Part shown: positions 1-64,000 of the stretch, in pieces
How the letters are laid out: every line of letters starts with the position of its first letter
How positions within the stretch are numbered: position 1 is the first letter of the stretch
Assembly: GCF_006547045.1 (NCBI RefSeq)
Contig: NZ_CP041242.1
Coordinates: 940,001 to 1,004,000 of the forward strand
DNA from: Lysobacter alkalisoli
Lineage (GTDB): Bacteria; Pseudomonadota; Gammaproteobacteria; Xanthomonadales; Xanthomonadaceae
Reading direction: 5' to 3'
Length of the DNA: 64,000 nt
The notes under the pieces: generated by a model
Told to the model about the DNA's origin: nothing
The model's database searches: none
Seen by the model: the letters and a program-made list of their open reading frames with translations, nothing else
Translations under genes and position numbers: made by a program

Positions 1-710
1 TTCTCGACGGAATCACTGTCAATGACGGCGATGAAGCCCAGGTCCTGGGCGAACACGTCGACATCGTTGTACGGCGGGATCGCGAAACCGATCTTGAACT
101 TGCGCGGCAGGTAGGTCTCGCCGTAGACCGGTTCGCTGACATCCGGACTGCCCGCCACCTGCTCCTCGTCGAGCCAGATCTCGTAGTAGGCACGGGTGTT
201 CGGCAACAGGTGCTCGGACACCGCCGCGGCATGCGCGTAGACAGCAGCGTGGGTGCGCGACTGCAACGGATTGGCCGACACCGCGACGTTGCGGTTGACG
301 TCGCCGCAGGCGGCCAGGGTGTCGATCAACGCCGCGTTGATCGCCTGCATCGTCGACTTCAGCTCGGTCTTGATCACGCCGTGGAACTGGAATGCCTGGC
401 GGGTGGTGATGCGCAGTCCGCGCTCGGCAAAGGTGGTGGCGATGTGGTCGAGCTTGAGCCACTGCTCCGGCGTGACCACGCCGCCCGGAGTACGGGTGCG
501 GATCATGAAGCTGTAGGCCGGCTCCAGCTTCGCCACGCGACGTTCCTCGCGGATGTCGCGGTCGTCCTGCTGGTAGCTGCCGTGGTACTTGATCAGGGTC
601 TGGTCGTCCTCGCGCAGCGAGCCGGTCAACGGGTCGGCCAGGCTCTGCAGCAGGCTGCCACGCAGGCCGGCGCTGGCGCGCTTGATGTCTTCAACCGAAT
701 GCGCGCTCAT
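1..710 (-). CDS. cysI: Sulfite reductase hemoprotein beta subunit CysI (partial)
   Basis: This is the N-terminal ~236 residues of assimilatory sulfite reductase hemoprotein, which reduces sulfite to sulfide with a siroheme/4Fe-4S centre using electrons from CysJ. The frame starts [13 protein letters not shown] and runs off the left edge of the window. Recognisable family stretches are [49 protein letters not shown] and [13 protein letters not shown]. The siroheme/cluster cysteines lie in the missing C-terminal half. It follows cysJ on the same strand, with a REP-like palindrome between them, as in a cysJI operon. The identification is firm from sequence; completeness cannot be judged. Confidence 0.95.
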
Positions 711-733
711 GCAGCGGCCCTCCATGCGGTTTG

Positions 734-820
734 CGTAGCCCGGGTAAGGCGAGGCCGCACCCGGGGAGTTTCGTGCCCGTCGTGGCCCCGGGTGCGGCCA
801 TCGGCCTTACCCGGGCTACG
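734..820. repeat. REP-like palindrome, family D copy 1 (cysJ-cysI spacer)
   Basis: An imperfect inverted repeat whose arms are built on GTAGCCCGGGTAAGGCGAGG and its complement CCTTACCCGGGCTAC. The same arm recurs as a second full palindrome at 13648-13722 and as a half-copy inside murL at 37153-37183. It resembles the short REP-type elements scattered through xanthomonad and pseudomonad genomes. Lying between cysJ and cysI, it could act as an mRNA-stabilising or attenuating hairpin; that role is inference. Confidence 0.8.
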
Positions 821-839
821 GGGGGGTTGGTGCGGGTCA

Positions 840-2662
840 TCAGTACACATCCCGGGCGTAGCGGCCCTGTTGCTGCAGCTGGCTCAGGTAGTCGGCGGCA
901 TCCTCGCGCGACTTGCCGCCGTGTTCGGCGACCACGTCGAGCAGGGCCGCGTGCACGTCCTTGCCCATCGCGATCGCGCCGCAGACATAGACGTGCGCGC
1001 CGCTTTCCAGCCAGTCGTAGACGTCGCGGCCGTTCTCGCGGATGCGGTGCTGTACGTAGATTTTCTGTGCCTGATCGCGCGAGAAGGCGAGATCGATGCG
1101 CTGCAACTGGCCGTCGCGCACCGCGCGCTGCCATTCGAGCTGGTAGAGGAAGTCGGTACGGAAGTGCGGGTTGCCGAAGAACAGCCAGTTGCGGCCAGCA
1201 GCTCCAATCTCTGCGCGCTCCTGCACGAAGGCGCGAAACGGCGCCACGCCGGTACCCGGGCCGATCATGATGATGTCGCGCGAGGCGTCGGTCGGCAGGC
1301 GGAAGCGTTCGTTCGGCTCGATGTAGACCGGCAGGCGCTCACCCTCGGCGGTGCGCGACAGGAAGTTGGATGCGGTGCCCCAGCGGGTCTGGCCGTCGAA
1401 GTCGTATTCGACATGGGCCACGGTCAGGTGGACCTCGTCGCCGACCTGCTTCTGGCTGGAGGCGATCGAATACAGCCGCGGCGCCATCGGACGCAGTGCG
1501 CTGACCAGGGCCTCGGCGTCCCAGTCGGCCGGGTGGCGCCGCAGCAGGTCGATCACTTGCTGTTCGTCGAACAGGCGTGCCATGGCCTCGCGGTTGCCGG
1601 CGTCGAGCAGGGCCTTGAGGCCATCGTCGCCGCTGCGCCCGGCATGGGCAGCGAGGAACGGGCGCGACAACCGGGTCAGTTCGCGCTTGCCGGACAGCCA
1701 CTCGCGCAAGGAGTGTTCGTCGTCGCCGACCTTGACTGCGGTGTCGCCGGCGAGCTTGAGCGTCGCCAGCACTTCATCGACCAGCGCCGGCGGGTTCTGC
1801 GGCCACAGGCCAAGCGCGTCGCCGGGCTGGTAGTGGAGGCCGGAGTCTTCCAGCGAAATCTCGAAATGACGCACGTCGCGACCGGCCGGCGTGCGCAGGC
1901 CGCCCGGGGCGGTCAGGCGATGGGCGGCGAGCAGTTCGGCGGCGAACGGGCGGTCGCGGTCGTGCGCCGGCGCGGTAGCCTGCAGCGGGCGCAGCGGGGT
2001 GACGGTGGCGCTGTGCTGGGGTTGCACTGTGGCCAGCGTCTTGGCTTCCTCGACCGCGCGTTGCAGCCAAGGGGCGGCGACGCTATCGATGTCGAGGTCG
2101 GCCTCGCCACGTTCGAACAGGCGGGTCGCGCCGAGTTCGGCCAGACGCTCGTCGAGCACGCGGCCGATCTCGCAGAACTGCGGGTAGCTGGAGTCGCCGA
2201 GGCCGAGCACGGCGAACTTGAGTTGCGGCAGCTTGGGCGCGCGGCGGCCGCGGATGAATTCGACCAGGCCGATCGCGTCGTCCGGCGGGTCGCCCTCGCC
2301 CTGGGTGCTGATGACGATGTAGAGCTGTTTCTCGTCCTTCAGTTCTCGGGTCGGGTAGGCGTCGGCGCGCAGCAGGCGCACGGTGACGCCGGCGGCTTCG
2401 CTTTGCGCGGCGAGCTTTTCGGCGACGCGTTTGGCGTTGCCGGTCTGGCTGCCGTAGACGATGGTCAGGATCTGCGACGGCGCGGTTTCGGCCGCGGGCA
2501 GGGCGGCGCTGGCCGGGCGGCCCTGCAGGGCCTGGCCGCGGGCAAGGCCGGCGGCATAGCCGGACAGCCACCACAGGCCGGCGCCGTCGAGGCCGTCGGT
2601 CAGGCGGCCGAGCAGGCCTGCCTGTTCGTCGCTGAGCGGGGCGGGGCAGGGGAGGCGCGCAT
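840..2662 (-). CDS. cysJ: Sulfite reductase flavoprotein alpha subunit CysJ, disrupted start
   Basis: NADPH-dependent flavoprotein that passes electrons through FAD and FMN to CysI. The flavodoxin domain opens with VYGSQTGNAKRVAEKLA and has the ISTQGEGDPPDDA loop; the reductase half has PRLYSIASS (FAD), GPGTGVAPFRAF (NADPH) and the terminal GRYARDVY. The C-terminal ~600 codons are intact and share one frame. No ATG, GTG or TTG lies in that frame before the flavodoxin phosphate loop; the first usable codon (GTG at 2381) would cut it away. An ATG at 2660-2662 begins MRASPAP in another frame, and one added base in the C-rich run at about 2640-2655 would join it to PLSDEQAGLLGRL. I therefore give 2662 as the probable ancestral start. 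Either the N-terminus is frameshifted or the sequence has an indel. Confidence 0.85.
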
Positions 2663-2781
2663 CGCGGTGGGTCTCGTGGGATTTCCTTGGCCACGAGACT
2701 AGGGACGCGCCACCGTCGACGGAAAGGACGGTCGGTTATGCGGTTATGCCGATCGGGGAGGTCGGGCGGATGTGTCGCTGT

Positions 2782-2905
2782 GGAAGCCGTTGGCCATGGG
2801 TTTGCGGGACACGCCGCAAGTACATCCATGTAGGCTCATCGTCGGCATCCTGCCTCCGAAGGTCCCGCAAACCCATGGCCAACGGCTTCTGGACAGGTGG
2901 TCGGC
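2782..2905. repeat. Structured repeat, family A copy 1 (28-bp perfect stem with two inner hairpins)
   Basis: The arms at 2783-2810 and 2862-2889 are perfect 28-bp complements beginning GAAGCCGTTGGCCATGGG. The enclosed ~50 bases hold two small hairpins, TACATCCATGTA and GGCATCCTGCC. The element matches 20766-20893 in layout and constant parts (GCGGGACACGCCG, GGTCCCGC, GGACA-GTGGTCGG) but not in stem sequence. It and the adjacent family E repeat fill the ~300-base gap between cysJ and the M20 dipeptidase gene, where I see no credible gene. Confidence 0.85.
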
Positions 2906-2917
2906 GCGTTATGCAAA

Positions 2918-2957
2918 GCCCCTCTCCCGTGAACGGGAGAGGGGTTGGGGTGAGGGC
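2918..2957. repeat. Family E palindromic repeat, copy 1
   Basis: A short element with the hairpin CCTCTCCCGTGAACGGGAGAGG followed by GGTTGGGGTGAGGGC. Near-identical copies occur at 15911-15949 (inside sufS) and 18048-18087 (sufC-sufB spacer). The type is widespread in proteobacterial intergenic regions. Here it lies just downstream of the stop of the M20 dipeptidase gene (reverse strand) and could help end transcription, although no T-run follows. Confidence 0.8.
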
Positions 2958-2965
2958 AGACGCAC

Positions 2966-4474
2966 TCAGCAGCAGCCGTGATCCCCATGCCGGTCGCCAC
3001 TGTCAGGCACCACCGCGGCACCGCTGGTCTCGCCGCGCTGGCTGGCGTGGTGGTGCTCGGCGATCACGCGGGCGACGCAGGCGGTGACGCGCTTGCCCAT
3101 CGGGATGTGCAGGAACTCGTTGGGTCCATGTGCATTCGAGTGCGGGCCGAGCACGCCGGTGATCATGAACTGGGCGCCGGGGAACTTCTCGCCGAGCATG
3201 CCCATGAACGGGATCGAGCCGCCTTCGCCCATGTACATCGCTGGCCGGCCGTAGAACTCGCGGCTGGCGGTGTCGATCGCCTTCTCCAGCCATGGCGACA
3301 TTGCCGGCGCGTTCCAGCCGGCCGAGGCCTTCTCCAGTTCCAGCGAGACCTGCGCGCCGTTGGGCGGGTCGCGCAGCAGTACCTCGCCGAGCAGTTCGCC
3401 GGCCTGCTTGCCGTTCAGGGTCGGCGGCAGCCGCAACGAGAGTTTGACCGCGGTATGCGGGCGCAGCACGTTGCCGGCCGAGTCGAGCGAGGGGATGCCG
3501 CCGATGCCGGTGACCGACAGCGCCGGGCGCCAGGTGCGGTTGAGCACCAGTTCGGCCAGGTCGTCATGCATCGGCTTGAGGCCGCCGACCAGCGGGAATT
3601 TGTCGTAGACGGCGGTGCCGAGCACTTCGGCGGCACGTTTCGCCTGCTCGATCCGCTCGGCCGGGATCTCGACGTGCAGGCCGTCCAAGGCGATGCGGCC
3701 GGTGTTCTCGTCCTCGATACGCGACAGCAGCTGGCGCAACAGGCGGAAGCTCGACGGCACGATGCCGGAGGCATCGCCCGAGTGCACGCCCTCGTCGAGC
3801 ACCTTCACGCTCAGATTGCCGCCGGCCAGGCCACGCAGCGAGGTGGTGCACCACAGCTGGTCGTAGTTGCCGCAGCCCGAGTCCAGGCAGACCACCAGCG
3901 ACGGCTTGCCGATGCGGTCGGCGAGGTGGTCGACGTAGGCCGGCAGGTCATAGCTGCCCGATTCCTCGCAGGCTTCGATGATGACCACGCAGCGCGAATG
4001 CGGCAGCTTCTGCTCCTGCAGGGCCTTGACCGCGGTCAGCGAGCCGTAGATCGCGTAGCCATCGTCGGCGCCGCCGCGGCCGTACAGTCTGTCGCCGCGC
4101 AGCACCGGCTTCCACGGGCCGAGGTCATCGTCCCAGCCGGTCATTTCCGGCTGCTTGTCGAGGTGGCCGTACATCAGCACGCAGTCATCGTCACTGCCGC
4201 CGTTGGCGGCCGGGATGTCGATGTAGATCAGCGGGGTACGGCCTTCCAGCCGGACCACCTCCAGCTGCATGCCGGGGATGCCCTGGGCGTTGGCCCACGT
4301 GGTCATCAGCTTGACCGCATCCTCCATGTAGCCGTGGGCGACCCAGTCGGCGTCGAACATCGGCGACTTGTTGGGGATGCGGATGTACTCGACGAGCTGG
4401 GGAACGATCTCGTCGTCCCACTTGCCGGCGACGAAGCGTTCGATGAGGGCGGGCTCGATCTGGCTGGCGTCCAT
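2966..4474 (-). CDS. M20 family metallodipeptidase
   Basis: A cytosolic zinc dipeptidase of the carnosinase-like M20 family, predicted to hydrolyse short peptides. The metal-binding order is visible: MYGHLDKQPE (first His/Asp), the bridging Asp in GRGGADDGYA, the catalytic Glu pair in IIEACEESGS, and a late His in TGVLGPHSNAHGPNEF. At ~502 residues it has the usual length, with the lid domain in the middle. I chose the ATG at 4472-4474 (MDASQIEPALIERF) because homologues begin near here; an ATG 10 codons upstream (4504) is also open. The C-terminus is odd, ending GDRHGDHGCC, a His/Cys tail that could bind metal. No signal peptide. It stands alone on the reverse strand; its upstream region is shared with the comEA-like gene. 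Confidence 0.88.
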   Translation of the reverse strand: MDASQIEPALIERFVAGKWDDEIVPQLVEYIRIPNKSPMFDADWVAHGYMEDAVKLMTTWANAQGIPGMQLEVVRLEGRTPLIYIDIPAANGGSDDDCVLMYGHLDKQPEMTGWDDDLGPWKPVLRGDRLYGRGGADDGYAIYGSLTAVKALQEQKLPHSRCVVIIEACEESGSYDLPAYVDHLADRIGKPSLVVCLDSGCGNYDQLWCTTSLRGLAGGNLSVKVLDEGVHSGDASGIVPSSFRLLRQLLSRIEDENTGRIALDGLHVEIPAERIEQAKRAAEVLGTAVYDKFPLVGGLKPMHDDLAELVLNRTWRPALSVTGIGGIPSLDSAGNVLRPHTAVKLSLRLPPTLNGKQAGELLGEVLLRDPPNGAQVSLELEKASAGWNAPAMSPWLEKAIDTASREFYGRPAMYMGEGGSIPFMGMLGEKFPGAQFMITGVLGPHSNAHGPNEFLHIPMGKRVTACVARVIAEHHHASQRGETSGAAVVPDSGDRHGDHGCC

Positions 4475-4522
4475 GGAGGGGCCTCTGTTCGCGAAAGCGG
4501 CCATTTTAACGTCAGCCGCCGT

Positions 4523-4538
4523 GTAGGAATTTTCCTAC
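4523..4538. promoter_or_regulatory. 16-bp palindrome shared with the ssb promoter region
   Basis: GTAGGAATTTTCCTAC, with perfect 7-bp arms. The reverse complement of the site at 41589-41604 differs from it at one position of 16. It lies in the divergent region between the M20 dipeptidase gene and the comEA-like gene. A weak -10-like GATACA at 4582-4587 would place the site centre about 63 bases upstream of a start of transcription, as for a class I activator. The bound regulator is unknown; symmetry and size would suit a NarL/LuxR-type response regulator. Confidence 0.5.
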
Positions 4539-4720
4539 CCCGGACCGGGACTTTTCCCGACCCGACGACGGAAGGTAGGCCGATACAGCCGGGCCGGCGA
4601 ATTTCCGAGACTGTTCTCGCCGGACGGGACACCGGCCTGGGCACGCCGCCCCGGCCAGCTCCGCCCGGCACCCCACAAGGACGCGACGCAAATCCACATT
4701 CATCGAGAAAGGAATTCGCC

Positions 4721-5068
4721 ATGAAATCACTTCGCCTGATCTTCAAGTCCCTGGCCCTGTCGCTGCTGCTTGTCGGCAGTGTGCTGACCGCCACCGCCGT
4801 GGCCGGTGAGAAGGTCGACATCAATACCGCCGACGCCGCCACGCTCGAGCAGCTGGTCAATGTCGGGCCGGCCAAGGCTGCCGCGATCGTCGAGTATCGC
4901 GAGGCCAACGGCCCGTTCCGCAGCGCCGAGGAACTGGCCCTGGTCGCCGGCATCGGTCTGAAGACGGTCGAGAAGAACCTCGACCTGATCGAGGTCGGCA
5001 ATACCGCCTCGCGTCAGCCCGCGGCCAGGAGCGGTTCGTCGTCGGCAGGAAGCGCAGCAGGTCGCTGA
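4721..5068 (+). CDS. ComEA-like secreted helix-hairpin-helix DNA-binding protein
   Basis: A 115-residue exported protein of the ComEA family, small periplasmic proteins that bind double-stranded DNA non-specifically and pull it in during natural transformation. Residues 1-28 form a signal peptide ending TATAVAG. Then VDINTADAATLEQLVNVGP and AAIVEYREANGPF, GIGLKTVEKNLDLI form the paired helix-hairpin-helix motif. A Ser/Ala/Gly-rich tail follows. The start is supported by AAGGA seven bases upstream. Similar short proteins are common in Gammaproteobacteria and not all take part in transformation. The palindrome at 4523-4538 lies upstream and is shared with ssb. Confidence 0.85.
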   Translation: MKSLRLIFKSLALSLLLVGSVLTATAVAGEKVDINTADAATLEQLVNVGPAKAAAIVEYREANGPFRSAEELALVAGIGLKTVEKNLDLIEVGNTASRQPAARSGSSSAGSAAGR

Positions 5069-5161
5069 CATCATGCAAGGCCGGGTGCAGGATGCGTCCC
5101 GGCGTGTATCAAGGGCAGGAAGCCCGAAGGAATCGGGGGGAGACCCTGGACAAGGATGTAT

Positions 5162-5203
5162 ACCGCCCGCCGTGGAAGGATCCGCGGTGGGCGGTTCTGT
5201 TTT
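5162..5203 (+). terminator. Rho-independent terminator after the comEA-like gene
   Basis: ACCGCCC pairs with GGGCGGT around a GC-rich inner helix, followed by TCTGTTTT. It is about 95 bases past the comEA-like stop and before the HutD gene, so it separates the two transcripts. Confidence 0.7.
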
Positions 5204-5283
5204 GAGGCTTTGGGGCAGTTGGCCGGTGCTGATGGAAGATGCTGATGGAGAACGGATCCCCTCCCATCGCCTAGACTCTGCGA

Positions 5284-5904
5284 ATGCAGCCGGTTTCCGA
5301 AATCCTTCCGCACTCCCGGGTCATTCCTGCCAACGCCTGCCGCCGCGAGCGTTGGCGCAATGGTCTGGGCTGGACCCGTGAAGTCCTGTCCGGGAGCATT
5401 GCAGGGCCTCCCGATGACGCCGGTTGGGACTGGCGCCTGTCGATTGCCGAGATCGAGGCCGAGGCCGCTTACTCCCGCTTCGAGGGCGTCGATCGCGAAC
5501 AGATGCTGCTGTCTGGCAGCGGCCTGCGCCTGATCCGTGCGGGGGGCGACACGCTCCTGATGCCTCCCCACGAGCGCGTGCGCTTCAGCGGTGAGGAGGA
5601 GATGACCGCGCAGCCGGTCGACGGCCGCGTCGAGGTGGTCAACCTGATGTGGCGGCGCGATCGGGTCGAGGTCGCGTCCTGGCACCGGCCGCTGGTCGGG
5701 CCGATGGTGATCTTCGCCGAACCCCGGAGTACCTGGGCGGTGCACCTGATCGCCGGCCAGGCCCGTTTCGACGACGATTCCGGCCTGCCACCGCTGGCCA
5801 GTGGCGATACCGCGATCTTCGCCGCAGGCGATGCCCGCCTGCGCCACGTGCTCGATGGTGGTGGTGAAGCCTGGTTGATCCGGCTCGCAGCGCGCGTTCA
5901 ATAG
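5284..5904 (+). CDS. HutD/Ves family protein
   Basis: A 206-residue bicupin-fold protein of the HutD/Ves family. Family signatures are WRNGLGWTREVL near residue 25, DWRLSIAEIEAEAAYSRFEG (DWR-SIA motif, here followed by the S-F-GVDR segment) and GDTAIFAAGD near the end. HutD proteins often accompany histidine-utilisation genes and are proposed to bind a pathway intermediate; no hut genes are nearby. Ves, the E. coli relative, is cold- and stress-linked. It is transcribed convergently to the reductase on the other strand, and the two coding ends overlap by seven bases. Function beyond family membership is not known from this sequence. Confidence 0.8.
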   Translation: MQPVSEILPHSRVIPANACRRERWRNGLGWTREVLSGSIAGPPDDAGWDWRLSIAEIEAEAAYSRFEGVDREQMLLSGSGLRLIRAGGDTLLMPPHERVRFSGEEEMTAQPVDGRVEVVNLMWRRDRVEVASWHRPLVGPMVIFAEPRSTWAVHLIAGQARFDDDSGLPPLASGDTAIFAAGDARLRHVLDGGGEAWLIRLAARVQ

Positions 5905-7601
5905 ACGTCGCGACGGTAGCGGCCGTCGGCAGCCATCTTTTCCAGCGTTTCCGTACCAATCTGTTCGCGCAGCATCGCATCGACGCCCGGCGCCATGCCC
6001 TGCAGGCTGCCACAGACGTACACGGCGGCGCCCGCGTCGAGCCATTCGCGCAGGCGTCCGGCCTGCCGTCGCAGCAGATCCTGCACATAGGGACGCTCGA
6101 AGGGGTGGGCTTGCAGCGCCTGTCCGCTGTCGGCAGCGAGCATGCCGCCGTCGCGCGAGAACGCGAGGTCCAGCCGCTGCAGCCAGCCTTGGTGCAGCCA
6201 GGTTTCGATCTCGTCGCGATGGTGGAAATCGAAAGCGGCACGCCGCTCGCCGAACAACAGCCAGTTGCGCGCGTGGCCGCGTTCGATCCGCGCCATCACA
6301 AGCGCACGCAGGCCGGCGAGGCCGGTACCGTTGCCGACCAGGATCAGCGGACGGTCGTCGGCGGGAAGATGGAACCCCGGGTTGCGACGGATGCGCAGGT
6401 CGATGCGGTCGCCACCGGCCGCATGGGCGGTCAGCCAGCCGCTGCCGCTGCCGAGGCGGCCATCGGGGTGGCGCACCTGCCGCACCAGCAGGTGCAGCCG
6501 GCCTTCGCCAGCCGTCGAGGCGATCGAGTATTCGCGATGGGGCATGGGTTGCAGGGACTCGGCGAGTGCCTGTGCGTTCTGGTCGTGCACGTTGGCGGGA
6601 TCGGGCAGGCGTGCGCGTGACAGCAATGCCGACAACGTCGTGGGTGCGCCATCGGTATGGACTTCGCTGTCACCGTCGAGGCCGGTTGCGTGCAGCCATG
6701 CCGTGACCTCATGCGCGGGGTGGCGCGGGCCGATCTCGGCGATGTCGCCGGCCTGCCAGTCGAGCTCGCCCGCCTGTTCCGGCACCAGTGCGATCTCGTA
6801 GACCGGGCCGCCTTCGCTGCCTGCGTTCAAGAGTCGCCTGGCATGCAGTCGCCACGGCCGGTAGGCAGGCGGACACCAGTCGGGCAGGTCGGCGCGACCG
6901 GCGAGCTGACCAAGGCCGTATTGCCAGTGGCGCAGTGCGCCGGTATCGCCAGCGTCGACATCGACACGGTCGAACAGCGGCCGCGCACCGCTGTGCTGCA
7001 GCCAGCGGTCGAGTTGCAGCCCGAATGCGCAGAAGTTGGCGTAGCTGCGGTCGCCAAGCGCGAGCACCGCATATTGCAGGCCGGGCAGAGCCGCAGCCTG
7101 GCCGAGCACATCGCGGGTGAAGCCGAGCGCATGGTCGGGCGGGTCGCCCTCGCCGGTGGTGCTGGCGATGAACAACGCGCGGCGGTGCCGTTTCAGCATT
7201 TCAATGTCGACCTCGTGCAGGGGATGCACCCGTGCCGCGATCCCGACACCGCGCAATGCGCTGGCGCTGTGTTCGGCCAGCTGTTCGGCGAAACCGGTCT
7301 GGCTCGCCCAGGCCAGCAGCACGGCGGATTCGCCTTCGTCAGCGTCCAGTGCCGCCGGACGCTTTCGCGTGCGCAGCAACGGGACGGTGCAGAGCCCGAA
7401 GTAGGCGAGAACGGTCGCACCTGCCAGCCACCACCGCTCGCCGGGTGGCATCGCGATCCACCATGGCCCGCCTTGCCACCGGGCGAAGGCGAGGGCGGTC
7501 AGCAACAACGCCAGCAGGACCGCGGCGTTGCCGAGCCGCACCCGCACGGCGCTGGAAATGGCCGCGCCCGCCGTCGGCGCGCCTTGCGTGGTGATGCTCA
7601 T
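5898..7601 (-). CDS. Membrane-anchored flavodoxin/NADPH reductase (CysJ/P450-reductase-like)
   Basis: A 567-residue diflavin reductase with an N-terminal membrane anchor. Two hydrophobic helices lie at about residues 24-41 and 58-78. A flavodoxin domain (ASQTGFAEQLAEHSA, IASTTGEGDPPDHA, LALGDRSYANFC) and an FAD/NADPH domain (HREYSIAST, GNGTGLAGLRAL, terminal DGRYRRDVY) follow. The topology puts the flavin domains in the cytosol, where it can take electrons from NADPH. It is the last gene of the operon that begins with the TonB receptor, and its start overlaps the apbE stop by four bases. In this context it most likely feeds electrons to the PepSY and flavinylated partners, for example for ferric-chelate reduction. 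That pathway is inferred from the gene neighbourhood; it is not a second CysJ. Confidence 0.85.
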   Translation of the reverse strand: MSITTQGAPTAGAAISSAVRVRLGNAAVLLALLLTALAFARWQGGPWWIAMPPGERWWLAGATVLAYFGLCTVPLLRTRKRPAALDADEGESAVLLAWASQTGFAEQLAEHSASALRGVGIAARVHPLHEVDIEMLKRHRRALFIASTTGEGDPPDHALGFTRDVLGQAAALPGLQYAVLALGDRSYANFCAFGLQLDRWLQHSGARPLFDRVDVDAGDTGALRHWQYGLGQLAGRADLPDWCPPAYRPWRLHARRLLNAGSEGGPVYEIALVPEQAGELDWQAGDIAEIGPRHPAHEVTAWLHATGLDGDSEVHTDGAPTTLSALLSRARLPDPANVHDQNAQALAESLQPMPHREYSIASTAGEGRLHLLVRQVRHPDGRLGSGSGWLTAHAAGGDRIDLRIRRNPGFHLPADDRPLILVGNGTGLAGLRALVMARIERGHARNWLLFGERRAAFDFHHRDEIETWLHQGWLQRLDLAFSRDGGMLAADSGQALQAHPFERPYVQDLLRRQAGRLREWLDAGAAVYVCGSLQGMAPGVDAMLREQIGTETLEKMAADGRYRRDVY

Positions 7602-8566
7602 CCGTCCAGCAATGCATTGAAGGCTGGCGTCATCCGTTCGGCATGACCGTCCGTCGCCGGGGCGATGAAGCGTGCGGCCAGGCCGCGCGCGCAGGCCAGT
7701 TCGTAGCCCGTGTGAATACCAAGCACGGTCAGTGCTGTGGCCCAGCCGTCGGCGTGCATGGCGTCGCTGGCGACAACGGTGACCGCGACAGGCGCATCGC
7801 GCGCTGGTTTGCCGCTGCGTGGATCGAGCGTGTGGCTGGCGCGGATGCCATCGTGCTGGTGGTGATGCCAGCGTTCGCCGGAGGTGGCGACGGCCAATCC
7901 GTCCAGTGCCAGCACGCGAGGCTCGGCGCTGCCATCCTCGTCGCCGGTCCAGGCTTCGACCAGCACCCGCCAGGGCGTGCCGTCGGGCCTGCGGCCGTAG
8001 CCGGACAGTTCGCCACCGACCTCAACCAGAGCATTGGCAATGCCCCGCGCGCGCAGGTGCTCGGCGACGGCATCGACCGCGTGGCCCTTGGCGATCGCGC
8101 ACAGGTCCAGTCGCACGCCGCCGGGCTGCAGGGCACGGTGGTTGGCGGCGTCGAGTTCGATCCGGCGCCAGCCCATGTGGCTGCGCGCGGCCTCGAGTGC
8201 AGTCGCCGAGGTGTCGATCCGTCGCGACGGGCCGAAGCCCCAGGTATCGGCCAGTGCACCGACGGTCGGGTCGAAGGCGCCGTCGCTGGCGGCGGCGATC
8301 TCCAGCGCAGCCTGCAGCACACGCCAGAAACCGTCGGTCAAAGCGTGCCAGCTGCCGGCCCTGGCTGCGTTGTAGCGGGCCAGATCGCTATCCGGCTCCC
8401 AGTTGCTCATCTGCGCAACGACATCGTCGAGCACCGACTGGATGCCGTGGTGCAGGGCATGCAGGTTCGCGCCTGGCGGTGCGGCCAGCTTCACCGACCA
8501 GGTGGTGCCCATCGACTCGCCACCCAGGGTGGCGGGAGCGGGGCTCTGGGCGGTTATGGCGTTCAT
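7598..8566 (-). CDS. apbE: FAD:protein FMN transferase ApbE
   Basis: A 322-residue ApbE family enzyme that transfers FMN from FAD, through a phosphoester bond, onto a Thr or Ser of an extracytosolic protein. Family motifs are MGTTWSVKL, MSNWEPDSDLARYN, FDPTVGAL, LDLCAIAKGHAVDAV, ALVEVGGELSGYGRR and HTLDPRSGKPA. A late ASDAMHADGWATALTVLG carries the metal-binding Asp/Thr. No clear signal peptide or lipobox is present, so it may act in the cytosol or use a later start. It is preceded by DUF4198 (21-base gap) and overlaps the reductase gene by four bases. The likely substrate is the DUF2271 protein two genes upstream, which has a T-G-x-T motif. Confidence 0.9.
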   Translation of the reverse strand: MNAITAQSPAPATLGGESMGTTWSVKLAAPPGANLHALHHGIQSVLDDVVAQMSNWEPDSDLARYNAARAGSWHALTDGFWRVLQAALEIAAASDGAFDPTVGALADTWGFGPSRRIDTSATALEAARSHMGWRRIELDAANHRALQPGGVRLDLCAIAKGHAVDAVAEHLRARGIANALVEVGGELSGYGRRPDGTPWRVLVEAWTGDEDGSAEPRVLALDGLAVATSGERWHHHQHDGIRASHTLDPRSGKPARDAPVAVTVVASDAMHADGWATALTVLGIHTGYELACARGLAARFIAPATDGHAERMTPAFNALLDG

Positions 8567-8587
8567 TCGCGCGAGGAGAACTGCCGC

Positions 8588-9406
8588 TTACTGCGGCAGC
8601 ACTTCCAGCGTGGCGACGTAGCTCAGGCGGCGCTGCTCCGCCTGCGGCACCGAGGTCTTCCCGTCCTGGGTCGTGGTCTCCAGCCAGTACATGCCGGGCT
8701 CCGGCCAGGTCACGCTGAACTCGCCGCCGGCGTCGGTGACGAGCTTGATCTCGTCCTGCGCGTTGCGGTAGCGGGTGCTGCCACGCACGATCTCGATCTC
8801 GAGCCCGGCGGCGGGCTGGCCGTCGATCAGCAGGCGGAACTTCGCGGCCTCGCCGGCGAACAGGTCGTTGGGGTGGGTCAGCGGCTGCATCTCGATGCCT
8901 TCACCGGAAAGTTCCAACGCGGTGTCGTTCGGCGCGCCGTTGGTGACGAAAGTCTCGATGCGCCCCATCGTCTGCGAAATCCGCAGGTTCTTTGCGTCCT
9001 TCGGCACCTCGGTGGCGAGGGTGTCCACCGAGCCGCGCCAGCGCTTCGGCTGGCCGTTCTCTTCCCAGCTGCCGAACAGACCGCTGTTGACCACGGCCAG
9101 GCGGTAGGTGCCCTGCTGCACGAGCTGCAGGTCGAACACGCTGCGGTACTTGCCGGTGGCCGGGTTCTGCAATGCCACGTTGCTGCCGTCCGGGGCGGTG
9201 ATGACCAGGTTGTCGAGGCGCAGCGGCACGTGATTGAAATGGAACAGGTCGTTGGACACCGCCGCGTCGACGGTGATCCACGGGTCGTTGCCGGCCAGTA
9301 CCGTCTGCGACGGTTGCAGCCAGGCCTTGTGCGCGAAGGCCGAGAACGGCATGGCGACGGCAAGGGTGGTGGCCAGTGCGGCAGCCAGGATCGACGGGGT
9401 CTTCAT
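8588..9406 (-). CDS. DUF4198 periplasmic protein
   Basis: A 272-residue secreted protein of the DUF4198 family. A signal peptide ([15 protein letters not shown]...SAFA) is cleaved just before [14 protein letters not shown]; a His at the very mature N-terminus, as here, is usual in the family and would be well placed to bind a metal. The rest is beta-rich: an Ig-like domain ([11 protein letters not shown]) and a C-terminal segment ([34 protein letters not shown]) like nickel/cobalt-transport accessory proteins. It sits between DUF2271 and apbE in the operon. AGGAG precedes the ATG by five bases. The biochemical role is unknown; periplasmic metal handling is a reasonable guess. Confidence 0.82.
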
Positions 9407-9482
9407 TGGGTTCTCCTCTGCGGGATGCGTGTTCGCAAGTGCGGCTTTGGCGGTGAGATCCGGCAGGTCGCTCGTGCGCGGA

Positions 9483-10001
9483 TCAGGAGCGGGTCTTCAG
9501 GGACACTTCGCCCAGCTCGCTGCTGCCCCGGGCGTTGCCCTGGCTGGCGCCGCGCCACTTGAACGGGATCTTCAGCAGCTCGCGGCCGCCGACCTCGCGC
9601 GCGGCCTCGACCACCAGGGTGTAGTCGCCGGCTGGCAACCGCTTCAGTTCGGGGTGGTTGTCGTCGAGCTTGAGCGTGTGGGTGCCGACCGGGCGGGTCG
9701 GGCCGGTCACGCCGTCCACCGGCACGTCCAGCGTGCGGCCGCTGCGGCGCCACCATTGGCGCAGGTCGGGCAACCACTTGGTGCCGGCTCCCTCGGAGGT
9801 CGCCTTCTGCTGGTACCACACGGCCAGGTTGGCCAGCGCCTTCTGGTCGGCGCCCTCGACCCAGATCGCCACGTACGGACGGTGGTATTCGGCGACGTTG
9901 AGCTGCGGGATCTCCACGTCGAGCTGGATTTCGGCCGAGTGGGCCGGCAGGGCGAGCAGCCCGCCCAGGGCGATGGTGAGTTTCATGCGCATGTGTGGCA
10001 T
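9483..10001 (-). CDS. DUF2271 protein, probable flavinylated periplasmic electron carrier
   Basis: A 172-residue exported protein (signal peptide through about residue 22, ALPAHS) of the DUF2271 family. Conserved-looking blocks are [30 protein letters not shown] and [17 protein letters not shown]. Residues 96-102 read DGVTGPT, close to the D-G-x-T-G-A-T motif at which ApbE attaches FMN in RnfG- and NqrC-type proteins; Thr102 would be the acceptor. With apbE two genes downstream, covalent FMN is a sound prediction but is not shown by the sequence itself, and Pro replaces the usual Ala. It lies ten bases after the PepSY gene. It would relay electrons between the PepSY membrane protein and a periplasmic acceptor. 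Confidence 0.8.
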
Positions 10002-10011
10002 CTCGATGGAG

Positions 10012-10647
10012 TCAGTGGATGAAGATCAATGCCAGCAACAGCGGCAATACCAGGCCCAGGCCGACGACAGGCCAGGTCATGCGCCGCTGGCGGGCGTGTA
10101 TCTGCAACAGCAGCAGGCCGGTCACACAGAACACCACGCACGCCGCGGCGAACACGTCGATGAACCAGCTCCAGGCTGTGCCGGTGTTGCGACCCTTGTG
10201 CAGGTCGTTGAGCCAGGCGACCCAGCCGCGGTCGGTGCGTTCGTACTCGACCTCGCCGCTGCCGCGGTCGATGCTGAGCCAGGCGTCGCCGCCGGGGCGC
10301 GGAAGCGACAGGTAGACTTCGTCGGCCGACCATTCGGCGTGCTGCCGGCCGATCGAGACCGGCAGCGTTTCGTTGAGCCAGTCACCCACGCTCGCCGGCA
10401 GCGGTGCATGGCCTTGCTCGCGCTCACCCAGCGCCTGCAGCACCGGTTCCGGCATCTCGACGATGCGATTGAGGGTTTGCGGCGTGGCCTCGATCGCGCC
10501 CGAGTGATTCAGGGTGATGCCGGTGATCGCAAACAGCAGCATCCCGACCAGGCACACCGCCGAGCTGATCCAGTGCCACTGGTGCAGCGTGCGCAGCCAG
10601 AAACCGCGGCGCTGCTGGCGGGCGAGGTCGGGTTGGGCGGTGTCCAT
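10012..10647 (-). CDS. PepSY-associated transmembrane protein
   Basis: A 211-residue inner-membrane protein of the short PepSY-TM type. Helix 1 (about 29-48, [19 protein letters not shown]) follows the typical [10 protein letters not shown] periplasmic PepSY-like region ([20 protein letters not shown]) follows, then [17 protein letters not shown] leads into helices 2 and 3 at the C-terminus. His residues in LHQWHW and LHKGRN are of the kind that ligate heme in larger PepSY reductases. I start at the ATG 10645-10647; a TTG two codons upstream is open. The gene lies between the TonB receptor and DUF2271, in the position expected for the membrane step of a siderophore-reducing electron chain. 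Confidence 0.85.
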
Positions 10648-10666
10648 GCTCAAGCGATGAGCCTGC

Positions 10667-13123
10667 TCAGAACTTCACGTTCATCGACAACCAGAGACTC
10701 CGGCGCTGGTCCTTGATCAGGTAGTCGTCGATACAGTCGTAGGCATCGCCGGTCGCGACCAGCTCGCAGGTCTGGCTGACGAAGTCCTTGTCCAGCAGGT
10801 TGTTGATGCGGGCGTTGAAGCGCAGCCATTCGTTGACCTGCCAGGACGCACCGAGGTTGAGCAGGGCGTAGTCCTCGTACCAGGTGTCACGGCCGGTCAA
10901 CGCGTCGGTGCCCCGGTAGCGTTTGGAGCGTGCCTCCGAAGTCAGCGAGACGGTGATGCTGTCGCTGGCACGCCAGTCCAGGCCGGCATTGAGCATGTGA
11001 CGGGCCGGGTTGCCGGCGATCGGCTTGCCTTTGTTGGTGCCGCTGTTCTGCTCGGATTCGGTCCAGGTGTAGTTGCCGCGCAGCGTCCAGGCCGGATTGA
11101 TCGCCCAGCGTGCGGCCAGTTCGACACCGTATGTCTCGGCGCGGTCGACGTTGGTGCTCTGGCGGAAGCTGGTGTAGCCCAGTGCGGCCCAGCCCGGGCC
11201 GATGTCCACGCAGGGTTCGCCAGCGGCGGCGACCTCGCAGTTGGCGACCTGCTCACCGCTGGTGATCTTGTCCTTGAACTTGTTGAAGAACGCGGTGGCG
11301 TTGAAGCTCAAGCCGTCCAGGTTGTCGAAGTAGGCCGCGATCTCGGTGTTGGTACTGGTTTCCGGCTGCAGGCCCGGAGTGCCGACGAACGGGATCACGC
11401 CCTGTGCGCCGAAGCCGGTGATGCCCGGGTGCAGCTGGTTCGGCTTGGGCGTCTTGTAGCCGGTGCTGATGCCGCCCTTGAGCGTCCAGTTCTCGCTGGC
11501 GGTCCAGACCAGATAGCCGCGCGGGCTGAGGTGGTCGCCGAAGATGTTGTGGTCGTCGTAGCGCAGGCCGGCGGTCAGGGTCAGCGCATCGGTCAGGCTC
11601 CAGTTGTCCTCGCCGAATACCGCCCACTGGCGATGCTTCTGGGTGGTGCCGGCGACGTAGTCGCCGTCGACCATGCCGAAGGTGCCGTCTTCCATGTCGA
11701 CGTTGTTGTACTGGCCGCCAACGGTCAGCAGGTGGCGGCCCAACGGCATCTCCAGCCGGGTGTCGAACAGCCAGCCCTCGACTTCGAGCGGGCGCAGCGC
11801 GCGCGGCAGGAAGGCGCCGAGGCGGGCCAGCTCATCCGCGCTCAGGTCGCGGGCGGCGATGCCGGCGGCCCCCATGCCGTTGTCGCAGTAGCCGTCTTCG
11901 CCATGGCGTGCGCAGACCTCGTTCCACAACGCCTGCAGCTGGCCGCGCTCGGCGATGCTCAGCGGCTGCGAGCGGCCGAGGTTGCTGGAGCGGCTGTACA
12001 TCAGGCTGCTGGTGCTGGTGCCGATGTCCCAGCGGCCGATGTGGGTCAGGGCGAGCTGATCGCGCTCGTAACGCTGATACTCCGTGTATCCCACGCGTGG
12101 CTGGACGACGCGGCGGATGACGGTTTCCGGGTTGTCCGGGCCGGCCGGTTGCGAGGGATCGAAGTCCGGATTGGGGATCACGGCATTGCCACTGCGCCAC
12201 AGCGACTCGAGGCCATCGAGGGTGCCGGTCTGACCCTGCCTGTTGTCGTACTTCTGGCGCGAGGCGTCGTAGTCGAGCACCAGGTCGTGGTTCTCGCTGG
12301 GCGTGAACGACAGGCTCAGGCCGCCATGCCAGTTGGTGTTGGCGACCCGGCGGCCGCCACTGCCGAAACCAAGCGAGCGGTCCCAGCGGCTGCCATCGGG
12401 CAGGGGCAGGGACTCCCATTCCGGGTTGGAGGCGTCGCGGTCGTACCAGCTGCCGCGCAAGGCCAGGCCGAGCTTGTCGGCCACCAGAGGGCCGGCCGCG
12501 TACAGGTCGATCGTGCGTGCGTCACCGAACTCACTCTCCTGTTGCCAGGTGTGGCCGAGGGTGACCGAGCCTTCCCACTGCTGCGGCACCTTGCGGGTGA
12601 TGATGTTGATCACGCCGCCCATCGCATCGGAGCCGTACAGGGTCGACATCGGACCGCGCACGATCTCGATCCGGTCCACGTAGTCCAGCGGCGGGATGAA
12701 GGAGAACTGGCCGCCGCCGAAGCCGTTCGGGTAGATGTCGCCGACGTTGCTCTGGCGGCGTCCGTTGATCAGCACCAGGGTGTAGTCCGACGGCATGCCG
12801 CGCATGCTGATCGAGGCGTTGCCGTTCTTGTCGGTGCTCTCCAGGCCGATATCGATGCCCTCGATGTCGCGCAGCGCATCGATCAGGTTGGTGTAGGGAC
12901 GCAGCGACAGCTCCTCGCGGGTGACCACGCTGATGCTGGCCGGGGCATCGGTGATCTTCTGCTCGAAGCCGGCGGCGGTCACGACCACCGTGTCGAGGGT
13001 GTTGGCATCGGCGGCGGCCGTCGCCATCAGCGGCGTCCGGGCATGGGCGGGTGGCAGGGTGGAAACGAGCGCGAGGAAGATCGCGCCCGCCATCGGTGAG
13101 ATGGCAGGAGAGCGCTTGGTCAT
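10667..13123 (-). CDS. TonB-dependent outer-membrane receptor (ferric siderophore/catechol type)
   Basis: An 818-residue receptor that imports a ligand, most likely a ferric chelate, across the outer membrane using TonB. A signal peptide ([13 protein letters not shown]...PPAHA) comes first. The plug domain follows ([65 protein letters not shown]), as in FepA/CirA relatives. The barrel ends LWLSMNVKF with the terminal aromatic residue. It is the first gene of the six-gene operon, and a Fur-like box lies 44 bases upstream of the ATG. That box and the downstream reductase genes support iron uptake; the ligand cannot be read from the sequence. Confidence 0.92.
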
Positions 13124-13166
13124 GGTGTCCCGTAGTCAGTGCGGCCGGGGGGCCGGCGTCGAACGG

Positions 13167-13185
13167 GATAATAATGAGAATAGTT
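13167..13185. promoter_or_regulatory. Putative Fur box upstream of the TonB receptor operon
   Basis: GATAATAATGAGAATAGTT, AT-rich in a GC-rich setting, resembles the Fur consensus of NATWAT-type hexamers and keeps GATAAT and GAGAAT elements. It lies 44 bases before the receptor start, where it would overlap a promoter. Binding by Fur is inference. Confidence 0.6.
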
Positions 13186-13282
13186 CGCGTTTACAACAAT
13201 CGAGAATGGATCTCGTTTGATGAAGTCTGGCGATTGGCCATGCGGCGCGGGCGTATCCGGAGGCGGGCCCGGGAGCGGATGC

Positions 13283-13606
13283 TCAGTCGCGGTCGTCGCG
13301 GGTCCAGACGATGCCGTCCTCGACCTTGATCGGGAACTTCACCACCGGCGTATAGGCGGGCGGGTTGAGGCAGCGGCCATCGCGGATGTCGAACTTCGAA
13401 CCGTGCAGCACGCATTCGATCGTCGCTTCCTCGCCGTCGAAGGGGCCGGCGGACAGTTCGAAGTCCTCATGCGAGCACTTGTCCTCCAGCGCGTAGAAGT
13501 CGCCGTCGTAGTTGAGGACCAGGATCGGCGTGTCGCCGTCCCAGACCACGGTCGATTCGCCGGGAAGCAGTTGGGAGGTGCCGCAGACGCTGACCCAGTC
13601 GCCCAT
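13283..13606 (-). CDS. Rieske 2Fe-2S ferredoxin
   Basis: A 107-residue soluble Rieske ferredoxin with a single Rieske fold. The cluster ligands are Cys44 and His46 in DKCSHEDF, and Cys65 and His68 in ECVLHGSKFD, giving C-x-H...C-x2-H. Such proteins are often called the non-heme-iron oxygenase ferredoxin subunit. No oxygenase is encoded nearby; instead it follows the suf operon and a GNAT gene on the same strand, so it may be a general carrier or a client of Fe-S assembly. A REP-like palindrome lies just upstream. Confidence 0.88.
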   Translation of the reverse strand: MGDWVSVCGTSQLLPGESTVVWDGDTPILVLNYDGDFYALEDKCSHEDFELSAGPFDGEEATIECVLHGSKFDIRDGRCLNPPAYTPVVKFPIKVEDGIVWTRDDRD

Positions 13607-13647
13607 GCTCGATGTTCTCCTATGTGCCTGCGCGCCAGCGTATCGAA

Positions 13648-13722
13648 GTAGCCCGGGTAAGCGAAGCGCGCCCGGGGCTTGGAGGGTCGTCCCGGGTGCG
13701 GCTTCGCCTTACCCGGGCTACG
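13648..13722. repeat. REP-like palindrome, family D copy 2
   Basis: Arms GTAGCCCGGGTAAGCGAAGC and GCTTCGCCTTACCCGGGCTA surround a short spacer. It fills the gap between the GNAT gene and the Rieske gene. Related copies are at 734-820 and, as a half-element, in murL. Confidence 0.8.
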
Positions 13723-13729
13723 AGTTCGA

Positions 13730-14254
13730 TCAAAGGGTCTTTTCCAGGACTTCGAAGCGCAGGTCGTCGCGTTTTGGAATGCCGAAGCGTTCGTCGCCGT
13801 ACGGGAACGGCTTCCTGATCCCGGTGCGCCGGTAGCCGCGGCGCTCGTACCAGGCGATCAGCTCCTCACGCACGTCGATCACGGTCATCCGCATCGTCGC
13901 CAGGTCGAGATCCTCGCGGACGACGCGTTCGGCCTCCGCCAGCACCGCGCGGCCAAGGCCGTTGCCCTGTGCCGTCGGCGCGACCGAGAACATGCCGAAG
14001 TAGCCGGCGCCATCGTCATCGGCGACGTGAGCGCAGGCGATCATCGCGCCGTCGCGCTCGGCGATGATGACGTGGCTGCGCGGACGCTGGATGTCGTGGC
14101 GCAGGACGTCCGGATCGATGCGGTTGCCGTCGAGCAGGTCGGCTTCGGTGGTCCAGCCGGCACGGCTCGCGTCGCCGCGGTACGACGAGGTGACGAGTTC
14201 GACCAGGGCGGGGATGTCGGCCTCTTCGGCGAGGCGGAAATTCAGTTCGTGCAT
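13730..14254 (-). CDS. GNAT family N-acetyltransferase
   Basis: A 174-residue GNAT-fold acyltransferase. The N-terminal strand FRLAEEADIPALVELV is typical, and the acetyl-CoA loop is in FSVAPTAQGNGLGRAVLAEA (Q/R-x-x-G-x-G/A, here QGNGLG). The C-terminal WYERRGYRRTG is the classic Y-x-x-x-GF/Y-segment. The longest open frame extends upstream into the tandem repeats, but the first residues there (FHTPIRACGTNRP) are repeat-encoded, so I start at MHELNFRLAEE (ATG 14252-14254). The acceptor substrate is unknown. No strong Shine-Dalgarno precedes the ATG. Confidence 0.85.
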   Translation of the reverse strand: MHELNFRLAEEADIPALVELVTSSYRGDASRAGWTTEADLLDGNRIDPDVLRHDIQRPRSHVIIAERDGAMIACAHVADDDGAGYFGMFSVAPTAQGNGLGRAVLAEAERVVREDLDLATMRMTVIDVREELIAWYERRGYRRTGIRKPFPYGDERFGIPKRDDLRFEVLEKTL

Positions 14255-14332
14255 GGCGGGAATGGTATCCGCATACAAGCTCCCGTAGGAACGCCGCGCC
14301 TGCATCATCAATGGATATGGGCATGACCCAGC

Positions 14333-14690
14333 CCCCTGAGTGAGGGGGCGATTCGTGCCGCAGGCACGAATGGGGGTGTGGAAGCGCATTGACGGGGCCC
14401 GAAACCTGCGTAGCAGGTTTTGGGGTTTACCAAGCGCAGCTTGGTGAACGTCCCCCCCTGAGTGAGGGGGCGATTCGTGCCGCAGGCACGAATGGGGGTG
14501 TGGAAGTGCATTGACGGGGCCCGAAACCTGCGCAGCAGGTTTTGGGGTTTACCAAGCGCAGCTTGGTGAACGTCCCCCCTGAGTGAGGGGCGATTCGTGC
14601 CGCAGGCACGAATGGGGGTGTGGAAGCGCAACGGCGGGGCCCAAGGTTTGCGCGGCAAACTTTGGGGATTCCCGGGTGCAGCCCGGGGAT
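14333..14690. repeat. Three tandem ~122-bp multi-hairpin units, family B
   Basis: Three direct repeats begin near 14333, 14455 and 14576 (spacings 122 and 121 bases). Each holds four small stem-loops in order: CCCC-CTGAGTGAG-GGGG, ATTCGTGCCGCAGGCACGAAT, an AACCTGC-GCAGGTT hairpin, and ACCAAGCGCAGCTTGGT. Units 1 and 2 are nearly identical. In unit 3 the last two stems change to AAGTTTGCCGCGCAAACTT-type pairing and CCCGGGTGCAGCCCGGG, with pairing kept. The block fills the 435-base gap between sufS and the GNAT gene. Long open frames across it are repeat-encoded and I do not regard them as genes. Confidence 0.9.
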
Positions 14691-15967
14691 CACGCCAGCA
14701 GCTTGCGTACCTTGTGGATCGCCGCCACGAAGGCATCGATCTCCTCGAAGGTGTTGTAGAACGCCAGCGAGGCGCGGCAGGTGGCCGGCACGCCGAAGTG
14801 CTGCATCAACGGGTGCGCGCAGTGGTGGCCGGAGCGGATCGCCACGCCTTCCAGGTCGAGCAGGGTGGCGAGGTCGTGCGCGTGCGCGCCTTCGACCAGG
14901 AAACTGATCACCGCCGCCTTCTCGACCGGCTCGCCGAAGATGCGCAGGCCGTCGACGTCCGACAGCGCCTTCGTCGCGTAAGCCAGAAGCTCCTGCTCGC
15001 GTGCCTCGATGTTGGCCATGCCCAGCGCCGACAGGTAGTCGACCGCGGCGCCCAGGCCGACGAAGCCGGCGATGTTCGGGGTGCCGGCCTCGAACTTGTG
15101 CGGAACGTCGTTGAACACGGTGCCGTCGAAGCGCACCTCCTTGATCATCTCGCCGCCGCCGATGAAGGGCGGCATCGCGTCGAGGTGCTCGCGCCGCGCC
15201 CACAACGCGCCGGTGCCGGTCGGGCCGCTCATCTTGTGGCCGGTGATCGCGTAGAAGTCGCAGCCGACCGCGGCGATGTCGAGCGGGCGGTGCGGCGTCG
15301 CCTGCGAGCCGTCGATCAGGGTGACGATGCCACGGCGCCGCGCCTCGCGGCAGATCTCGCGGACCGGGTTGACCGTGCCGAGCACGTTGGAGACGTGGGT
15401 CAGCGCGAGCAGCTTCACTTCGGGGGTAAGCAGCGAATACAGCTGATCGAGATCGAGCTCGCCGCGATCGTTGAGCTCGGCGACCTTGATCGTCGCGCCG
15501 GTGCGCTGGGCGACCAGCTGCCACGGCACGATGTTGGCGTGGTGCTCCATCCGCGTGAGCACGATCGCGTCGCCGGGCTCCAGCCGCGGCAGCGCCCACG
15601 AATAGGCGACCAGGTTGATCGCGAAAGTGGTTCCGCTGGTCAGCACAAGCTCGTCAGCGCGGACGTTGAGGAACCTGGCCAGCTTGTTGCGCGCACCCTC
15701 GTAGGCCTCGGTGGCCTCGGTGCCGAGCGTGTGCACGGCGCGGCTGACGTTGGCGTTGTGGTGGCGGTAGAAGTCGTCGACGGTGTCGATCACCGCATTG
15801 GGCTTCTGCCCGGTGTTGGCCGAGTCGAGATAGATCAGCGGCTTGCCGTGGACCTGCCGCTCCAGCACCGGGAAGTCGGCGCGGACCCTGGCCCAGTCGA
15901 TGCTGCTGGCTCCCTTGCCCGCTTGCGGGAGAGGGTGGGGGTGAGGGTCAGCGTGCGAAATGCTCAT
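14690..15967 (-). CDS. sufS: Cysteine desulfurase SufS
   Basis: A PLP-dependent group II cysteine desulfurase (425 residues) that takes sulfur from cysteine for Fe-S cluster assembly. Landmarks are YLDSANTGQKPNAVID, HTLGTEATEAYEGAR, EHHANIVPWQ, the PLP-binding Lys in FYAITGHKMSGPTG, and the catalytic Cys loop in AIRSGHHCAHPLMQ. The start ATG overlaps the sufD stop (ATGA), so translation is probably coupled. Between the start and the conserved IDWARVRADFPVL lies PHPHPLPQAGKGASS, which is the translation of a family E intergenic repeat. No SufE gene is visible nearby. Confidence 0.95.
   Translation of the reverse strand: MSISHADPHPHPLPQAGKGASSIDWARVRADFPVLERQVHGKPLIYLDSANTGQKPNAVIDTVDDFYRHHNANVSRAVHTLGTEATEAYEGARNKLARFLNVRADELVLTSGTTFAINLVAYSWALPRLEPGDAIVLTRMEHHANIVPWQLVAQRTGATIKVAELNDRGELDLDQLYSLLTPEVKLLALTHVSNVLGTVNPVREICREARRRGIVTLIDGSQATPHRPLDIAAVGCDFYAITGHKMSGPTGTGALWARREHLDAMPPFIGGGEMIKEVRFDGTVFNDVPHKFEAGTPNIAGFVGLGAAVDYLSALGMANIEAREQELLAYATKALSDVDGLRIFGEPVEKAAVISFLVEGAHAHDLATLLDLEGVAIRSGHHCAHPLMQHFGVPATCRASLAFYNTFEEIDAFVAAIHKVRKLLA
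15911..15949. repeat. Family E repeat, copy 2, inside the 5' end of sufS
   Basis: A slightly diverged copy (CCGCTTGCGGGAGAGGGTGG core) that is read in frame as the N-terminal PHPHPLPQAGKGA of SufS. The other copies are intergenic (2918-2957, 18048-18087). Confidence 0.8.
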
Positions 15968-17262
15968 TTCTCCTCCAGCCGTGCAAGGGCCGCGTCCAGC
16001 CGTGTGGCCAATGCATCGCGCAACACAGCGTCTTCGATCACCGAAAGCGTCTCGCGGCAGAACGCATGGGTCAGCAACGCGCGCGCCTGCGCCGCCGGCA
16101 CGCCGCGGCTGCGCAGGTAGAACAGCGCGGTCGGGTCGAGCTGGCCGACGGTGGCACCGTGCGCGGCCTGGACCTCGTCGGCATGGATCTCCAGCACCGG
16201 CTGGCTGTCGATCTCGGCACCTTCGGTCAGCAGCAGGTTCTTGTTCGACAGCATCGCTTCGGTGCCATCGGCGCCTTCGCGGATCAGGATGCCGCCGTGG
16301 AAGGCGGCGCGCGAACGACCTGCGCCGAGCCCGCGCCAGGTCAGCTCGCAACCGCTGTCGCGGCCGGCGTGGTCGATGCCGAGGCGAGTGTCGAGGTGGC
16401 GCTTGCCGGTCGCCAGCAGCACGCCGTTGGCGTGGACGCGGGCATTGTCGCCATGCAGGGACACGTTGAGCTCGTGGCGTGACAACGCCGCACCGAGTTC
16501 GAGGTCGATGCGCTCGTAGCGGGCTTCGCGGGCGAGCACGGCATCGGTGCGGTTGATCACCGTCGCACCAATGTCCTCGTCCTGCACCCGCGCGTGCACC
16601 AGTCGTGCCCGTGGGCCGAGATGGACATGCAGCAGGCCGTTGGCGAGATGGCGATGGGCGCCGTTGCCAAGATGGTGTTCGACCACGGTCAGCGAAGCGC
16701 CTTCGCGCAGTTCGACCAGGTGGCGCAGGTGCCAGGCGCGGTCGGTGTCGGCAGGCGTCCCGATAAAGACGAGATGCACGGGGGGCTCGATGGAGACCCC
16801 GGCATCCACGCGCAATACCGCGCCTTCATCGGCCAGCGCGGCGTTGACGCGGGCGAAGATCTCGTCGCTGCGGTCGAAGCGGCGGGCGAGGAAGTTGGCG
16901 TCGCGCGCGTCGCCTTCGGCCAGCACGGTCGACAGCGGTTGCAGCGAAACGCCTGCGGGGAGGCTGGCGGTGTCGCTGCGGGTGGTGTCGATGCGGCCGT
17001 TGACGAACACCAGGCGCGGGGCGGGGATATCGGCGAGCAGGCCGGTATCCAGAACCGGCGTTGCCTCTTCCGGCGATGCGGCAAAGGCACGGCGCTCGAG
17101 CGCTCGCAGCGGGGTGTACTTCCAGGCTTCGACGCGGGCATGCGGGATGCCGTCGCGCAGGACGGCGTCGAGCGCGGCACGGCGGCTGTCGCCGAGACCG
17201 GCGGCGTCGCGCGATTCGAGCGCGTCGAAAGCGGTTGCGAATGAGTCGAGCAGCGCGGTCAT
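15964..17262 (-). CDS. sufD: Fe-S cluster assembly protein SufD
   Basis: A 432-residue SufD subunit of the SufBC2D scaffold, a beta-helix protein that pairs with SufB. It shows the N-terminal motif ARVEAWKYTPLRALERR, the helical core (LTVVEHHLGNG, RHELNVSLHGDNARVHANGV) and the conserved C-terminal block SQPVLEIHADEVQAAHGATVG...FYLRSRGVP. The start MTALLDSFATAF (ATG 17260-17262) is one base after the sufC stop, and its stop overlaps the sufS start, so the three genes are coupled. A much longer open frame upstream is the antisense shadow of sufC. Confidence 0.95.
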   Translation of the reverse strand: MTALLDSFATAFDALESRDAAGLGDSRRAALDAVLRDGIPHARVEAWKYTPLRALERRAFAASPEEATPVLDTGLLADIPAPRLVFVNGRIDTTRSDTASLPAGVSLQPLSTVLAEGDARDANFLARRFDRSDEIFARVNAALADEGAVLRVDAGVSIEPPVHLVFIGTPADTDRAWHLRHLVELREGASLTVVEHHLGNGAHRHLANGLLHVHLGPRARLVHARVQDEDIGATVINRTDAVLAREARYERIDLELGAALSRHELNVSLHGDNARVHANGVLLATGKRHLDTRLGIDHAGRDSGCELTWRGLGAGRSRAAFHGGILIREGADGTEAMLSNKNLLLTEGAEIDSQPVLEIHADEVQAAHGATVGQLDPTALFYLRSRGVPAAQARALLTHAFCRETLSVIEDAVLRDALATRLDAALARLEEK

Positions 17263-17263
17263 G

Positions 17264-18028
<765 letters not shown>

Positions 18029-18047
18029 GATTCTTTCTGCTTGTTGA

Positions 18048-18087
18048 GCCCCTCTCCCGCTTGCGGGAGAGGGGTTGGGGTGAGGGC
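18048..18087. repeat. Family E repeat, copy 3 (sufB-sufC spacer)
   Basis: The hairpin CCTCTCCCGCTTGCGGGAGA plus GGGGTTGGGGTGAGGGC lies within the suf transcript between sufB and sufC. It may influence the relative amounts of the mRNA segments; that is inference. Confidence 0.8.
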
Positions 18088-18092
18088 ATCGA

Positions 18093-19577
<1,485 letters not shown>

Positions 19578-19593
19578 GGGGGCTGCCTACTGT

Positions 19594-20055
19594 CTATATG
19601 TTGGCGAGGCGCAGGTCGATGCGCTTCGTGTCGGGTGGGGCGGGCGGAGATGCCGGCGGTTCCAGCATCTGCGCCAGGGTCATATCGCGCAGCGCAGCGA
19701 CGATCACATCGTTGATGTGGCGCCAGTTGGCACGTACGCCGCACTGGTCCTCGATGGTGCAGTTGCCGCCATGTACGCTGCACTCGGTCATGCCGAGTGG
19801 TCCTTCCATGGCCTCGACGATCTCGATCAGGCCGATTTCGTTGGCCGGACGGGCGAGCCGGTAGCCGCCGTTGACGCCGCGGAAGCCCTCGACCAAGCCC
19901 GCCTGCGCCAGCGGCTTGAGCACCTTGGCCACGGTCGGCGGCTCCAGACCGGCGCGCTCGGCCAGCTCGGACGTGCTGAGCACGTCGTCGGGACGGGTCG
20001 CAAGCACGGTCATGACGACCGTTGCGTAATCGGTGAGTTTGGTGACGCGGAGCAT
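19594..20055 (-). CDS. sufR: Rrf2 family regulator of the suf operon
   Basis: A 153-residue Rrf2/IscR-like transcription factor. The winged helix-turn-helix covers residues 1-70 (KLTDYATVVMTVLA, TSELAERAGLEPPTVAKVLKPLAQAGLVEG, GVNGGYRLARP). Three cysteines, Cys92, Cys99 and Cys105, in ECSVHGGNCTIEDQC, are placed as in IscR-type 2Fe-2S sensors. It heads the operon and is probably autoregulatory, sensing Fe-S status. The spacer to the SET-domain gene contains near-repeats GTACCGGAATT and GTACGGATT at about 20079-20098 that could be its operator. The symbol follows common usage for the position; some annotations call it only 'SUF system regulator'. Confidence 0.9.
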   Translation of the reverse strand: MLRVTKLTDYATVVMTVLATRPDDVLSTSELAERAGLEPPTVAKVLKPLAQAGLVEGFRGVNGGYRLARPANEIGLIEIVEAMEGPLGMTECSVHGGNCTIEDQCGVRANWRHINDVIVAALRDMTLAQMLEPPASPPAPPDTKRIDLRLANI

Positions 20056-20232
20056 GCCGGGCGCTGGCCTTTAATCAGTACCGGAATTGTACGGATTTAG
20101 CCGGAGCAGGCCAAGTAGGGCCCCGGCAGACGTTCAGGCCAGGCCCGCGGACAGACCCCTGCCGTACCCGGGGTATTGGCCGTTGTCATGCGATCCGGGT
20201 CAGAATGACTGCAAGCCAACCTGGAAGCCCAC

Positions 20233-20748
20233 ATGCCAAGCAAGATTGTCGCCCGCCGTTCCGAGATCCATGGCAACGGCGTTTTCGCCAAGGAACCGAT
20301 CCACAAGGGCGAACGTGTCGTCCAGTACAAGGGCAAGCTCAAGACCCATGCCGAGGTCGATGCCGGCGACACCGGCGACGTCGATTCCGGCCATACCTTC
20401 CTGTTCACCCTCAACGACGAGTACGTGATCGACGCCAACGAGCGGGGCAACGTCGCGCGCTGGATCAACCACAGCTGCAAGCCCAATTGCGAGGCGGTCC
20501 TGGACGAGGACGAGGGTGGCGATCCGCGCAAGGATCGGGTGTTCATCGAGGCGATCCGCGACATCGAGCCGGGCGAGGAGTTGTCCTACAACTACGGCAT
20601 CACCCTGGCCGAGAAGCATACGAAGGAACTGAAGCAGGTCTGGGCTTGCCTCTGCGGGGCGAAGAACTGCACCGGGACCATGTTGCAGCCGAAGAAGGAC
20701 AAGAAGAAAAAGAAGAAGGGCGGGAAGAAGAGAAAGAAGAAGGCTTGA
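20233..20748 (+). CDS. SET-domain lysine methyltransferase with a polylysine tail
   Basis: A 171-residue protein with a complete SET fold, predicted to transfer methyl groups from S-adenosylmethionine to protein lysines. Key motifs are IHGNGVFAKEPI (residues 12-23), the catalytic-core RWINHSCKPNCEA (77-88) and GEELSYNYG (114-122). A post-SET zinc motif C-x-C-x4-C (Cys139, Cys141, Cys146), pairing with Cys86, follows. Residues 154-170 are almost all lysine, a tail that could bind nucleic acid or be a self-substrate. Bacterial SET proteins are sparse; xanthomonads carry this short type. The substrate is unknown. The gene is a monocistron between sufR and a family A repeat. Confidence 0.9.
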   Translation: MPSKIVARRSEIHGNGVFAKEPIHKGERVVQYKGKLKTHAEVDAGDTGDVDSGHTFLFTLNDEYVIDANERGNVARWINHSCKPNCEAVLDEDEGGDPRKDRVFIEAIRDIEPGEELSYNYGITLAEKHTKELKQVWACLCGAKNCTGTMLQPKKDKKKKKKGGKKRKKKA

Positions 20749-20765
20749 GGCGGGTTGTCCCGCGT

Positions 20766-20893
20766 GGGAAGCCGGTGGCCCGGCCTTTGCGGGACACGCC
20801 GTTAACCCATCCCTGGGGGCTCTTCCGAAACATCCATGTTTCGTAAGGTCCCGCAAAGGCCGGGCCACCGGCTTCCGGACACGTGGTCGGCAC
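20766..20893. repeat. Structured repeat, family A copy 2
   Basis: Perfect 28-bp arms at 20768-20795 and 20848-20875, beginning GAAGCCGGTGGCCCGGCC, enclose two hairpins, CCCATCCCTGGG and GAAACATCCATGTTTC. The constant parts (GCGGGACACGCCG, GGTCCCGC, GGACACGTGGTCGG) match copy 1 at 2782-2905. The stem sequences differ but are fully complementary. It lies just past the SET gene stop and could serve as a terminator for it. Confidence 0.85.
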
Positions 20894-21006
20894 TTGCCGG
20901 AAACCCATTCGAAGTCGGCGTGCCGCGTACCAACGGGCAATGGTGTCGTCATCGGGACGGGGCGATACTGCCGGGCATTGAAAGTGCAGAACGGTAGGAG
21001 CCAGGC

Positions 21007-21807
21007 ATGAGTTCGATTGAAGGCAAGGTCGCGGTCGTCACCGGCGCCGCGAGCGGCATCGGCAGGGAGATCGCGCACGAGTTGTCGCGCGCCGGCGCGG
21101 CAGTGGTCATCGCCGACCTCAACCTTGACGGTGCCCAGGCCGTCGCCGACGCGATCACCGCGACCGGCGGCCGCGCGCTGGCGGTGGCGATGGACGTCAC
21201 CGACGAGGCCGCGGTCAATGCCGGCATCGAGCAGGCGGTGCAGGCGCTGGGGCCGATCGACATCCTGGTCTCCAATGCCGGCATCCAGATCGTCAACCCG
21301 ATCGACCAGTACGACTTCGGCGACTGGAAGAAGATGCTCGCCATCCACCTCGACGGTGCTTTCCTGACCACCCGCGCGGTGCTGCCGCACATGTACGCGA
21401 CCGGCGCCGACGGCAAGCCGCGCGGCGGCACGGTGATCTACATGGGCTCGGTGCATTCGCATCAGGCCTCCAAGCTCAAATCCGCCTACATCACCGCCAA
21501 GCACGGCCTGCTCGGGCTGTCGCGGACCCTGGCGAAGGAGGGGGGCGAGCGTGGCGTGCGCAGCCATGTGGTCTGCCCGGGCTTCGTGCGCACGCCGCTG
21601 GTCGACAAGCAGATCCCGGAGCAGTCGAAGGAACTGGGCATCCCCGAGGCGGAGGTAATCCGCAACGTCATGCTCGGGCAGACCGTGGATGGCATTTTCA
21701 CCACCGTCGAGGACGTGGCGCAGACCGTTCGCTTCCTGTGCGAGTTCCCGAGCGCGGCGCTGACCGGACAGAGCATCATCGTCAGCCACGGCTGGCACAT
21801 GCAGTAG
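21007..21807 (+). CDS. bdhA: 3-hydroxybutyrate dehydrogenase (short-chain dehydrogenase)
   Basis: A 266-residue SDR enzyme, best matched to D-3-hydroxybutyrate dehydrogenase, which oxidises 3-hydroxybutyrate to acetoacetate with NAD+. The cofactor motif is [14 protein letters not shown] (residues 9-22), followed by [11 protein letters not shown]. Serine in [17 protein letters not shown], with Tyr and Lys in SAYITAKHG, forms the catalytic triad, and [15 protein letters not shown] is the family-typical loop. AGGAG precedes the ATG by six bases. The assignment within the SDR family rests on these loop features. Its neighbours give no pathway support. Confidence 0.85.
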
Positions 21808-21954
21808 TCCTCACCGGCCGGACGCCTGCCGGCCTCCGGGGCTCCATCGGAGCATGGATGCGCGCTGGGTGCGGATGGTTGCCATGACTTGTGCCAGTCG
21901 GCGCTGGGGCAGGATCGGCATAGCCTGTGCGCCGATCCCGTACAACCAGTATCC

Positions 21955-24192
21955 ATGCGCCTCTCCTTTTTTCTTTTCGCCTTGGCCCTGGCGGCCGCCC
22001 CCTCCGCGCATTCGGTCGAGATCGACGGCCGCATCGACCCGGACGAATGGGCGGGTGCGCAGCACATCACCGATTTCCGCAAGGTCCAACCGCTGAGCCT
22101 GGAGCCGGGCTCGCTGCCGACCGAGGCTTGGGTGAAGGCGGTCCCGGAAGGCCTGGCGATCGCGTTCCGCAATGAGCAGCCGCAGTCGGTGACATGGACC
22201 CGGCAGCGGGTGCGACGCGACTTCAATGTCCAGGTCGACCGGGTCAACCTGATGGTCGACTTCGATGGTGATGGCCGCACCGGCTACAACTTCACCATCT
22301 CGTCCACCGGCGGCATCGCCGACGCGGTCATCACCAACGAGAACCAGTTCAACGACGACTGGGATGGAAGCTGGCTGCACGCGGTGCGCGAGGAGGAGGA
22401 CGCCTGGACCGTCGAGATGCTGATCCCCTGGTACATCGCGCCGATGCGCGAGGGCGAGGACGGCATGCGCCGGATCAAGCTGCAGCTCGACCGGGTGATC
22501 GGCTCCACCGGAGAGCGCATGGCCTGGCCCGGCGCCAGCTTCGAACGGCCGCGCTATCTGTCCGACTTCGCCGAGATCGAGGTGCCGCAGTACAGCCAGT
22601 CGCTGCTCGCGCTCACGCCATACGTGTCCGGGCTGTACGACAACATCGGCGGCAGCAGCGATTTCAATGCCGGTCTGGACCTGTTTTGGAAGCCGAACGG
22701 CCAGTTCCAGCTCAGCGCCACGGTCAACCCGGACTTCGGCCAGGTCGAGAGCGACAACCTGGTGGTCAATTTCAGCGCCACCGAGACCTTCGTCAGCGAC
22801 AAGCGGCCGTTCTTCACCGAGAACCAGGGCTTTTTTGAGTACACCACGCCTTCCGACTTCAGCCAGTTGCTGTACACGCGCCGGATCGGCGGCCCCGCCG
22901 ACGATGGCAGCGGAGCCGGTGACATCAATGCGGCGCTCAAACTCAACGGCAGCTTCGGGCAGATAAAGTACGGGTTGTTCGCCGCCGATGAGGCCGGCGA
23001 GGCCGGGCGTGCATTCCGTGCGCTGCGGCTGGTCCGCGACTTCGAATCGCAGAACCTCGGCATGATGCTGGTCCACACCGATCGACCGTTCCGCGACCGC
23101 GAGGCGACCGTGCTCGGCGTCGACCACAACTGGCGGCCGACGCCACGCTGGAACGTTCGCAGCCGCGTGTTCGGCAGCGAAGTCGACCAGTTCGGCGCGA
23201 CGGCGCGCGACCTCGGCGCGACGGTCTGGGCCGACTACGAGATGGACGGCGGCTGGCGCCAGCAATGGATCGCCATGCACTTCGGCAACGATCTGGAAAT
23301 CAACGATGCCGGCTACCTGTCGCGCAACAGCATGAATTACCTGCATTGGGAGGTGCGCCGGCGCTTTGCCGAGTTGCCGGAAACCTCGCGCTACGCTTCC
23401 AAGGACTGGCGAGGGCGCATCACCACCATCCACAACAATCGCGGCGACAAGCTCAATGACCAGTTCCGGCTCAGCCGCCAGGGGCAGTTGCGCAACGGCA
23501 GTTCCGAGTACGGCCAGATCAACATCAACAGCGCCGGCATCAACGACACGCTGCTGCGCGGTAACGGCGTCGTGAGGCTGCCGTCCAACTTCAGTGCGTT
23601 CTACGAGTACGAGCGCCCGCGCAAGGGGAACTGGACGCACGATGTCGAGCTGGAAGTGTTCAGTGGCGGACTGGCCGGCAATTCGAAGATCGGCTCCGCG
23701 GTCTGGTACGGCGCCACCTATTTCGTCAACGATGCCTTCAGCATCAACGCCGGCGCGATCACCATCCGCCGACCGGACTGGCTGATCTGGCAGGGGCCGG
23801 ATCAGGGCAACCTGGTCGGCGCCTACGACGGGCGTGAGGTGAAGCTGCGGGCCGGGCTGGACTGGAGCATCGGCAGCCGCCAGGAGTTGCGGGTCAAGCT
23901 GCAGGCGATCGGCATCGACGCACGGGCGCATGATGCCTGGCGCTTCGATCCCGCCGGCCATGCGATCGCCGTCGCCGATCCCGTCGATGACTTCAGCGTG
24001 CGCAACTTCGGTTTCCAGATCCGCTACCGATACGAGCTGGCGCCGCTGTCGTACCTGTACGTCGTATACGGCCGTGGTGGCTTCGACGCTCTCGACCATG
24101 CCGATGGTGTGGGCAATGCGCTGTTCGACAGCTTCGACCTGCGTGATGACGAACAGTTGATGGTGAAATTGTCGTACCGGTTCGAGATCTAG
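21955..24192 (+). CDS. DUF5916 outer-membrane protein with N-terminal CBM9-like domain
   Basis: A 745-residue exported protein. After a signal peptide (MRLSFFLFALALAAAPSAHS) comes a carbohydrate-binding family 9-like domain (VEIDGRIDPDEWAGAQ, residues ~20-215). The DUF5916 region LSATVNPDFGQVESDNLVVNFSATETFVSDKRPFF and a long beta-rich part with many alternating aromatic strands, ending LMVKLSYRFEI, suggest a barrel. I chose ATG 21955 because it begins the signal peptide; the frame stays open further upstream. Such proteins are widespread in xanthomonads and Bacteroidota, with no proven function; surface glycan or peptide binding is plausible. Its stop codon overlaps that of the convergent PIN gene at CTAG. 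Confidence 0.82.
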   Translation: MRLSFFLFALALAAAPSAHSVEIDGRIDPDEWAGAQHITDFRKVQPLSLEPGSLPTEAWVKAVPEGLAIAFRNEQPQSVTWTRQRVRRDFNVQVDRVNLMVDFDGDGRTGYNFTISSTGGIADAVITNENQFNDDWDGSWLHAVREEEDAWTVEMLIPWYIAPMREGEDGMRRIKLQLDRVIGSTGERMAWPGASFERPRYLSDFAEIEVPQYSQSLLALTPYVSGLYDNIGGSSDFNAGLDLFWKPNGQFQLSATVNPDFGQVESDNLVVNFSATETFVSDKRPFFTENQGFFEYTTPSDFSQLLYTRRIGGPADDGSGAGDINAALKLNGSFGQIKYGLFAADEAGEAGRAFRALRLVRDFESQNLGMMLVHTDRPFRDREATVLGVDHNWRPTPRWNVRSRVFGSEVDQFGATARDLGATVWADYEMDGGWRQQWIAMHFGNDLEINDAGYLSRNSMNYLHWEVRRRFAELPETSRYASKDWRGRITTIHNNRGDKLNDQFRLSRQGQLRNGSSEYGQININSAGINDTLLRGNGVVRLPSNFSAFYEYERPRKGNWTHDVELEVFSGGLAGNSKIGSAVWYGATYFVNDAFSINAGAITIRRPDWLIWQGPDQGNLVGAYDGREVKLRAGLDWSIGSRQELRVKLQAIGIDARAHDAWRFDPAGHAIAVADPVDDFSVRNFGFQIRYRYELAPLSYLYVVYGRGGFDALDHADGVGNALFDSFDLRDDEQLMVKLSYRFEI

Positions 24193-24626
24193 TCGGGCGA
24201 TGTCCAGGCCTCTGGCACCAGGATGGCGAACAGGCCATCGCGCCGGGTGTGGCGATTGAGTCTGAGCAATGCCTTGTCGCGGCTGACCAGCCAACGGGCG
24301 CCGCTGGCATGGGCGAGTTCGAGGAACTTCTGGTCGTCGGGGTCGCGGCATCGCGGCAATGTCGCCGTTTCATCGGGCCTGGTATCGAGATGGACCGCGC
24401 TGGCGTCGAAGGCCTGGAGCAGCGAGCGTTGACGATCGGATTCCAGCGCCAGTAGCGGATAGCCGAGTACCCGACGCCATTCCTCCCTGCAATCCGCATT
24501 GGTTACGGTTTCGACCTGCCCGGAGCGGATTGCCGTGCCGATCGCGATGATGCGAGGGTCGTCGAACACCAGCAGGTCGAGCCAGGCATTGGTGTCGAGG
24601 ACGATGCGGGGTGGGGTGGCAGTCAT
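24189..24626 (-). CDS. PIN-domain protein (putative toxin-type ribonuclease)
   Basis: A 145-residue PIN-domain protein of the family often listed as the toxin component of toxin-antitoxin systems. The acidic metal site is outlined by LDTNAWLDLLVF (Asp11), EEWRRVL, RDPDDQKFLELA and RWLVSRDKALL. PIN toxins cleave RNA in a metal-dependent way. No antitoxin-like frame is seen upstream on its strand; the ATG is only 67 bases from the divergent AhpD-like gene. It may be an orphan or have lost its partner. It ends convergently, sharing CTAG with the DUF5916 gene. Confidence 0.75.
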   Translation of the reverse strand: MTATPPRIVLDTNAWLDLLVFDDPRIIAIGTAIRSGQVETVTNADCREEWRRVLGYPLLALESDRQRSLLQAFDASAVHLDTRPDETATLPRCRDPDDQKFLELAHASGARWLVSRDKALLRLNRHTRRDGLFAILVPEAWTSPD

Positions 24627-24693
24627 CCGGCAAGGCTAGCAGCCTGCGCGGGGATGTAAGCTCGAACCCTCATCGCGAACCTGGGAAGCCGTC

Positions 24694-25284
24694 ATGCCAC
24701 TGGTCGATCCCTTGCCTGCCGACAGCGACGCCGAAGTCGCCGAGCTGGCGAAGTTCTTCAACGAAACGCTGGGCTTCTGCCCCAACAGCGTACTGACGAT
24801 GATGCGGCGGCCGGCGATCGCCAAGTCCTTCATCGCCCTGAACATGGCGGTGATGGAGAATCGGGGCCGCGTTACCAGCGCGCTCAAGCGTTTGATCGGT
24901 TATGTATCGAGCCATGTCGCCGGCTGCCGCTATTGCCAGGCGCACACGATCCGCGCCGCCGAGCGCTATGGCGCCGATGCCGACCAGATGGAGCATGTCT
25001 GGGAGTACCGCTCGCATCCGGCCTTCAGCGAGGCCGAGCGCGCCGCGCTGGATTTCGCGCTGGCCGCCTCGCAGGTGCCCAACGCGGTCGATGAGGGCGT
25101 GCAGGCGCGGATGCGCACGCACTGGGATGAAGGGGAGATCGTCGAGATCCTCGGCGTGATCGCGTTGTTCGGCTACCTCAACCGCTGGAACGACAGCATG
25201 GCGACGACACTAGAAGAGGGCGCCGAGGAGTCCGGCCGCCAGTGGCTCGCGCATGAGGGCTGGACGCGCGGCAAGCATGTGTAG
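24694..25284 (+). CDS. Carboxymuconolactone decarboxylase/AhpD family protein
   Basis: A 196-residue all-helical protein of the CMD/AhpD superfamily, usually a thiol peroxidase or disulfide reductase. The redox motif C-x-x-C with a following His is plain in VAGCRYCQAHTIRAAERYG (near residue 80), as in AhpD-like peroxidase families. The second half (AERAALDFALAASQVP, EIVEILGVIALFGYLNRWNDSM) fits the longer 'peroxidase-related' members. It is likely to help detoxify organic peroxides or use lipoic acid as partner, which is inference. It is a single gene, divergent from the PIN gene. Confidence 0.82.
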   Translation: MPLVDPLPADSDAEVAELAKFFNETLGFCPNSVLTMMRRPAIAKSFIALNMAVMENRGRVTSALKRLIGYVSSHVAGCRYCQAHTIRAAERYGADADQMEHVWEYRSHPAFSEAERAALDFALAASQVPNAVDEGVQARMRTHWDEGEIVEILGVIALFGYLNRWNDSMATTLEEGAEESGRQWLAHEGWTRGKHV

Positions 25285-25374
25285 AAATTTTTGTGCTCTG
25301 TGCGTCCATTCTTGTCGGCGGATGACAGCGAACTTTATGGGGCGTACCCTTCGCGAAGACAGGGGGGCAGAATC

Positions 25375-26145
25375 GTGTGGAAAAGTCGCATATACGCGAT
25401 CATTCACGGTGAAGGGAGTGAAGGGCTCAACGGCTTTCAGCGTGGCCTGGTATCGATAATCCTTGCCAGTGTATTCATTGCCGTAGTCTCCACCGAGCCT
25501 ATGGTCCGTGAGTTTGCCGGGCCCACTCTGCTATATGTCGAGTTTGTGTTCGGGGGCATTTTCCTGGTCGAGTATATGGCTCGCGTCTGGAGTGCTGGAT
25601 CACAGTCCCAGTTCTCGGGCTTTCTCGGACGTGTTCGCTACATGCGACAACCAATGGCGGTAATCGACTTGGTCGCATTGGCCCCCTTTCTGGTTGGGTT
25701 GTCAGGCCCGGAGTCGATGATCCTCCGGCTGGTTCGCTTGCTTCGGCTGCTTGCCCTGACCAAGCTTGCGCGCTATTCGACAGCGATACGCCTGGTCTTC
25801 GAGTCCATACACAGCCGGCGTTTTGAACTTGGTTTCACCATGCTGCTGGCAGCCTGCGTGATACTGGTCTCATCGGCAGTCCTGTATGTCGTTGAGGGTG
25901 ATGGTCAGCCTGAGGCATTTGGAAGCATCCCGCGTGCGGCCTGGTGGAGCGTGGCGACGCTGACAACGGTCGGTTACGGCGATTTGGTTCCGCTGACTCC
26001 GCTTGGAAAATTCTTCGCATCGCTAACTGCGTTCGCCGGGATTGGGCTGATTGCCATGCCCACTGGCATCCTGGCTGCTGGATTCTCGGATGCTTTGTCG
26101 AAGGCTAAGGCAGACGCGGATGGGGTAGAGGGTAACGTGCAATGA
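25375..26145 (+). CDS. Voltage-gated-type potassium channel subunit
   Basis: A 256-residue six-helix channel subunit. Hydrophobic segments S1 (LVSIILASVFIAVVS), S2, S3 and S5/S6 flank an arginine-rich S4 (LRLVRLLRLLALTKLARY). The pore loop holds the K+ selectivity filter TTVGYGD, then VPLTPLGKFFASL leads to S6. Channels of this type are tetrameric in the inner membrane. I start at GTG 25375 (preceded by AGGGGGG); the frame is open to 25291 without ribosome-site support. Its last four bases overlap the next start (ATGA). Base composition is clearly lower in GC than in the neighbours, suggesting transfer of this two-gene unit. Confidence 0.85.
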   Translation: MWKSRIYAIIHGEGSEGLNGFQRGLVSIILASVFIAVVSTEPMVREFAGPTLLYVEFVFGGIFLVEYMARVWSAGSQSQFSGFLGRVRYMRQPMAVIDLVALAPFLVGLSGPESMILRLVRLLRLLALTKLARYSTAIRLVFESIHSRRFELGFTMLLAACVILVSSAVLYVVEGDGQPEAFGSIPRAAWWSVATLTTVGYGDLVPLTPLGKFFASLTAFAGIGLIAMPTGILAAGFSDALSKAKADADGVEGNVQ

Positions 26146-27353
26146 GATTCAGGCGTCGGATCAGGATCGCGCCGGGGATTGGTCTGAATCTTTCAGGTAG
26201 CGGCGTTGGTCTTTCCTTCGGGCCTCGTGGGGCGTCGGTATCTGTAGGGCCGAAAGGTGTCTGGGGGAACGCAAGTATTCCAGGTTCAGGGCTTTACCAG
26301 CGAAAGAAGCTTTCTGGCCGTCAAACTCCTGGCTTTGGATCAGCGAAGGTAAGCCGGCGTGAGTTGGAGGCCGAGCTTCTTGAGCGCTTCTACTCGTCCG
26401 GTCCGCGCCTGACAGCACCGCTGGATGGCGGCTCCATCGATCTTGTAGACAGCGAGGGTGCCTCGCTTACGTTCGAAGTACAGGAGGTTGCGTGGAAGCA
26501 TCTTCGAAACGAGCTGCTGGATCAGCTTGCCTCGCAGTGTGAGGCAATCAGCGCGGATATCCATTCTCTGGCTACGTTGCATCGCACCACGCCATCTTCA
26601 GTCCCTTCGCTGGAGTATGTGCGGAAGCCGTTTGACCTTCAGGAGCCATCACCTCCTGAGTTGGAAAACTATCATTGGCTATGGAAAGTGTTGCCTTGGC
26701 ATCGGCGCAAGGTGGATGCCGCAAATGATGCGGGCGTTGAAGCGTATCAAGCAGTGCATCGAGGTTGGCTCGATGCTCGTTCTGCACATGACAGAAAAGC
26801 ACTTGAGCGTCAAAGTTACTTCAGGAAGCGCGATAGTGGAGATAGTGCAGGTATTGAGGATTTCCTCGGCTGGCATCTGACCGGATTGCAATGGCCTCAG
26901 GATACTTCTGTCGATCTTGCGCTTAGTCCTGAAGGCAGCAGGCTATGCCTTGATGTCGACTTTCCTGAGATCGAGGATCTGCCTCATGGGGTGCCGGAAG
27001 TTGCCGTTAGGGCGCGCGAGTTACGAGTCAAACCTTTCAGTGAATCGGCCAAACGCAAGCTCTATGCGGCACATGTTCATGCAGTGATGTTTCGACTCGT
27101 AGGAGAAGCTTTCCATGCCGCACCGACGCTTGGAGAAGTGGTGGCATCGGGCTACTCACAGCGTCCAGATAAAGCGACCGGGACCATTCGTGATGAATAT
27201 CTGATCAGTGTGGTTGTCGAGCGGTCGGGCTGGCAGGAGATCGACTTCTCGCGGCTCGATCTCGTGGACCCAGTCGATGCGCTCGCACGATTTCCGTTGC
27301 GGCGAAAGATGACAAAGACAGGGATCTTCAGTGCGATCGAGCCGTACACCTGA
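26142..27353 (+). CDS. DUF4236 domain protein coupled to the K+ channel
   Basis: A 403-residue protein whose first ~55 residues (MRFRRRIRIAPGIGLNLSGS...GLSFGPRGASVSVGPKGV) match the DUF4236 family, a beta-rich repeat unit of unknown function. The remainder is mostly charged and helical (ERFYSSGPRLTAP, LPWHRRKVDAANDAGVEAYQ), then a beta-rich C-terminal part; I recognise no further domain, signal peptide or clear membrane segment. It overlaps the channel gene by four bases, so the two are translated together, and shares its AT-richer composition and rarer codon use. A regulatory or effector role with the channel is possible, but nothing in the sequence proves it. Confidence 0.75.
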   Translation: MRFRRRIRIAPGIGLNLSGSGVGLSFGPRGASVSVGPKGVWGNASIPGSGLYQRKKLSGRQTPGFGSAKVSRRELEAELLERFYSSGPRLTAPLDGGSIDLVDSEGASLTFEVQEVAWKHLRNELLDQLASQCEAISADIHSLATLHRTTPSSVPSLEYVRKPFDLQEPSPPELENYHWLWKVLPWHRRKVDAANDAGVEAYQAVHRGWLDARSAHDRKALERQSYFRKRDSGDSAGIEDFLGWHLTGLQWPQDTSVDLALSPEGSRLCLDVDFPEIEDLPHGVPEVAVRARELRVKPFSESAKRKLYAAHVHAVMFRLVGEAFHAAPTLGEVVASGYSQRPDKATGTIRDEYLISVVVERSGWQEIDFSRLDLVDPVDALARFPLRRKMTKTGIFSAIEPYT

Positions 27354-27370
27354 GTCACAAGGGGTATGAG

Positions 27371-27694
27371 CTATCGGAGGCGTCGCAAGCCTGCCGGCAA
27401 CCGCGCCTCCACTCCAGCCCAGATCGCCTTGCGCCCTTCGGTGAACGCCCACCACGGTCGAGCGTCGTCGCGGTCGGCGAACGCGACTGCGGCTATGAAG
27501 GTGTCCAGCACGCAGGGGTCCTGGCGCAGGCCGGTCAGGGTGCATAGCTGCAAGTAGAGCCCGGTTGCGTCCTTGCCGCGCAGCCCGGTTGGCGCTTCGA
27601 TGCCGAGCGCGCGCAGGTCGTCGGCCATCGACGGGCCGATGTTCGGGATGTCCTCCAGCCGCTTTGCCTCGGCCATGGTGCGTGCTTTCGCCAT
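27371..27694 (-). CDS. Cdd1-like helix-hairpin-helix protein
   Basis: A 107-residue protein of the 'pathogenicity locus' Cdd1 family, sometimes labelled mitomycin resistance protein. The N-terminal helix-hairpin-helix is LEDIPNIGPSMADDLRALGI; then DATGLYLQLCTLTGLRQDPCVLDTFIAAVAFA and ARPWWAFTEGRKA are typical of the family. Its ATG (27692-27694) overlaps the stop of the EF-G-like gene (TGATG), so it depends on that transcript. Nucleic-acid binding is likely from the fold; no catalytic function is known. Confidence 0.82.
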   Translation of the reverse strand: MAKARTMAEAKRLEDIPNIGPSMADDLRALGIEAPTGLRGKDATGLYLQLCTLTGLRQDPCVLDTFIAAVAFADRDDARPWWAFTEGRKAIWAGVEARLPAGLRRLR

Positions 27695-29735
27695 CAATCC
27701 TCCTCGTGATGCGGTTTGTACGCCTCGACCAGTTTCTGCTGCACCTGTGCCGGTACCGGCTCGTAGTGGCTGAAGTCCAGTGAGTAACGACCGCGGCCGG
27801 CGGTCACCGATTTCAGCTCCGCCGCATAGCCTTCCAGCTCGGACAGCGGCACCTGGGCCTTGACCACGATCTCGTGGCCCTTGGTCGCGTCGGTACCGTT
27901 GATGCGGGCGCGTTTGGCCGCCAGGCCGCCGCTGATGTCGCCCATGTTCTGCTCGGGCGCGGCGACCTCAAGGTCGACGATCGGTTCGAGGACCTGCGGG
28001 CGCGCCTTGCCGACTGCGTCGAGGAAGGCCTTCTTGCCGGCGGCGACGAAGGCGACCTCCTTGCTGTCGACCGGGTGATGCTTGCCGTCGTAGACGATCA
28101 CCCGGATGTCCTGCATCGGGTAGCCGGCCAGCGCGCCGCCCTGCAGGACCTGGCGCACGCCCTTCTCGACCGCGGGCAGGAACTGGCCCGGGATGGTGCC
28201 GCCCTTGACCTCGTCGACGAATTCGAAGCCGCTGCCACGCGGCAGCGGTTCGATGCGCAGGAACACTTCGCCGAACTGGCCGGCGCCACCGGTCTGCTTC
28301 TTGTGGCGATGGTGGCCCTCGGCCTTGCCGCTGACGGTCTCGCGGTAGGCGATCCGCGGAGGGCGCGATTCGACCTCGACGCCATGACGTTCCTGCAGCC
28401 GCTCCAGGTTGATCCGCAGGTGCAGATCGGACAGGCCGCGGATCACGGTCTCGTTGGTCTCGGTTTCGTGTTCGACGACGAAGCAGGGGTCCTCTTCGGC
28501 CAGCTTGTGCAATGACGCGGCCAGTTTCTGTTCCTGACCCTTGCGCGTCGCCTCGACCGCGAGGCCGAACATCGGTTTGGGGAAATCCAGCGGCGCGAGG
28601 TGGATGTGGTCCTCGTCGTGGCTGTCGTGCAGTATCGCGTCGAAATGCAGCTCGTCGACCTTGGCAACGGCGGCGATGTCGCCGGGAATCGCGCGCTCGA
28701 TCTCGACGTGGTCCTTGCCCTTGAACTTGAACAGATGGCCGACCTTGAAGGGTTTGCGGCCGTCGTCGACGAATAGCTGGGTGTCGCGGCGCACGGTGCC
28801 CTGGTAGACGCGGAACGCGGCCAGTTTGCCGACAAAGGGGTCGTTGATGACCTTGAATACATCGGCGATCACGTGCGCCTTCGGATCGGGTACGGCTTCG
28901 ATGCGTTCGTGTTCAGGGCCTTTCTCGAAGGGGGCGGGTTGGCCTCGGCCGGGTTCGGGAACCAGCGTTCGGCGATGTCGAGCAGTTTTTTCACGCCGAC
29001 GCCGCTGCGCGCCGAGCAGAACATCACCGGCACCAGGTGGCCTTCGCGCAGGCATTGCTCGAAGGCGTCGTGCAGTTCATCGCCGGACAGTCCGTCCTCG
29101 CCGAGGTCGAGATAGTGCTCCATCACCGTCTCGTTGATCTCGACCACCTGGTCGATGATCTTCTGGTGCCAGTCGGCGATCGGGCCAAGGTCACTGTCGC
29201 CTTCCGATGTGCCAAAGCAGTCGACCACCGCTTTGCCGCCATCGGTTGGCAGGTTGAGCGGCAGGCAAACCGGGCCGAAGGCCTCGCGCAGTTCCTCCAG
29301 CACCCGGCCCGGGTCCACACCTTCGTGGTCGATCTTGTTGATGACCACCGCGCGGCAGAGCTGGCGCGATCTGGCGTAATCCATCATCCGACGGGTGCCG
29401 TACTCGACGCCGTGGTCGGCATCGACGACGACCAGTACCGTCTCCACGGCCGCCAGCGCCGAGAGCGCCGGACCGCGGAAATCGGGGTAGCCGGGGGTGT
29501 CGATCAGGTTCAGATGGACGCCGTTGTGGTCGGTGCTGGCGATCGCGGCATCGAGCGAATGGCCGCGCGCCTTTTCCATCGGGTCGAAGTCGGACACCGT
29601 GGTGCCGCGTTCGATGCTGCCTGCCGTCTGAATGGTGCCGCCGGCGTGCAGCAGGGCTTCGAACAGGGTGGTCTTGCCGGCGGCGGGGTGGCCTGCCAGG
29701 GCCACATTGCGGATATCGGCGGTGCTGTAGGACAT
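27694..29735 (-). pseudogene. Elongation factor G paralogue (FusA2-like), frameshifted
   Basis: A second-type EF-G, a translational GTPase. The N-terminal part (ATG 29733-29735, MSYSTADIRNVALAG; GGGAGGGA upstream) has the P-loop GHPAAGKTT, DTPGYPDF and INKIDHEG. The C-terminal part (domains II-V) runs to YKPHHEED at 27694. The two parts are in different frames: FPNPAEANPP is cut off by PSRKALNT, while PFEKGPEHERIEAV continues in the -1 frame. The switch is at a five-C run at about 28930-28938. One base added or lost there would restore a ~680-residue protein. Both parts are otherwise well conserved, so a recent mutation or an assembly indel is more likely than old decay. Programmed frameshifting is not supported, because the site lacks a proper slippery heptamer. 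Confidence 0.85.
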
Positions 29736-29999
29736 GAGGCCGTCCCTCCCAGGATGGTGGAGTGGATGGGCCGTCATGGCTGTCCGCTTCGGTAGCGCTG
29801 TCGTCCGAGGGCGGAGTGGCGCTCGGCGGGCGGTCATGGCGGGGTGCCGGCCGGGCGCGAGCCCGGACCGGGGATGCAAGCCTCGCGCTGTCTGCAATGG
29901 AGGTCAAGCCTGCCGTGGCCGGCCCGCCGGGCGTCGCGGGTCGATAACAAACGAATGGCTATTCTTGAAGGCTGATTCCACCATGACGGAGCAAGGCAG

Positions 30000-30437
30000 A
30001 TGGCATTCAAGCGCTACGCCGATGCGGTCTGGCAGGGCGACCTGCAGGCCGGCAAGGGTTCGATGAGCACCCCGCAGAGTGGCCTGTTCGAGGCCCAGAA
30101 CTATTCCTTCAAGACCCGCTTCGGCGACGAGAAAGGGACCAATCCCGAAGAATTGCTGGCCGCGGCCCATGCAGGCTGCTTCAGCATGGCGCTGTCGGCA
30201 GTGCTCGGAAAGGAGGGCTTCACCCCCGACCGCATCCAGACCCGTGCCGAGGTCGAGATGGAGCCGGGCATGGACCCGGGGCCGACCGTGACCGGCGTGC
30301 ACCTGATCGTCGAGGCCAGCGTGCCCGGAATCAGTGTCGAGCAGTTCCAGCAGATCGCGGAAGGCGCAAAGGCCGGCTGCGTGATTTCGCGTGCGCTGTC
30401 GGTCCCGGTCAGCCTGTCGGCGACGCTGAAGGCCTGA
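30000..30437 (+). CDS. osmC: OsmC family peroxiredoxin
   Basis: A 145-residue OsmC-type thiol peroxidase that reduces organic hydroperoxides. The two catalytic cysteines are in AAAHAGCFSMALSAVLG (about residue 60) and GAKAGCVISRAL (about 126), with the GTNPEELLAAAHA motif typical of OsmC rather than Ohr. A ribosome site (GGAGCAAGG) precedes the ATG. The ~260 bases upstream, back to the EF-G-like gene, hold the promoter region but no gene that I can support. The hydrolase gene follows within six bases. Confidence 0.9.
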   Translation: MAFKRYADAVWQGDLQAGKGSMSTPQSGLFEAQNYSFKTRFGDEKGTNPEELLAAAHAGCFSMALSAVLGKEGFTPDRIQTRAEVEMEPGMDPGPTVTGVHLIVEASVPGISVEQFQQIAEGAKAGCVISRALSVPVSLSATLKA

Positions 30438-30443
30438 CCCCGC

Positions 30444-31141
30444 TTGCTGGGGGAGGCGACCGGCGACTGCCGCCACGCCCTGCTGCTGCACGGCGCCGGC
30501 GGTGGCGGCTGGGAATGGGCGATCTGGCAGCCAGTGTTGGAGGCCGAGGGCATCGCTGTCCACGCTCTCGACCTGATGCCCGTCGCGGCCGGTTTGCAGG
30601 CCACCCGGCTCGATGACTACGTCGTCCAGGCACGGGCTGCGCTGGCGGCTCTGCCGCGGCCACGAGCGGCGATCGGCGCGAGCCTTGGCGGACTGCTGGC
30701 CGTGATCGTTGCCGATGCCGCCGATGCGCTGGTGCTGGTCAACCCGCTGCCGCCGTCTCCATGGGCCGGGCAGTTGCCCAGCCGTGAATGGCCTGACGTG
30801 GTGCCATGGGGCCGCGACGCACGACTGGCCTCGACCCGCCGTGCGTTGCCCGATGCCGATCCGGCCACCACGCTGTTCGCGTTCCGCCGCTGGCGCGACG
30901 AGTCGGGCGCGGTGCTGCGCGAGGCGCATGCTGGCGTGGCGATGGCCGCGCCGGTCTGCCGGACCTTGTGCATCGCTTCGGAGCACGACGAGGACGTGCC
31001 GGCCGGGGTCACGGCCGGGTTGGCCCGGGCCTGGTCGGGCGATTGCATGCATCTGGCCGATGCCAGCCATGTAGGCCCTTGCTCGGCCGTGCCGCGCCGG
31101 CCGTGGCCGGGCGGGTCGCGGGGTGGTTGCGACAGGTCTGA
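30444..31141 (+). CDS. Alpha/beta hydrolase, frameshifted at the C-terminus
   Basis: An alpha/beta-hydrolase-fold enzyme beginning LGEATGDCRHALLLHGAGGG at a TTG codon. The oxyanion-loop HGAGGGGWEW, the nucleophile elbow AIGASLGGLLAV, an acidic residue in EHDEDVPAG and the catalytic-type His in DASHVGP are all present. Right after ASHVGP, near 31074-31080 (GGCCCTT), the reading frame changes: the expected end LLGRAAPAVAGRVAGWLRQV stop (31139-31141) is in the +2 frame. The unshifted frame instead runs to 31259, through unrelated arginine-rich residues and into a structured repeat. I give the ancestral end. The substrate is unknown. It lies six bases after osmC, probably in one transcript. Confidence 0.7.
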
Positions 31142-31194
31142 GGTTCTCCCCCGATCAAGGGAGAAGCGCCGGGTCTGTTGGATGACTGGGCGCT

Positions 31195-31285
31195 GGGGAC
31201 GAAGGCCCTTGGGTGTGAATGTCCCCCGGCGCCGGCCAGGGCCGGCGCCTCCTCCTTGATTTCACACCCAAGGGCCTTCGCCCCC
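31195..31285. repeat. Structured repeat, family C copy 1 (inverted orientation)
   Basis: Outer arms GGGGACGAAGGCCCTTGGG (24 of 25 paired with the right arm ending at 31285) enclose an asymmetric internal loop. Read on the reverse strand it is ATCAAGGAGGAGG on one side and GGGGGACA on the other, around a ten-bp inner stem GGCGCCGGCC/GGCCGGCGCC. Copy 2 at 31353-31456 has the same loops but different stems. Copies 1 and 2 together occupy most of the 480-base gap between the hydrolase and the rhombotarget lipoprotein, where I see no gene. Confidence 0.85.
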
Positions 31286-31352
31286 GGCGTTCGGAGATGA
31301 TCGGTGGTTCCAGAAGCAGAGGACCGGCTTCGCGTTCCAGCGTGGCCGCGCG

Positions 31353-31456
31353 ACCCGACGTGACCTGCCGGCCTTGACGGCGAAATCAAGGAGGAGGCCG
31401 CCGCCACGGGCGGCGGCCGGGGGACATTCGCCGTCAAGGCCGGCAGGTCGCGTCGG
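31353..31456. repeat. Structured repeat, family C copy 2
   Basis: Outer arms of 31 bp (30 paired), starting CCCGACGTGACCTGCCGG, enclose ATCAAGGAGGAGG, an inner stem GGCCGCCGCC/GGCGGCGGCC, and CCGGGGGACA. It is opposite in orientation to copy 1 and 67 bases away. Loop sequences match copy 1 while both stems have changed with pairing kept. The loop contains AAGGAGG, a perfect Shine-Dalgarno core. Confidence 0.85.
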
Positions 31457-31621
31457 GACAGTCAGGTAGCGGCGAGAATCGGTGATCGAACGCAAGCGGC
31501 AGCCGCCACGCCTTCGCTGAAGGCGGGAGCGTGGATGGAACGGCCACACGAGGCCCATCGTGGCATCGGCTATAGTCCCGCCATTCCGGCCTGGCCGGTC
31601 CAGGAAACTCAGGGGGCGAAA

Positions 31622-32536
31622 ATGGAAGATTCGAAAGGCGGAGAGCTGCGCCGTCACAAGGGCTCCCGGTGTCACTGGGGCAAGCGGGTCGTGGCGATGT
31701 TGCTGGGGCTTGCCGCGGTATCGCTGGTCGCCGGGTGTGCCTCGTTCTTTTCCGGAGCGGCACAACGTACCGGCGTATCCAGCAGCGTGGTCGACTACCT
31801 GTACCCGGCTGGCGAGAAGTTCGAGCCGATGCATGAGGAAACCCCGGAGGTCCGGTTGCCTGCCCGGGTGGGGTTGATGTTCGTGCCGTCGTCGCGACAG
31901 CCTGTCGGGCTTACCGGGGCCGACAAGCAATCCTTGCTGGACCAGGTGCGTGACGCATTCAAGAGCCAGCCCTTCATCGAGCGGATCGAGATCGTGCCGG
32001 ACAGTTATCTGCGACCTGGAGGCGGATTCGAAAATCTCGAACAGGTCGCGCGCCTGCACGGAGTCGATATCGTCGCACTGGTGTCCTATGACCAGGTCCT
32101 GCGCACCGAGGAGTCGGCGGCATCGTTCCTGTACTGGACCATCGTCGGCGCCTACACGGTCCCGGCCAACCGCAACCAGGTCAGCACCTTCGTCGATACC
32201 TCGGTGTTCGACGTGGCCACGCGAACCCTGCTGTTGCGCGCGCCGGGACAGGACCAGCAGAAGGCTGCGTCCACCGCGATCCGGGTTGGCGACGTGCAGG
32301 ACCGGCTGGCGCGCGAAAGCTTTCAGTCCGCAGTCACCGACATGGTCGCCAATCTGGATGCATCGATTGCCGATTTCGACCGGCGGGTGCGCGAGGAAGG
32401 TCAGGTGCGGCTGGTGGATCGCCGATCCGGAAGCAGTTGGCATCAACGATCGGGTGGAAAGGGGAGCGTACGGGCGTGGGAGCTGGGCGTTCTGTTGCTG
32501 GGCGCCGCGCTGCTGCTGTTGCGGCGACGCGGGTAA
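31622..32536 (+). CDS. Rhombotarget lipoprotein with GlyGly-CTERM sorting signal
   Basis: A 304-residue lipoprotein paired with the rhombosortase encoded next. After a basic N-terminus comes a hydrophobic stretch and lipobox LVAGC (Cys near residue 38). The body (PARVGLMFVPSSRQPVGL, ARLHGVDIVALVSYDQVL, VSTFVDTSVFDVATRTLLLRAPG) is the rhombotarget family fold of unknown function. The C-terminus is a sorting signal: GGKGSVRAW, a transmembrane segment ELGVLLLGAALLLL, and RRRG. Such a tail is thought to be cut by the cognate intramembrane protease. I start at ATG 31622 with AGGGGGCG upstream; the open frame before it lacks support. Its 3' end overlaps rrtA by 61 bases. Confidence 0.87.
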   Translation: MEDSKGGELRRHKGSRCHWGKRVVAMLLGLAAVSLVAGCASFFSGAAQRTGVSSSVVDYLYPAGEKFEPMHEETPEVRLPARVGLMFVPSSRQPVGLTGADKQSLLDQVRDAFKSQPFIERIEIVPDSYLRPGGGFENLEQVARLHGVDIVALVSYDQVLRTEESAASFLYWTIVGAYTVPANRNQVSTFVDTSVFDVATRTLLLRAPGQDQQKAASTAIRVGDVQDRLARESFQSAVTDMVANLDASIADFDRRVREEGQVRLVDRRSGSSWHQRSGGKGSVRAWELGVLLLGAALLLLRRRG

Positions 32537-33099
32537 CCCTGGCGACCGGTGCGCTGGCACTGGCCGGCCTGCATTGGCCCGCCGTGTTCGACGCGCTGGC
32601 GCTGGACCGGCCAATGCTGGAGGCCGGCCAGCTATGGCGCCTGTGGACTGGTCATCTCGTGCATGTGGATCCGGCCCACGCAGGGCTGAACCTCACAGCG
32701 CTGGTAATGCTGGCGGTCGTGGCTGTCCGTTCCCAGGCCATGGGCCGATTGTTGCTGGCCTCGCTGGTCCTGATGCCGGTGATCAGTATCGGGGTCTTGC
32801 TGCTTCTGCCTGACCTGCAGTGGTATGCCGGCCTGTCCGGCCTGCTGCACGGCTGGCTGGCATGGCTCCTGGTGCAACGCAGGGGGATCGTGGCCGTAGT
32901 CGGGCTGGCCCTGCTCGGCCTGAAGTTGTGGTGGGAGATGTCGTCCGGAGCGGTGGGCGGTACCGGAGTATCGGTGACGACCGAAGCGCACCGTTTGGGT
33001 GCGGCGGGCGGCCTGGTGCTGGCATGGGCCGCGCATGGGTGGCGCGCGGCACGCGGACGAGGGCGCCTTACCAGTCGATCTGTCCGCGCACCACGGTGA
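32476..33099 (+). CDS. rrtA: Rhombosortase (rhomboid family intramembrane protease)
   Basis: A 207-residue rhomboid-type serine protease of the rhombosortase family, which processes GlyGly-CTERM proteins in the inner membrane. Visible features are QLWRLWTGHLVHVDPAHAGLNL (N-terminal HxxxN-like region), the nucleophile loop WYAGLSGLLHGWLAW with G-x-S-G, and the late His in TTEAHRLGAAGGLVLAW. The hydrophobic profile fits six helices. I start at GTG 32476, nine bases after GGGGAG; the frame is open to 32437. Its partner is the overlapping lipoprotein gene. The 3' end overlaps the convergent phzF gene by 32 bases. Confidence 0.88.
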   Translation: MGAGRSVAGRRAAAVAATRVTLATGALALAGLHWPAVFDALALDRPMLEAGQLWRLWTGHLVHVDPAHAGLNLTALVMLAVVAVRSQAMGRLLLASLVLMPVISIGVLLLLPDLQWYAGLSGLLHGWLAWLLVQRRGIVAVVGLALLGLKLWWEMSSGAVGGTGVSVTTEAHRLGAAGGLVLAWAAHGWRAARGRGRLTSRSVRAPR

Positions 33100-33943
33100 C
33101 CACCCGGCCGCCGGACCAGACCTCGCCGTCGGCATCCACGTGCAGGTGCAGGCGGGCGTCGAAACCGACCTCGCGGCCCTGACTGACGACGTAGCGGCCG
33201 TCGCGGCCGGGCAGGGCGTCGTTGTGGGCCAGCCAGGCGGCGAGGGTGGCATTGGCGGCGCCTGAGGCGGCGTCCTCGAAACGGGCGGTGGCGCCGACGA
33301 AGGCGCGGACCACGAGGTCGTAATCGTTGCCGCTGTCGGCACGGGCGAAGCAGCACAGGCCCATGCTGTCGGTCGCGTGGGCCAGCGCCTCGATCGCGTC
33401 CCAGGCCGGTTCGATGGTCCGCAGGGCGGCCTCGTCGGCGATTTCGGCCAGCCACCAGCGGCGGCCGCCGTCCATCAACGCCGGCGGAAGTGCACCCGGA
33501 GACAGGCCGGCGAGGACATCGGCCAGGCGCGGGTCGTTTGCGGACGCCACCTCGACCACCGAGGCTCGCGGCGTGCGTATCGCGATCCGGCGCCCGGGGC
33601 CTTCGCCGTCTATCGCCAGCGGCAGCAGGCCGGCCGCGCCTTCCTGCCACAGCAGGCCGTCGACCGGCGCCACCCGGCCGAGTTCCAGCAGGGCGTGCGC
33701 GGTGCCGACACTCGGATGGCCCGCGAAAGGCACCTCCCGGCGTGGGCTGAACATGCGCACACGGTAGCTGGCGCCGGGTTGTGTCGGCGGAAACACGAAG
33801 GTGGTCTCCGGCAGCCGGGTCCAGCGGGCGATCGCCTGCATGGCGGCATCGTCCAGACCTTCGGCATCGGGAATCACGGCGAGCGGGTTGCCGGCGCCAG
33901 GGCGGTCGGCGAATACATCCATTTGCAGATAACGACGGGTCAT
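33068..33943 (-). CDS. PhzF family epimerase/isomerase
   Basis: A 291-residue member of the PhzF/diaminopimelate-epimerase-like fold. Landmarks are YLQMDVFADRPGAGNPLAVI, the catalytic Glu in RWTRLPETTFV (E near residue 46), MFSPRREVPFAGHPSVGTAHAL, and the C-terminal GAANATLAAWLAHN (a GSATG-like motif, here changed). Family members isomerise small amino-acid-like molecules; only some make phenazines, and no phz genes are seen here. The ATG 33941-33943 starts MTRRYLQMDVF. It is reverse-strand, divergent from lysAC. Confidence 0.85.
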   Translation of the reverse strand: MTRRYLQMDVFADRPGAGNPLAVIPDAEGLDDAAMQAIARWTRLPETTFVFPPTQPGASYRVRMFSPRREVPFAGHPSVGTAHALLELGRVAPVDGLLWQEGAAGLLPLAIDGEGPGRRIAIRTPRASVVEVASANDPRLADVLAGLSPGALPPALMDGGRRWWLAEIADEAALRTIEPAWDAIEALAHATDSMGLCCFARADSGNDYDLVVRAFVGATARFEDAASGAANATLAAWLAHNDALPGRDGRYVVSQGREVGFDARLHLHVDADGEVWSGGRVVTVVRGQIDW

Positions 33944-34163
33944 GAGGAAAACGGGGGAGGTGTGGGGTCGGGGGAGGGGAGTTGCTCTAGAATTGCCGGT
34001 TTGGAGTAGCGGGCTCGGATGCATGGGCGGTATGCCGGCCCCGATGTCCCGAGGGCGGGACATGCGGCCCGCGATTGTCCGGCAGGGCAGGTGATTCTAG
34101 GCGGTGCCGGTGCCTCGTGCCGGTTCCATCTCCCCATATCGACATAACCTCAGAGGCGCAGTG

Positions 34164-36746
34164 GTGGCAGAAGGACAGCGTTGGGTCGTACTCAAGTTCG
34201 GCGGCACCTCGGTGTCCCGTCGCAACCGTTGGGACACCATCGGGACGCTCGCCGCCAAACGCATGGCCGAAGAGCATGCCCGCGTGCTGGTGATCGTGTC
34301 GGCCCTGTCCGGGGTCACCAACGAACTGACCGCGATCTGTGCCGGCGACGATGTCGCGGCGCGCGTCGAGGCGCTGGTCGAGCGCCATCGCATGTTCTGC
34401 GGCGAGCTGGATCTCGATGCCGACGCCGTGCTCGGCGAGCGGATCAGTACCCTGCGTGCGCTGGGCGCCGACCCGCGCGGCACCACACTGGCGCTGGACT
34501 GGCAGGCCGAGGTGCTGGCCCAGGGCGAGTTGATGTCGTCCACGCTTGGCGCGGCCTACCTGCGCTCGCAGGGCCACGATTTCGGCTGGTGCGACGCGCG
34601 CGACTGGCTCGATGCGGTATCGCTGCCCAACGCCAGCGAGTGGTCGCAGCGGCTGTCGGTCAACTGCCAGCGCGAGGCCGATGCCGGTTTCGGCGAACGC
34701 TTCTCGACCCAGCCCAATCCGCTGCTGATCAGCCAGGGCTTCATCGCCCGCCATCGCGATGGCAGCACCGCCGTGCTCGGCCGTGGCGGCTCGGACACCT
34801 CGGCGGCGTACTTCGGTTGCCTGCTCAAGGCCCGGCGGGTCGAGATCTGGACCGACGTGCCGGGCATGTTCAGCGCCAATCCGCGCGAGGTGCCCGACGC
34901 GCGCCTGCTGACCCGCCTCGACTATGCCGAGGCGCAGGAAATCGCCACCACCGGTGCCAAGGTGCTGCATCCGCGTTCGCTCGGCCCGTGCCGGCATGCG
35001 GATGTGCCGATGGCGATCCTCGACACCGAGCGCCCCGATCTGCCCGGTACCCGCATCGATACCTCGGCCGCGACCGTGCCGGGCGTCAAGGCGATCAGCC
35101 GCCGCAACGGCATCGTGCTGGTGTCGATGGAAAGCGTCGGAATGTGGCAGTCGGTCGGCTTTCTCGCCGACATCTTCGAGCGCTTCAAGCGGCACGGTTT
35201 GTCGGTCGACCTGATCGGCTCCTCGGAGACCAACGTCACCGTGTCGCTGGACCCGAGCGAGAACCTGGTCAACACCAACGTGCTGGAAGCGCTGTCGGCC
35301 GACCTGGAGCAGATCTGCCGGGTCAGGGTGATCGTGCCGTGCGCGGCGATCACCCTGGTCGGGCGCGGCATGCGTTCGCTGCTGCACAAGCTGTCGGGTG
35401 TCTGGGCGACTTTCGGCAAGGAGCGGGTGCACCTGATCTCGCAGTCGTCCAACGACCTCAACCTGACCTTCGTGATCGACGAAGCCGATGCCGACGGCAT
35501 GCTGCCGTTCCTGCACGCCGAACTGATCGACAGCGGCGCGATGCCTGTGTACGAGGCGCAGGTGTTCGGCCCGCGCTGGCGCGAGATCCAGGGCCAGCTT
35601 CGGCCGAAACCGACGCCATGGTGGAAGGCCGAACGCGAGCGCCTGCTGCAACTGGCGGAAGGCGGCACGCCACGCTATGTCTACCACCTGCCGACGGTGC
35701 GCGAGCGTGCGCGCCAGTTGACCGCCATCGATGCGATCGATCGCCGCTACTACGCGATCAAGGCCAACTCGCATCCGCAGATCCTCAAGACACTGGTCGC
35801 CGAGGGTTTCGGCCTGGAATGCGTCTCGCTGGGTGAACTGCGCCATGTGTTCGAAGTCCTGCCGAAACTGGACCCCCGTCGGGTACTGTTCACCCCGAGC
35901 TTCGCGCCCCACACCGAGTACGCGGCCGCGTTCGAGCTGGGCGTGACCGTCACCGTCGACAATGTCGAGGCGCTGCGCCGCTGGCCGGAGGTGTTCCGTG
36001 GCCGCAGCATCTGGCTGCGCATCGATCTCGGTTACGGCGATGGCCACCATGAGAAGGTCACCACCGGCGGCAAGGCCTCCAAGTTCGGCCTCGCCGTTGC
36101 CCGCGTGGACGAGTTCGTCGATGCCGCCCGTGACCTGGGGGTGAGCATCGTTGGCCTGCACGCGCACCTGGGCAGTGGCGTGGAGACGCGTGCGCACTGG
36201 CGGCAGATGTACGACGAACTGGCCGGCTTCGCGCGCCGCATCGGCAGCGTGCAGGTGCTGGATATCGGTGGCGGCCTGCCGATTCCCTATGGCCAGGACG
36301 ATGAGCCGTTCGACCTCGGCGACTGGGCCGAAGGCCTGGCCGAGATGAAAGCGGTGCATCCGGCGTTCCAGTTGGTGGTCGAGCCCGGCCGTTTTCTGGT
36401 CGCCGAGTGCGGCGTATTGCTGGCCAGCGCCTCGCAGGTGGTGGAGAAGGATGGCGTGCTGCGCGTCGGCCTGGATACCGGCATGAATGCGCTGATCCGC
36501 CCGGCGCTGTACGACGCCTGGCACGAGATCATCAACCTGCAGCGGCTGGATGAAGCGACCGACGGCGTTTTCGACGTGGTCGGGCCGATCTGCGAATCCA
36601 GCGACGTGTTCGGCCATCGCGTGCGCCTGCCGGCGACCACGGTGCCGGGCGACGCGATGCTGATCGCCGATGCCGGGGCCTACGGCTACACGATGGCCAG
36701 TACCTACAACCTGCGGGCCCTGCCGGTTGAGGACGTGATTGAATGA
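34164..36746 (+). CDS. lysAC: Bifunctional aspartate kinase/diaminopimelate decarboxylase
   Basis: An 860-residue fusion of the first and last enzymes of lysine synthesis. Residues ~1-460 are aspartokinase (VVLKFGGTSVSRRNRW, SALSGVTNEL, TDVPGMFSANPREV, then ACT domains around SVGMWQSVGFLADI and HLISQSSNDLNLTFVI). After a short linker, residues ~480-860 are PLP-dependent decarboxylase (RRYYAIKANSHPQIL with the PLP Lys, GLHAHLGSGVETR, DIGGGLPIPYG, VEPGRFLVAECG, CESSDVFG). The fusion is characteristic of Xanthomonadales. I take GTG 34164 as start, seven bases after AGAGG; another GTG is one codon before, and a weak GTG at 34104. murL follows at 13 bases, so lysine/DAP and cell-wall genes are linked. 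Confidence 0.96.
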   Translation: MAEGQRWVVLKFGGTSVSRRNRWDTIGTLAAKRMAEEHARVLVIVSALSGVTNELTAICAGDDVAARVEALVERHRMFCGELDLDADAVLGERISTLRALGADPRGTTLALDWQAEVLAQGELMSSTLGAAYLRSQGHDFGWCDARDWLDAVSLPNASEWSQRLSVNCQREADAGFGERFSTQPNPLLISQGFIARHRDGSTAVLGRGGSDTSAAYFGCLLKARRVEIWTDVPGMFSANPREVPDARLLTRLDYAEAQEIATTGAKVLHPRSLGPCRHADVPMAILDTERPDLPGTRIDTSAATVPGVKAISRRNGIVLVSMESVGMWQSVGFLADIFERFKRHGLSVDLIGSSETNVTVSLDPSENLVNTNVLEALSADLEQICRVRVIVPCAAITLVGRGMRSLLHKLSGVWATFGKERVHLISQSSNDLNLTFVIDEADADGMLPFLHAELIDSGAMPVYEAQVFGPRWREIQGQLRPKPTPWWKAERERLLQLAEGGTPRYVYHLPTVRERARQLTAIDAIDRRYYAIKANSHPQILKTLVAEGFGLECVSLGELRHVFEVLPKLDPRRVLFTPSFAPHTEYAAAFELGVTVTVDNVEALRRWPEVFRGRSIWLRIDLGYGDGHHEKVTTGGKASKFGLAVARVDEFVDAARDLGVSIVGLHAHLGSGVETRAHWRQMYDELAGFARRIGSVQVLDIGGGLPIPYGQDDEPFDLGDWAEGLAEMKAVHPAFQLVVEPGRFLVAECGVLLASASQVVEKDGVLRVGLDTGMNALIRPALYDAWHEIINLQRLDEATDGVFDVVGPICESSDVFGHRVRLPATTVPGDAMLIADAGAYGYTMASTYNLRALPVEDVIE

Positions 36747-36759
36747 GTGAGTGGATGGA

Positions 36760-38160
36760 ATGAACAAGTGGAGCTTCCAGCGTGACGCGATCGAAGCGTT
36801 CCGCTTCGTGCGTTGCGGCTTCGACCCGGAAACCGGCATCGCGACACTGGTGTACGCCTTCGACGACGGCCCGGAGCTGGTCGAGACCATCACCGTGCCC
36901 GGCGCGCCGTTTTTCAATGGCGATGCAGGGCTGGACGCCGCACGCGTTGCGGCGGTCGAACGCGCGCTGCGCCTGCTGCACCTGATCGCCGGTGTCAGCT
37001 ATTACAAGGCGGCGGTGCCCGGGGAAATCCGGATCGACTCGTACGGGATCGACGCCGACACCGCGGCACTGCTGGAGACGATCTACGTCAACGGACTGGG
37101 TGAATTCGCGTATCGGAATGGCTTGAACCTCCACGACAGGATCAAGTTCCCTGTAGCCCGGGTAAGCGAAGCGCACCCGGGGGAACGTGCATCCCTCGGC
37201 CTGCGCCAGCACGCCCTCGTCGCCATCGGCGGCGGCAAGGACTCGCTGGTCAGCATCGAGGCCCTGCGCGAGCTGGGCGTCGAGCAGACCGTGGCCTGGA
37301 TAGGCGGCTCGCAGCTGATCCGCGCCTGTGCCAACCGCACCGGTCTGCCGACCCTCAATATCGGCCGCGCATTGGCCCCCGAACTGTTCGAGTACAACCG
37401 CCAGGGCGCGTGGAACGGGCATATCCCGGTCACCGCGGTGAACTCGGCGATCCTGGTGCTGGCCGCGCTGCTGCATGGCGTCGACCAGGTCGTGTTCTCC
37501 AACGAGCGCTCGGCCAGCTACGGTTCGATCATCATCGCCCCTGACGGCAGGGGGACCGACGAGGTCAACCACCAGTGGTCGAAGGGCTGGGCGTTCGAGC
37601 AGGCCTTCGGCGAATACGTGGAGCGCCGCGTCGCCGCCGACCTGCACTACTACTCGCTGCTGCGGCCGCTGAGCGAGCTGGCGGTGGCCCGGCAGTTCGC
37701 CAGGAGCGACCGCTACGACGCGCATTTCTCCAGCTGCAACCGCAACTTCCACATCCTCGGCGAGCGCCCGGCCAACCGCTGGTGCGGCGTGTGCCCGAAG
37801 TGCCATTTCGTGTTCCTCGCGCTGGCGCCGTTCATGCCCAAGCCGCGCCTGGTCGGCATCTTCGGTCGCAACCTGCTCGATGACGAAGACCAGATCGCCG
37901 GCTACGACGCATTGCTGGAATATCGCGACCACAAGCCATTCGAATGCGTCGGCGAGGGGCGCGAATCGCGTGCGGCGATGGCGCTGCTGGCCACGCGCGC
38001 GGAGTGGCGTGGCGACCTGGTGGTCGAACGCTTCGCCCGCGAGATCCTGCCGCAATTGGACAGGGATGAGTTGGCCATTGATCCGTTGCTGGTGCCCGAC
38101 GATGGGCACCGCATTCCCCCCGCGCTTCGGGAGCGATTGGGTGCGCGGCTCTCGGACTAG
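36760..38160 (+). CDS. murL: UDP-MurNAc-L-alanyl-L-glutamate epimerase MurL
   Basis: A 466-residue epimerase that converts the terminal L-Glu of UDP-MurNAc-L-Ala-L-Glu to D-Glu, replacing the MurI route in xanthomonads. Recognisable parts are [18 protein letters not shown] (a PP-loop-like ATP site near residue 155), NEIERSAS-like [25 protein letters not shown], and the Cys-rich FSSCNRNF...[18 protein letters not shown] 36760 is preceded by GGATGGA; a GTG three codons upstream is possible. Residues ~132-143 ([11 protein letters not shown]) are encoded by a REP-like repeat. murD2 starts 20 bases before its stop. Confidence 0.93.
37153..37183. repeat. REP-like half-element, family D copy 3, inside murL
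   Basis: The arm GTAGCCCGGGTAAGCGAAGC followed by GCACCCGGGGG lies within the murL coding region, in frame. It is nearly identical to the left arm of the palindrome at 13648. No second arm follows, so it cannot form the full hairpin. Confidence 0.85.
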
Positions 38161-39580
38161 TTTCTCCGCGCTTGACGGCCGCAAGGTCGCGCTTTGGGGC
38201 TGGGGCCTCGAAGGCCGTGCGGCCCATGCGGCGTTGCGTGCTTCGCTCCGGCTCGCGCACCAGCCGCTGACAGTGTTCTGCACCGAGAGGGAAGCTGAAG
38301 GCATCCGTGCGCTCGGCGACCCGGCATTGACGGTGGAGACCGAGGCCTCGGCGGATCGCCTGTCCACCTTCGATGTGGTCATCAAGTCGCCCGGTATCAG
38401 TCCATACCGACCCGAGGCGATGGCTGCGTCGGAGCGCGGCACGCGTTTTATCGGCGGTACTGCGCTGTGGTTCGCAGATCATGCAGACGATGCGGGTTTC
38501 GTTCGCAACGCCGTCTGCGTGACCGGTACCAAAGGCAAGAGCACCACTACCGCGTTGCTCGCCCATCTGTTGCGTGCGGGCGGTCATCGCACCGCCCTGG
38601 CTGGCAACATCGGCCTGCCGCTGCTTGACGTGCTTGGCCCGCCGCCAGCGCTGCCACCTGCGTACTGGGCGATCGAGTTGTCGAGCTACCAGACCGGCGA
38701 CGTCGCCGCCAGCGGCGTGCGTCCCGAGGTCGCTGTCGTCACCAATGTGTTTCCGGAGCACCTGGACTGGCACGGTTCGGAAGATCGCTACGTCGAGGAC
38801 AAGTTGCGGCTGGTGGTCGAGGGGAGGCCTCGTATCGCCGTGCTCAACGCCGCCGATCCGCGCCTGTCCGTGCTCCGGCTGCCGGACAGCGAGGTGCGCT
38901 GGTACGGCAGCGAGGAGGGCTGGCACCTGCGCGGCGATATCCTGCATCGTGGCGACCAGAGAGTGCTCGACACTTCGCCGCTGCCACTGCCAGGCCGCCA
39001 CAACCGCGGCAACCTGTGTGCGGCGCTCACCGCCATCGAGGCTTTGGGGCTGGAAGCGGTTCCGCTGGCCGCGGCCGCCACGGATTTCCGGCCGTTGCCG
39101 CACCGCCTGCAGTCGCTGGGCGTGCGCGGCGGCATCGAGTACGTCAACGACTCCATAAGCACCACTCCGCACGCGACCCTGGCGGCGCTGGACTGCTTCG
39201 CCGGCCGCCGTGTCGCGGTGCTGGTAGGCGGCCATGACCGCGGCCTGGATTGGTCGGTGTTCGTGGATGCGATGCGGGCGGAAGCGACGCGCACGCCGGT
39301 GGCCATCGTCACGATGGGGCAGAACGGTCCGCGGATCGCCGCGTTGCTCAGGCCGCAGGCCGGGAAGGCCGGCTTCGACTTGCGCGAAGCCGATACGCTG
39401 GAAAGCGCTGTCGTCGCAGCCCGCGAATGCCTGGACGGCAATGGCGTGCTGCTGCTGTCGCCTGGTGCGCCCAGCTTCGGCCCGTATCGCGATTATGTCG
39501 CCCGCGGTCGTCATTTTGCCGAACTGGCCGGTTCCGACCCGGACGCGATCAGTTCGATTCCGGGGCTCGGCATCGGTTGA
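38141..39580 (+). CDS. murD2: UDP-MurNAc-L-alanine:L-glutamate ligase MurD2
   Basis: A 479-residue Mur ligase of the MurD type. In the MurL pathway it adds L-Glu, rather than D-Glu, to UDP-MurNAc-L-Ala using ATP. Motifs are [18 protein letters not shown] (UDP-binding domain), [19 protein letters not shown] (ATP site), [59 protein letters not shown] and [12 protein letters not shown] start at GTG 38141, seven bases after GGGAG, which overlaps murL by 20 bases; an ATG at 38102 is also in frame. The murL-murD2 pairing settles the function over ordinary MurD. Confidence 0.92.
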
Positions 39581-39659
39581 GTCCGCTTCCGGCGCCGCAG
39601 CATGCGCTCCGGTACCGACCGCGCTAGGCTCGCACCGTGTTCCTCGACGGAGACCGGTC

Positions 39660-40460
39660 ATGCGTCGCATAGTCGCGGCCCTTGTTCTTTGCTTGCCCGC
39701 CCTGCCGGTCCTGGCTGAAATGCGGACCGAACCGGTCGCGTGGGAGGTGGACGGCGAGCCCTTCGAGGGCGCGCTCGTCTACGACGATGCTTCCACCGCG
39801 ACGCGTCCGGGACTGGTGATGGTGCCGAACTGGATGGGTGTGGGCGAACATGCCATCGCCAAGGCCAGCCAGATTGCCGGGCAGGATCACGTGGTGCTCG
39901 TCGTGGATGTGTACGGCAAGGGCGTGCGGCCAAAGAATGCGGACGAGGCGCGTGCGCAGGTCGGCCGGGCCTATGCCGACGGCGGTGCCTCCCTGCGTGC
40001 ACGCGCCGCACAGGCGGTAGAGGTACTGAAGGCGCAGGCGGACCGGGTGCCCCTGGACCCGCAGCGGATCGGCGCGCTGGGCTTCTGCTTCGGCGGTTCG
40101 GTTGCACTGGAGCTGGCGCGCGATGGCGCCGAACTGGCCGGCATCGTCAGCTTCCACGGCGGGCTGAAGACCTATCTACCCGGCGAGAACAACCGGATCG
40201 GAACGTCTGTGCTGGTGTTGAATGGTGCAGACGACACGTCGGTGCCGGACGAGGACATCCGTGCCTTCGAGCAGGAGATGGATGCGGCCGGGGCAGACTG
40301 GCAGTTCGTCAACTTCAGCGGCGCGCGGCACTGCTTCGCGCAAGAGGAGGATGCGGATAATCCGCCCGACAGCAACTGCCGCTACGACGCGCGTGCGGCG
40401 AAACGTTCGATGGCGATGATGCGGTTGTTCTTCGCCGAGCGCTTCGGAAACGTGCGCTGA
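39660..40460 (+). CDS. Secreted dienelactone hydrolase family protein
   Basis: A 266-residue alpha/beta hydrolase of the dienelactone hydrolase family with a signal peptide (MRRIVAALVLCLPALPVLA). The catalytic set resembles DLH: Cys in ALGFCFGGSVALEL (near 142), Asp in VLNGADDTSVPDEDI, and His in SGARHCFAQEEAD-like NFSGARHCFAQEED. GLVMVPNWMGVGEHAI is the oxyanion region. Its substrate is not known; periplasmic ester hydrolysis is likely. It lies ~80 bases past murD2, and ends six bases from the convergent prenyl synthase gene. Confidence 0.85.
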   Translation: MRRIVAALVLCLPALPVLAEMRTEPVAWEVDGEPFEGALVYDDASTATRPGLVMVPNWMGVGEHAIAKASQIAGQDHVVLVVDVYGKGVRPKNADEARAQVGRAYADGGASLRARAAQAVEVLKAQADRVPLDPQRIGALGFCFGGSVALELARDGAELAGIVSFHGGLKTYLPGENNRIGTSVLVLNGADDTSVPDEDIRAFEQEMDAAGADWQFVNFSGARHCFAQEEDADNPPDSNCRYDARAAKRSMAMMRLFFAERFGNVR

Positions 40461-40466
40461 TCCCGA

Positions 40467-41474
40467 TCAGTGGTCGCGGCTGACCGCGTAGCGGGCCAGC
40501 CCGCGCAGTGCCGCTACGTACTCGTTGTCACCGATGCCGGTCAGCGCGGCTTCTGCCCGCGCGGCGTAGGCAGCGGCGCGCATGCGACTGTAGGCGAGGC
40601 TGTCGCAGGCCTGGATCGCGGTCAGCACTTCCGGCAGCGCGTCGGTGTCGCCTTCCTCGACGATCGAGCGCAGGCGGGCGCGGGTTTCCGCATCGCTGTG
40701 CTGCATGGCGTGGATCAGCGGCAGGGTCGCCTTGCCCTCGGCCAGGTCGTCGCCGAGGTTCTTGCCCATGGTTTCGGCATCCGAGGCGTAGTCGAGCACG
40801 TCGTCGGCGATCTGGAATGCGTAGCCGAGATTCATGCCGTAATCGTGCAGGGCGTCACAGCTGGCGACGTCGGCACCTTCGACCAGTGCACCGAGCCGGG
40901 TCGCGGCCGCGAACAGTACCGCGGTCTTGCGTTCGATCACGCGCAGGTAGGCGGTTTCGTCGGTGTCGGGGTTGCGCACGTGCAGCAGTTGCAGGACTTC
41001 GCCTTCGGCGATCAGGTTGGTGGTGTCGGCGAGGATGCGCATGACTTCCATGCGGTCGAGCTCGACCATCAGCTGGAAGCTGCGCGAGTACAGGAAGTCG
41101 CCGACCAGCACGCTGGCGGCATTGCCCCAGACCGCATTGGCGGTGCGACGGCCGCGGCGCAGGTCGGACTCGTCGACCACGTCGTCGTGGAGCAGGGTCG
41201 CGGTGTGGATGAATTCGACCACCGCCGCCAGCTGATGGGCATCGGCATTGATCGCATGCCGACCGCCGCCGGTCGCGCCTGCCGCCAGCAGCAGCAGCAT
41301 CGGCCGCAATCGCTTGCCGCCGGCGCCGACGATGTACTCGGCGACCTGGTTGATCAGCACCACGTCCGAGGCCAGGCGACGGCGAATCAAGGCGTCGACG
41401 GCAGCCATGTCCGTGCGGGCGAGCGACTGGATGGTGGCGAGGTCCGGAGCGGCGGCCTGAGGCTGTGCTGACAT
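40467..41474 (-). CDS. ispB: Polyprenyl diphosphate synthase (octaprenyl type)
   Basis: A 335-residue trans-isoprenyl diphosphate synthase that makes the quinone side chain. The first Asp-rich motif is TATLLHDDVVDESDLRRG (DDxxD), and the second is FQIADDVLDYASD (DDxxD). Substrate-binding GGKRLRPML and KTAVLFAAATRLGAL are in place. Length and motifs match IspB; chain length (C40) is assumed from relatives. The start MSAQPQAAAPDLATIQ is at ATG 41472-41474. It is divergent from ssb. Confidence 0.9.
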   Translation of the reverse strand: MSAQPQAAAPDLATIQSLARTDMAAVDALIRRRLASDVVLINQVAEYIVGAGGKRLRPMLLLLAAGATGGGRHAINADAHQLAAVVEFIHTATLLHDDVVDESDLRRGRRTANAVWGNAASVLVGDFLYSRSFQLMVELDRMEVMRILADTTNLIAEGEVLQLLHVRNPDTDETAYLRVIERKTAVLFAAATRLGALVEGADVASCDALHDYGMNLGYAFQIADDVLDYASDAETMGKNLGDDLAEGKATLPLIHAMQHSDAETRARLRSIVEEGDTDALPEVLTAIQACDSLAYSRMRAAAYAARAEAALTGIGDNEYVAALRGLARYAVSRDH

Positions 41475-41588
41475 GCGGGGGACTAGGGACGAAGGACGCC
41501 GGATTATACCGGTGGGGCGCGGCCGTCCCCCTCGCGCCGTGGTCACGGCCCGTGCTCTGGCGGTGTCCGGCCGGCCGTTCATCCGGGA

Positions 41589-41604
41589 GTAGGGAAATTC
41601 CTAC
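41589..41604. promoter_or_regulatory. 16-bp palindrome upstream of ssb (matches the comEA-like site)
   Basis: GTAGGGAAATTCCTAC; its reverse complement differs from the site at 4523-4538 by one base. A -10-like TATACT at 41645-41650 would put the start of transcription near 41657, so the palindrome is centred about 60 bases upstream, a class I activator position. The same distance is found at the comEA-like gene. Confidence 0.55.
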
Positions 41605-41705
41605 CCGGCATCGGGAGCCAGACCGGTGGTGTCGGAACGAAGGGTATACTCAAATGCCGTATCGCCCCTGAGGCGAATTTCCAGAGCAAGCATAGGACCC
41701 CGTAC

Positions 41706-42203
41706 ATGGCTCGTGGCATCAACAAGGTGATCCTGGTCGGCAACCTCGGCAACGATCCCGACACCAAATACACCCAGGGCGGCATGGCCGTGACCCGGAT
41801 CAGCCTGGCGACCACCAGCGTACGCAAGGACCGCGAGGGCAACACCCAGGAGCGCACCGAATGGCACCGGGTGGTGTTCTTCGGCAAGCTCGGCGAGATC
41901 GCCGGCGAATACCTGCGCAAGGGCAGCCAGGTCTATGTGGAAGGCTCGATCCGTTACGACAAGTACACCGGCCAGGACGGGGTGGAGAAGTACTCCACCG
42001 ACATCATTGCCGACGAGATGCAGATGCTCGGTGGCCGCGGCGAAGGCGGCGGTGGCAGCCGCGGCGAGTACCGTGGTGGTGGTGACCGACCGCAGCAGCA
42101 GCGCGCACCGGCACGGCAGGACGCCCAGCCCCGGCGTGAGGCACCGCCGGCCAAGTCGAACGACTTCGCCGATGATTTCGCGGATGATGACATCCCCTTC
42201 TGA
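41706..42203 (+). CDS. ssb: Single-stranded DNA-binding protein
   Basis: A 165-residue SSB that coats single-stranded DNA in replication, repair and recombination. The OB fold runs from [22 protein letters not shown] through [22 protein letters not shown] and [16 protein letters not shown] Gly/Gln/Arg-rich linker follows, and the acidic tail ends [10 protein letters not shown], the classical partner-docking tip. The promoter region shares a palindrome with the comEA-like gene. The rml operon begins 55 bases downstream. Confidence 0.97.
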
Positions 42204-42257
42204 TGGCCGGACGGCGGGCCATGATTTTGTCTTTTGTCTGATATTTGGAGTTGCTTG

Positions 42258-43310
42258 ATGCCGACTTGGTTCGTGACCGGTGGAGCCGGTTTCATTGGCG
42301 GGAATTTCGTATTGGATGCGGTGGGGCAGGGCGTCAGGGTGGTCAACCTCGATGCCCTGACATATGCAGGAAACCTGGATACCCTCGCCACGCTTGAAGG
42401 CAATGCCGATCATGCGTTCGTGCAGGGCGACATAGGCGATGCCACTCTTGTCCGGACGCTGTTGAATGAATGCCGTCCCGACGCAGTGATCAACTTCGCC
42501 GCCGAAAGCCATGTGGATCGCTCGATTGACGGCCCAGCGGCATTCGTGCAGACAAACGTGGTCGGCACGCTCAGTCTGCTGGAGCAGGTCCGCGATTACT
42601 GGAAGTCGCTCGACGAGGCCGGCCAGCGTGATTTCCGCTTCCTGCACGTGTCCACCGACGAGGTCTACGGCACGCTTGGGGAGACCGGCAGTTTCACGGA
42701 GACCACGCCGTACGCGCCAAACTCGCCGTACTCGGCATCGAAGGCCGCGTCCGACCACCTGGTACGGGCGTTTCACCACACCTACGGCCTGCCGGTGCTG
42801 ACCACCAACTGCTCGAACAACTACGGTCCATACCAGTTCCCGGAAAAGCTGATCCCATTGGTGATCGCCAAGGCGCTGGCCGGTGAGCCGATCCCGGTTT
42901 ACGGCGATGGGCTCAATGTCCGCGACTGGTTGTTCGTGCAGGATCACTGCGATGCGATCGTACGGGTGCTGGAAAAAGGGCGTCCTGGCGAAACCTATAA
43001 CGTCGGCGGCAACGCCGAGCGCGAGAACATCGTCGTGGTCCGCACGATCTGTCGCCTGCTCGATGAACGCCGCCCCCTTGGAGATGGCCGCAAGCGGGAG
43101 GATCTGATCACTTTTGTCAAGGATCGCCCGGGCCACGATCGCCGCTACGCGATCGATGCGTCGAAGCTGCGCGACGAACTCGGTTGGGAGCCAACACTGA
43201 GCTTCGACGAAGGCATGGCGCGCACGGTCGACTGGTATCTGGACAACCAGCCATGGGTGCAGCGTGTGCTGGATGGCAGCTACCGCCTCGAACGCATCGG
43301 ACAGGGCTGA
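42258..43310 (+). CDS. rmlB: dTDP-glucose 4,6-dehydratase RmlB
   Basis: A 350-residue NAD-dependent dehydratase, the second step to dTDP-L-rhamnose. It has FVTGGAGFIGGNF (cofactor), LDALTYAGNLDTL, FAAESHVDRSIDGP, HVSTDEVYGTLG (Thr/Asp/Glu catalytic), PYSASKAASDHLVRAF (Tyr-x3-Lys) and NCSNNYGPYQFPEKLIPL. GGAG precedes the ATG by nine bases. It opens the rmlBACD operon that supplies rhamnose for O-antigen or exopolysaccharide. Confidence 0.97.
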   Translation: MPTWFVTGGAGFIGGNFVLDAVGQGVRVVNLDALTYAGNLDTLATLEGNADHAFVQGDIGDATLVRTLLNECRPDAVINFAAESHVDRSIDGPAAFVQTNVVGTLSLLEQVRDYWKSLDEAGQRDFRFLHVSTDEVYGTLGETGSFTETTPYAPNSPYSASKAASDHLVRAFHHTYGLPVLTTNCSNNYGPYQFPEKLIPLVIAKALAGEPIPVYGDGLNVRDWLFVQDHCDAIVRVLEKGRPGETYNVGGNAERENIVVVRTICRLLDERRPLGDGRKREDLITFVKDRPGHDRRYAIDASKLRDELGWEPTLSFDEGMARTVDWYLDNQPWVQRVLDGSYRLERIGQG

Positions 43311-43319
43311 GGAGGACGC

Positions 43320-44204
43320 ATGGCACGCAAGGGCATCATTCTGGCCGGCGGTTCCGGAACCCGTCTGTATCCGATCACCCAGGCCATCAGCAAGCAACTG
43401 CTGCCGGTCTACGACAAGCCGATGATTTATTACCCGCTCAGCGTACTGATGCTGGCGGGCATCCGCGACGTGCTGATCATCAACACACCGCACGAGCAGG
43501 CGCTTTTCCAGAATCTGCTCGGGGATGGCTCGCAGTGGGGGATGAATCTAGAGTACGCAGTGCAGCCGAGTCCGGATGGACTTGCCCAGGCTTTCCTGAT
43601 TGGCCGTGAGTTCCTGGCTGGGCAGCCGAGTTGCCTGGTGCTGGGCGACAACATCTTCCATGGCCCGGGCCTGACCGCGATGCTCAAGCGTGCCGATGGA
43701 CGCGAGCAAGGTGCGACCGTGTTCGGCTACTGGGTCCGTGATCCGGAGCGTTACGGCGTGGCCGAGTTCGACAACGGCGGCAAGGTCGTGTCGATCGAGG
43801 AGAAGCCGAGCCAGCCCCGCTCCAATTACGCCGTGACCGGCCTGTACTTCTATGACGGCCGGGTCAGCGACATCGCCGCTGAACTGAAGCCTTCACCACG
43901 CGGTGAACTGGAGATCACCGATCTCAACAAGCGCTACCTCGATGAAGGTTCGCTGCATCTGGAGCAGCTTGGTCGCGGCTATGCCTGGCTGGATACGGGC
44001 ACCCACCAGTCGTTGCTGGAGGCCTGCAACTACATCGAGACCATCGAGGCGCGTCAGGGCCTGCGAGTCTGCTGTCCCGAGGAGATCGCCTGGAACAATG
44101 GCTGGATCGACGACGAAAAGCTGGTCGAACTGGCGGGTTCATTGTCGAAGAACGGCTACGGAGAGTACCTGATGGGCCTCGCCAAGCGCGGGTTCGTGCC
44201 ATGA
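43320..44204 (+). CDS. rmlA: Glucose-1-phosphate thymidylyltransferase RmlA
   Basis: A 294-residue nucleotidyltransferase that makes dTDP-glucose, the first step of the pathway. The signature [20 protein letters not shown] is at residues 7-26, with [27 protein letters not shown], and the sugar-binding [25 protein letters not shown] precedes the ATG. It is nine bases after rmlB and overlaps rmlC by four. Confidence 0.97.
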
Positions 44205-44758
44205 AGGTGATCGAGACCGATTTGCCGGGTTGCGTGGTGATCGAACCGCAGGTATTCGGCGACGATCGCGGCTTCTTCTTCGAATCGTTCAACCACGACA
44301 AGCTGGCCGTGCACGGGCTCAGGCCCGCGTTCGTACAGGGCAACGTGTCTTCATCCAGCCGAGGGGTGCTGCGCGGGTTGCACTACCAGTGGCCGAAACC
44401 ACAGGGCAAGTATGTGTCCGTGGTCGAAGGCGAGGTCTGGGACGTCGCGGTCGATATCCGCCGCGGTTCGCCACATTTCGGGCGCTGGGCCGCGGTGCTG
44501 CTGACCGCCGACAACAAGCGCCACTTCTGGATTCCGGAAGGTTTCGCGCACGGCTTCGTGGTCCTCAGCGAGCGTGCGGTGTTTACCTATCTGTGCACCG
44601 AAACCTATGACCGCGAGGCCGACGCCGGCATCCGCTGGGACGATCCCGACCTCGCGATCGACTGGCCTGTCAGCGCGCCGGTGCTGTCGGAGAAGGACGC
44701 ACGCGCACCACTCCTCAAGGATGTAGCAGAGGACCGGCTGCCGATTTTCGTTCCATGA
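44201..44758 (+). CDS. rmlC: dTDP-4-dehydrorhamnose 3,5-epimerase RmlC
   Basis: A 185-residue cupin epimerase. Typical are [31 protein letters not shown] (catalytic His region), [18 protein letters not shown] and [26 protein letters not shown]-type segments with the catalytic Tyr/Asp area. The start overlaps the rmlA stop (ATGA). It converts dTDP-4-keto-6-deoxyglucose for RmlD. Confidence 0.97.
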
Positions 44759-44768
44759 GCGCCAGGCC

Positions 44769-45656
44769 ATGAAGATCCTGCTTCTCGGGGGCAACGGCCA
44801 GGTGGGCCGCGAACTGCGCCGCAGCCTGGCACCGCTGGGCGAAATCGTCGTTACCAGTCGTGATGGACGTCTTGAACCGGAGGGCCCGGCCGAAGCGCTG
44901 GACCTGTCCGACCTCGGTGCCATCGCGCGAATGGTCGGGCGCTTCAGGCCGGATGTCGTGGTCAATGCCACCGCATACACTGCCGTCGACAAGGCCGAGG
45001 CCGAGCGCGAACTCGCGTTCCGCATCAATGCCGAAGCCCCGGGCGTGCTCGCCTCTGCCTGCGCCGAGGCCGGCATCCCGCTGGTCCACTACTCGACCGA
45101 CTACGTTTTCGACGGCCAGGGCACCAGTCCATATCGCGAGGACGATCCGACCGCCCCACTGGGCGTCTACGGCGAAAGCAAGTTGGCCGGCGAGGAAGCG
45201 ATCCGTGCCAGCGGCGTCGAGCATCTGATCCTGCGAACTGCCTGGGTCTACGCCCTGCACGGACACAATTTCCTTCGCACCATGCTGAGGCTTGCGGCCG
45301 AGCGCGACGAACTGCGGGTCGTCGGCGACCAGGTCGGCAGCCCGACGCCGGCCTGGCTGATCGCCGATGTCACCGCACGACTGCTGGCGAATGGAGCGAC
45401 GGACGCGGGAACCCTGCACCTGACGACGGCCGGGCAATGCAGCTGGCATGCATTCGCCGGCGAGATCGTGCGCCTGGGCGTTGAGACAGGGCGGATTGAG
45501 CGCGCGCCCGTGATCACGCCGATCCCCACTGCCGACTATCCGACACCGGCGCGCAGGCCTGCATTCTCCGTGCTCGACACCAGGCGCCTGGAGCAGGTTG
45601 CAGGGGTAGGCCTGCCGCAGTGGCGGCAAGCACTGGCGAAGACCCTGGACGTCTGA
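44769..45656 (+). CDS. rmlD: dTDP-4-dehydrorhamnose reductase RmlD
   Basis: A 295-residue SDR-type reductase that completes dTDP-L-rhamnose with NAD(P)H. It has ILLLGGNGQVGRELRRSL, VVNATAYTAVDKAEAE, YSTDYVFDGQGTSPY, GVYGESKLAGEEAI (Tyr-x3-Lys) and VGDQVGSPTPAWLIAD. It is the last gene of the operon; no obvious terminator follows in the ~100 bases before the S9 peptidase gene. Confidence 0.96.
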   Translation: MKILLLGGNGQVGRELRRSLAPLGEIVVTSRDGRLEPEGPAEALDLSDLGAIARMVGRFRPDVVVNATAYTAVDKAEAERELAFRINAEAPGVLASACAEAGIPLVHYSTDYVFDGQGTSPYREDDPTAPLGVYGESKLAGEEAIRASGVEHLILRTAWVYALHGHNFLRTMLRLAAERDELRVVGDQVGSPTPAWLIADVTARLLANGATDAGTLHLTTAGQCSWHAFAGEIVRLGVETGRIERAPVITPIPTADYPTPARRPAFSVLDTRRLEQVAGVGLPQWRQALAKTLDV

Positions 45657-45762
45657 ACGCCACCCTGGAGCTTTGTGTACAGTATCCGGGCCTCGAAACA
45701 TCCTTCTGGGGAGAAGGGCGGGGCTTTCAATGGAGTCGTAATTCAATCATCTGGGGGGGAGG

Positions 45763-47754
45763 ATGAAGCGTATTGTGTTGGCGGCCCTGCTGGCCATTGC
45801 GTCCTCGGCCATGCCTGCAGCCGTGGCTGGACCGGTGGATGTGGGGGCTTTCGTCAGGAAGGATCATTTCGACGACATCAAGATATCGCCTACCGGCGAG
45901 TATTACGCGGCGACCGTACGCGGCGAGGACCGTACCGGACTGGTGATCATCAATCGTGCCGAAGGCAAGGTCACCGCACAGGTCAGCGGTACCAGGAACA
46001 CCGTTGTCGATGACTTCTGGTGGGCCAATTCCGAGCGGATCGTGGCCAGCATGGCGGAGAAGTTCGGCAGTCTGGACCGGCCGCTGGGCACCGGCGAGCT
46101 ATATGCGGTCAGTGCCGACGGCAGCAAATCCGAAATGCTGGTGGGACAGCGTCTGCAGGGCAGTGGGCCGGGGTCGCGAATCGACCGGAAGAAGGTGGAG
46201 CGGGTCTGGGCCGACATGGTCAATGCCCTGCCGAACGACGACAGACATGTCGTGATCGCCGTGGGACCGTTCACTGCCGAGCCCTACACGCGCGCCGAGC
46301 GTATGGATGTCTACACGGGTCGCCGCGTTCCGATTGCGCGCGCACCGGTGCGGCGTGCCAACTTCAGTACCGACAACCGGGGCGAGGTGCGGTTCGCCCA
46401 CGGTGCTGGTATCGATAACATGAGCAAGCTGTATTACCGCAACGGCAAGGGCGACGATTGGCAGCTGATCAGCGATGAAGGCGAAACCGGCCTGGATCAG
46501 CGGGTGATCGGGTTCTCGGCCGACGACAACACGGCCTACCTGCGCGCCGAACAGGCCGACGGACCGGACGCGATCATCGCGCTGGACCTTTCGGACATGA
46601 GTCGCAGGCAGGTGTTGCGTGACGAAGTCGCCGATCCCGCGCGCATCATCTATCGAAGCCGGACCCGCATTCCGGTCGGTGCCTTCTTCGCCAATGGCAA
46701 ACCGCGCACTGCATTCATCGATGATGACGAGCCGGAGGCGCGCTTGTACCGCAGCCTGGAGGCCGCCTTCGACGGCCAGGCTGTGCGGATCACCTCGCGG
46801 ACCACGGATGGCAACCTGGCGCTGTTGCAGGTTTTCAGTGACCGCAATCCCGGCGACTTCTATGTTTTCGATATTGCTGCGAAGAAAGCGGATCACTTGC
46901 TCAGCCGGCGCGAATGGTTCGATCCGGATGGGATGGGTGAGATGCGCCCGGTCACGTTCAAGGCACGCGATGGTCTGTCGTTGCACGGATATCTGACTCT
47001 GCCCAACGGTTCTGGTGGCAGCAGCCTGCCCATGGTGGTGATGCCGCATGGCGGACCGTTCGGCATCCAGGATACGTGGGGGTTTGATACCAACGCCCAG
47101 TTGCTTGCCGGGGCGGGATACGCGGTGCTGCAAGTCAACTTCCGTGGCTCCGGGGGCTTCGGCAAGGCGTTCAGGGCCGCCGGCGCGAAACAATGGGGCA
47201 GGGCGATGCAGGACGACCTGACCGACGCTACCCGCTGGGCGATCCAGCAGGGCATCGCCGATTCCGGGCGGATCTGTATTTTCGGCGCCAGCTATGGCGC
47301 CTATGCCTCGCTGATGGGTGTGGCGAAAGAGCCCGGGCTGTATCGATGCGCGGCCGGCTATGTCGGTGTGTACGACCTGCCGACCATGCATGTACATGGC
47401 GATATCCAGGAAAGGCGCTCTGGCGGAACCTACCTGAAGGAGTGGGTCGGTGAGCGCGACGAGGTGGCGGAGGTGTCCCCGGCCCGGCTCGCCGACCGGA
47501 TCAAGGTGCCGGTTTTTCTTGCTGCCGGTGGCGAGGACCAGCGCACACCGATCAAGCACAGCGAGATGATGGAGCGGGCGTTGAAGAAGGAGGGTGTGCC
47601 GGTGGAAACCCTTTACTACAAGACCGAGGGTCACGGCTTCTACAAGGAAGAACACCAGCGGGAGTTCTACACCCAGCTGTTGGCGTTCCTTTCCAGGAAC
47701 CTCGGTGGCGATGTGGCGACAACCTCATCGGGAGGCGCTGCTGCCGGCGACTGA
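45763..47754 (+). CDS. Secreted S9 family prolyl oligopeptidase-like peptidase
   Basis: A 663-residue exported serine peptidase. The signal peptide is MKRIVLAALLAIASSAMPAAVA. Residues ~25-390 form a beta-propeller-like region. The C-terminal hydrolase has MPHGGPFGIQDTWGF, the nucleophile Ser510 in FGASYGAYASLMG, Asp592 in AGGEDQRTPI and His624 in KTEGHGFYKEEH. Family members act on small peptides in the periplasm, often as acylaminoacyl- or dipeptidyl-type peptidases. A second S9 gene follows, but the two share little sequence, so this is not a recent duplication. A terminator lies 29 bases after the stop. Confidence 0.9.
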   Translation: MKRIVLAALLAIASSAMPAAVAGPVDVGAFVRKDHFDDIKISPTGEYYAATVRGEDRTGLVIINRAEGKVTAQVSGTRNTVVDDFWWANSERIVASMAEKFGSLDRPLGTGELYAVSADGSKSEMLVGQRLQGSGPGSRIDRKKVERVWADMVNALPNDDRHVVIAVGPFTAEPYTRAERMDVYTGRRVPIARAPVRRANFSTDNRGEVRFAHGAGIDNMSKLYYRNGKGDDWQLISDEGETGLDQRVIGFSADDNTAYLRAEQADGPDAIIALDLSDMSRRQVLRDEVADPARIIYRSRTRIPVGAFFANGKPRTAFIDDDEPEARLYRSLEAAFDGQAVRITSRTTDGNLALLQVFSDRNPGDFYVFDIAAKKADHLLSRREWFDPDGMGEMRPVTFKARDGLSLHGYLTLPNGSGGSSLPMVVMPHGGPFGIQDTWGFDTNAQLLAGAGYAVLQVNFRGSGGFGKAFRAAGAKQWGRAMQDDLTDATRWAIQQGIADSGRICIFGASYGAYASLMGVAKEPGLYRCAAGYVGVYDLPTMHVHGDIQERRSGGTYLKEWVGERDEVAEVSPARLADRIKVPVFLAAGGEDQRTPIKHSEMMERALKKEGVPVETLYYKTEGHGFYKEEHQREFYTQLLAFLSRNLGGDVATTSSGGAAAGD

Positions 47755-47782
47755 CCGGTGGAATGGTTGCCGCGAATGAATA

Positions 47783-47807
47783 AACGGCGCCTTCGGGCGC
47801 CGTTTTG
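47783..47807 (+). terminator. Rho-independent terminator
   Basis: AACGGCGCC-TTCG-GGCGCCGTTTT: a nine-bp stem with a stable UUCG loop and a short T-run, 29 bases after the first S9 peptidase stop. Confidence 0.85.
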
Positions 47808-47993
47808 CTTGCCGGGCTGCCGGTGAACTGGCGCAATCCAGAAGCCGCCCGACATCCCCCTTGGGTCTGCTCTTTCCATGAAGCAGTATTTGCTGCTGCG
47901 ATGCAGCAACAGACGGCCGTGACCGTTGGCCTTTGCCCCGGCGCGGCCAGCCGCCTAACATCGGACCTTTCGCCCATCCCGGAGCCCCGCTTC

Positions 47994-50108
47994 ATGAGCC
48001 TTCGCCATGCCGTCCTGCCGCTGCTGGTCGCGGCAACGCTGCCATTCGCCAGCCTGCTTGCAGCCAGCAGTTCCGCCTTTGCCGCCGAGCGGGGTTTCGA
48101 TATCCGCGATCTGGCCTCGATCGACCGGTTCTCCTCGCCGTCGCTGTCGCCGGATGGGCGCCACATCGTGTTCGCCAAGCGCGAGGCCGATCTGGAGGCG
48201 AACAAGGCCGGCTCCAGCCTGTGGATCCGTGATCTGTTCGCACGCGACGCGGCGCCGCCGAAGCAACTGACGCCTGAGGGCTGGAACGTCAACTCGCCGG
48301 CGTTCTCGCCCGATGGCAGCAAGGTCTATTTCCTGAGCGGCAAGTCCGGCAGTTCGCAGCTGTATTCGATCGACGTGCGTGGTGGCAAGCCGCGCCAGCT
48401 GACCGACTTTCCGGTCGACATCGGTGGCTTCAGGATCTCGCCGGACGGCAGCCGCGTTGCTTTCAATGCCGAAGCCTTTCCGGACTGTGGCAGCGATCTG
48501 GCCTGCAACAAGGCCCGCCTCGACGAGCGTGCGGAGTCGAAGCAGAGCGGCGTCGTGTACGACAGCCTGTTCGTCCGTCACTGGGATACCTGGAAGGACG
48601 GCCGCCTGAACCGTGTGTTCGTCGCCCGGCTGGAGGGGATGCGGGGCGGCAAGCCCGCCACCACGGCGAATCTGGTCGGGGCGGACCTGCTGGCCAACGT
48701 GCCGTCGAAACCGTTCGGCGACAGCAGCGAATACACCTGGGCACCGGATGGACAGTCGCTGGTGATGAGCGCGCGACTGGCCAACCGCGAAGAGCCCTGG
48801 TCGACCAACTTCGACCTCTACCAGGTCGATGCCGATGGCAACGGCACGGCGCGCAATCTGACCGAGGCCAACAAGGCCTGGGACACCGGCGCGGTATTCA
48901 GCGCCGACGGCGGCACCCTGTACTACACGGCGATGAAGCGTCCCGGCTTCGAGGCCGACCGTTTCGGCCTGATGGCGATGGACATGGCCACCGGCGCCAC
49001 CCGCGAGATCGCCCCCGGCTGGGACCGTTCCGCCGGCGGGATCACCCTGTCAGCCGATGGCACGACGATCTACACCGCCGTCGATGACATGGGCGAGCAT
49101 CCGCTGTTCGCGATCGACATCGCCAGCGGCGACGTCCGCAAGCTGGTCGGCGAGGGCAGCGTGTCGTCGGTACAGGCGGCAGGGCCGACCCTGGCCTTCA
49201 CCCGCGCCAGCCTGCATACCGGCAGCGTCGTCTATGCCGCCACGCCGGAGGGTGAATCGCTGCGGGCACTGACGCCCAGTGCCGGCGAGATGCTGCCGGA
49301 AGTGAAATTCGGTGATTTCGAGCAGTTCAGCTTCAAGGGTTGGAACGGCGAGACCGTACACGGGTATGTGGTCAAGCCCTGGAACCATGAGGAAGGACGC
49401 AAGTATCCGGTCGCCTTCATCATTCACGGCGGCCCGCAGGGCAGCTTCGGCAACGGCTGGAGCTACCGCTGGAACCCGCAGACCTATGCCGGCCAGGGCT
49501 ACGCAGTGGTGATGATCGACTTCCACGGCTCCACAGGCTATGGACAGGCGTTCACCGATTCGATCAGCGGCGACTGGGGCGGCAAGCCGCTGGTGGATCT
49601 GCAGAAGGGTTGGGTCGCAGCGCAGGAAAAGTACGGCTTCCTCGATGGCGACCGCGCCTGCGCACTCGGCGCCAGTTATGGCGGCTACATGATCAATTGG
49701 ATTGCAGGCAATTGGTTCGACAGCAACGGCAACTCGCCGTGGAAGTGCCTGGTCAATCACGATGGCGTGTTCGATACCCGTTCGATGGGTTACGTGACCG
49801 AGGAGTTGTGGTTCACCGAATGGGAGAACGGCGGCACTCCGTACGACGTGCCGGCGAACTACGAGAAGTTCAACCCGGTCAACCACGTGTCGAAGTGGAA
49901 GGTGCCGATGCTGGTGGTGCAGGGCGAGAAGGACTACCGCGTCCCGCTCGACCAGGGATTGTCGACATTCACCGCGCTGCAGCGCCGCGGCATCGAGTCG
50001 AAGCTGCTGTACTTCCCGGACGAGAACCATTGGGTGCTCAAGGGGCAGAACAGCGTGCAGTGGCACGATACGGTCAACGACTGGCTGAAACAGCATATCG
50101 GCGACTGA
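47994..50108 (+). CDS. Secreted S9 family peptidase (DPP/acylaminoacyl-peptidase type)
   Basis: A 704-residue exported serine peptidase. The signal peptide is MSLRHAVLPLLVAATLP...SSAFA. A propeller with repeated strands (SPSLSPDGRHIVFAKREAD, SPAFSPDGSKVYFLSG, FRISPDGSRVAFNAE) is followed by the hydrolase: FIIHGGPQGSFGNGWSYRWN, Ser561 in LGASYGGYMINWIAG, Asp647 in GEKDYRVPLDQG and His679 in DENHWVLKGQN. It resembles DPP5/prolyl tripeptidyl relatives of secreted peptidases. I start at ATG 47994 because the signal peptide begins there; GGAG lies nine bases upstream. It has its own upstream region after the terminator at 47783. Confidence 0.92.
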   Translation: MSLRHAVLPLLVAATLPFASLLAASSSAFAAERGFDIRDLASIDRFSSPSLSPDGRHIVFAKREADLEANKAGSSLWIRDLFARDAAPPKQLTPEGWNVNSPAFSPDGSKVYFLSGKSGSSQLYSIDVRGGKPRQLTDFPVDIGGFRISPDGSRVAFNAEAFPDCGSDLACNKARLDERAESKQSGVVYDSLFVRHWDTWKDGRLNRVFVARLEGMRGGKPATTANLVGADLLANVPSKPFGDSSEYTWAPDGQSLVMSARLANREEPWSTNFDLYQVDADGNGTARNLTEANKAWDTGAVFSADGGTLYYTAMKRPGFEADRFGLMAMDMATGATREIAPGWDRSAGGITLSADGTTIYTAVDDMGEHPLFAIDIASGDVRKLVGEGSVSSVQAAGPTLAFTRASLHTGSVVYAATPEGESLRALTPSAGEMLPEVKFGDFEQFSFKGWNGETVHGYVVKPWNHEEGRKYPVAFIIHGGPQGSFGNGWSYRWNPQTYAGQGYAVVMIDFHGSTGYGQAFTDSISGDWGGKPLVDLQKGWVAAQEKYGFLDGDRACALGASYGGYMINWIAGNWFDSNGNSPWKCLVNHDGVFDTRSMGYVTEELWFTEWENGGTPYDVPANYEKFNPVNHVSKWKVPMLVVQGEKDYRVPLDQGLSTFTALQRRGIESKLLYFPDENHWVLKGQNSVQWHDTVNDWLKQHIGD

Positions 50109-50228
50109 CGCCGCGCCTCTTGCCGTTGTCCCGACCCGGCGACTCTGGGTCGGGGTCTGCTTTCTGCAGCAGCGCGTCCTTTGCTCCCAGCCCGGGATGA
50201 CGCGCTGGGCATTTTCCGAGGAGTACGA

Positions 50229-51491
50229 ATGGCCATCGTCACCGATCCCGCCGCCAGCACCGCGCTGATCAGCAACGACATCGTCGTGTTCGGCCTCATT
50301 GCGGCCACGCTTGGCCTGATTTTCTGGCTTGCCAGCGGACCGACACCGTTCTGGAAGAAGGTGTTCGCATGGGTGCCGGCGTTGTTGCTGTGCTACTTCA
50401 TCCCCGCGTTCTACAACACGGCCGGCCTGATCGACGGTGAGAACAGTGCGCTGTACAACCCGGTGGCCAGTCGCGTGCTGCTGCCGGCGGCACTGGTGCT
50501 GTTGACGCTGTCGATCGATCTGAAGGGAATCCTGAAGTTGGGGCCTCGGCTGCTGTTCGTCTATTGCATGGCGACGGTGGGAATCGTGCTGGGCGCGATC
50601 GTGTCGTTCCAGGTGATGGCATGGGTATGGCCATCGGCGGTCGCGGGCGATACCTGGAAGGGCATGGCGGCCCTTGCCGGCAGCTGGATCGGTGGCGGCG
50701 CCAACATGGTCGCGATGCGCGAGGTCTACCAGGTGGATGCGACGCTGTTCGGCCAGTTTGCCGTGGTCGACGTGGCGATCGCCAGCATGTTGCTGGCGAC
50801 ATGGCTGTTCCTGGCCAACCGCTCGGCACAGATCGATGCCCGTAGCGGTGCCGACACTTCTGCCATCGACGACATGAAGGCGCGCATCTCCGCCTATGAG
50901 GCGGCCAACGCGCGGATTCCGGCATTGACCGACCTGATGGTCATCATAGGCGTCGGCTTCGGCATCGTGGGCCTGGCGCATGCCGTCGCCGCACCGGTTG
51001 CTGCCTGGTTCGCCGACAATGTCGCCGCGGCGCCGCAGTTCAGCCTGGACTCCTCGTTCGTCTGGGTCGTGCTGCTGGCGACGGCGGGAGGGCTGGGCCT
51101 CAGCTTCACGCGGGCCCGGAAGCTGGAGAACGCAGGGGCATCCAGGGTCGGTACTGTCTGTCTGTATTTCCTGATCGCTTCCATCGGCATGCAGATGGAT
51201 TTCACCAAGCTGTTCGACCGGCCCGAGTTGATCCTCATCGGACTGATCTGGATGCTGGTGCACGTGGGGGTGCTCTGGTTCTCGGCAAGACTCGTCAAGG
51301 CGCCATTGTTCTTCATGGCGGTGGGTTCGCAGGGCAACGTCGGCGCGGCCGCCTCGGCGCCGGTGGTCGCGGCCGCATTCCACCCCACGCTCGCACCAGT
51401 GGGCGTGCTGCTGGGCACGGTCGGCTACGCGACGGGGACGGTCGTCGCCTATTGGCTCGGCCAGCTTCTGAGGGTGATGGCAGGCGCGTAG
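50229..51491 (+). CDS. DUF819 family integral membrane protein
   Basis: A 420-residue inner-membrane protein with about ten hydrophobic helices, of the DUF819 family (distant to carboxylate and amino-acid exchangers). Helices include VVFGLIAATLGLIFWLAS, VLLPAALVLLTLSIDL, AALAGSWIGGGANMVAM (a GSWxGGxAN motif typical of the family), and a second GSQGNVGAAASAPVV near the C-terminus. The inverted similarity of those two motifs suggests two structural repeats. GAGGAG precedes ATG 50229. Function is unproven; transport of a small metabolite is likely. It lies between peptidase and cstA genes, so use of peptide or carboxylate products is a possible theme. Confidence 0.82.
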   Translation: MAIVTDPAASTALISNDIVVFGLIAATLGLIFWLASGPTPFWKKVFAWVPALLLCYFIPAFYNTAGLIDGENSALYNPVASRVLLPAALVLLTLSIDLKGILKLGPRLLFVYCMATVGIVLGAIVSFQVMAWVWPSAVAGDTWKGMAALAGSWIGGGANMVAMREVYQVDATLFGQFAVVDVAIASMLLATWLFLANRSAQIDARSGADTSAIDDMKARISAYEAANARIPALTDLMVIIGVGFGIVGLAHAVAAPVAAWFADNVAAAPQFSLDSSFVWVVLLATAGGLGLSFTRARKLENAGASRVGTVCLYFLIASIGMQMDFTKLFDRPELILIGLIWMLVHVGVLWFSARLVKAPLFFMAVGSQGNVGAAASAPVVAAAFHPTLAPVGVLLGTVGYATGTVVAYWLGQLLRVMAGA

Positions 51492-51553
51492 CGCCATGGA
51501 CGCCCGGTTGCACGCAGTCCTGATGCTGCGCCGCACCAATCGTGGCGGACTGC

Positions 51554-51569
51554 TGCGACTTTAGTCGCA
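51554..51569. repeat. Short palindrome upstream of cstA
   Basis: TGCGACTTTAGTCGCA, seven-bp perfect arms. It may be a regulator site for cstA, but it also resembles the 'GCGACTTCAGTCGC' core of repeats common in xanthomonad and pseudomonad intergenic DNA. No matching second copy was noticed here. Confidence 0.35.
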
Positions 51570-51674
51570 ATGGCCCGGTTTGGCAGGCTCGCGCGCTTCC
51601 AATCCAGCGGCTGACGTTCCATCCTCATCCCGAGGCGGCCCCGCAGTTGGGGGCGCCGGAGAGGAGGGTATGCC

Positions 51675-53360
51675 GTGAGTTCCATCGCTCTGATGATCGT
51701 CGGTCTCGCCACCATGGCGGCCGGCTTCTTTTTCTACTCAAAGTTCATTGCCGAGAAGATCTACCGGCTCGACCCCAACTTCCGGACGCCCGCGCACGAA
51801 CTGCGCGATGACATCGATTTCGTTCCGACCAACAAGTTCGTGCTGTGGGGCCACCATTTCACCTCGGTCGCGGGCGCGGCGCCGATCGTCGGCCCGGCCA
51901 TCGCGGTGATCTGGGGCTGGCTGCCGGCATTCCTGTGGGTCACGCTAGGCACCGTGTTCTTCGCCGGCGTGCACGACTTCGGTGCGTTGTGGGCCAGCGT
52001 GCGCAACAAGGGCAAGTCGATCGGTACCCTGACCGGCACGGTGATCGGCAACCGTGCCCGCAACCTGTTCCTGGTCGTCATCTTCCTGCTGCTGCTGATG
52101 GTCAATGCCGCGTTCGCGGTGGTGATCTCCAACCTGCTGGTAGCCAACCCGGCTTCGGTGATCCCGACCTGGGGCGCGATCATCGTGGCGCTGTGCATCG
52201 GCCAGGCGATCTACCGCTTCAAGGTTTCGCTGTTCTGGCCGTCGATCATCGGCGTGGTGGTGCTGTACTCGCTGATCTTCCTTGGCCAGTCCTACCCGAT
52301 CACCCTGCCGGAGTCGGTACTGGGCCTGGGGCCGAAGGCGCAGTGGATCATCCTGTTGTTCAGCTATGCCGGCATCGCCTCGCTGTTGCCGGTCTGGGTG
52401 CTGTTGCAGCCGCGCGATTACATCAACGGGCTGCAGTTGTTCGTCGGCCTCGGCCTGGTGTACGCCGCGGTGCTGTTCTCCGCGCCCGAGATCGTCGCCC
52501 CGGCGATCAATCACGATGTGCCCGCGGGCACGCCGGGCATCGTGCCGCTGCTGTTCGTCACCATCGCCTGCGGCGCGATCAGCGGTTTCCACGGACTGGT
52601 CGCCTCCGGCACCAGCTCCAAGCAGCTCGACAAGGAGACCGATGCGCGCTTCGTCGGCTATTTCGGTGCGGTCGGCGAGGGCATGTTGGCGCTGGCGGCG
52701 ATCATCGCCTGCACGGCCGGCTTCGCGACGCTCGGTGAGTGGCAGGGCGTCTACGAGAAGTTCGGCTCCGGTGGCGTGGTCGCCTTCGTCAACGGCGGTG
52801 GCCAGATTCTCGCCAATGGCCTCGGTCTCGACTCCGGACTGGGCAGCACCATCCTGTCGGTGATGGCGATCCTGTTCGCGGCCACCACCATGGACACCGG
52901 CCTGCGCCTGCAGCGCTACGTGGTGCAGGAAGCGGCCGAGATCGCCGGCATCAAGCCAATGCAGAAGGGCTGGATCGCCACGCTGATCGCGCTGGGCTTC
53001 TGCCTTGCGCTGGCCTTCGGTGCCGGCGGCGACGGTTCCGGTGGCATGGTCATCTGGCCGCTGTTCGGCACCACCAACCAATTGCTGGCCGGCCTGACCT
53101 TGTCGATCCTGTCGGTGATCCTGATCAAGCTGCGCCGGCCGGCGTGGTTCACCGCGATTCCACTGGTGTTTCTGCTGGTGATGTCGGTACTGGCCCTGCT
53201 GGTGCAGCTCAAGCAGTTCTACGAGGCCGAGAACTGGCTGCTGCTGGGCATGGACATCGTGATCCTGGTCGCCGCGTTGTGGGTGGCGCTCGAGGCGGCG
53301 ATGGCGATGGCGCGCGGCGCCGAGGGCACCGCCACTGTCACCGAGGGCGGGTCGCGCTGA
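51675..53360 (+). CDS. cstA: CstA/BtsT family carbon starvation (pyruvate/peptide) transporter
   Basis: A 561-residue membrane transporter of the CstA family. In E. coli the relatives CstA and BtsT take up pyruvate, and CstA is also linked to peptides. Signatures are WGHHFTSVAGAAPIVGPAIAVIWGW, GVHDFGALWASVRNKGKSIG, FVTIACGAISGFHGLVASGTSSKQL, and WPLFGTTNQLLAGLTL. About 14-16 hydrophobic helices are visible. It starts at GTG 51675 after GGAGAGGAGG. The stop overlaps the next start (TGATG), and the small CC-ending protein and an ArsA-type ATPase complete the unit. Confidence 0.93.
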   Translation: MSSIALMIVGLATMAAGFFFYSKFIAEKIYRLDPNFRTPAHELRDDIDFVPTNKFVLWGHHFTSVAGAAPIVGPAIAVIWGWLPAFLWVTLGTVFFAGVHDFGALWASVRNKGKSIGTLTGTVIGNRARNLFLVVIFLLLLMVNAAFAVVISNLLVANPASVIPTWGAIIVALCIGQAIYRFKVSLFWPSIIGVVVLYSLIFLGQSYPITLPESVLGLGPKAQWIILLFSYAGIASLLPVWVLLQPRDYINGLQLFVGLGLVYAAVLFSAPEIVAPAINHDVPAGTPGIVPLLFVTIACGAISGFHGLVASGTSSKQLDKETDARFVGYFGAVGEGMLALAAIIACTAGFATLGEWQGVYEKFGSGGVVAFVNGGGQILANGLGLDSGLGSTILSVMAILFAATTMDTGLRLQRYVVQEAAEIAGIKPMQKGWIATLIALGFCLALAFGAGGDGSGGMVIWPLFGTTNQLLAGLTLSILSVILIKLRRPAWFTAIPLVFLLVMSVLALLVQLKQFYEAENWLLLGMDIVILVAALWVALEAAMAMARGAEGTATVTEGGSR

Positions 53361-53641
53361 TGGCGACCAAGGGCCCGCGCGACGAAAAGTCGTCGCTGGA
53401 GCGGTTCGCCGCGGGCCTGCAGGAGTTCTACGTCGCGCCGTACCGGCGCAGCTTCGCCCGCGCCCGGCGCGACGAGGACGACCTGTTCATGTTGCTGGTG
53501 TTCGCCGAGACCCTCGGCGTGCCCAACCCGGCCGCCTGCTACACGATGGAACTGATGCCGGTGCTGTACGAACGCTTCCACGACTGGCACCGGCGCATGG
53601 GCATGGAGCGTTCGCCGCTGGACCATATCGGTTGCTGCTGA
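53360..53641 (+). CDS. Cory-CC-star family small protein
   Basis: A 93-residue soluble protein ending in two cysteines (LDHIGCC). Key parts are LQEFYVAPYRRSFARARRDEDDLFMLLVFAETLGVPNPA-type core and ACYTMELMPVLYERFHDWHRRMGM. It matches the small 'cory-CC-star' family, named for the terminal CC. Its start overlaps the cstA stop, and the ATPase follows after seven bases. In E. coli, cstA and btsT are followed by ybdD and yjiX, unrelated in most of their length but also very small and ending in CC. A shared role in helping the transporter is therefore likely, as inference. Confidence 0.82.
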   Translation: MATKGPRDEKSSLERFAAGLQEFYVAPYRRSFARARRDEDDLFMLLVFAETLGVPNPAACYTMELMPVLYERFHDWHRRMGMERSPLDHIGCC

Positions 53642-53647
53642 TGCTAC

Positions 53648-54682
53648 GTGAGTATGTTGACTGACCTGGCGCGATCGCGCCGCGTGCTGTTCATCGGCGG
53701 CAAGGGCGGCGTCGGCAAGACCACGGTGGCCGCGGCCACCGCGCTCGCTGCGGCCAATGCCGGCCGGCGTGTATTGCTGGTCTCGACCGACCCCGCGCAC
53801 AACCTCGGTCACCTGTGGGGACGGGAAGTTGGAGCGCAGGCGAGGCGGCTTGCGCCCAACCTCGACGGACTCGAGCTCGATCCGGAGCAGACGATCAATG
53901 CGCACCTGCAGGAAGTCGGCGCCGCGCTGCGCCGGCTGATGCCCGAACACCTGGCCGGTGAGGTCGACAAGCACATGGCGCTGTCGCGAGAAACGCCGGG
54001 CATGCACGAAGCCGCCTTGCTGGAGCGTATCGCCGAACTGGTCGAACATGGGCTCGATGCCCCGGGTTCTGGAGGACATGACCTGCTGGTGTTCGACACC
54101 GCGCCGTCCGGCCATACCGCCCGCCTGATGGCACTGCCGGAGCTGATGTCGGCCTGGGTCGACGGCATGCTGCACCGGCAGGCGCGCAGCCGGCATTTCG
54201 GCGAGGTGTTGCGTAACCTGGGTCGTGACGACAGCGTCGGAGAGCAGATCCTGGGCGGACACGGCGAACGCCATGCCGCGCGTGAGAGCGAGGGCGAAAC
54301 CCGCGACGATCGCATCCGCAGCCTGCTGCATCGCCGCCGTCACCGTTTCGAGCATCTGCGCGAGGTGCTTGCCGATGGCGAGCGCACCGCCTTCGTCATC
54401 GTGCTCACCGCCGAGCGGCTGCCGGTGTTGGAGACCATCGAATTGCATGGGCAGCTGGTGCGGGCCGGGGTCAGTGTCGGCGGACTGGTGGTGAACAAGC
54501 GTTCGCCGGACGATGCCGGCGAGTTCCTCGCAGCCCGCGCCCGGATCGAGGCCGGTCATCTGAACGAACTGCGCACCGCGTTGCCCGACCTGCCATTGCT
54601 GCAACTGCCACTGCTGCCCGGCGAGCCGGTCGGCCACGAGGCGCTGGAGGCGTTTGCCGCGCGACTAATGCCCTGCGAGTGA
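53648..54682 (+). CDS. ArsA/Get3-type ATPase linked to cstA
   Basis: A 344-residue P-loop ATPase of the ArsA/Get3 class (SIMIBI). The deviant Walker A is FIGGKGGVGKTTVAAAT (residues ~15-31), switch I is STDPAHNLGHLWG, and switch II is FDTAPSGHTARLMALPE. It is single-domain, unlike double ArsA arsenite pumps, and no ars genes are nearby. Together with the preceding small protein it replaces the place of YjiX and the G3E GTPase YjiA in the E. coli btsT operon. GTG 53648 or ATG 53654 may start it. A maturation or targeting role for the CstA complex, perhaps metal- or thiol-linked, is inference. Confidence 0.87.
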   Translation: MSMLTDLARSRRVLFIGGKGGVGKTTVAAATALAAANAGRRVLLVSTDPAHNLGHLWGREVGAQARRLAPNLDGLELDPEQTINAHLQEVGAALRRLMPEHLAGEVDKHMALSRETPGMHEAALLERIAELVEHGLDAPGSGGHDLLVFDTAPSGHTARLMALPELMSAWVDGMLHRQARSRHFGEVLRNLGRDDSVGEQILGGHGERHAARESEGETRDDRIRSLLHRRRHRFEHLREVLADGERTAFVIVLTAERLPVLETIELHGQLVRAGVSVGGLVVNKRSPDDAGEFLAARARIEAGHLNELRTALPDLPLLQLPLLPGEPVGHEALEAFAARLMPCE

Positions 54683-54791
54683 CAAGCGTGAGGTGGATGG
54701 TGGTGGGTCGGGATGACGCTCAATCCCGTGAGTGGTCATCACCAGCCACAGGTATCCGAAAACGAGGACTCAGTCCCCTTCCGCATACGCA

Positions 54792-55844
54792 TCAGCGCCC
54801 TTGGCCGATCTGTTCGAGGGATTGCGACTGCGCGAATGCCGATTCCTGCGTACGTGCCTGTTCCTGTTCCAGACTCGTCCGTTGAGCGGCCACTTCCTGG
54901 GTCCAGGACTGCTGTGCAGTCGGATCGATCTGGCCTGCCAGCAACCTGTCCAGATGTGCGCTGGCTTCCGTGGCGGACGAATGTGCAGGCTGCTGGTTGG
55001 TTGGATTGTCGGCCTCGCGCACCGACAGGCCGGCGGCATCCTGCGCCTGCATCACCGCATCGATGTAGTGCAGGTCGACCCGGTGCATGAGCATCCGGCC
55101 CGGAACCATCCGCTGGAAGAACGACAGTTTTTCCGGATCGGGCAGTTCGATCCGGTGGCCTGGCGCGTCGGGCATGGCGTATTTCAGCGGAACGCTGTCT
55201 TCCTGCAGATGGGTCAGGATTTCACCCTTGACCGCATAGCTGCGGATCAGGCCCTGTTCGGCCTCCTGCTTGAGCACGCTGGCATCGAAGCCATAGCGTT
55301 CGAGCGTCCGGTTGTTCACGCCGGCGGCATTGAAGGTCACCGCAGGGGCCTCGTGGATCATGCTCGCCGCTGCCGCCAGACCGCCGCCCAGCGAGTGGCC
55401 GGTGATGACAAGGTCGTCGCCGAACGCGCGCTTGGCCTGTCCGCCCAGTGCGATGGCCTGGTCATACTGCACGTCCCGCAGGCCCAGGCCCTGGCGGAAG
55501 TTGTGTTTCCAGTCCTTGCCTTCGTCGGTACCGGTAAAGGCCAGCACCACATGGCCCTGGTCGTTGCTGTAGAAATTGGCGCCGAAGCCGCTCTTGCCGT
55601 CGTGCAGCAGGCTCGGATCGATGCCGGCCGCACGCAGCGCTGCGTCGTCCATGCGTGACCAGTTGCCGGGCGGATGGGATGGCTCGAACTCCCGGCCGCG
55701 GCGCTCGTCGGTCCAGTTGTAGTTGTCCTGCAGGATGGAAGACAGCTCACGGTCGATCGCGTGCGGCTGGCGACCGGCGACCTGTCCAGCGAAACTCTCG
55801 CCATGCCCGGCGTGGGTGGGCGAAGTATCCATTGGGGCGTTCAT
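54792..55844 (-). CDS. Lipase-class alpha/beta hydrolase, candidate secreted toxin
   Basis: A 350-residue lipase-fold protein without signal peptide. The conserved parts are FYSNDQGHVVLAFTGTDEGKD (lipase class 3-like strand), the nucleophile elbow ITGHSLGGGLAAAAS with Ser151, and VTFNAAGVNNRTLERYGF. The last ~85 residues are hydrophilic and Gln-rich (AQDAAGLSVREAD, QSQSLEQIGQGR). A lipase without a secretion signal, with a polar tail and next to a lipoprotein gene, is how xanthomonad T4SS or T6SS lipase effectors are usually arranged. No secretion genes lie in the window and the tail does not clearly match XVIPCD, so effector status is a hypothesis. AAGGAG precedes the ATG. It follows the ankyrin gene by 56 bases. 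Confidence 0.8.
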   Translation of the reverse strand: MNAPMDTSPTHAGHGESFAGQVAGRQPHAIDRELSSILQDNYNWTDERRGREFEPSHPPGNWSRMDDAALRAAGIDPSLLHDGKSGFGANFYSNDQGHVVLAFTGTDEGKDWKHNFRQGLGLRDVQYDQAIALGGQAKRAFGDDLVITGHSLGGGLAAAASMIHEAPAVTFNAAGVNNRTLERYGFDASVLKQEAEQGLIRSYAVKGEILTHLQEDSVPLKYAMPDAPGHRIELPDPEKLSFFQRMVPGRMLMHRVDLHYIDAVMQAQDAAGLSVREADNPTNQQPAHSSATEASAHLDRLLAGQIDPTAQQSWTQEVAAQRTSLEQEQARTQESAFAQSQSLEQIGQGR

Positions 55845-55900
55845 CGCGGCTCCTTGCGTCAGCAGGCGGCTTCGGCCTGTCGGTTGATCGGCGTGGTGGC

Positions 55901-56656
55901 TCAGGGAGTGGCGACGCCGTGCGCCGCAAGCCAGTCGCGTACCTTCTGTCGTTCAGCGCGGGCTTGCGCATTGAGACGGGCGTCGGACCCGGCGAACAGC
56001 GCCGTCTGGAAGGTCTCGCCACGGTTGTTGGTGGCATTGGGGTCGATGCCGGCTTCGAGCAGCCCCAGTACGCGTTCGGCGTCGTTCACGTTGGCCGCCA
56101 CATGCAGCAGTGTGTTGCCCATGGAGTCCTTGCGCTGCAGGTCGGCACCGGCCTGTACCAGCAGGTCCACCTGGGGAGTGCGGCGGCTTTGTACGGCGCG
56201 GAAGATCGGCGTCCAGCCGGCACGCGGACTGACCGTGTCGACGGGAGCGCCATGGCCGATCAGGATCTGCAGGTACTGCGGATCCTCCACCATCGCGGCC
56301 ATATGCGCCACGGTCTCCTGGTCGGTTCCCGCTTGCGCAGGGTCGGCACCGGCCTCGAGCAGGGCCGCCAGTGCGTCCGGCTGCTGATTCCATATCGCCC
56401 ATTCGAGCAGGGTGACGCCATCCTCGCCCCGTACCGACAGGTCGTGGGAAGACGCCAGGTCCCGGATACGGTTGACGTCTCCGGTGGCCACGGCAGCAGC
56501 CAGTGGTTTGGTCGCGGGGTCGTGGAACGGGATGCTGGCTTCCTTCATGGATGCGGACATGCGAATTTGCTCCTTGGCACCGTTCGATCCTGGGGTGCAT
56601 GAAACCATGACGAGGGAGGCGGCGAGCGCCGCCAGTACGGAGACAGCTTTACGCAT
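55901..56656 (-). CDS. Ankyrin-repeat lipoprotein, candidate immunity protein
   Basis: A 251-residue exported lipoprotein. MRKAVSVLAALAASLVMVSC gives a signal peptide with lipobox VMVSC (Cys20). From ~50 onward come ankyrin repeats: KPLAAAVATGDVNRIRDLASS, GVTLLEWAIWNQQPDALAALL, GWTPIFRAVQSRRTPQVDLLV, GNTLLHVAANVNDAERVLGLL and GIDPNATNNRGETFQTALFAG. Ankyrin proteins bind other proteins. As it directly precedes the lipase on the same strand and would be periplasmic, it could neutralise that enzyme in the producing cell. Regulation or scaffolding are alternatives. Confidence 0.85.
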   Translation of the reverse strand: MRKAVSVLAALAASLVMVSCTPGSNGAKEQIRMSASMKEASIPFHDPATKPLAAAVATGDVNRIRDLASSHDLSVRGEDGVTLLEWAIWNQQPDALAALLEAGADPAQAGTDQETVAHMAAMVEDPQYLQILIGHGAPVDTVSPRAGWTPIFRAVQSRRTPQVDLLVQAGADLQRKDSMGNTLLHVAANVNDAERVLGLLEAGIDPNATNNRGETFQTALFAGSDARLNAQARAERQKVRDWLAAHGVATP

Positions 56657-56722
56657 ATCGGATTGCTCCGGTTGCGAAGTGCGGGTCGGGGTCTTCGCTC
56701 GTTCGGGCCGATCCTATCATGG

Positions 56723-57940
56723 TCATATGGCTGGGCCGTATGAGTGTGATGTTCCAGAGCGCCGCAGTCCGGCCAGCAGACCGATGTGGATCGGCCACAA
56801 CAATACGATCCAGTGCAGGTTGCGCTGCGGTTGTACCTGTAGCCAGTAGAAGAACAGCGCGGCCACCGGCAGCGCCGCCACCATCACCAGCAGGATATCG
56901 AACCACCGGCCGGGCCTGCGTCGGCGCAGCAGTTGCCAGCCGCCCGGCAGCAACAGCCAGCACAGCGGGCTGAACAACAGCAGGTTGCGGTTGGCCCAGC
57001 CGAAACGGTGCTCGGTGCCGAACCAGATGAACAGCATCAATGCGCCCAGCACGCTGCACAGCAGCCAGAACGGCAACGCGATGCCGGCCGTCAGGCGCGG
57101 ACGGCGACGACCGAGCCAGACCAGGGCGATGCCCAACGCGATGCCGGCCAGCGCCCACGGCCACCAGGCCAGCGCCTGTTCGGCCGGCTCCGGTGGCAAC
57201 AACTGTGGCAGCAGGGGCTGTTCGGCCTTCACCAGCGGCTGGCCGGTGGCGTCGTTGCGGACTCCACGCAGAGCGGTTTCCAGCCGCATCGGTACGAAGG
57301 ACTCGTTCCACAAGGGTTGCGGCATGTCGGCAGCAGGGCCCAGGCCGATGTCGAAGCCCAGCCACATCAACGGATCCGGCGAGGCCAGCCGCAACGCCTC
57401 GCTGCGGAAGCTGGTGCCGTGCGAGCGGCCTTCCAGCTGTCGTTGCAGACCGCCGTCCAGCGCGAGGTCGATCGCGTCGCGGACCCGGGTCGAGCAATTG
57501 TCGAGGAAGTAGTCGTAACGGTAGCGCGCGTTCTCCGGACGGGCGTTGCTGGCCAGGGCATCGGCCAGGTTCCGTGCCTGTCCGGCGCTCAGGTCCAGCC
57601 ATTGGATCGAGGCCCCGCGGCCAACCCGTTCGTAATAGGCCAGATCCCGCGCGAACGGCAACGCGACCAGCTGGTATTGCATGTCGCCGCGCATGAAGCG
57701 GGTGATGAAGTCAGGCTCGTCGGGATCGAAGAAGCCGTAGTTGTACGACAGTGCTTCGCCGGTGCGCGGGTCCTCGACCAGTACGGCGTTGTGGCCGAAG
57801 CGCTCGAAGAAGATCTCGCCCGGCTGCATCGTGACGATGCCGATGCGCGGTGGCGGAGTGCCGTCGTCGGCGAGGGCGGGAGCCGCGGACAAGACCAGCA
57901 GCAGCAGCGTCAGCAGCGCTGCCAGTCCGCGCTCAAGCAT
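56723..57940 (-). CDS. DUF4105 membrane protein
   Basis: A 405-residue protein with signal sequence (MLERGLAALLTLLLLVLSAAPALA), an outward DUF4105 domain and a C-terminal membrane part. The DUF4105 stretch contains FFERFGHNAVLVEDPRTGEALSYNYGFFD-type sequence, then FITRFMRGDMQYQLVALPF and YRYDYFLDNCSTRVRDAID (DNCSTR, typical). A soluble Asp/His/Asn/Cys set suggests a papain-like or hydrolase fold, unproven. Five or so C-terminal helices follow (WWPWALAGIALGIALVW and later). I start at ATG 57938-57940; a GTG four codons upstream is open. It overlaps the corC end by eight bases. Confidence 0.8.
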   Translation of the reverse strand: MLERGLAALLTLLLLVLSAAPALADDGTPPPRIGIVTMQPGEIFFERFGHNAVLVEDPRTGEALSYNYGFFDPDEPDFITRFMRGDMQYQLVALPFARDLAYYERVGRGASIQWLDLSAGQARNLADALASNARPENARYRYDYFLDNCSTRVRDAIDLALDGGLQRQLEGRSHGTSFRSEALRLASPDPLMWLGFDIGLGPAADMPQPLWNESFVPMRLETALRGVRNDATGQPLVKAEQPLLPQLLPPEPAEQALAWWPWALAGIALGIALVWLGRRRPRLTAGIALPFWLLCSVLGALMLFIWFGTEHRFGWANRNLLLFSPLCWLLLPGGWQLLRRRRPGRWFDILLVMVAALPVAALFFYWLQVQPQRNLHWIVLLWPIHIGLLAGLRRSGTSHSYGPAI

Positions 57941-58859
57941 CGCCCAGCACACCTACGTGGAAGGCATGCACCCGGCGCGCATCGGCGCTCGATACCCGGA
58001 ACACGAACCGGCCCAGGGTCAGCTCCTCGCCGGCCTCGGGCAGGTGGCCGATCGCGGCGATGATCAGGCCGCCGATGGTGTCGTACTCGTCGTCGTCGAA
58101 GTCGGCGCCGAAGCGTTCGTTGAAATCGTCGATCGGGGTCAACGCATCGACCACGTACTGGCCGTCGGCCTGGGCGGCGATCAGCGCGTCGGTGTCCTCG
58201 GCATCGTCGTGCTCGTCGTCGATCTCGCCGACGATCTGTTCCAGCACGTCCTCGATCGTGACCAGACCGGCGACGCCGCCGTACTCGTCTATCACGATCG
58301 CCATGTGGTTGCGGCTGGTTCGGAACTCGCGCAACAGCACGTCCAGGCGCTTGGATTCGGGGATCAGTACCGCAGGTCGCAACAGTTCGTGGATGCCGAT
58401 CCGGCTGTCCTCGGGCGCGCCGTCTTCGGCCGCGGTCACCGCACGCAGCAGGTCCTTGGCCAGCAGGATGCCGAGGACATCGTCCTTGTCCTCGCCATGC
58501 ACCGGGAAGCGCGAATGGCCGGATTCGACCACGTCCTTCATCAATTCCATCAGCGGTGCGTCAGCCATCAGGGCGACCATCTGCGAGCGGGGGATCATCA
58601 CGTCGCCCACGCTCAGGTCGGAGACGCTGATCGCGCCTTCCATCATGGCCAGGGTGTCGGCCGCGATCAGACCGTCGGCCTGGGCGTCACGGAGCAACTC
58701 GACCAGGTCCTCGCGGGAGGTCGGTTCGCCCGACAGGGCCGAGCTGATGCGTTCGAGCCAGGAGCGCCGTTTTTCGGAAGGTTTGCCCTCCTGCGGCTTC
58801 TCGTGATGGCGGTCGCCGGATTCGGCGGCGGGGAAGCTACTACTGTCGTCCTCGGACAT
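57933..58859 (-). CDS. corC: CorC family protein (CBS-domain, Mg/Co efflux associated)
   Basis: A 308-residue cytosolic protein of the CorC/YbeX type. After a charged N-terminus come two CBS domains (VGDVMIPRSQMVALMADAPLMEL..., IHELLRPAVLIPESKRLDVLL, IVIDEYGGVAGLVTIEDVLEQIVGEI) and the CorC_HlyC domain (VDALTPIDDFNERFGADF, DTIGGLIIAAIGHLPEAGE). It sits after ybeY as in the conserved ybeZ-ybeY-ybeX order. It is associated with Mg2+/Co2+ homeostasis and, in E. coli, with ribosome quality. The membrane domain found in some paralogues is absent. Confidence 0.92.
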   Translation of the reverse strand: MSEDDSSSFPAAESGDRHHEKPQEGKPSEKRRSWLERISSALSGEPTSREDLVELLRDAQADGLIAADTLAMMEGAISVSDLSVGDVMIPRSQMVALMADAPLMELMKDVVESGHSRFPVHGEDKDDVLGILLAKDLLRAVTAAEDGAPEDSRIGIHELLRPAVLIPESKRLDVLLREFRTSRNHMAIVIDEYGGVAGLVTIEDVLEQIVGEIDDEHDDAEDTDALIAAQADGQYVVDALTPIDDFNERFGADFDDDEYDTIGGLIIAAIGHLPEAGEELTLGRFVFRVSSADARRVHAFHVGVLGDA

Positions 58860-58951
58860 CTGGGGTGTGCAAAGCAGCCCGCGGGGTGGGCCGTCGGCGC
58901 CAGTCTAGCGCGGAACCGGGGCAGGGCGCCTGTCCGGCCCTGTCGGGAGGC

Positions 58952-59434
58952 TCAGGGGGCCAGATAGGGGTCGGCGATCCCCAGCGAGGCCAGGATCTCG
59001 CGTTCGAGCAGTTCCATGCACTCGGCCTCGCGCTCGTCCTCGTGGTTCCAGCCCAGCAGGTGCAGGGTGCCATGGACGGTCATGTGGGCGTAATGGGCGG
59101 CGAGCGGCTTCTTCTGCTCGCGCGCTTCGCGGGCGAGCACCGGGGCGCAGATCACCAGGTCGCCGAGCAGGGGAAACTTCACGTTCTTCGGCAGGCCTTC
59201 CGGTACCTCGGCCGGGAAGCTGAGCACGTTGGTCGCGTAGTCCTTGCCGCGGTAATGGCGGTTGAGCGCGCGGCCCTCGCGCGCGTCGACGATGCGGATC
59301 GCCAGGTCGGCCTCGCGGATGCGGCCCTCCAGCGCTGCAGCCACCCATTTGCGGAAACTTACCGCCGCCGGGATGCCGGTGCGTGGCAGGCCGTAGTTGA
59401 CGGTGACGTCGAGGCGGACGGGACCTTTGGTCAT
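58952..59434 (-). CDS. ybeY: rRNA maturation endoribonuclease YbeY
   Basis: A 160-residue single-strand endoribonuclease for 16S rRNA 3' maturation and 70S quality control. The zinc site is in [28 protein letters not shown]-type sequence (H-x3-H-x5-H). Upstream [17 protein letters not shown] and [15 protein letters not shown] are family-typical. Its start lies nine bases after phoH stop. Confidence 0.95.
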
Positions 59435-59443
59435 CTCGATTTC

Positions 59444-60466
59444 TCAGCCTTGTGGGCCGGTTTCCTTGTCGGTGGCGTCACGTGCATCGTAGGCGTTGAC
59501 GATGCGTGCGACCAGCGGGTGGCGCACCACATCGCGCGATTCGAAGAAGGTGAACGAGATGCCGTCGACGCCGCGCAGCACTTCCACTGCGTCCTTCAGG
59601 CCCGACTTCTGGTGTCGTGGCAGGTCGATCTGGGTCATGTCGCCGGTGACCACAGCGGTGCTGCCGAAGCCGATCCGGGTCAGGAACATCTTCATCTGTT
59701 CGATCGAGGTGTTCTGCGCCTCGTCGAGGATCACGAAGGCGTCGTTGAGGGTGCGCCCGCGCATGTAGGCCAGCGGCGCGATCTCGATGACATTCTTCTC
59801 CAGCAGCTTGATGACCTTCTCCACGCCGAGCATCTCGTACAGCGCGTCGTAGAGCGGGCGCAGGTAGGGGTCGACCTTCTGGGTCAGGTCGCCGGGCAGG
59901 AAGCCGAGCTTTTCGCCGGCCTCGACTGCCGGCCGGACCAGGATCAGCCGGTGTACGCGCCCCTCGTTGAGTGCCTCGACTGCGCTGGCGACGGCGAGGA
60001 AGGTCTTGCCGGTGCCGGCCGGGCCGATGCCGAAATTGATGTCGTTGATCGCGATCGTGTGCAGGTACTTCTGCTGGTTGGCGCCGCGTCCGCGCACAGT
60101 GCCGCGCTTGACCCGGATGGTGACGTCCTGGGGGTGGTAGTCCTGCCCGATGCGGTCGGCGCCGGCTTCGGTGAGGCGGAGATGGATGGCGCCCTCGTCG
60201 AGGGTCTCGCTGGCCGCATCGTTCCACAGTGCGTGCACCAGCTTTTCCGCGCGCGGCACCGCATCCTTGGGACCGCTGATGCGGAAGATGTTGCCGCGGT
60301 TGGCGATCTCCACCCCGAGCCGCAGTTCGAGCATGCGCAGGTGGCCGTCGAACGGGCCGGCGAGATTGGCCAGGCGTTCGGCGTCGGCGGGATCAAGGGC
60401 GAATTCGGACGCGGTGGTCCGCGAGACAGTGTCGTTCAAAACAGACTCTTTGAGAGCGGGGCTCAT
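59444..60466 (-). CDS. ybeZ: PhoH-like ATPase (YbeZ)
   Basis: A 340-residue PhoH family ATPase. An N-terminal KH-like part ([33 protein letters not shown]) precedes the P-loop [21 protein letters not shown] (GPAGTGKT), [39 protein letters not shown]-type Walker B and [12 protein letters not shown]. In E. coli, YbeZ works with YbeY in rRNA processing. It is first in the phoH-ybeY-corC operon, divergent from cecR. Confidence 0.95.
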
Positions 60467-60577
60467 GGATGGTTTGGGGGGCGACTTGGCAGCATGGAGA
60501 GCTTGCGCCGATGCGCTGATTTTCGCAAAAAGCGAAGGATGCGGTGATGTCTGAAGGGGGTGAATTGCAGAGGGGGT

Positions 60578-60607
60578 TGAAATTAAATTAATTATTTAAT
60601 TAAATAT
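60578..60607. promoter_or_regulatory. AT-rich palindromic promoter/operator of cecR
   Basis: A ~27-base A/T-only block in GC-rich DNA includes the perfect palindrome ATTTAATTAAAT (60594-60605) and TTAAATTAAT. A TTGAAA (60578) plus TAAATA (60601), 17 bases apart, would make a sigma-70 promoter that starts within or next to the cecR ATG codons. TetR-type autoregulation through this block is likely; E. coli CecR also binds an AT-rich palindrome. Confidence 0.6.
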
Positions 60608-61370
60608 GACCATGAGTGAGATCACGAACTCCGGCAAGAGCAAACGAGGCGCTCGAACAGGGCTGGCGCGGGGCGCGAAGGCGGCGGACGGGTCGGCCAG
60701 GAATCGGCGTGCTCCCGGTCGCCCGGGTGTCGATGGCCCGGATCAGCGCGAGCGGGTGCTGGATGCCGCCATCGCCTGTTATGTCGAGCACGGCATCGCC
60801 GCCACCACGTTGCGCCGGATCGCCGATCACGCCGGGGTCAACCCGGCCCTGTTGCACTACTACTTCGGCGACAAGGCGCAGTTGCGCGAGGCGATGGTCA
60901 ATGAGCGTCTGCTGCCTGCGCTGGCCGGTTTGCGCGAACGCCTGGCTCGCGATGGCAACGACGTCGCCGGGCTGGTCGGTGGTTTCGTCCAGGGCATCGG
61001 CGTGGTGATGGCCGAGCATCCGTGGTTGCCGTCGCTGTGGGTGCGTGAGGTGCTGTGCGAAGGTGGTGCGTTGCGCGATGTGCTGCTCGAGCGGATCGGT
61101 CCGCAGGTGCCGCTGATGATGGCCGGCCGCTTCGCCGAGGCACAGCGACAGGGCAGACTCAATGCCGACCTCGACCCGCGCCTGCTGATGGTGTCGCTGG
61201 TCGGTCTCACCATGTTTCCGATCGCGAGCGCATCGCTGTGGCGCAGTCTGTTCGACGCCGATGATCTCGATTTCGAAGCCTTGCGTGCGCACACCCTGAC
61301 CCTGCTTGAACGCGGCCTGGAACTGTCTGCGAAACCGCCCGCGCAAGGCGGACACGAGGAGGACGCATGA
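60606..61370 (+). CDS. cecR: TetR family regulator, CecR (YbiH)-like
   Basis: A 254-residue repressor. The helix-turn-helix is RVLDAAIACYVEHGIAATTLRRIADHAGVNPALLHYYFGDKAQLREAM-type (residues ~45-95), and the remainder matches the longer CecR subgroup (WLPSLWVREVLCEGGALRD, GRLNADLDPRLLMVSLVGL). In E. coli, CecR controls ybhG and the ybhFSR transporter, exactly the genes that follow here with coupled starts (ATGA). ATG codons are at 60606 and 60612, with no ribosome site; the transcript may be leaderless. Residues 1-35 are a basic, Gly-rich extension. Confidence 0.87.
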   Translation: MTMSEITNSGKSKRGARTGLARGAKAADGSARNRRAPGRPGVDGPDQRERVLDAAIACYVEHGIAATTLRRIADHAGVNPALLHYYFGDKAQLREAMVNERLLPALAGLRERLARDGNDVAGLVGGFVQGIGVVMAEHPWLPSLWVREVLCEGGALRDVLLERIGPQVPLMMAGRFAEAQRQGRLNADLDPRLLMVSLVGLTMFPIASASLWRSLFDADDLDFEALRAHTLTLLERGLELSAKPPAQGGHEEDA

Positions 61371-62323
61371 AAAGGTCGTGTATGGGCATGGCATTGGTCT
61401 TGCTGGCCGTGGTGGGTTGCCGTGGCGATGTGCCGGATGCGCTTGGCACGCTGGAACGCGACCGCATCACCCTGCCGGCCCCGGCGGCCGAGCGCATCGT
61501 CGCCATCGACGTGCGCGAGGGGGAGACGGTCGCGGTCGGCCAACGGGTGATGCAACTGGAGCCGGTCCGTACCGATGCACGGCTGGAAGCGCTGCGTGCG
61601 CAGGCACACCAGGCGGGCGCGGTGCTGGCCGAGCTGGAAGCCGGTCCACGCCACGAAGCCATCGACCAGGCCCGGGCACGGCTCGCAGCGGCGAAGGCGC
61701 GGGCCGTCGATGCGCAGGCCTACCACGCCCGTGTGCGGCCGCTTGGCGAACGGCAGCTGGTCGCCGCGGCCGAGGTCGACAGCGCCCGCGCCGCGGCCGG
61801 CCATGCCAGTGCCGAGGTGCGCGCCGCCGAGGCCGCGCTGCTCGAGCTCGAACATGGCACCCGCGCCGAGCAGCTGGTGCAGGGCCGTGCGGCCGAGCGG
61901 GCGGCCACGGCCCGGGCCGAGGAGGAAGCGGCGACGCTGGAAAAACTGTCCGTGGTCGCGCCACGCGATGCCGTGATCGAAAGCCTGCCGTACAAGCTCG
62001 GCGACCAGGCGCCTGTCGGCGCGCCGCTGGCGGTGCTGCTGGTGGGCGAAGCGCCACATGCGCGCGTCTACGTGCCCGAACCGATCCGGGCCGGCATCCG
62101 CGTCGGCCAGCGGGCACGCGTGAGCGTCGATGGCCACGAGGCTGCCTTCGAAGGCCGTGTCCGGATGATCCGCAGCGAACCCAGCTTCACCCCGTACTAC
62201 GCGCTCACCGGCGAGGACGCGGCGCGCCTGAGCTATCTCGCCGAGATCACGCTCGATGGCGACGCGGCGCGTGAGCTGCCGGTCGGGTTGCCGGTGCGGG
62301 TCGAGTTCGTCGACGCGGACTGA
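61367..62323 (+). CDS. ybhG: HlyD/YbhG-like periplasmic adaptor lipoprotein
   Basis: A 318-residue membrane-fusion-type adaptor of an ABC exporter. The N-terminus has a lipobox (LLAVVGC, Cys18), so it would be anchored in the membrane. The beta-barrel/lipoyl part (DRITLPAPAAERIVAIDVREGETVAVG) is followed by a long coiled coil (~75-195, rich in Ala/Glu/Arg), then the second lipoyl half (VVAPRDAVIESLPYKLGDQAPVG) and barrel. It overlaps cecR and ybhF at ATGA and a shared base, showing one transcript. Confidence 0.88.
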   Translation: MKRSCMGMALVLLAVVGCRGDVPDALGTLERDRITLPAPAAERIVAIDVREGETVAVGQRVMQLEPVRTDARLEALRAQAHQAGAVLAELEAGPRHEAIDQARARLAAAKARAVDAQAYHARVRPLGERQLVAAAEVDSARAAAGHASAEVRAAEAALLELEHGTRAEQLVQGRAAERAATARAEEEAATLEKLSVVAPRDAVIESLPYKLGDQAPVGAPLAVLLVGEAPHARVYVPEPIRAGIRVGQRARVSVDGHEAAFEGRVRMIRSEPSFTPYYALTGEDAARLSYLAEITLDGDAARELPVGLPVRVEFVDAD

Positions 62324-63363
62324 TGGGCACCGTCAACGCCAATGCTGCCGAGGACAACGCCGTCGGAGCATCCGACAGGGAAGCGCCCGACGTTGCGATC
62401 CGCGCACGTGGGCTGACCAAGCGCTTCGGCGACCTGGTCGCGGTCGATGGCGTCGACCTGACCGTGCCGCGCGCGCATGTGTACGGCTTCCTCGGCCCGA
62501 ATGGCTCGGGCAAGACCACCACCATCCGCATGCTGTGTGGCCTGCTCGGCCACGACGCGGGCGAAGTCGAGGTGCTCGGCCTGCGCGTGCCCGGCCAGGC
62601 CGAGGAGCTCCGCCGGCATATCGGCTACATGACCCAGCGCTTCTCGCTGTTCGGCGACCTGAGCGTGCGCGAGAACCTCGAGTTCATGGCTGCCGCGCAG
62701 GGCGTGCCGAAACAGAAGACACGTTCGCGGATCGACGAACTGGTCGAGCAGTACCACTTCGGTGATCGCCAGAAGCAGCTCGCCGGCACCATGAGTGGTG
62801 GCCAGAAGCAGCGGCTCGCGCTGGCGGCGGCGGTGATCCACGAACCGGAGCTGCTGTTTCTCGACGAACCGACCAGCGCGGTCGACCCGGAATCGCGGCG
62901 GGATTTCTGGGAGAAACTGTTCGAACTGGCCGATGCCGGCACTACCCTGCTGGTATCGACCCACTACATGGACGAGGCCGAGCGCTGTCACCGGCTCGCG
63001 ATCCTCGATCGTGGCGCACTGGTCGCCGACGGTTCGCCCGACGAACTGACCGCGAAGCTGCGAGGGCGCACCGTCGAGGTCCGCGCCGAGCAGCCACGCC
63101 GCGCCCAGAAGGCCTTGCTGGACGTGCCGGGCGTGGTCAGCGTGGCGCAGATCGGCAACGCGTTGCGGGTGCTGACCCGCGAGGATGGCGATGCCGACGT
63201 GCGGATCCGCGATGCGCTCGACGGGGCCGGGCAGCGCGCCGAGGTCGAGGCGGTGCCGCCGAACCTGGAGGACGTGTTCGTGGATGCCACCCGTGGCGGC
63301 GAGACGCACCGCGAACTGCATCCTGAACAAGTGAGTGACCAGGCGGCGGAGGACGCGACATGA
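62323..63363 (+). CDS. ybhF: ABC exporter ATP-binding protein, YbhF-like
   Basis: A 346-residue ABC ATPase for the drug/ion exporter. Walker A is GPNGSGKTTTIRML (residues ~60-73), the signature is TMSGGQKQRLALAAAVIHEPELLFLDEPT with Walker B, followed by STHYMDEAERCH. The C-terminal domain fits DrrA-type exporters. E. coli YbhF carries two ATPase halves (about 580 residues), while this has one, so a homodimer is expected. It overlaps the permease start by four bases. ATG 62323 shares its base with the ybhG stop. Confidence 0.9.
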   Translation: MGTVNANAAEDNAVGASDREAPDVAIRARGLTKRFGDLVAVDGVDLTVPRAHVYGFLGPNGSGKTTTIRMLCGLLGHDAGEVEVLGLRVPGQAEELRRHIGYMTQRFSLFGDLSVRENLEFMAAAQGVPKQKTRSRIDELVEQYHFGDRQKQLAGTMSGGQKQRLALAAAVIHEPELLFLDEPTSAVDPESRRDFWEKLFELADAGTTLLVSTHYMDEAERCHRLAILDRGALVADGSPDELTAKLRGRTVEVRAEQPRRAQKALLDVPGVVSVAQIGNALRVLTREDGDADVRIRDALDGAGQRAEVEAVPPNLEDVFVDATRGGETHRELHPEQVSDQAAEDAT

Positions 63364-64000
63364 ACTGGCGACGCCTGCTTGCGATCGTGGTCAAGGAAAT
63401 GCGGCAGATGCGCCGCGACCGCATCACCCTGGCGATGATCATCGGCATCCCGGTGATGCAGCTGGTGCTGTTCGGCTACGCGATCAACCTCAACCTGCGT
63501 GGGCTCGATGCCGCGATCGTCGACGAAGCCAACACCTCCGGCTCGCGTGCGGTGGTGATGGACATGCTCGCCACCGGCGTGATCCGCCCCGTCGCAGAGG
63601 CGCGGACACCGCAGGAGCTGGTCGACATGCTGCGCCGCGGCGAGATCAGCGTCGGCGTCGCGATCCCGCCGGACTTCGAACGCCGTCGCATCGACGGTCG
63701 CGAGGCCGTGCAGGTGATGGTCGATGGCAGCGATACCGTGGTCCAGAGCGCGGCGATCCAGCTCGCGCGGATGCCGATCGACGGTGGGGCGTCCACGCGT
63801 CCCGGGACCAATGCCGACATTGCCGCGCCGATCAGCGTGGTCGCGTTCTACAACCCGGAACGACGTTCGGCGGTCAACATCGTGCCCGGCCTGATCGGGG
63901 TGATATTGACGATGACGATGGTGCTGTTCACCGGCGTCGCCATCGTCCGCGAACGCGAACGCGGCAACATGGAACTGCTCATCGCGACCCCGATCAGCCG
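63360..64000 (+). CDS. ybhS: ABC exporter permease, YbhS/YbhR-like (partial)
   Basis: The first ~213 residues of an ABC-2 type permease. KEMRQMRRDRITLAMIIGIPVMQLVLFGYAIN gives the coupling helix and first membrane segment; an extended periplasmic part follows (LVDMLRRGEISVGVAIPPDFERRR), then GLIGVILTMTMVLFTGVAIVRERERGNMELL starts the core. It runs off the right edge; a second permease (YbhR) would be expected just beyond. The start overlaps ybhF (ATGA). Confidence 0.9.
   Translation, partial: MNWRRLLAIVVKEMRQMRRDRITLAMIIGIPVMQLVLFGYAINLNLRGLDAAIVDEANTSGSRAVVMDMLATGVIRPVAEARTPQELVDMLRRGEISVGVAIPPDFERRRIDGREAVQVMVDGSDTVVQSAAIQLARMPIDGGASTRPGTNADIAAPISVVAFYNPERRSAVNIVPGLIGVILTMTMVLFTGVAIVRERERGNMELLIATPIS

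Follow-up and report, generated by a model that had tools for sequence, protein, structure and literature searches.

Two head-to-head hairpins in Lysobacter alkalisoli

The window analysed here is a stretch of 64,000 nt from the genome of Lysobacter alkalisoli, and it contains a repeat element with two long hairpins. A plus-strand frame for an alpha/beta hydrolase (PF12697; 30444-31259) extends into the element, and a second plus-strand frame (30806-31141) stops just before its left end, which together suggests a frameshift near the 3' end of the gene. On the other side, the plus-strand region 31535-33099 encodes a protein with a hydrophobic, arginine-rich C-terminal tail and no Pfam match, followed by a rhomboid protein (PF01694); the two look like a rhombosortase-type pair.

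The hairpins occupy 31191-31289 (hairpin A) and 31354-31457 (hairpin B), in opposite orientation and head to head, just as the first-pass annotation had placed them (Table 1). Hairpin A is formed on the minus strand by 24 contiguous outer pairs (31196-31219 with 31261-31284), and its arms are extended by a repeat finder to 29 nt (31191-31219 and 31261-31289, 93%). The outer arms of hairpin B, on the plus strand, have a length of 31 nt (31354-31384 and 31427-31457, 97% complementary). An inner stem of ten base pairs had been ascribed to both copies; this is true of hairpin B, whereas the inner stem of hairpin A has 9 bp. The internal loop had been described as constant and it is indeed identical in the two hairpins, with ATCAAGGAGGAGG on its 5' side and GGGGGACA on its 3' side. 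For both hairpins and both strands, folded as RNA or as DNA, the z-scores range from -8.6 to -11.6, and none of 200 shuffles folded as well. Ribosome binding via the Shine-Dalgarno core that had been read in the loop is not supported, because a start codon at the usual distance downstream is missing in both window hairpins and because the loop is conserved as a whole, the GGGGGACATTC side equally so.

Table 1. Features of the repeat element in the window (positions within the 64,000-nt stretch)
Feature	Positions	Strand	Basis
MITE-like carrier element (this genome)	31142..31527		alignment of 25 pairs, ends read; right boundary approximate, from consensus
Hairpin A, type A arms, purine-loop strand minus	31196..31284	-	fold; covariance match 104.6 bits
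Conserved loop 5' side, ATCAAGGAGGAGG, hairpin A	31248..31260	-	
Conserved loop 3' side, GGGGGACA, hairpin A	31220..31227	-	
Spacer between hairpins A and B	31290..31353		
Hairpin B, type B arms, full outer-arm extent	31354..31457	+	fold; covariance match 102.2 bits for 31361-31450
Conserved loop 5' side, ATCAAGGAGGAGG, hairpin B	31385..31397	+	
Conserved loop 3' side, GGGGGACA, hairpin B	31419..31426	+	

The repeat family and its carrier in this genome

The window hairpins belong to a large family. The exact 13-mer of the loop occurs 75 times in the 3.86 Mb of the genome (37 forward, 38 reverse), whereas the reversed pattern, used as a control, does not occur at all. A covariance model trained on 30 hairpins yielded 93 matches, which represent at least 91 distinct hairpins (two are the opposite strand of another); the number is a lower bound, as scoring covered 150 of the 7900 first-look candidates. 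Considering the exact copies, the empty control and the covariance matches, the hairpins in the window are not due to chance.

The arms of the 75 exact copies fall into two types. Both arms are of type A in 33 cases and of type B in 38, the other four being hybrid or unclassified, and all 25 pairs with two exact cores consist of one A and one B hairpin, head to head. Arms of the same type are conserved across this genome, whereas between genera they covary. Thus, the statement that the outer arms of the window pair share no sequence is right as far as the arms go, and can be refined: they differ because one is of type A and the other of type B, and the two make up a single repeat. More specifically, the 86 hairpins in the fetched loci of this genome form 36 pairs (35 of them minus-plus) and 14 singles, and the gap between the paired model matches measures 69-96 nt.

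The elements are mostly intergenic. According to gene calls that are crude (one gene flanking the window element was called on the wrong strand), none of 48 elements lies inside a predicted gene in this genome, or 1 of 50 overlaps one when other limits are taken, and 8 of 121 lie inside a gene in other genomes. With the same crude calls, the elements show no preference for a gene orientation beyond the background (convergent, Fisher p 0.18 and 0.88). No copy of the window element was found on plasmids; plasmid-borne copies of the family were seen in Variovorax only, at 15 places in 3 large plasmids.

An alignment of the 25 pairs revealed that the conservation in this genome extends over ~430 bp and ends in imperfect inverted repeats of ~26 bp (GGTTCTTCGCCC... 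and ...GGGAGAAGAACC). Part of the copies are flanked by A/T-rich target duplications of ~8 bp, for instance AAGAAAAA and TTTCTTTT. The mean duplication score was 3.26, versus 1.79 (sd 0.37) when the flanks were exchanged among the copies, and none of 2000 such shuffles scored as high. The test covers 17 of the 25 pairs, since the ends of 8 were not recognised by the hand-made patterns; 8 of the 17 scored 4.5 or more and 9 scored 2.5 or less, i.e. have no good duplication. The left end, searched with at most 3 mismatches, has 36 matches in the genome. Thirty of these lie beside a hairpin, and at the other six, four of which keep both ends, the hairpins have been largely deleted. No transposase or autonomous relative was noticed at these places. 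In its imperfect inverted ends, in the duplications of part of its copies and in the lack of a transposase of its own, the carrier is like a MITE, and this combination of terminal inverted repeats and target duplications was found in this genome only. The window copy has the left inverted end (GGTTCTC... at 31142, directly after the TGA codon at 31139-31141), whereas its right inverted end is not recognisable. The ends resemble, in our estimation, those of ISL3-type elements; an ISL3-type transposase was looked for and rejected, as the genome has no match to PF01610.

Distribution in other bacteria

The first-pass annotation had made its reading depend on further copies with a conserved loop and changing stems, and many such copies exist, in two bacterial families. 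Apart from the L. alkalisoli genome, 3 of 59 related ones combine the loop with other stems. A sample of the family has it in 49 of its 297 genomes, spread over 7 of 54 genera, and a sample of the phylum in 7 of 398 genomes, of which four (this genome among them) belong to the same family and three to one other. Among the matches listed, the Xanthomonadaceae are represented by Luteimonas, Lysobacter, Stenotrophomonas and Thermomonas, and the Comamonadaceae by Variovorax, Hydrogenophaga, Rhodoferax, Acidovorax and Ramlibacter. The layout is retained as well: minus-plus head-to-head pairs are present in 33 of the 39 loci with matches (40 were fetched, from the genomes G205, G171 and G060). The Variovorax elements, however, have another short terminal stem at their ends (TTCAGGGCG / CGCCCTGAA), and 14 of them gave no signal of target duplications (2 loci without a recognised end were skipped, and in others the pattern picked out no pair). 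Considering these different ends without duplication, it is the hairpin pair and not the MITE ends that constitutes the shared unit.

Outside this genome the elements persist at orthologous sites and therefore need not be mobile there. At one pair of such sites (L252:300-640 and L158:7160-7345, the latter in Lysobacter antarcticus) one genome has both arms and the other only one, implying that an arm was lost or gained in place. Some single records may be added. A viral contig of 39 kb from IMG/VR has a single exact core (L217:723-752). The hairpins also occur in a record titled Bacillus subtilis SK7B5 (L116, L157), which looks mislabelled or contaminated, given the distribution elsewhere. At L102:702-2151 a hairpin has a replaced 5' arm, and a protein nearby resembles what we take to be an IS66-type accessory protein. 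A full-text search for six core strings retrieved no paper containing them, and in literature searches no description of this hairpin family was noticed.

A near-invariant loop on covarying stems

The stems change while continuing to pair. Two-sided changes are seen at 25 of the 31 pairs of the consensus. A comparison of eight locus pairs judged orthologous (six by BLAST, L105/L150 and L153/L175 by eye), comprising 13 hairpin comparisons, revealed 17 double compensatory changes and 18 one-sided ones that switch between Watson-Crick and G-U pairs; a further 4 switch between Watson-Crick and A-C, and 22 lead to other mismatches on one side, many of these in a single arm whose register is shifted (L246/L126, minus).

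The loop changed at 1.5% per site as compared to 4-5%, a figure that is biased because the loci were mostly fetched via exact loop matches. A less biased view is offered by 18 left partner arms (from G205 and G171) whose loci had been located without their help: 17 of these retain GGGGGACAT unchanged and 15 retain AAGGAGGAGG, and one is changed on both sides of the loop. In addition, 11 Variovorax partner arms were missed by the pattern, and in most of these the inner stem closes one base earlier (AAGGAGGAG...CGGGGGACA). Three hairpins (in L132, L177 and L194, cores at 4423, 6215 and 5362, all minus) were inspected for an insertion sequence; what was found instead is an addition of 18 nt, TGGACTTGGGGTTTTGCC, beside the AAAT on the 5' side of the loop, which could form a small extra hairpin.

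The strand that folds and the nature of the folded molecule

In duplex DNA or a cruciform, G-T/U and A-C mispairs should be equally numerous, because they are mirror images on opposite strands. The outer stems are far from this expectation. On the strand with the purine loop we counted 238 G-T/U wobbles versus 19 A-C mispairs in 156 distinct hairpins (after removal of 13 weakly paired rows from 233 and of duplicates from the remainder), and the asymmetry recurs in every subset (49:3, 28:4 and 163:12). When only distinct events inside clusters are taken, the count becomes 26:10, next to 24 full compensations, with 85 of the 181 distinct hairpins belonging to clusters too small to count. Each hairpin thus appears to be selected for folding from its purine-loop strand. 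The asymmetry is similar in all gene contexts, as far as the crude gene calls can tell (63:5 in sense, 56:6 in antisense, 36:3 in convergent and 44:3 in divergent position), which argues against the mRNA of a neighbouring gene as the folded molecule. By itself, this asymmetry cannot tell RNA and single-stranded DNA apart.

The tips of the hairpins bear on this question. Of the 126 distinct inner stems counted in other genomes, 57 have a C(GNA)G triloop at their tip, which makes up 57 of the 79 triloops closed by C-G, whereas the mirror-image C(TNC)G tip was found twice, a GNRA tip once and UNCG never. In ordinary hairpins, taken from 1.16 Mb of the window and the loci together, GNA accounts for 33 of 662 C-G-closed triloops (p 3e-43 versus the elements), and in terminator-like hairpins for none of 9 (p 4e-5). 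GNRA/UNCG tetraloops, found in 1 of 19 cases in the elements and in 15 of 50 in terminator-like hairpins, did not differ significantly (p 0.052). Among 278 cores from other genomes, counted with duplicates, 43 contain the heptamer GCGAAGC. GNA loops form extraordinarily stable DNA mini-hairpins, and GCGAAGC melts near 78 C, according to PMC4686876. The DNA-specific stability is taken from the literature since the folding energy tables, those for RNA and for DNA alike, contain no bonus for GNA. The tips outside this genome therefore favour folding as single-stranded DNA. In the L. alkalisoli genome itself they are rare (2 of 33), and for that reason the hairpins may merely be carried along by the MITE there.

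A proposed single-stranded DNA element and its main rival

Taking the strand-specific asymmetry, which holds whatever the direction of the genes, together with the C(GNA)G tips outside this genome, we favour a REPIN-like paired palindromic element that would fold as single-stranded DNA and whose loop would be read by a putative trans-acting protein, a reading to which we give about an even chance. The dispersed, inverted and intergenic pairs are a feature shared with REPINs. Each of the two long head-to-head hairpins would fold only from the strand that has the AAGGAGGAGG / GGGGGACA loop, so that either strand, when single, would show one correct hairpin. The internal loop would serve as a recognition tag for the protein, which might bind or process the hairpin when its DNA is in single-stranded form, as on the lagging strand. 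The stems need only pair and could therefore drift by compensatory change, with the loop nearly frozen. In the L. alkalisoli genome, we propose, the pair would have been carried and multiplied inside the MITE of ~430 bp, with the A/T-rich duplications of ~8 bp arising at its targets. Where the first-pass annotation had left the choice between a structured RNA and a folded-DNA transposition substrate, the evidence thus leans to folded DNA; no enzyme has been found to go with the second half of that phrase. The genes beside the elements include none that clearly recurs (the largest cluster among 505 neighbour proteins covers 7 loci). An IS91-type Y2 transposase (PF04986) was considered and rejected, being absent here and present in 2 of 10 core-bearing versus 2 of 8 core-free genomes.

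More tentatively, the family might constitute a new class of strand-specific single-stranded DNA hairpin elements that are tagged by an internal loop instead of a head, with a putative hairpin-processing enzyme of their own, common to Xanthomonadaceae and Comamonadaceae, and with possible hitch-hiking on MITEs. The family is of interest in that these paired repeats, with no RAYT involved, have one long internal loop that is near-invariant over two families and a folding strand that can be told. A fixed ligand on freely variable stems provides a clean handle for finding a new protein that binds nucleic-acid hairpins, and the family is a natural test of DNA versus RNA folding.

The main rival is a structured RNA, although we regard it as rather unlikely. 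In that case the purine-loop hairpin would act in transcripts, at the ends of mRNAs or as small RNAs, and the loop would be read by a widespread RNA-binding factor; owing to the head-to-head layout, transcripts of either direction would contain one good hairpin. Covariation and wobble asymmetry are classical signatures of RNA, and the mostly intergenic location fits as well. However, the asymmetry is much alike in sense, antisense and divergent contexts, the orientation of the genes does not rise above the background, and the tips are of the type that stabilises DNA. Moreover, Rfam returned no match at threshold: its 11 matches, mostly to microRNA hairpin models, are all far below the gathering scores (best 32.4 bits versus 79, E 0.00036). 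The loop resembles what we take to be the CsrA/RsmE consensus. A CsrA/RsmA sponge was rejected, as PF02599 is present in 6 of 6 Xanthomonadaceae and has no match in 6 of 6 core-bearing Burkholderiales (the completeness of these assemblies is not given), and CsrA is thus unlikely to be the reader of the loop.

Relation to MITEs, REPs and attC sites

The elements could also be an ordinary MITE, in which transposition spread a chance pair of palindromes without a role and hairpin-templated repair kept it perfect. The inverted ends and duplications in this genome are in line with this, and so are the 6 of 36 left-end matches that have lost most of their hairpins. Nevertheless, we consider it improbable: repair predicts Watson-Crick pairs, yet G-T outnumbers A-C by 12:1, the loop is conserved over two families, and in other genera it sits on unrelated stems with other ends or no recognisable ones. 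Unlike in a MITE, the conserved part is internal, and in other genera the hairpin pair is found without these ends.

Paired palindromic repeats are often attributed to RAYT transposases. A REP/REPIN of this kind, moved by a Y1 transposase and having an unusual head, would share with our elements the inverted pairs, the high copy number, the intergenic location and the folding of one strand, but is a very improbable explanation, as loci of ~3.3 kb around 5 Y1 genes from 4 genomes contain no core and as no Y1 gene was found in G205, G236 and G063 despite 28, 26 and 20 cores (3 of 18 core-bearing genome handles; among the 18, G071 and G147 are probably one genome, given their identical places). 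RAYT genes are thus not needed for the hairpin family. The first-pass annotation had seen more than a plain REP in the pair, a view that we share. Like REPs, BIMEs and REPINs with their RAYT (TnpA-REP), the elements are intergenic, occur in many inverted copies and would be processed as a hairpin of one strand. In contrast, the hairpins are ~90 nt long, a purine internal loop is conserved instead of a head (by inspection, the hairpin alignments have no GTAG-type head at a fixed place), no tie to RAYT is seen, and one loop is kept over two families while the stems change.

The attC sites of integrons likewise combine a folded single strand, variable stems and conserved unpaired parts. The present elements would share these properties, but no attC consensus was noticed by eye, nor any cassette genes between the copies. 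In PMC8266576 TnpA-REP is likened to the integron integrases, and REPs of the E. coli type are stated to require an irregular zone in the stem. The Y1 genes of two relatives (L221, L222) are flanked by repeats of the GTAGGAGCGG type, which by eye are unrelated to the hairpin family.
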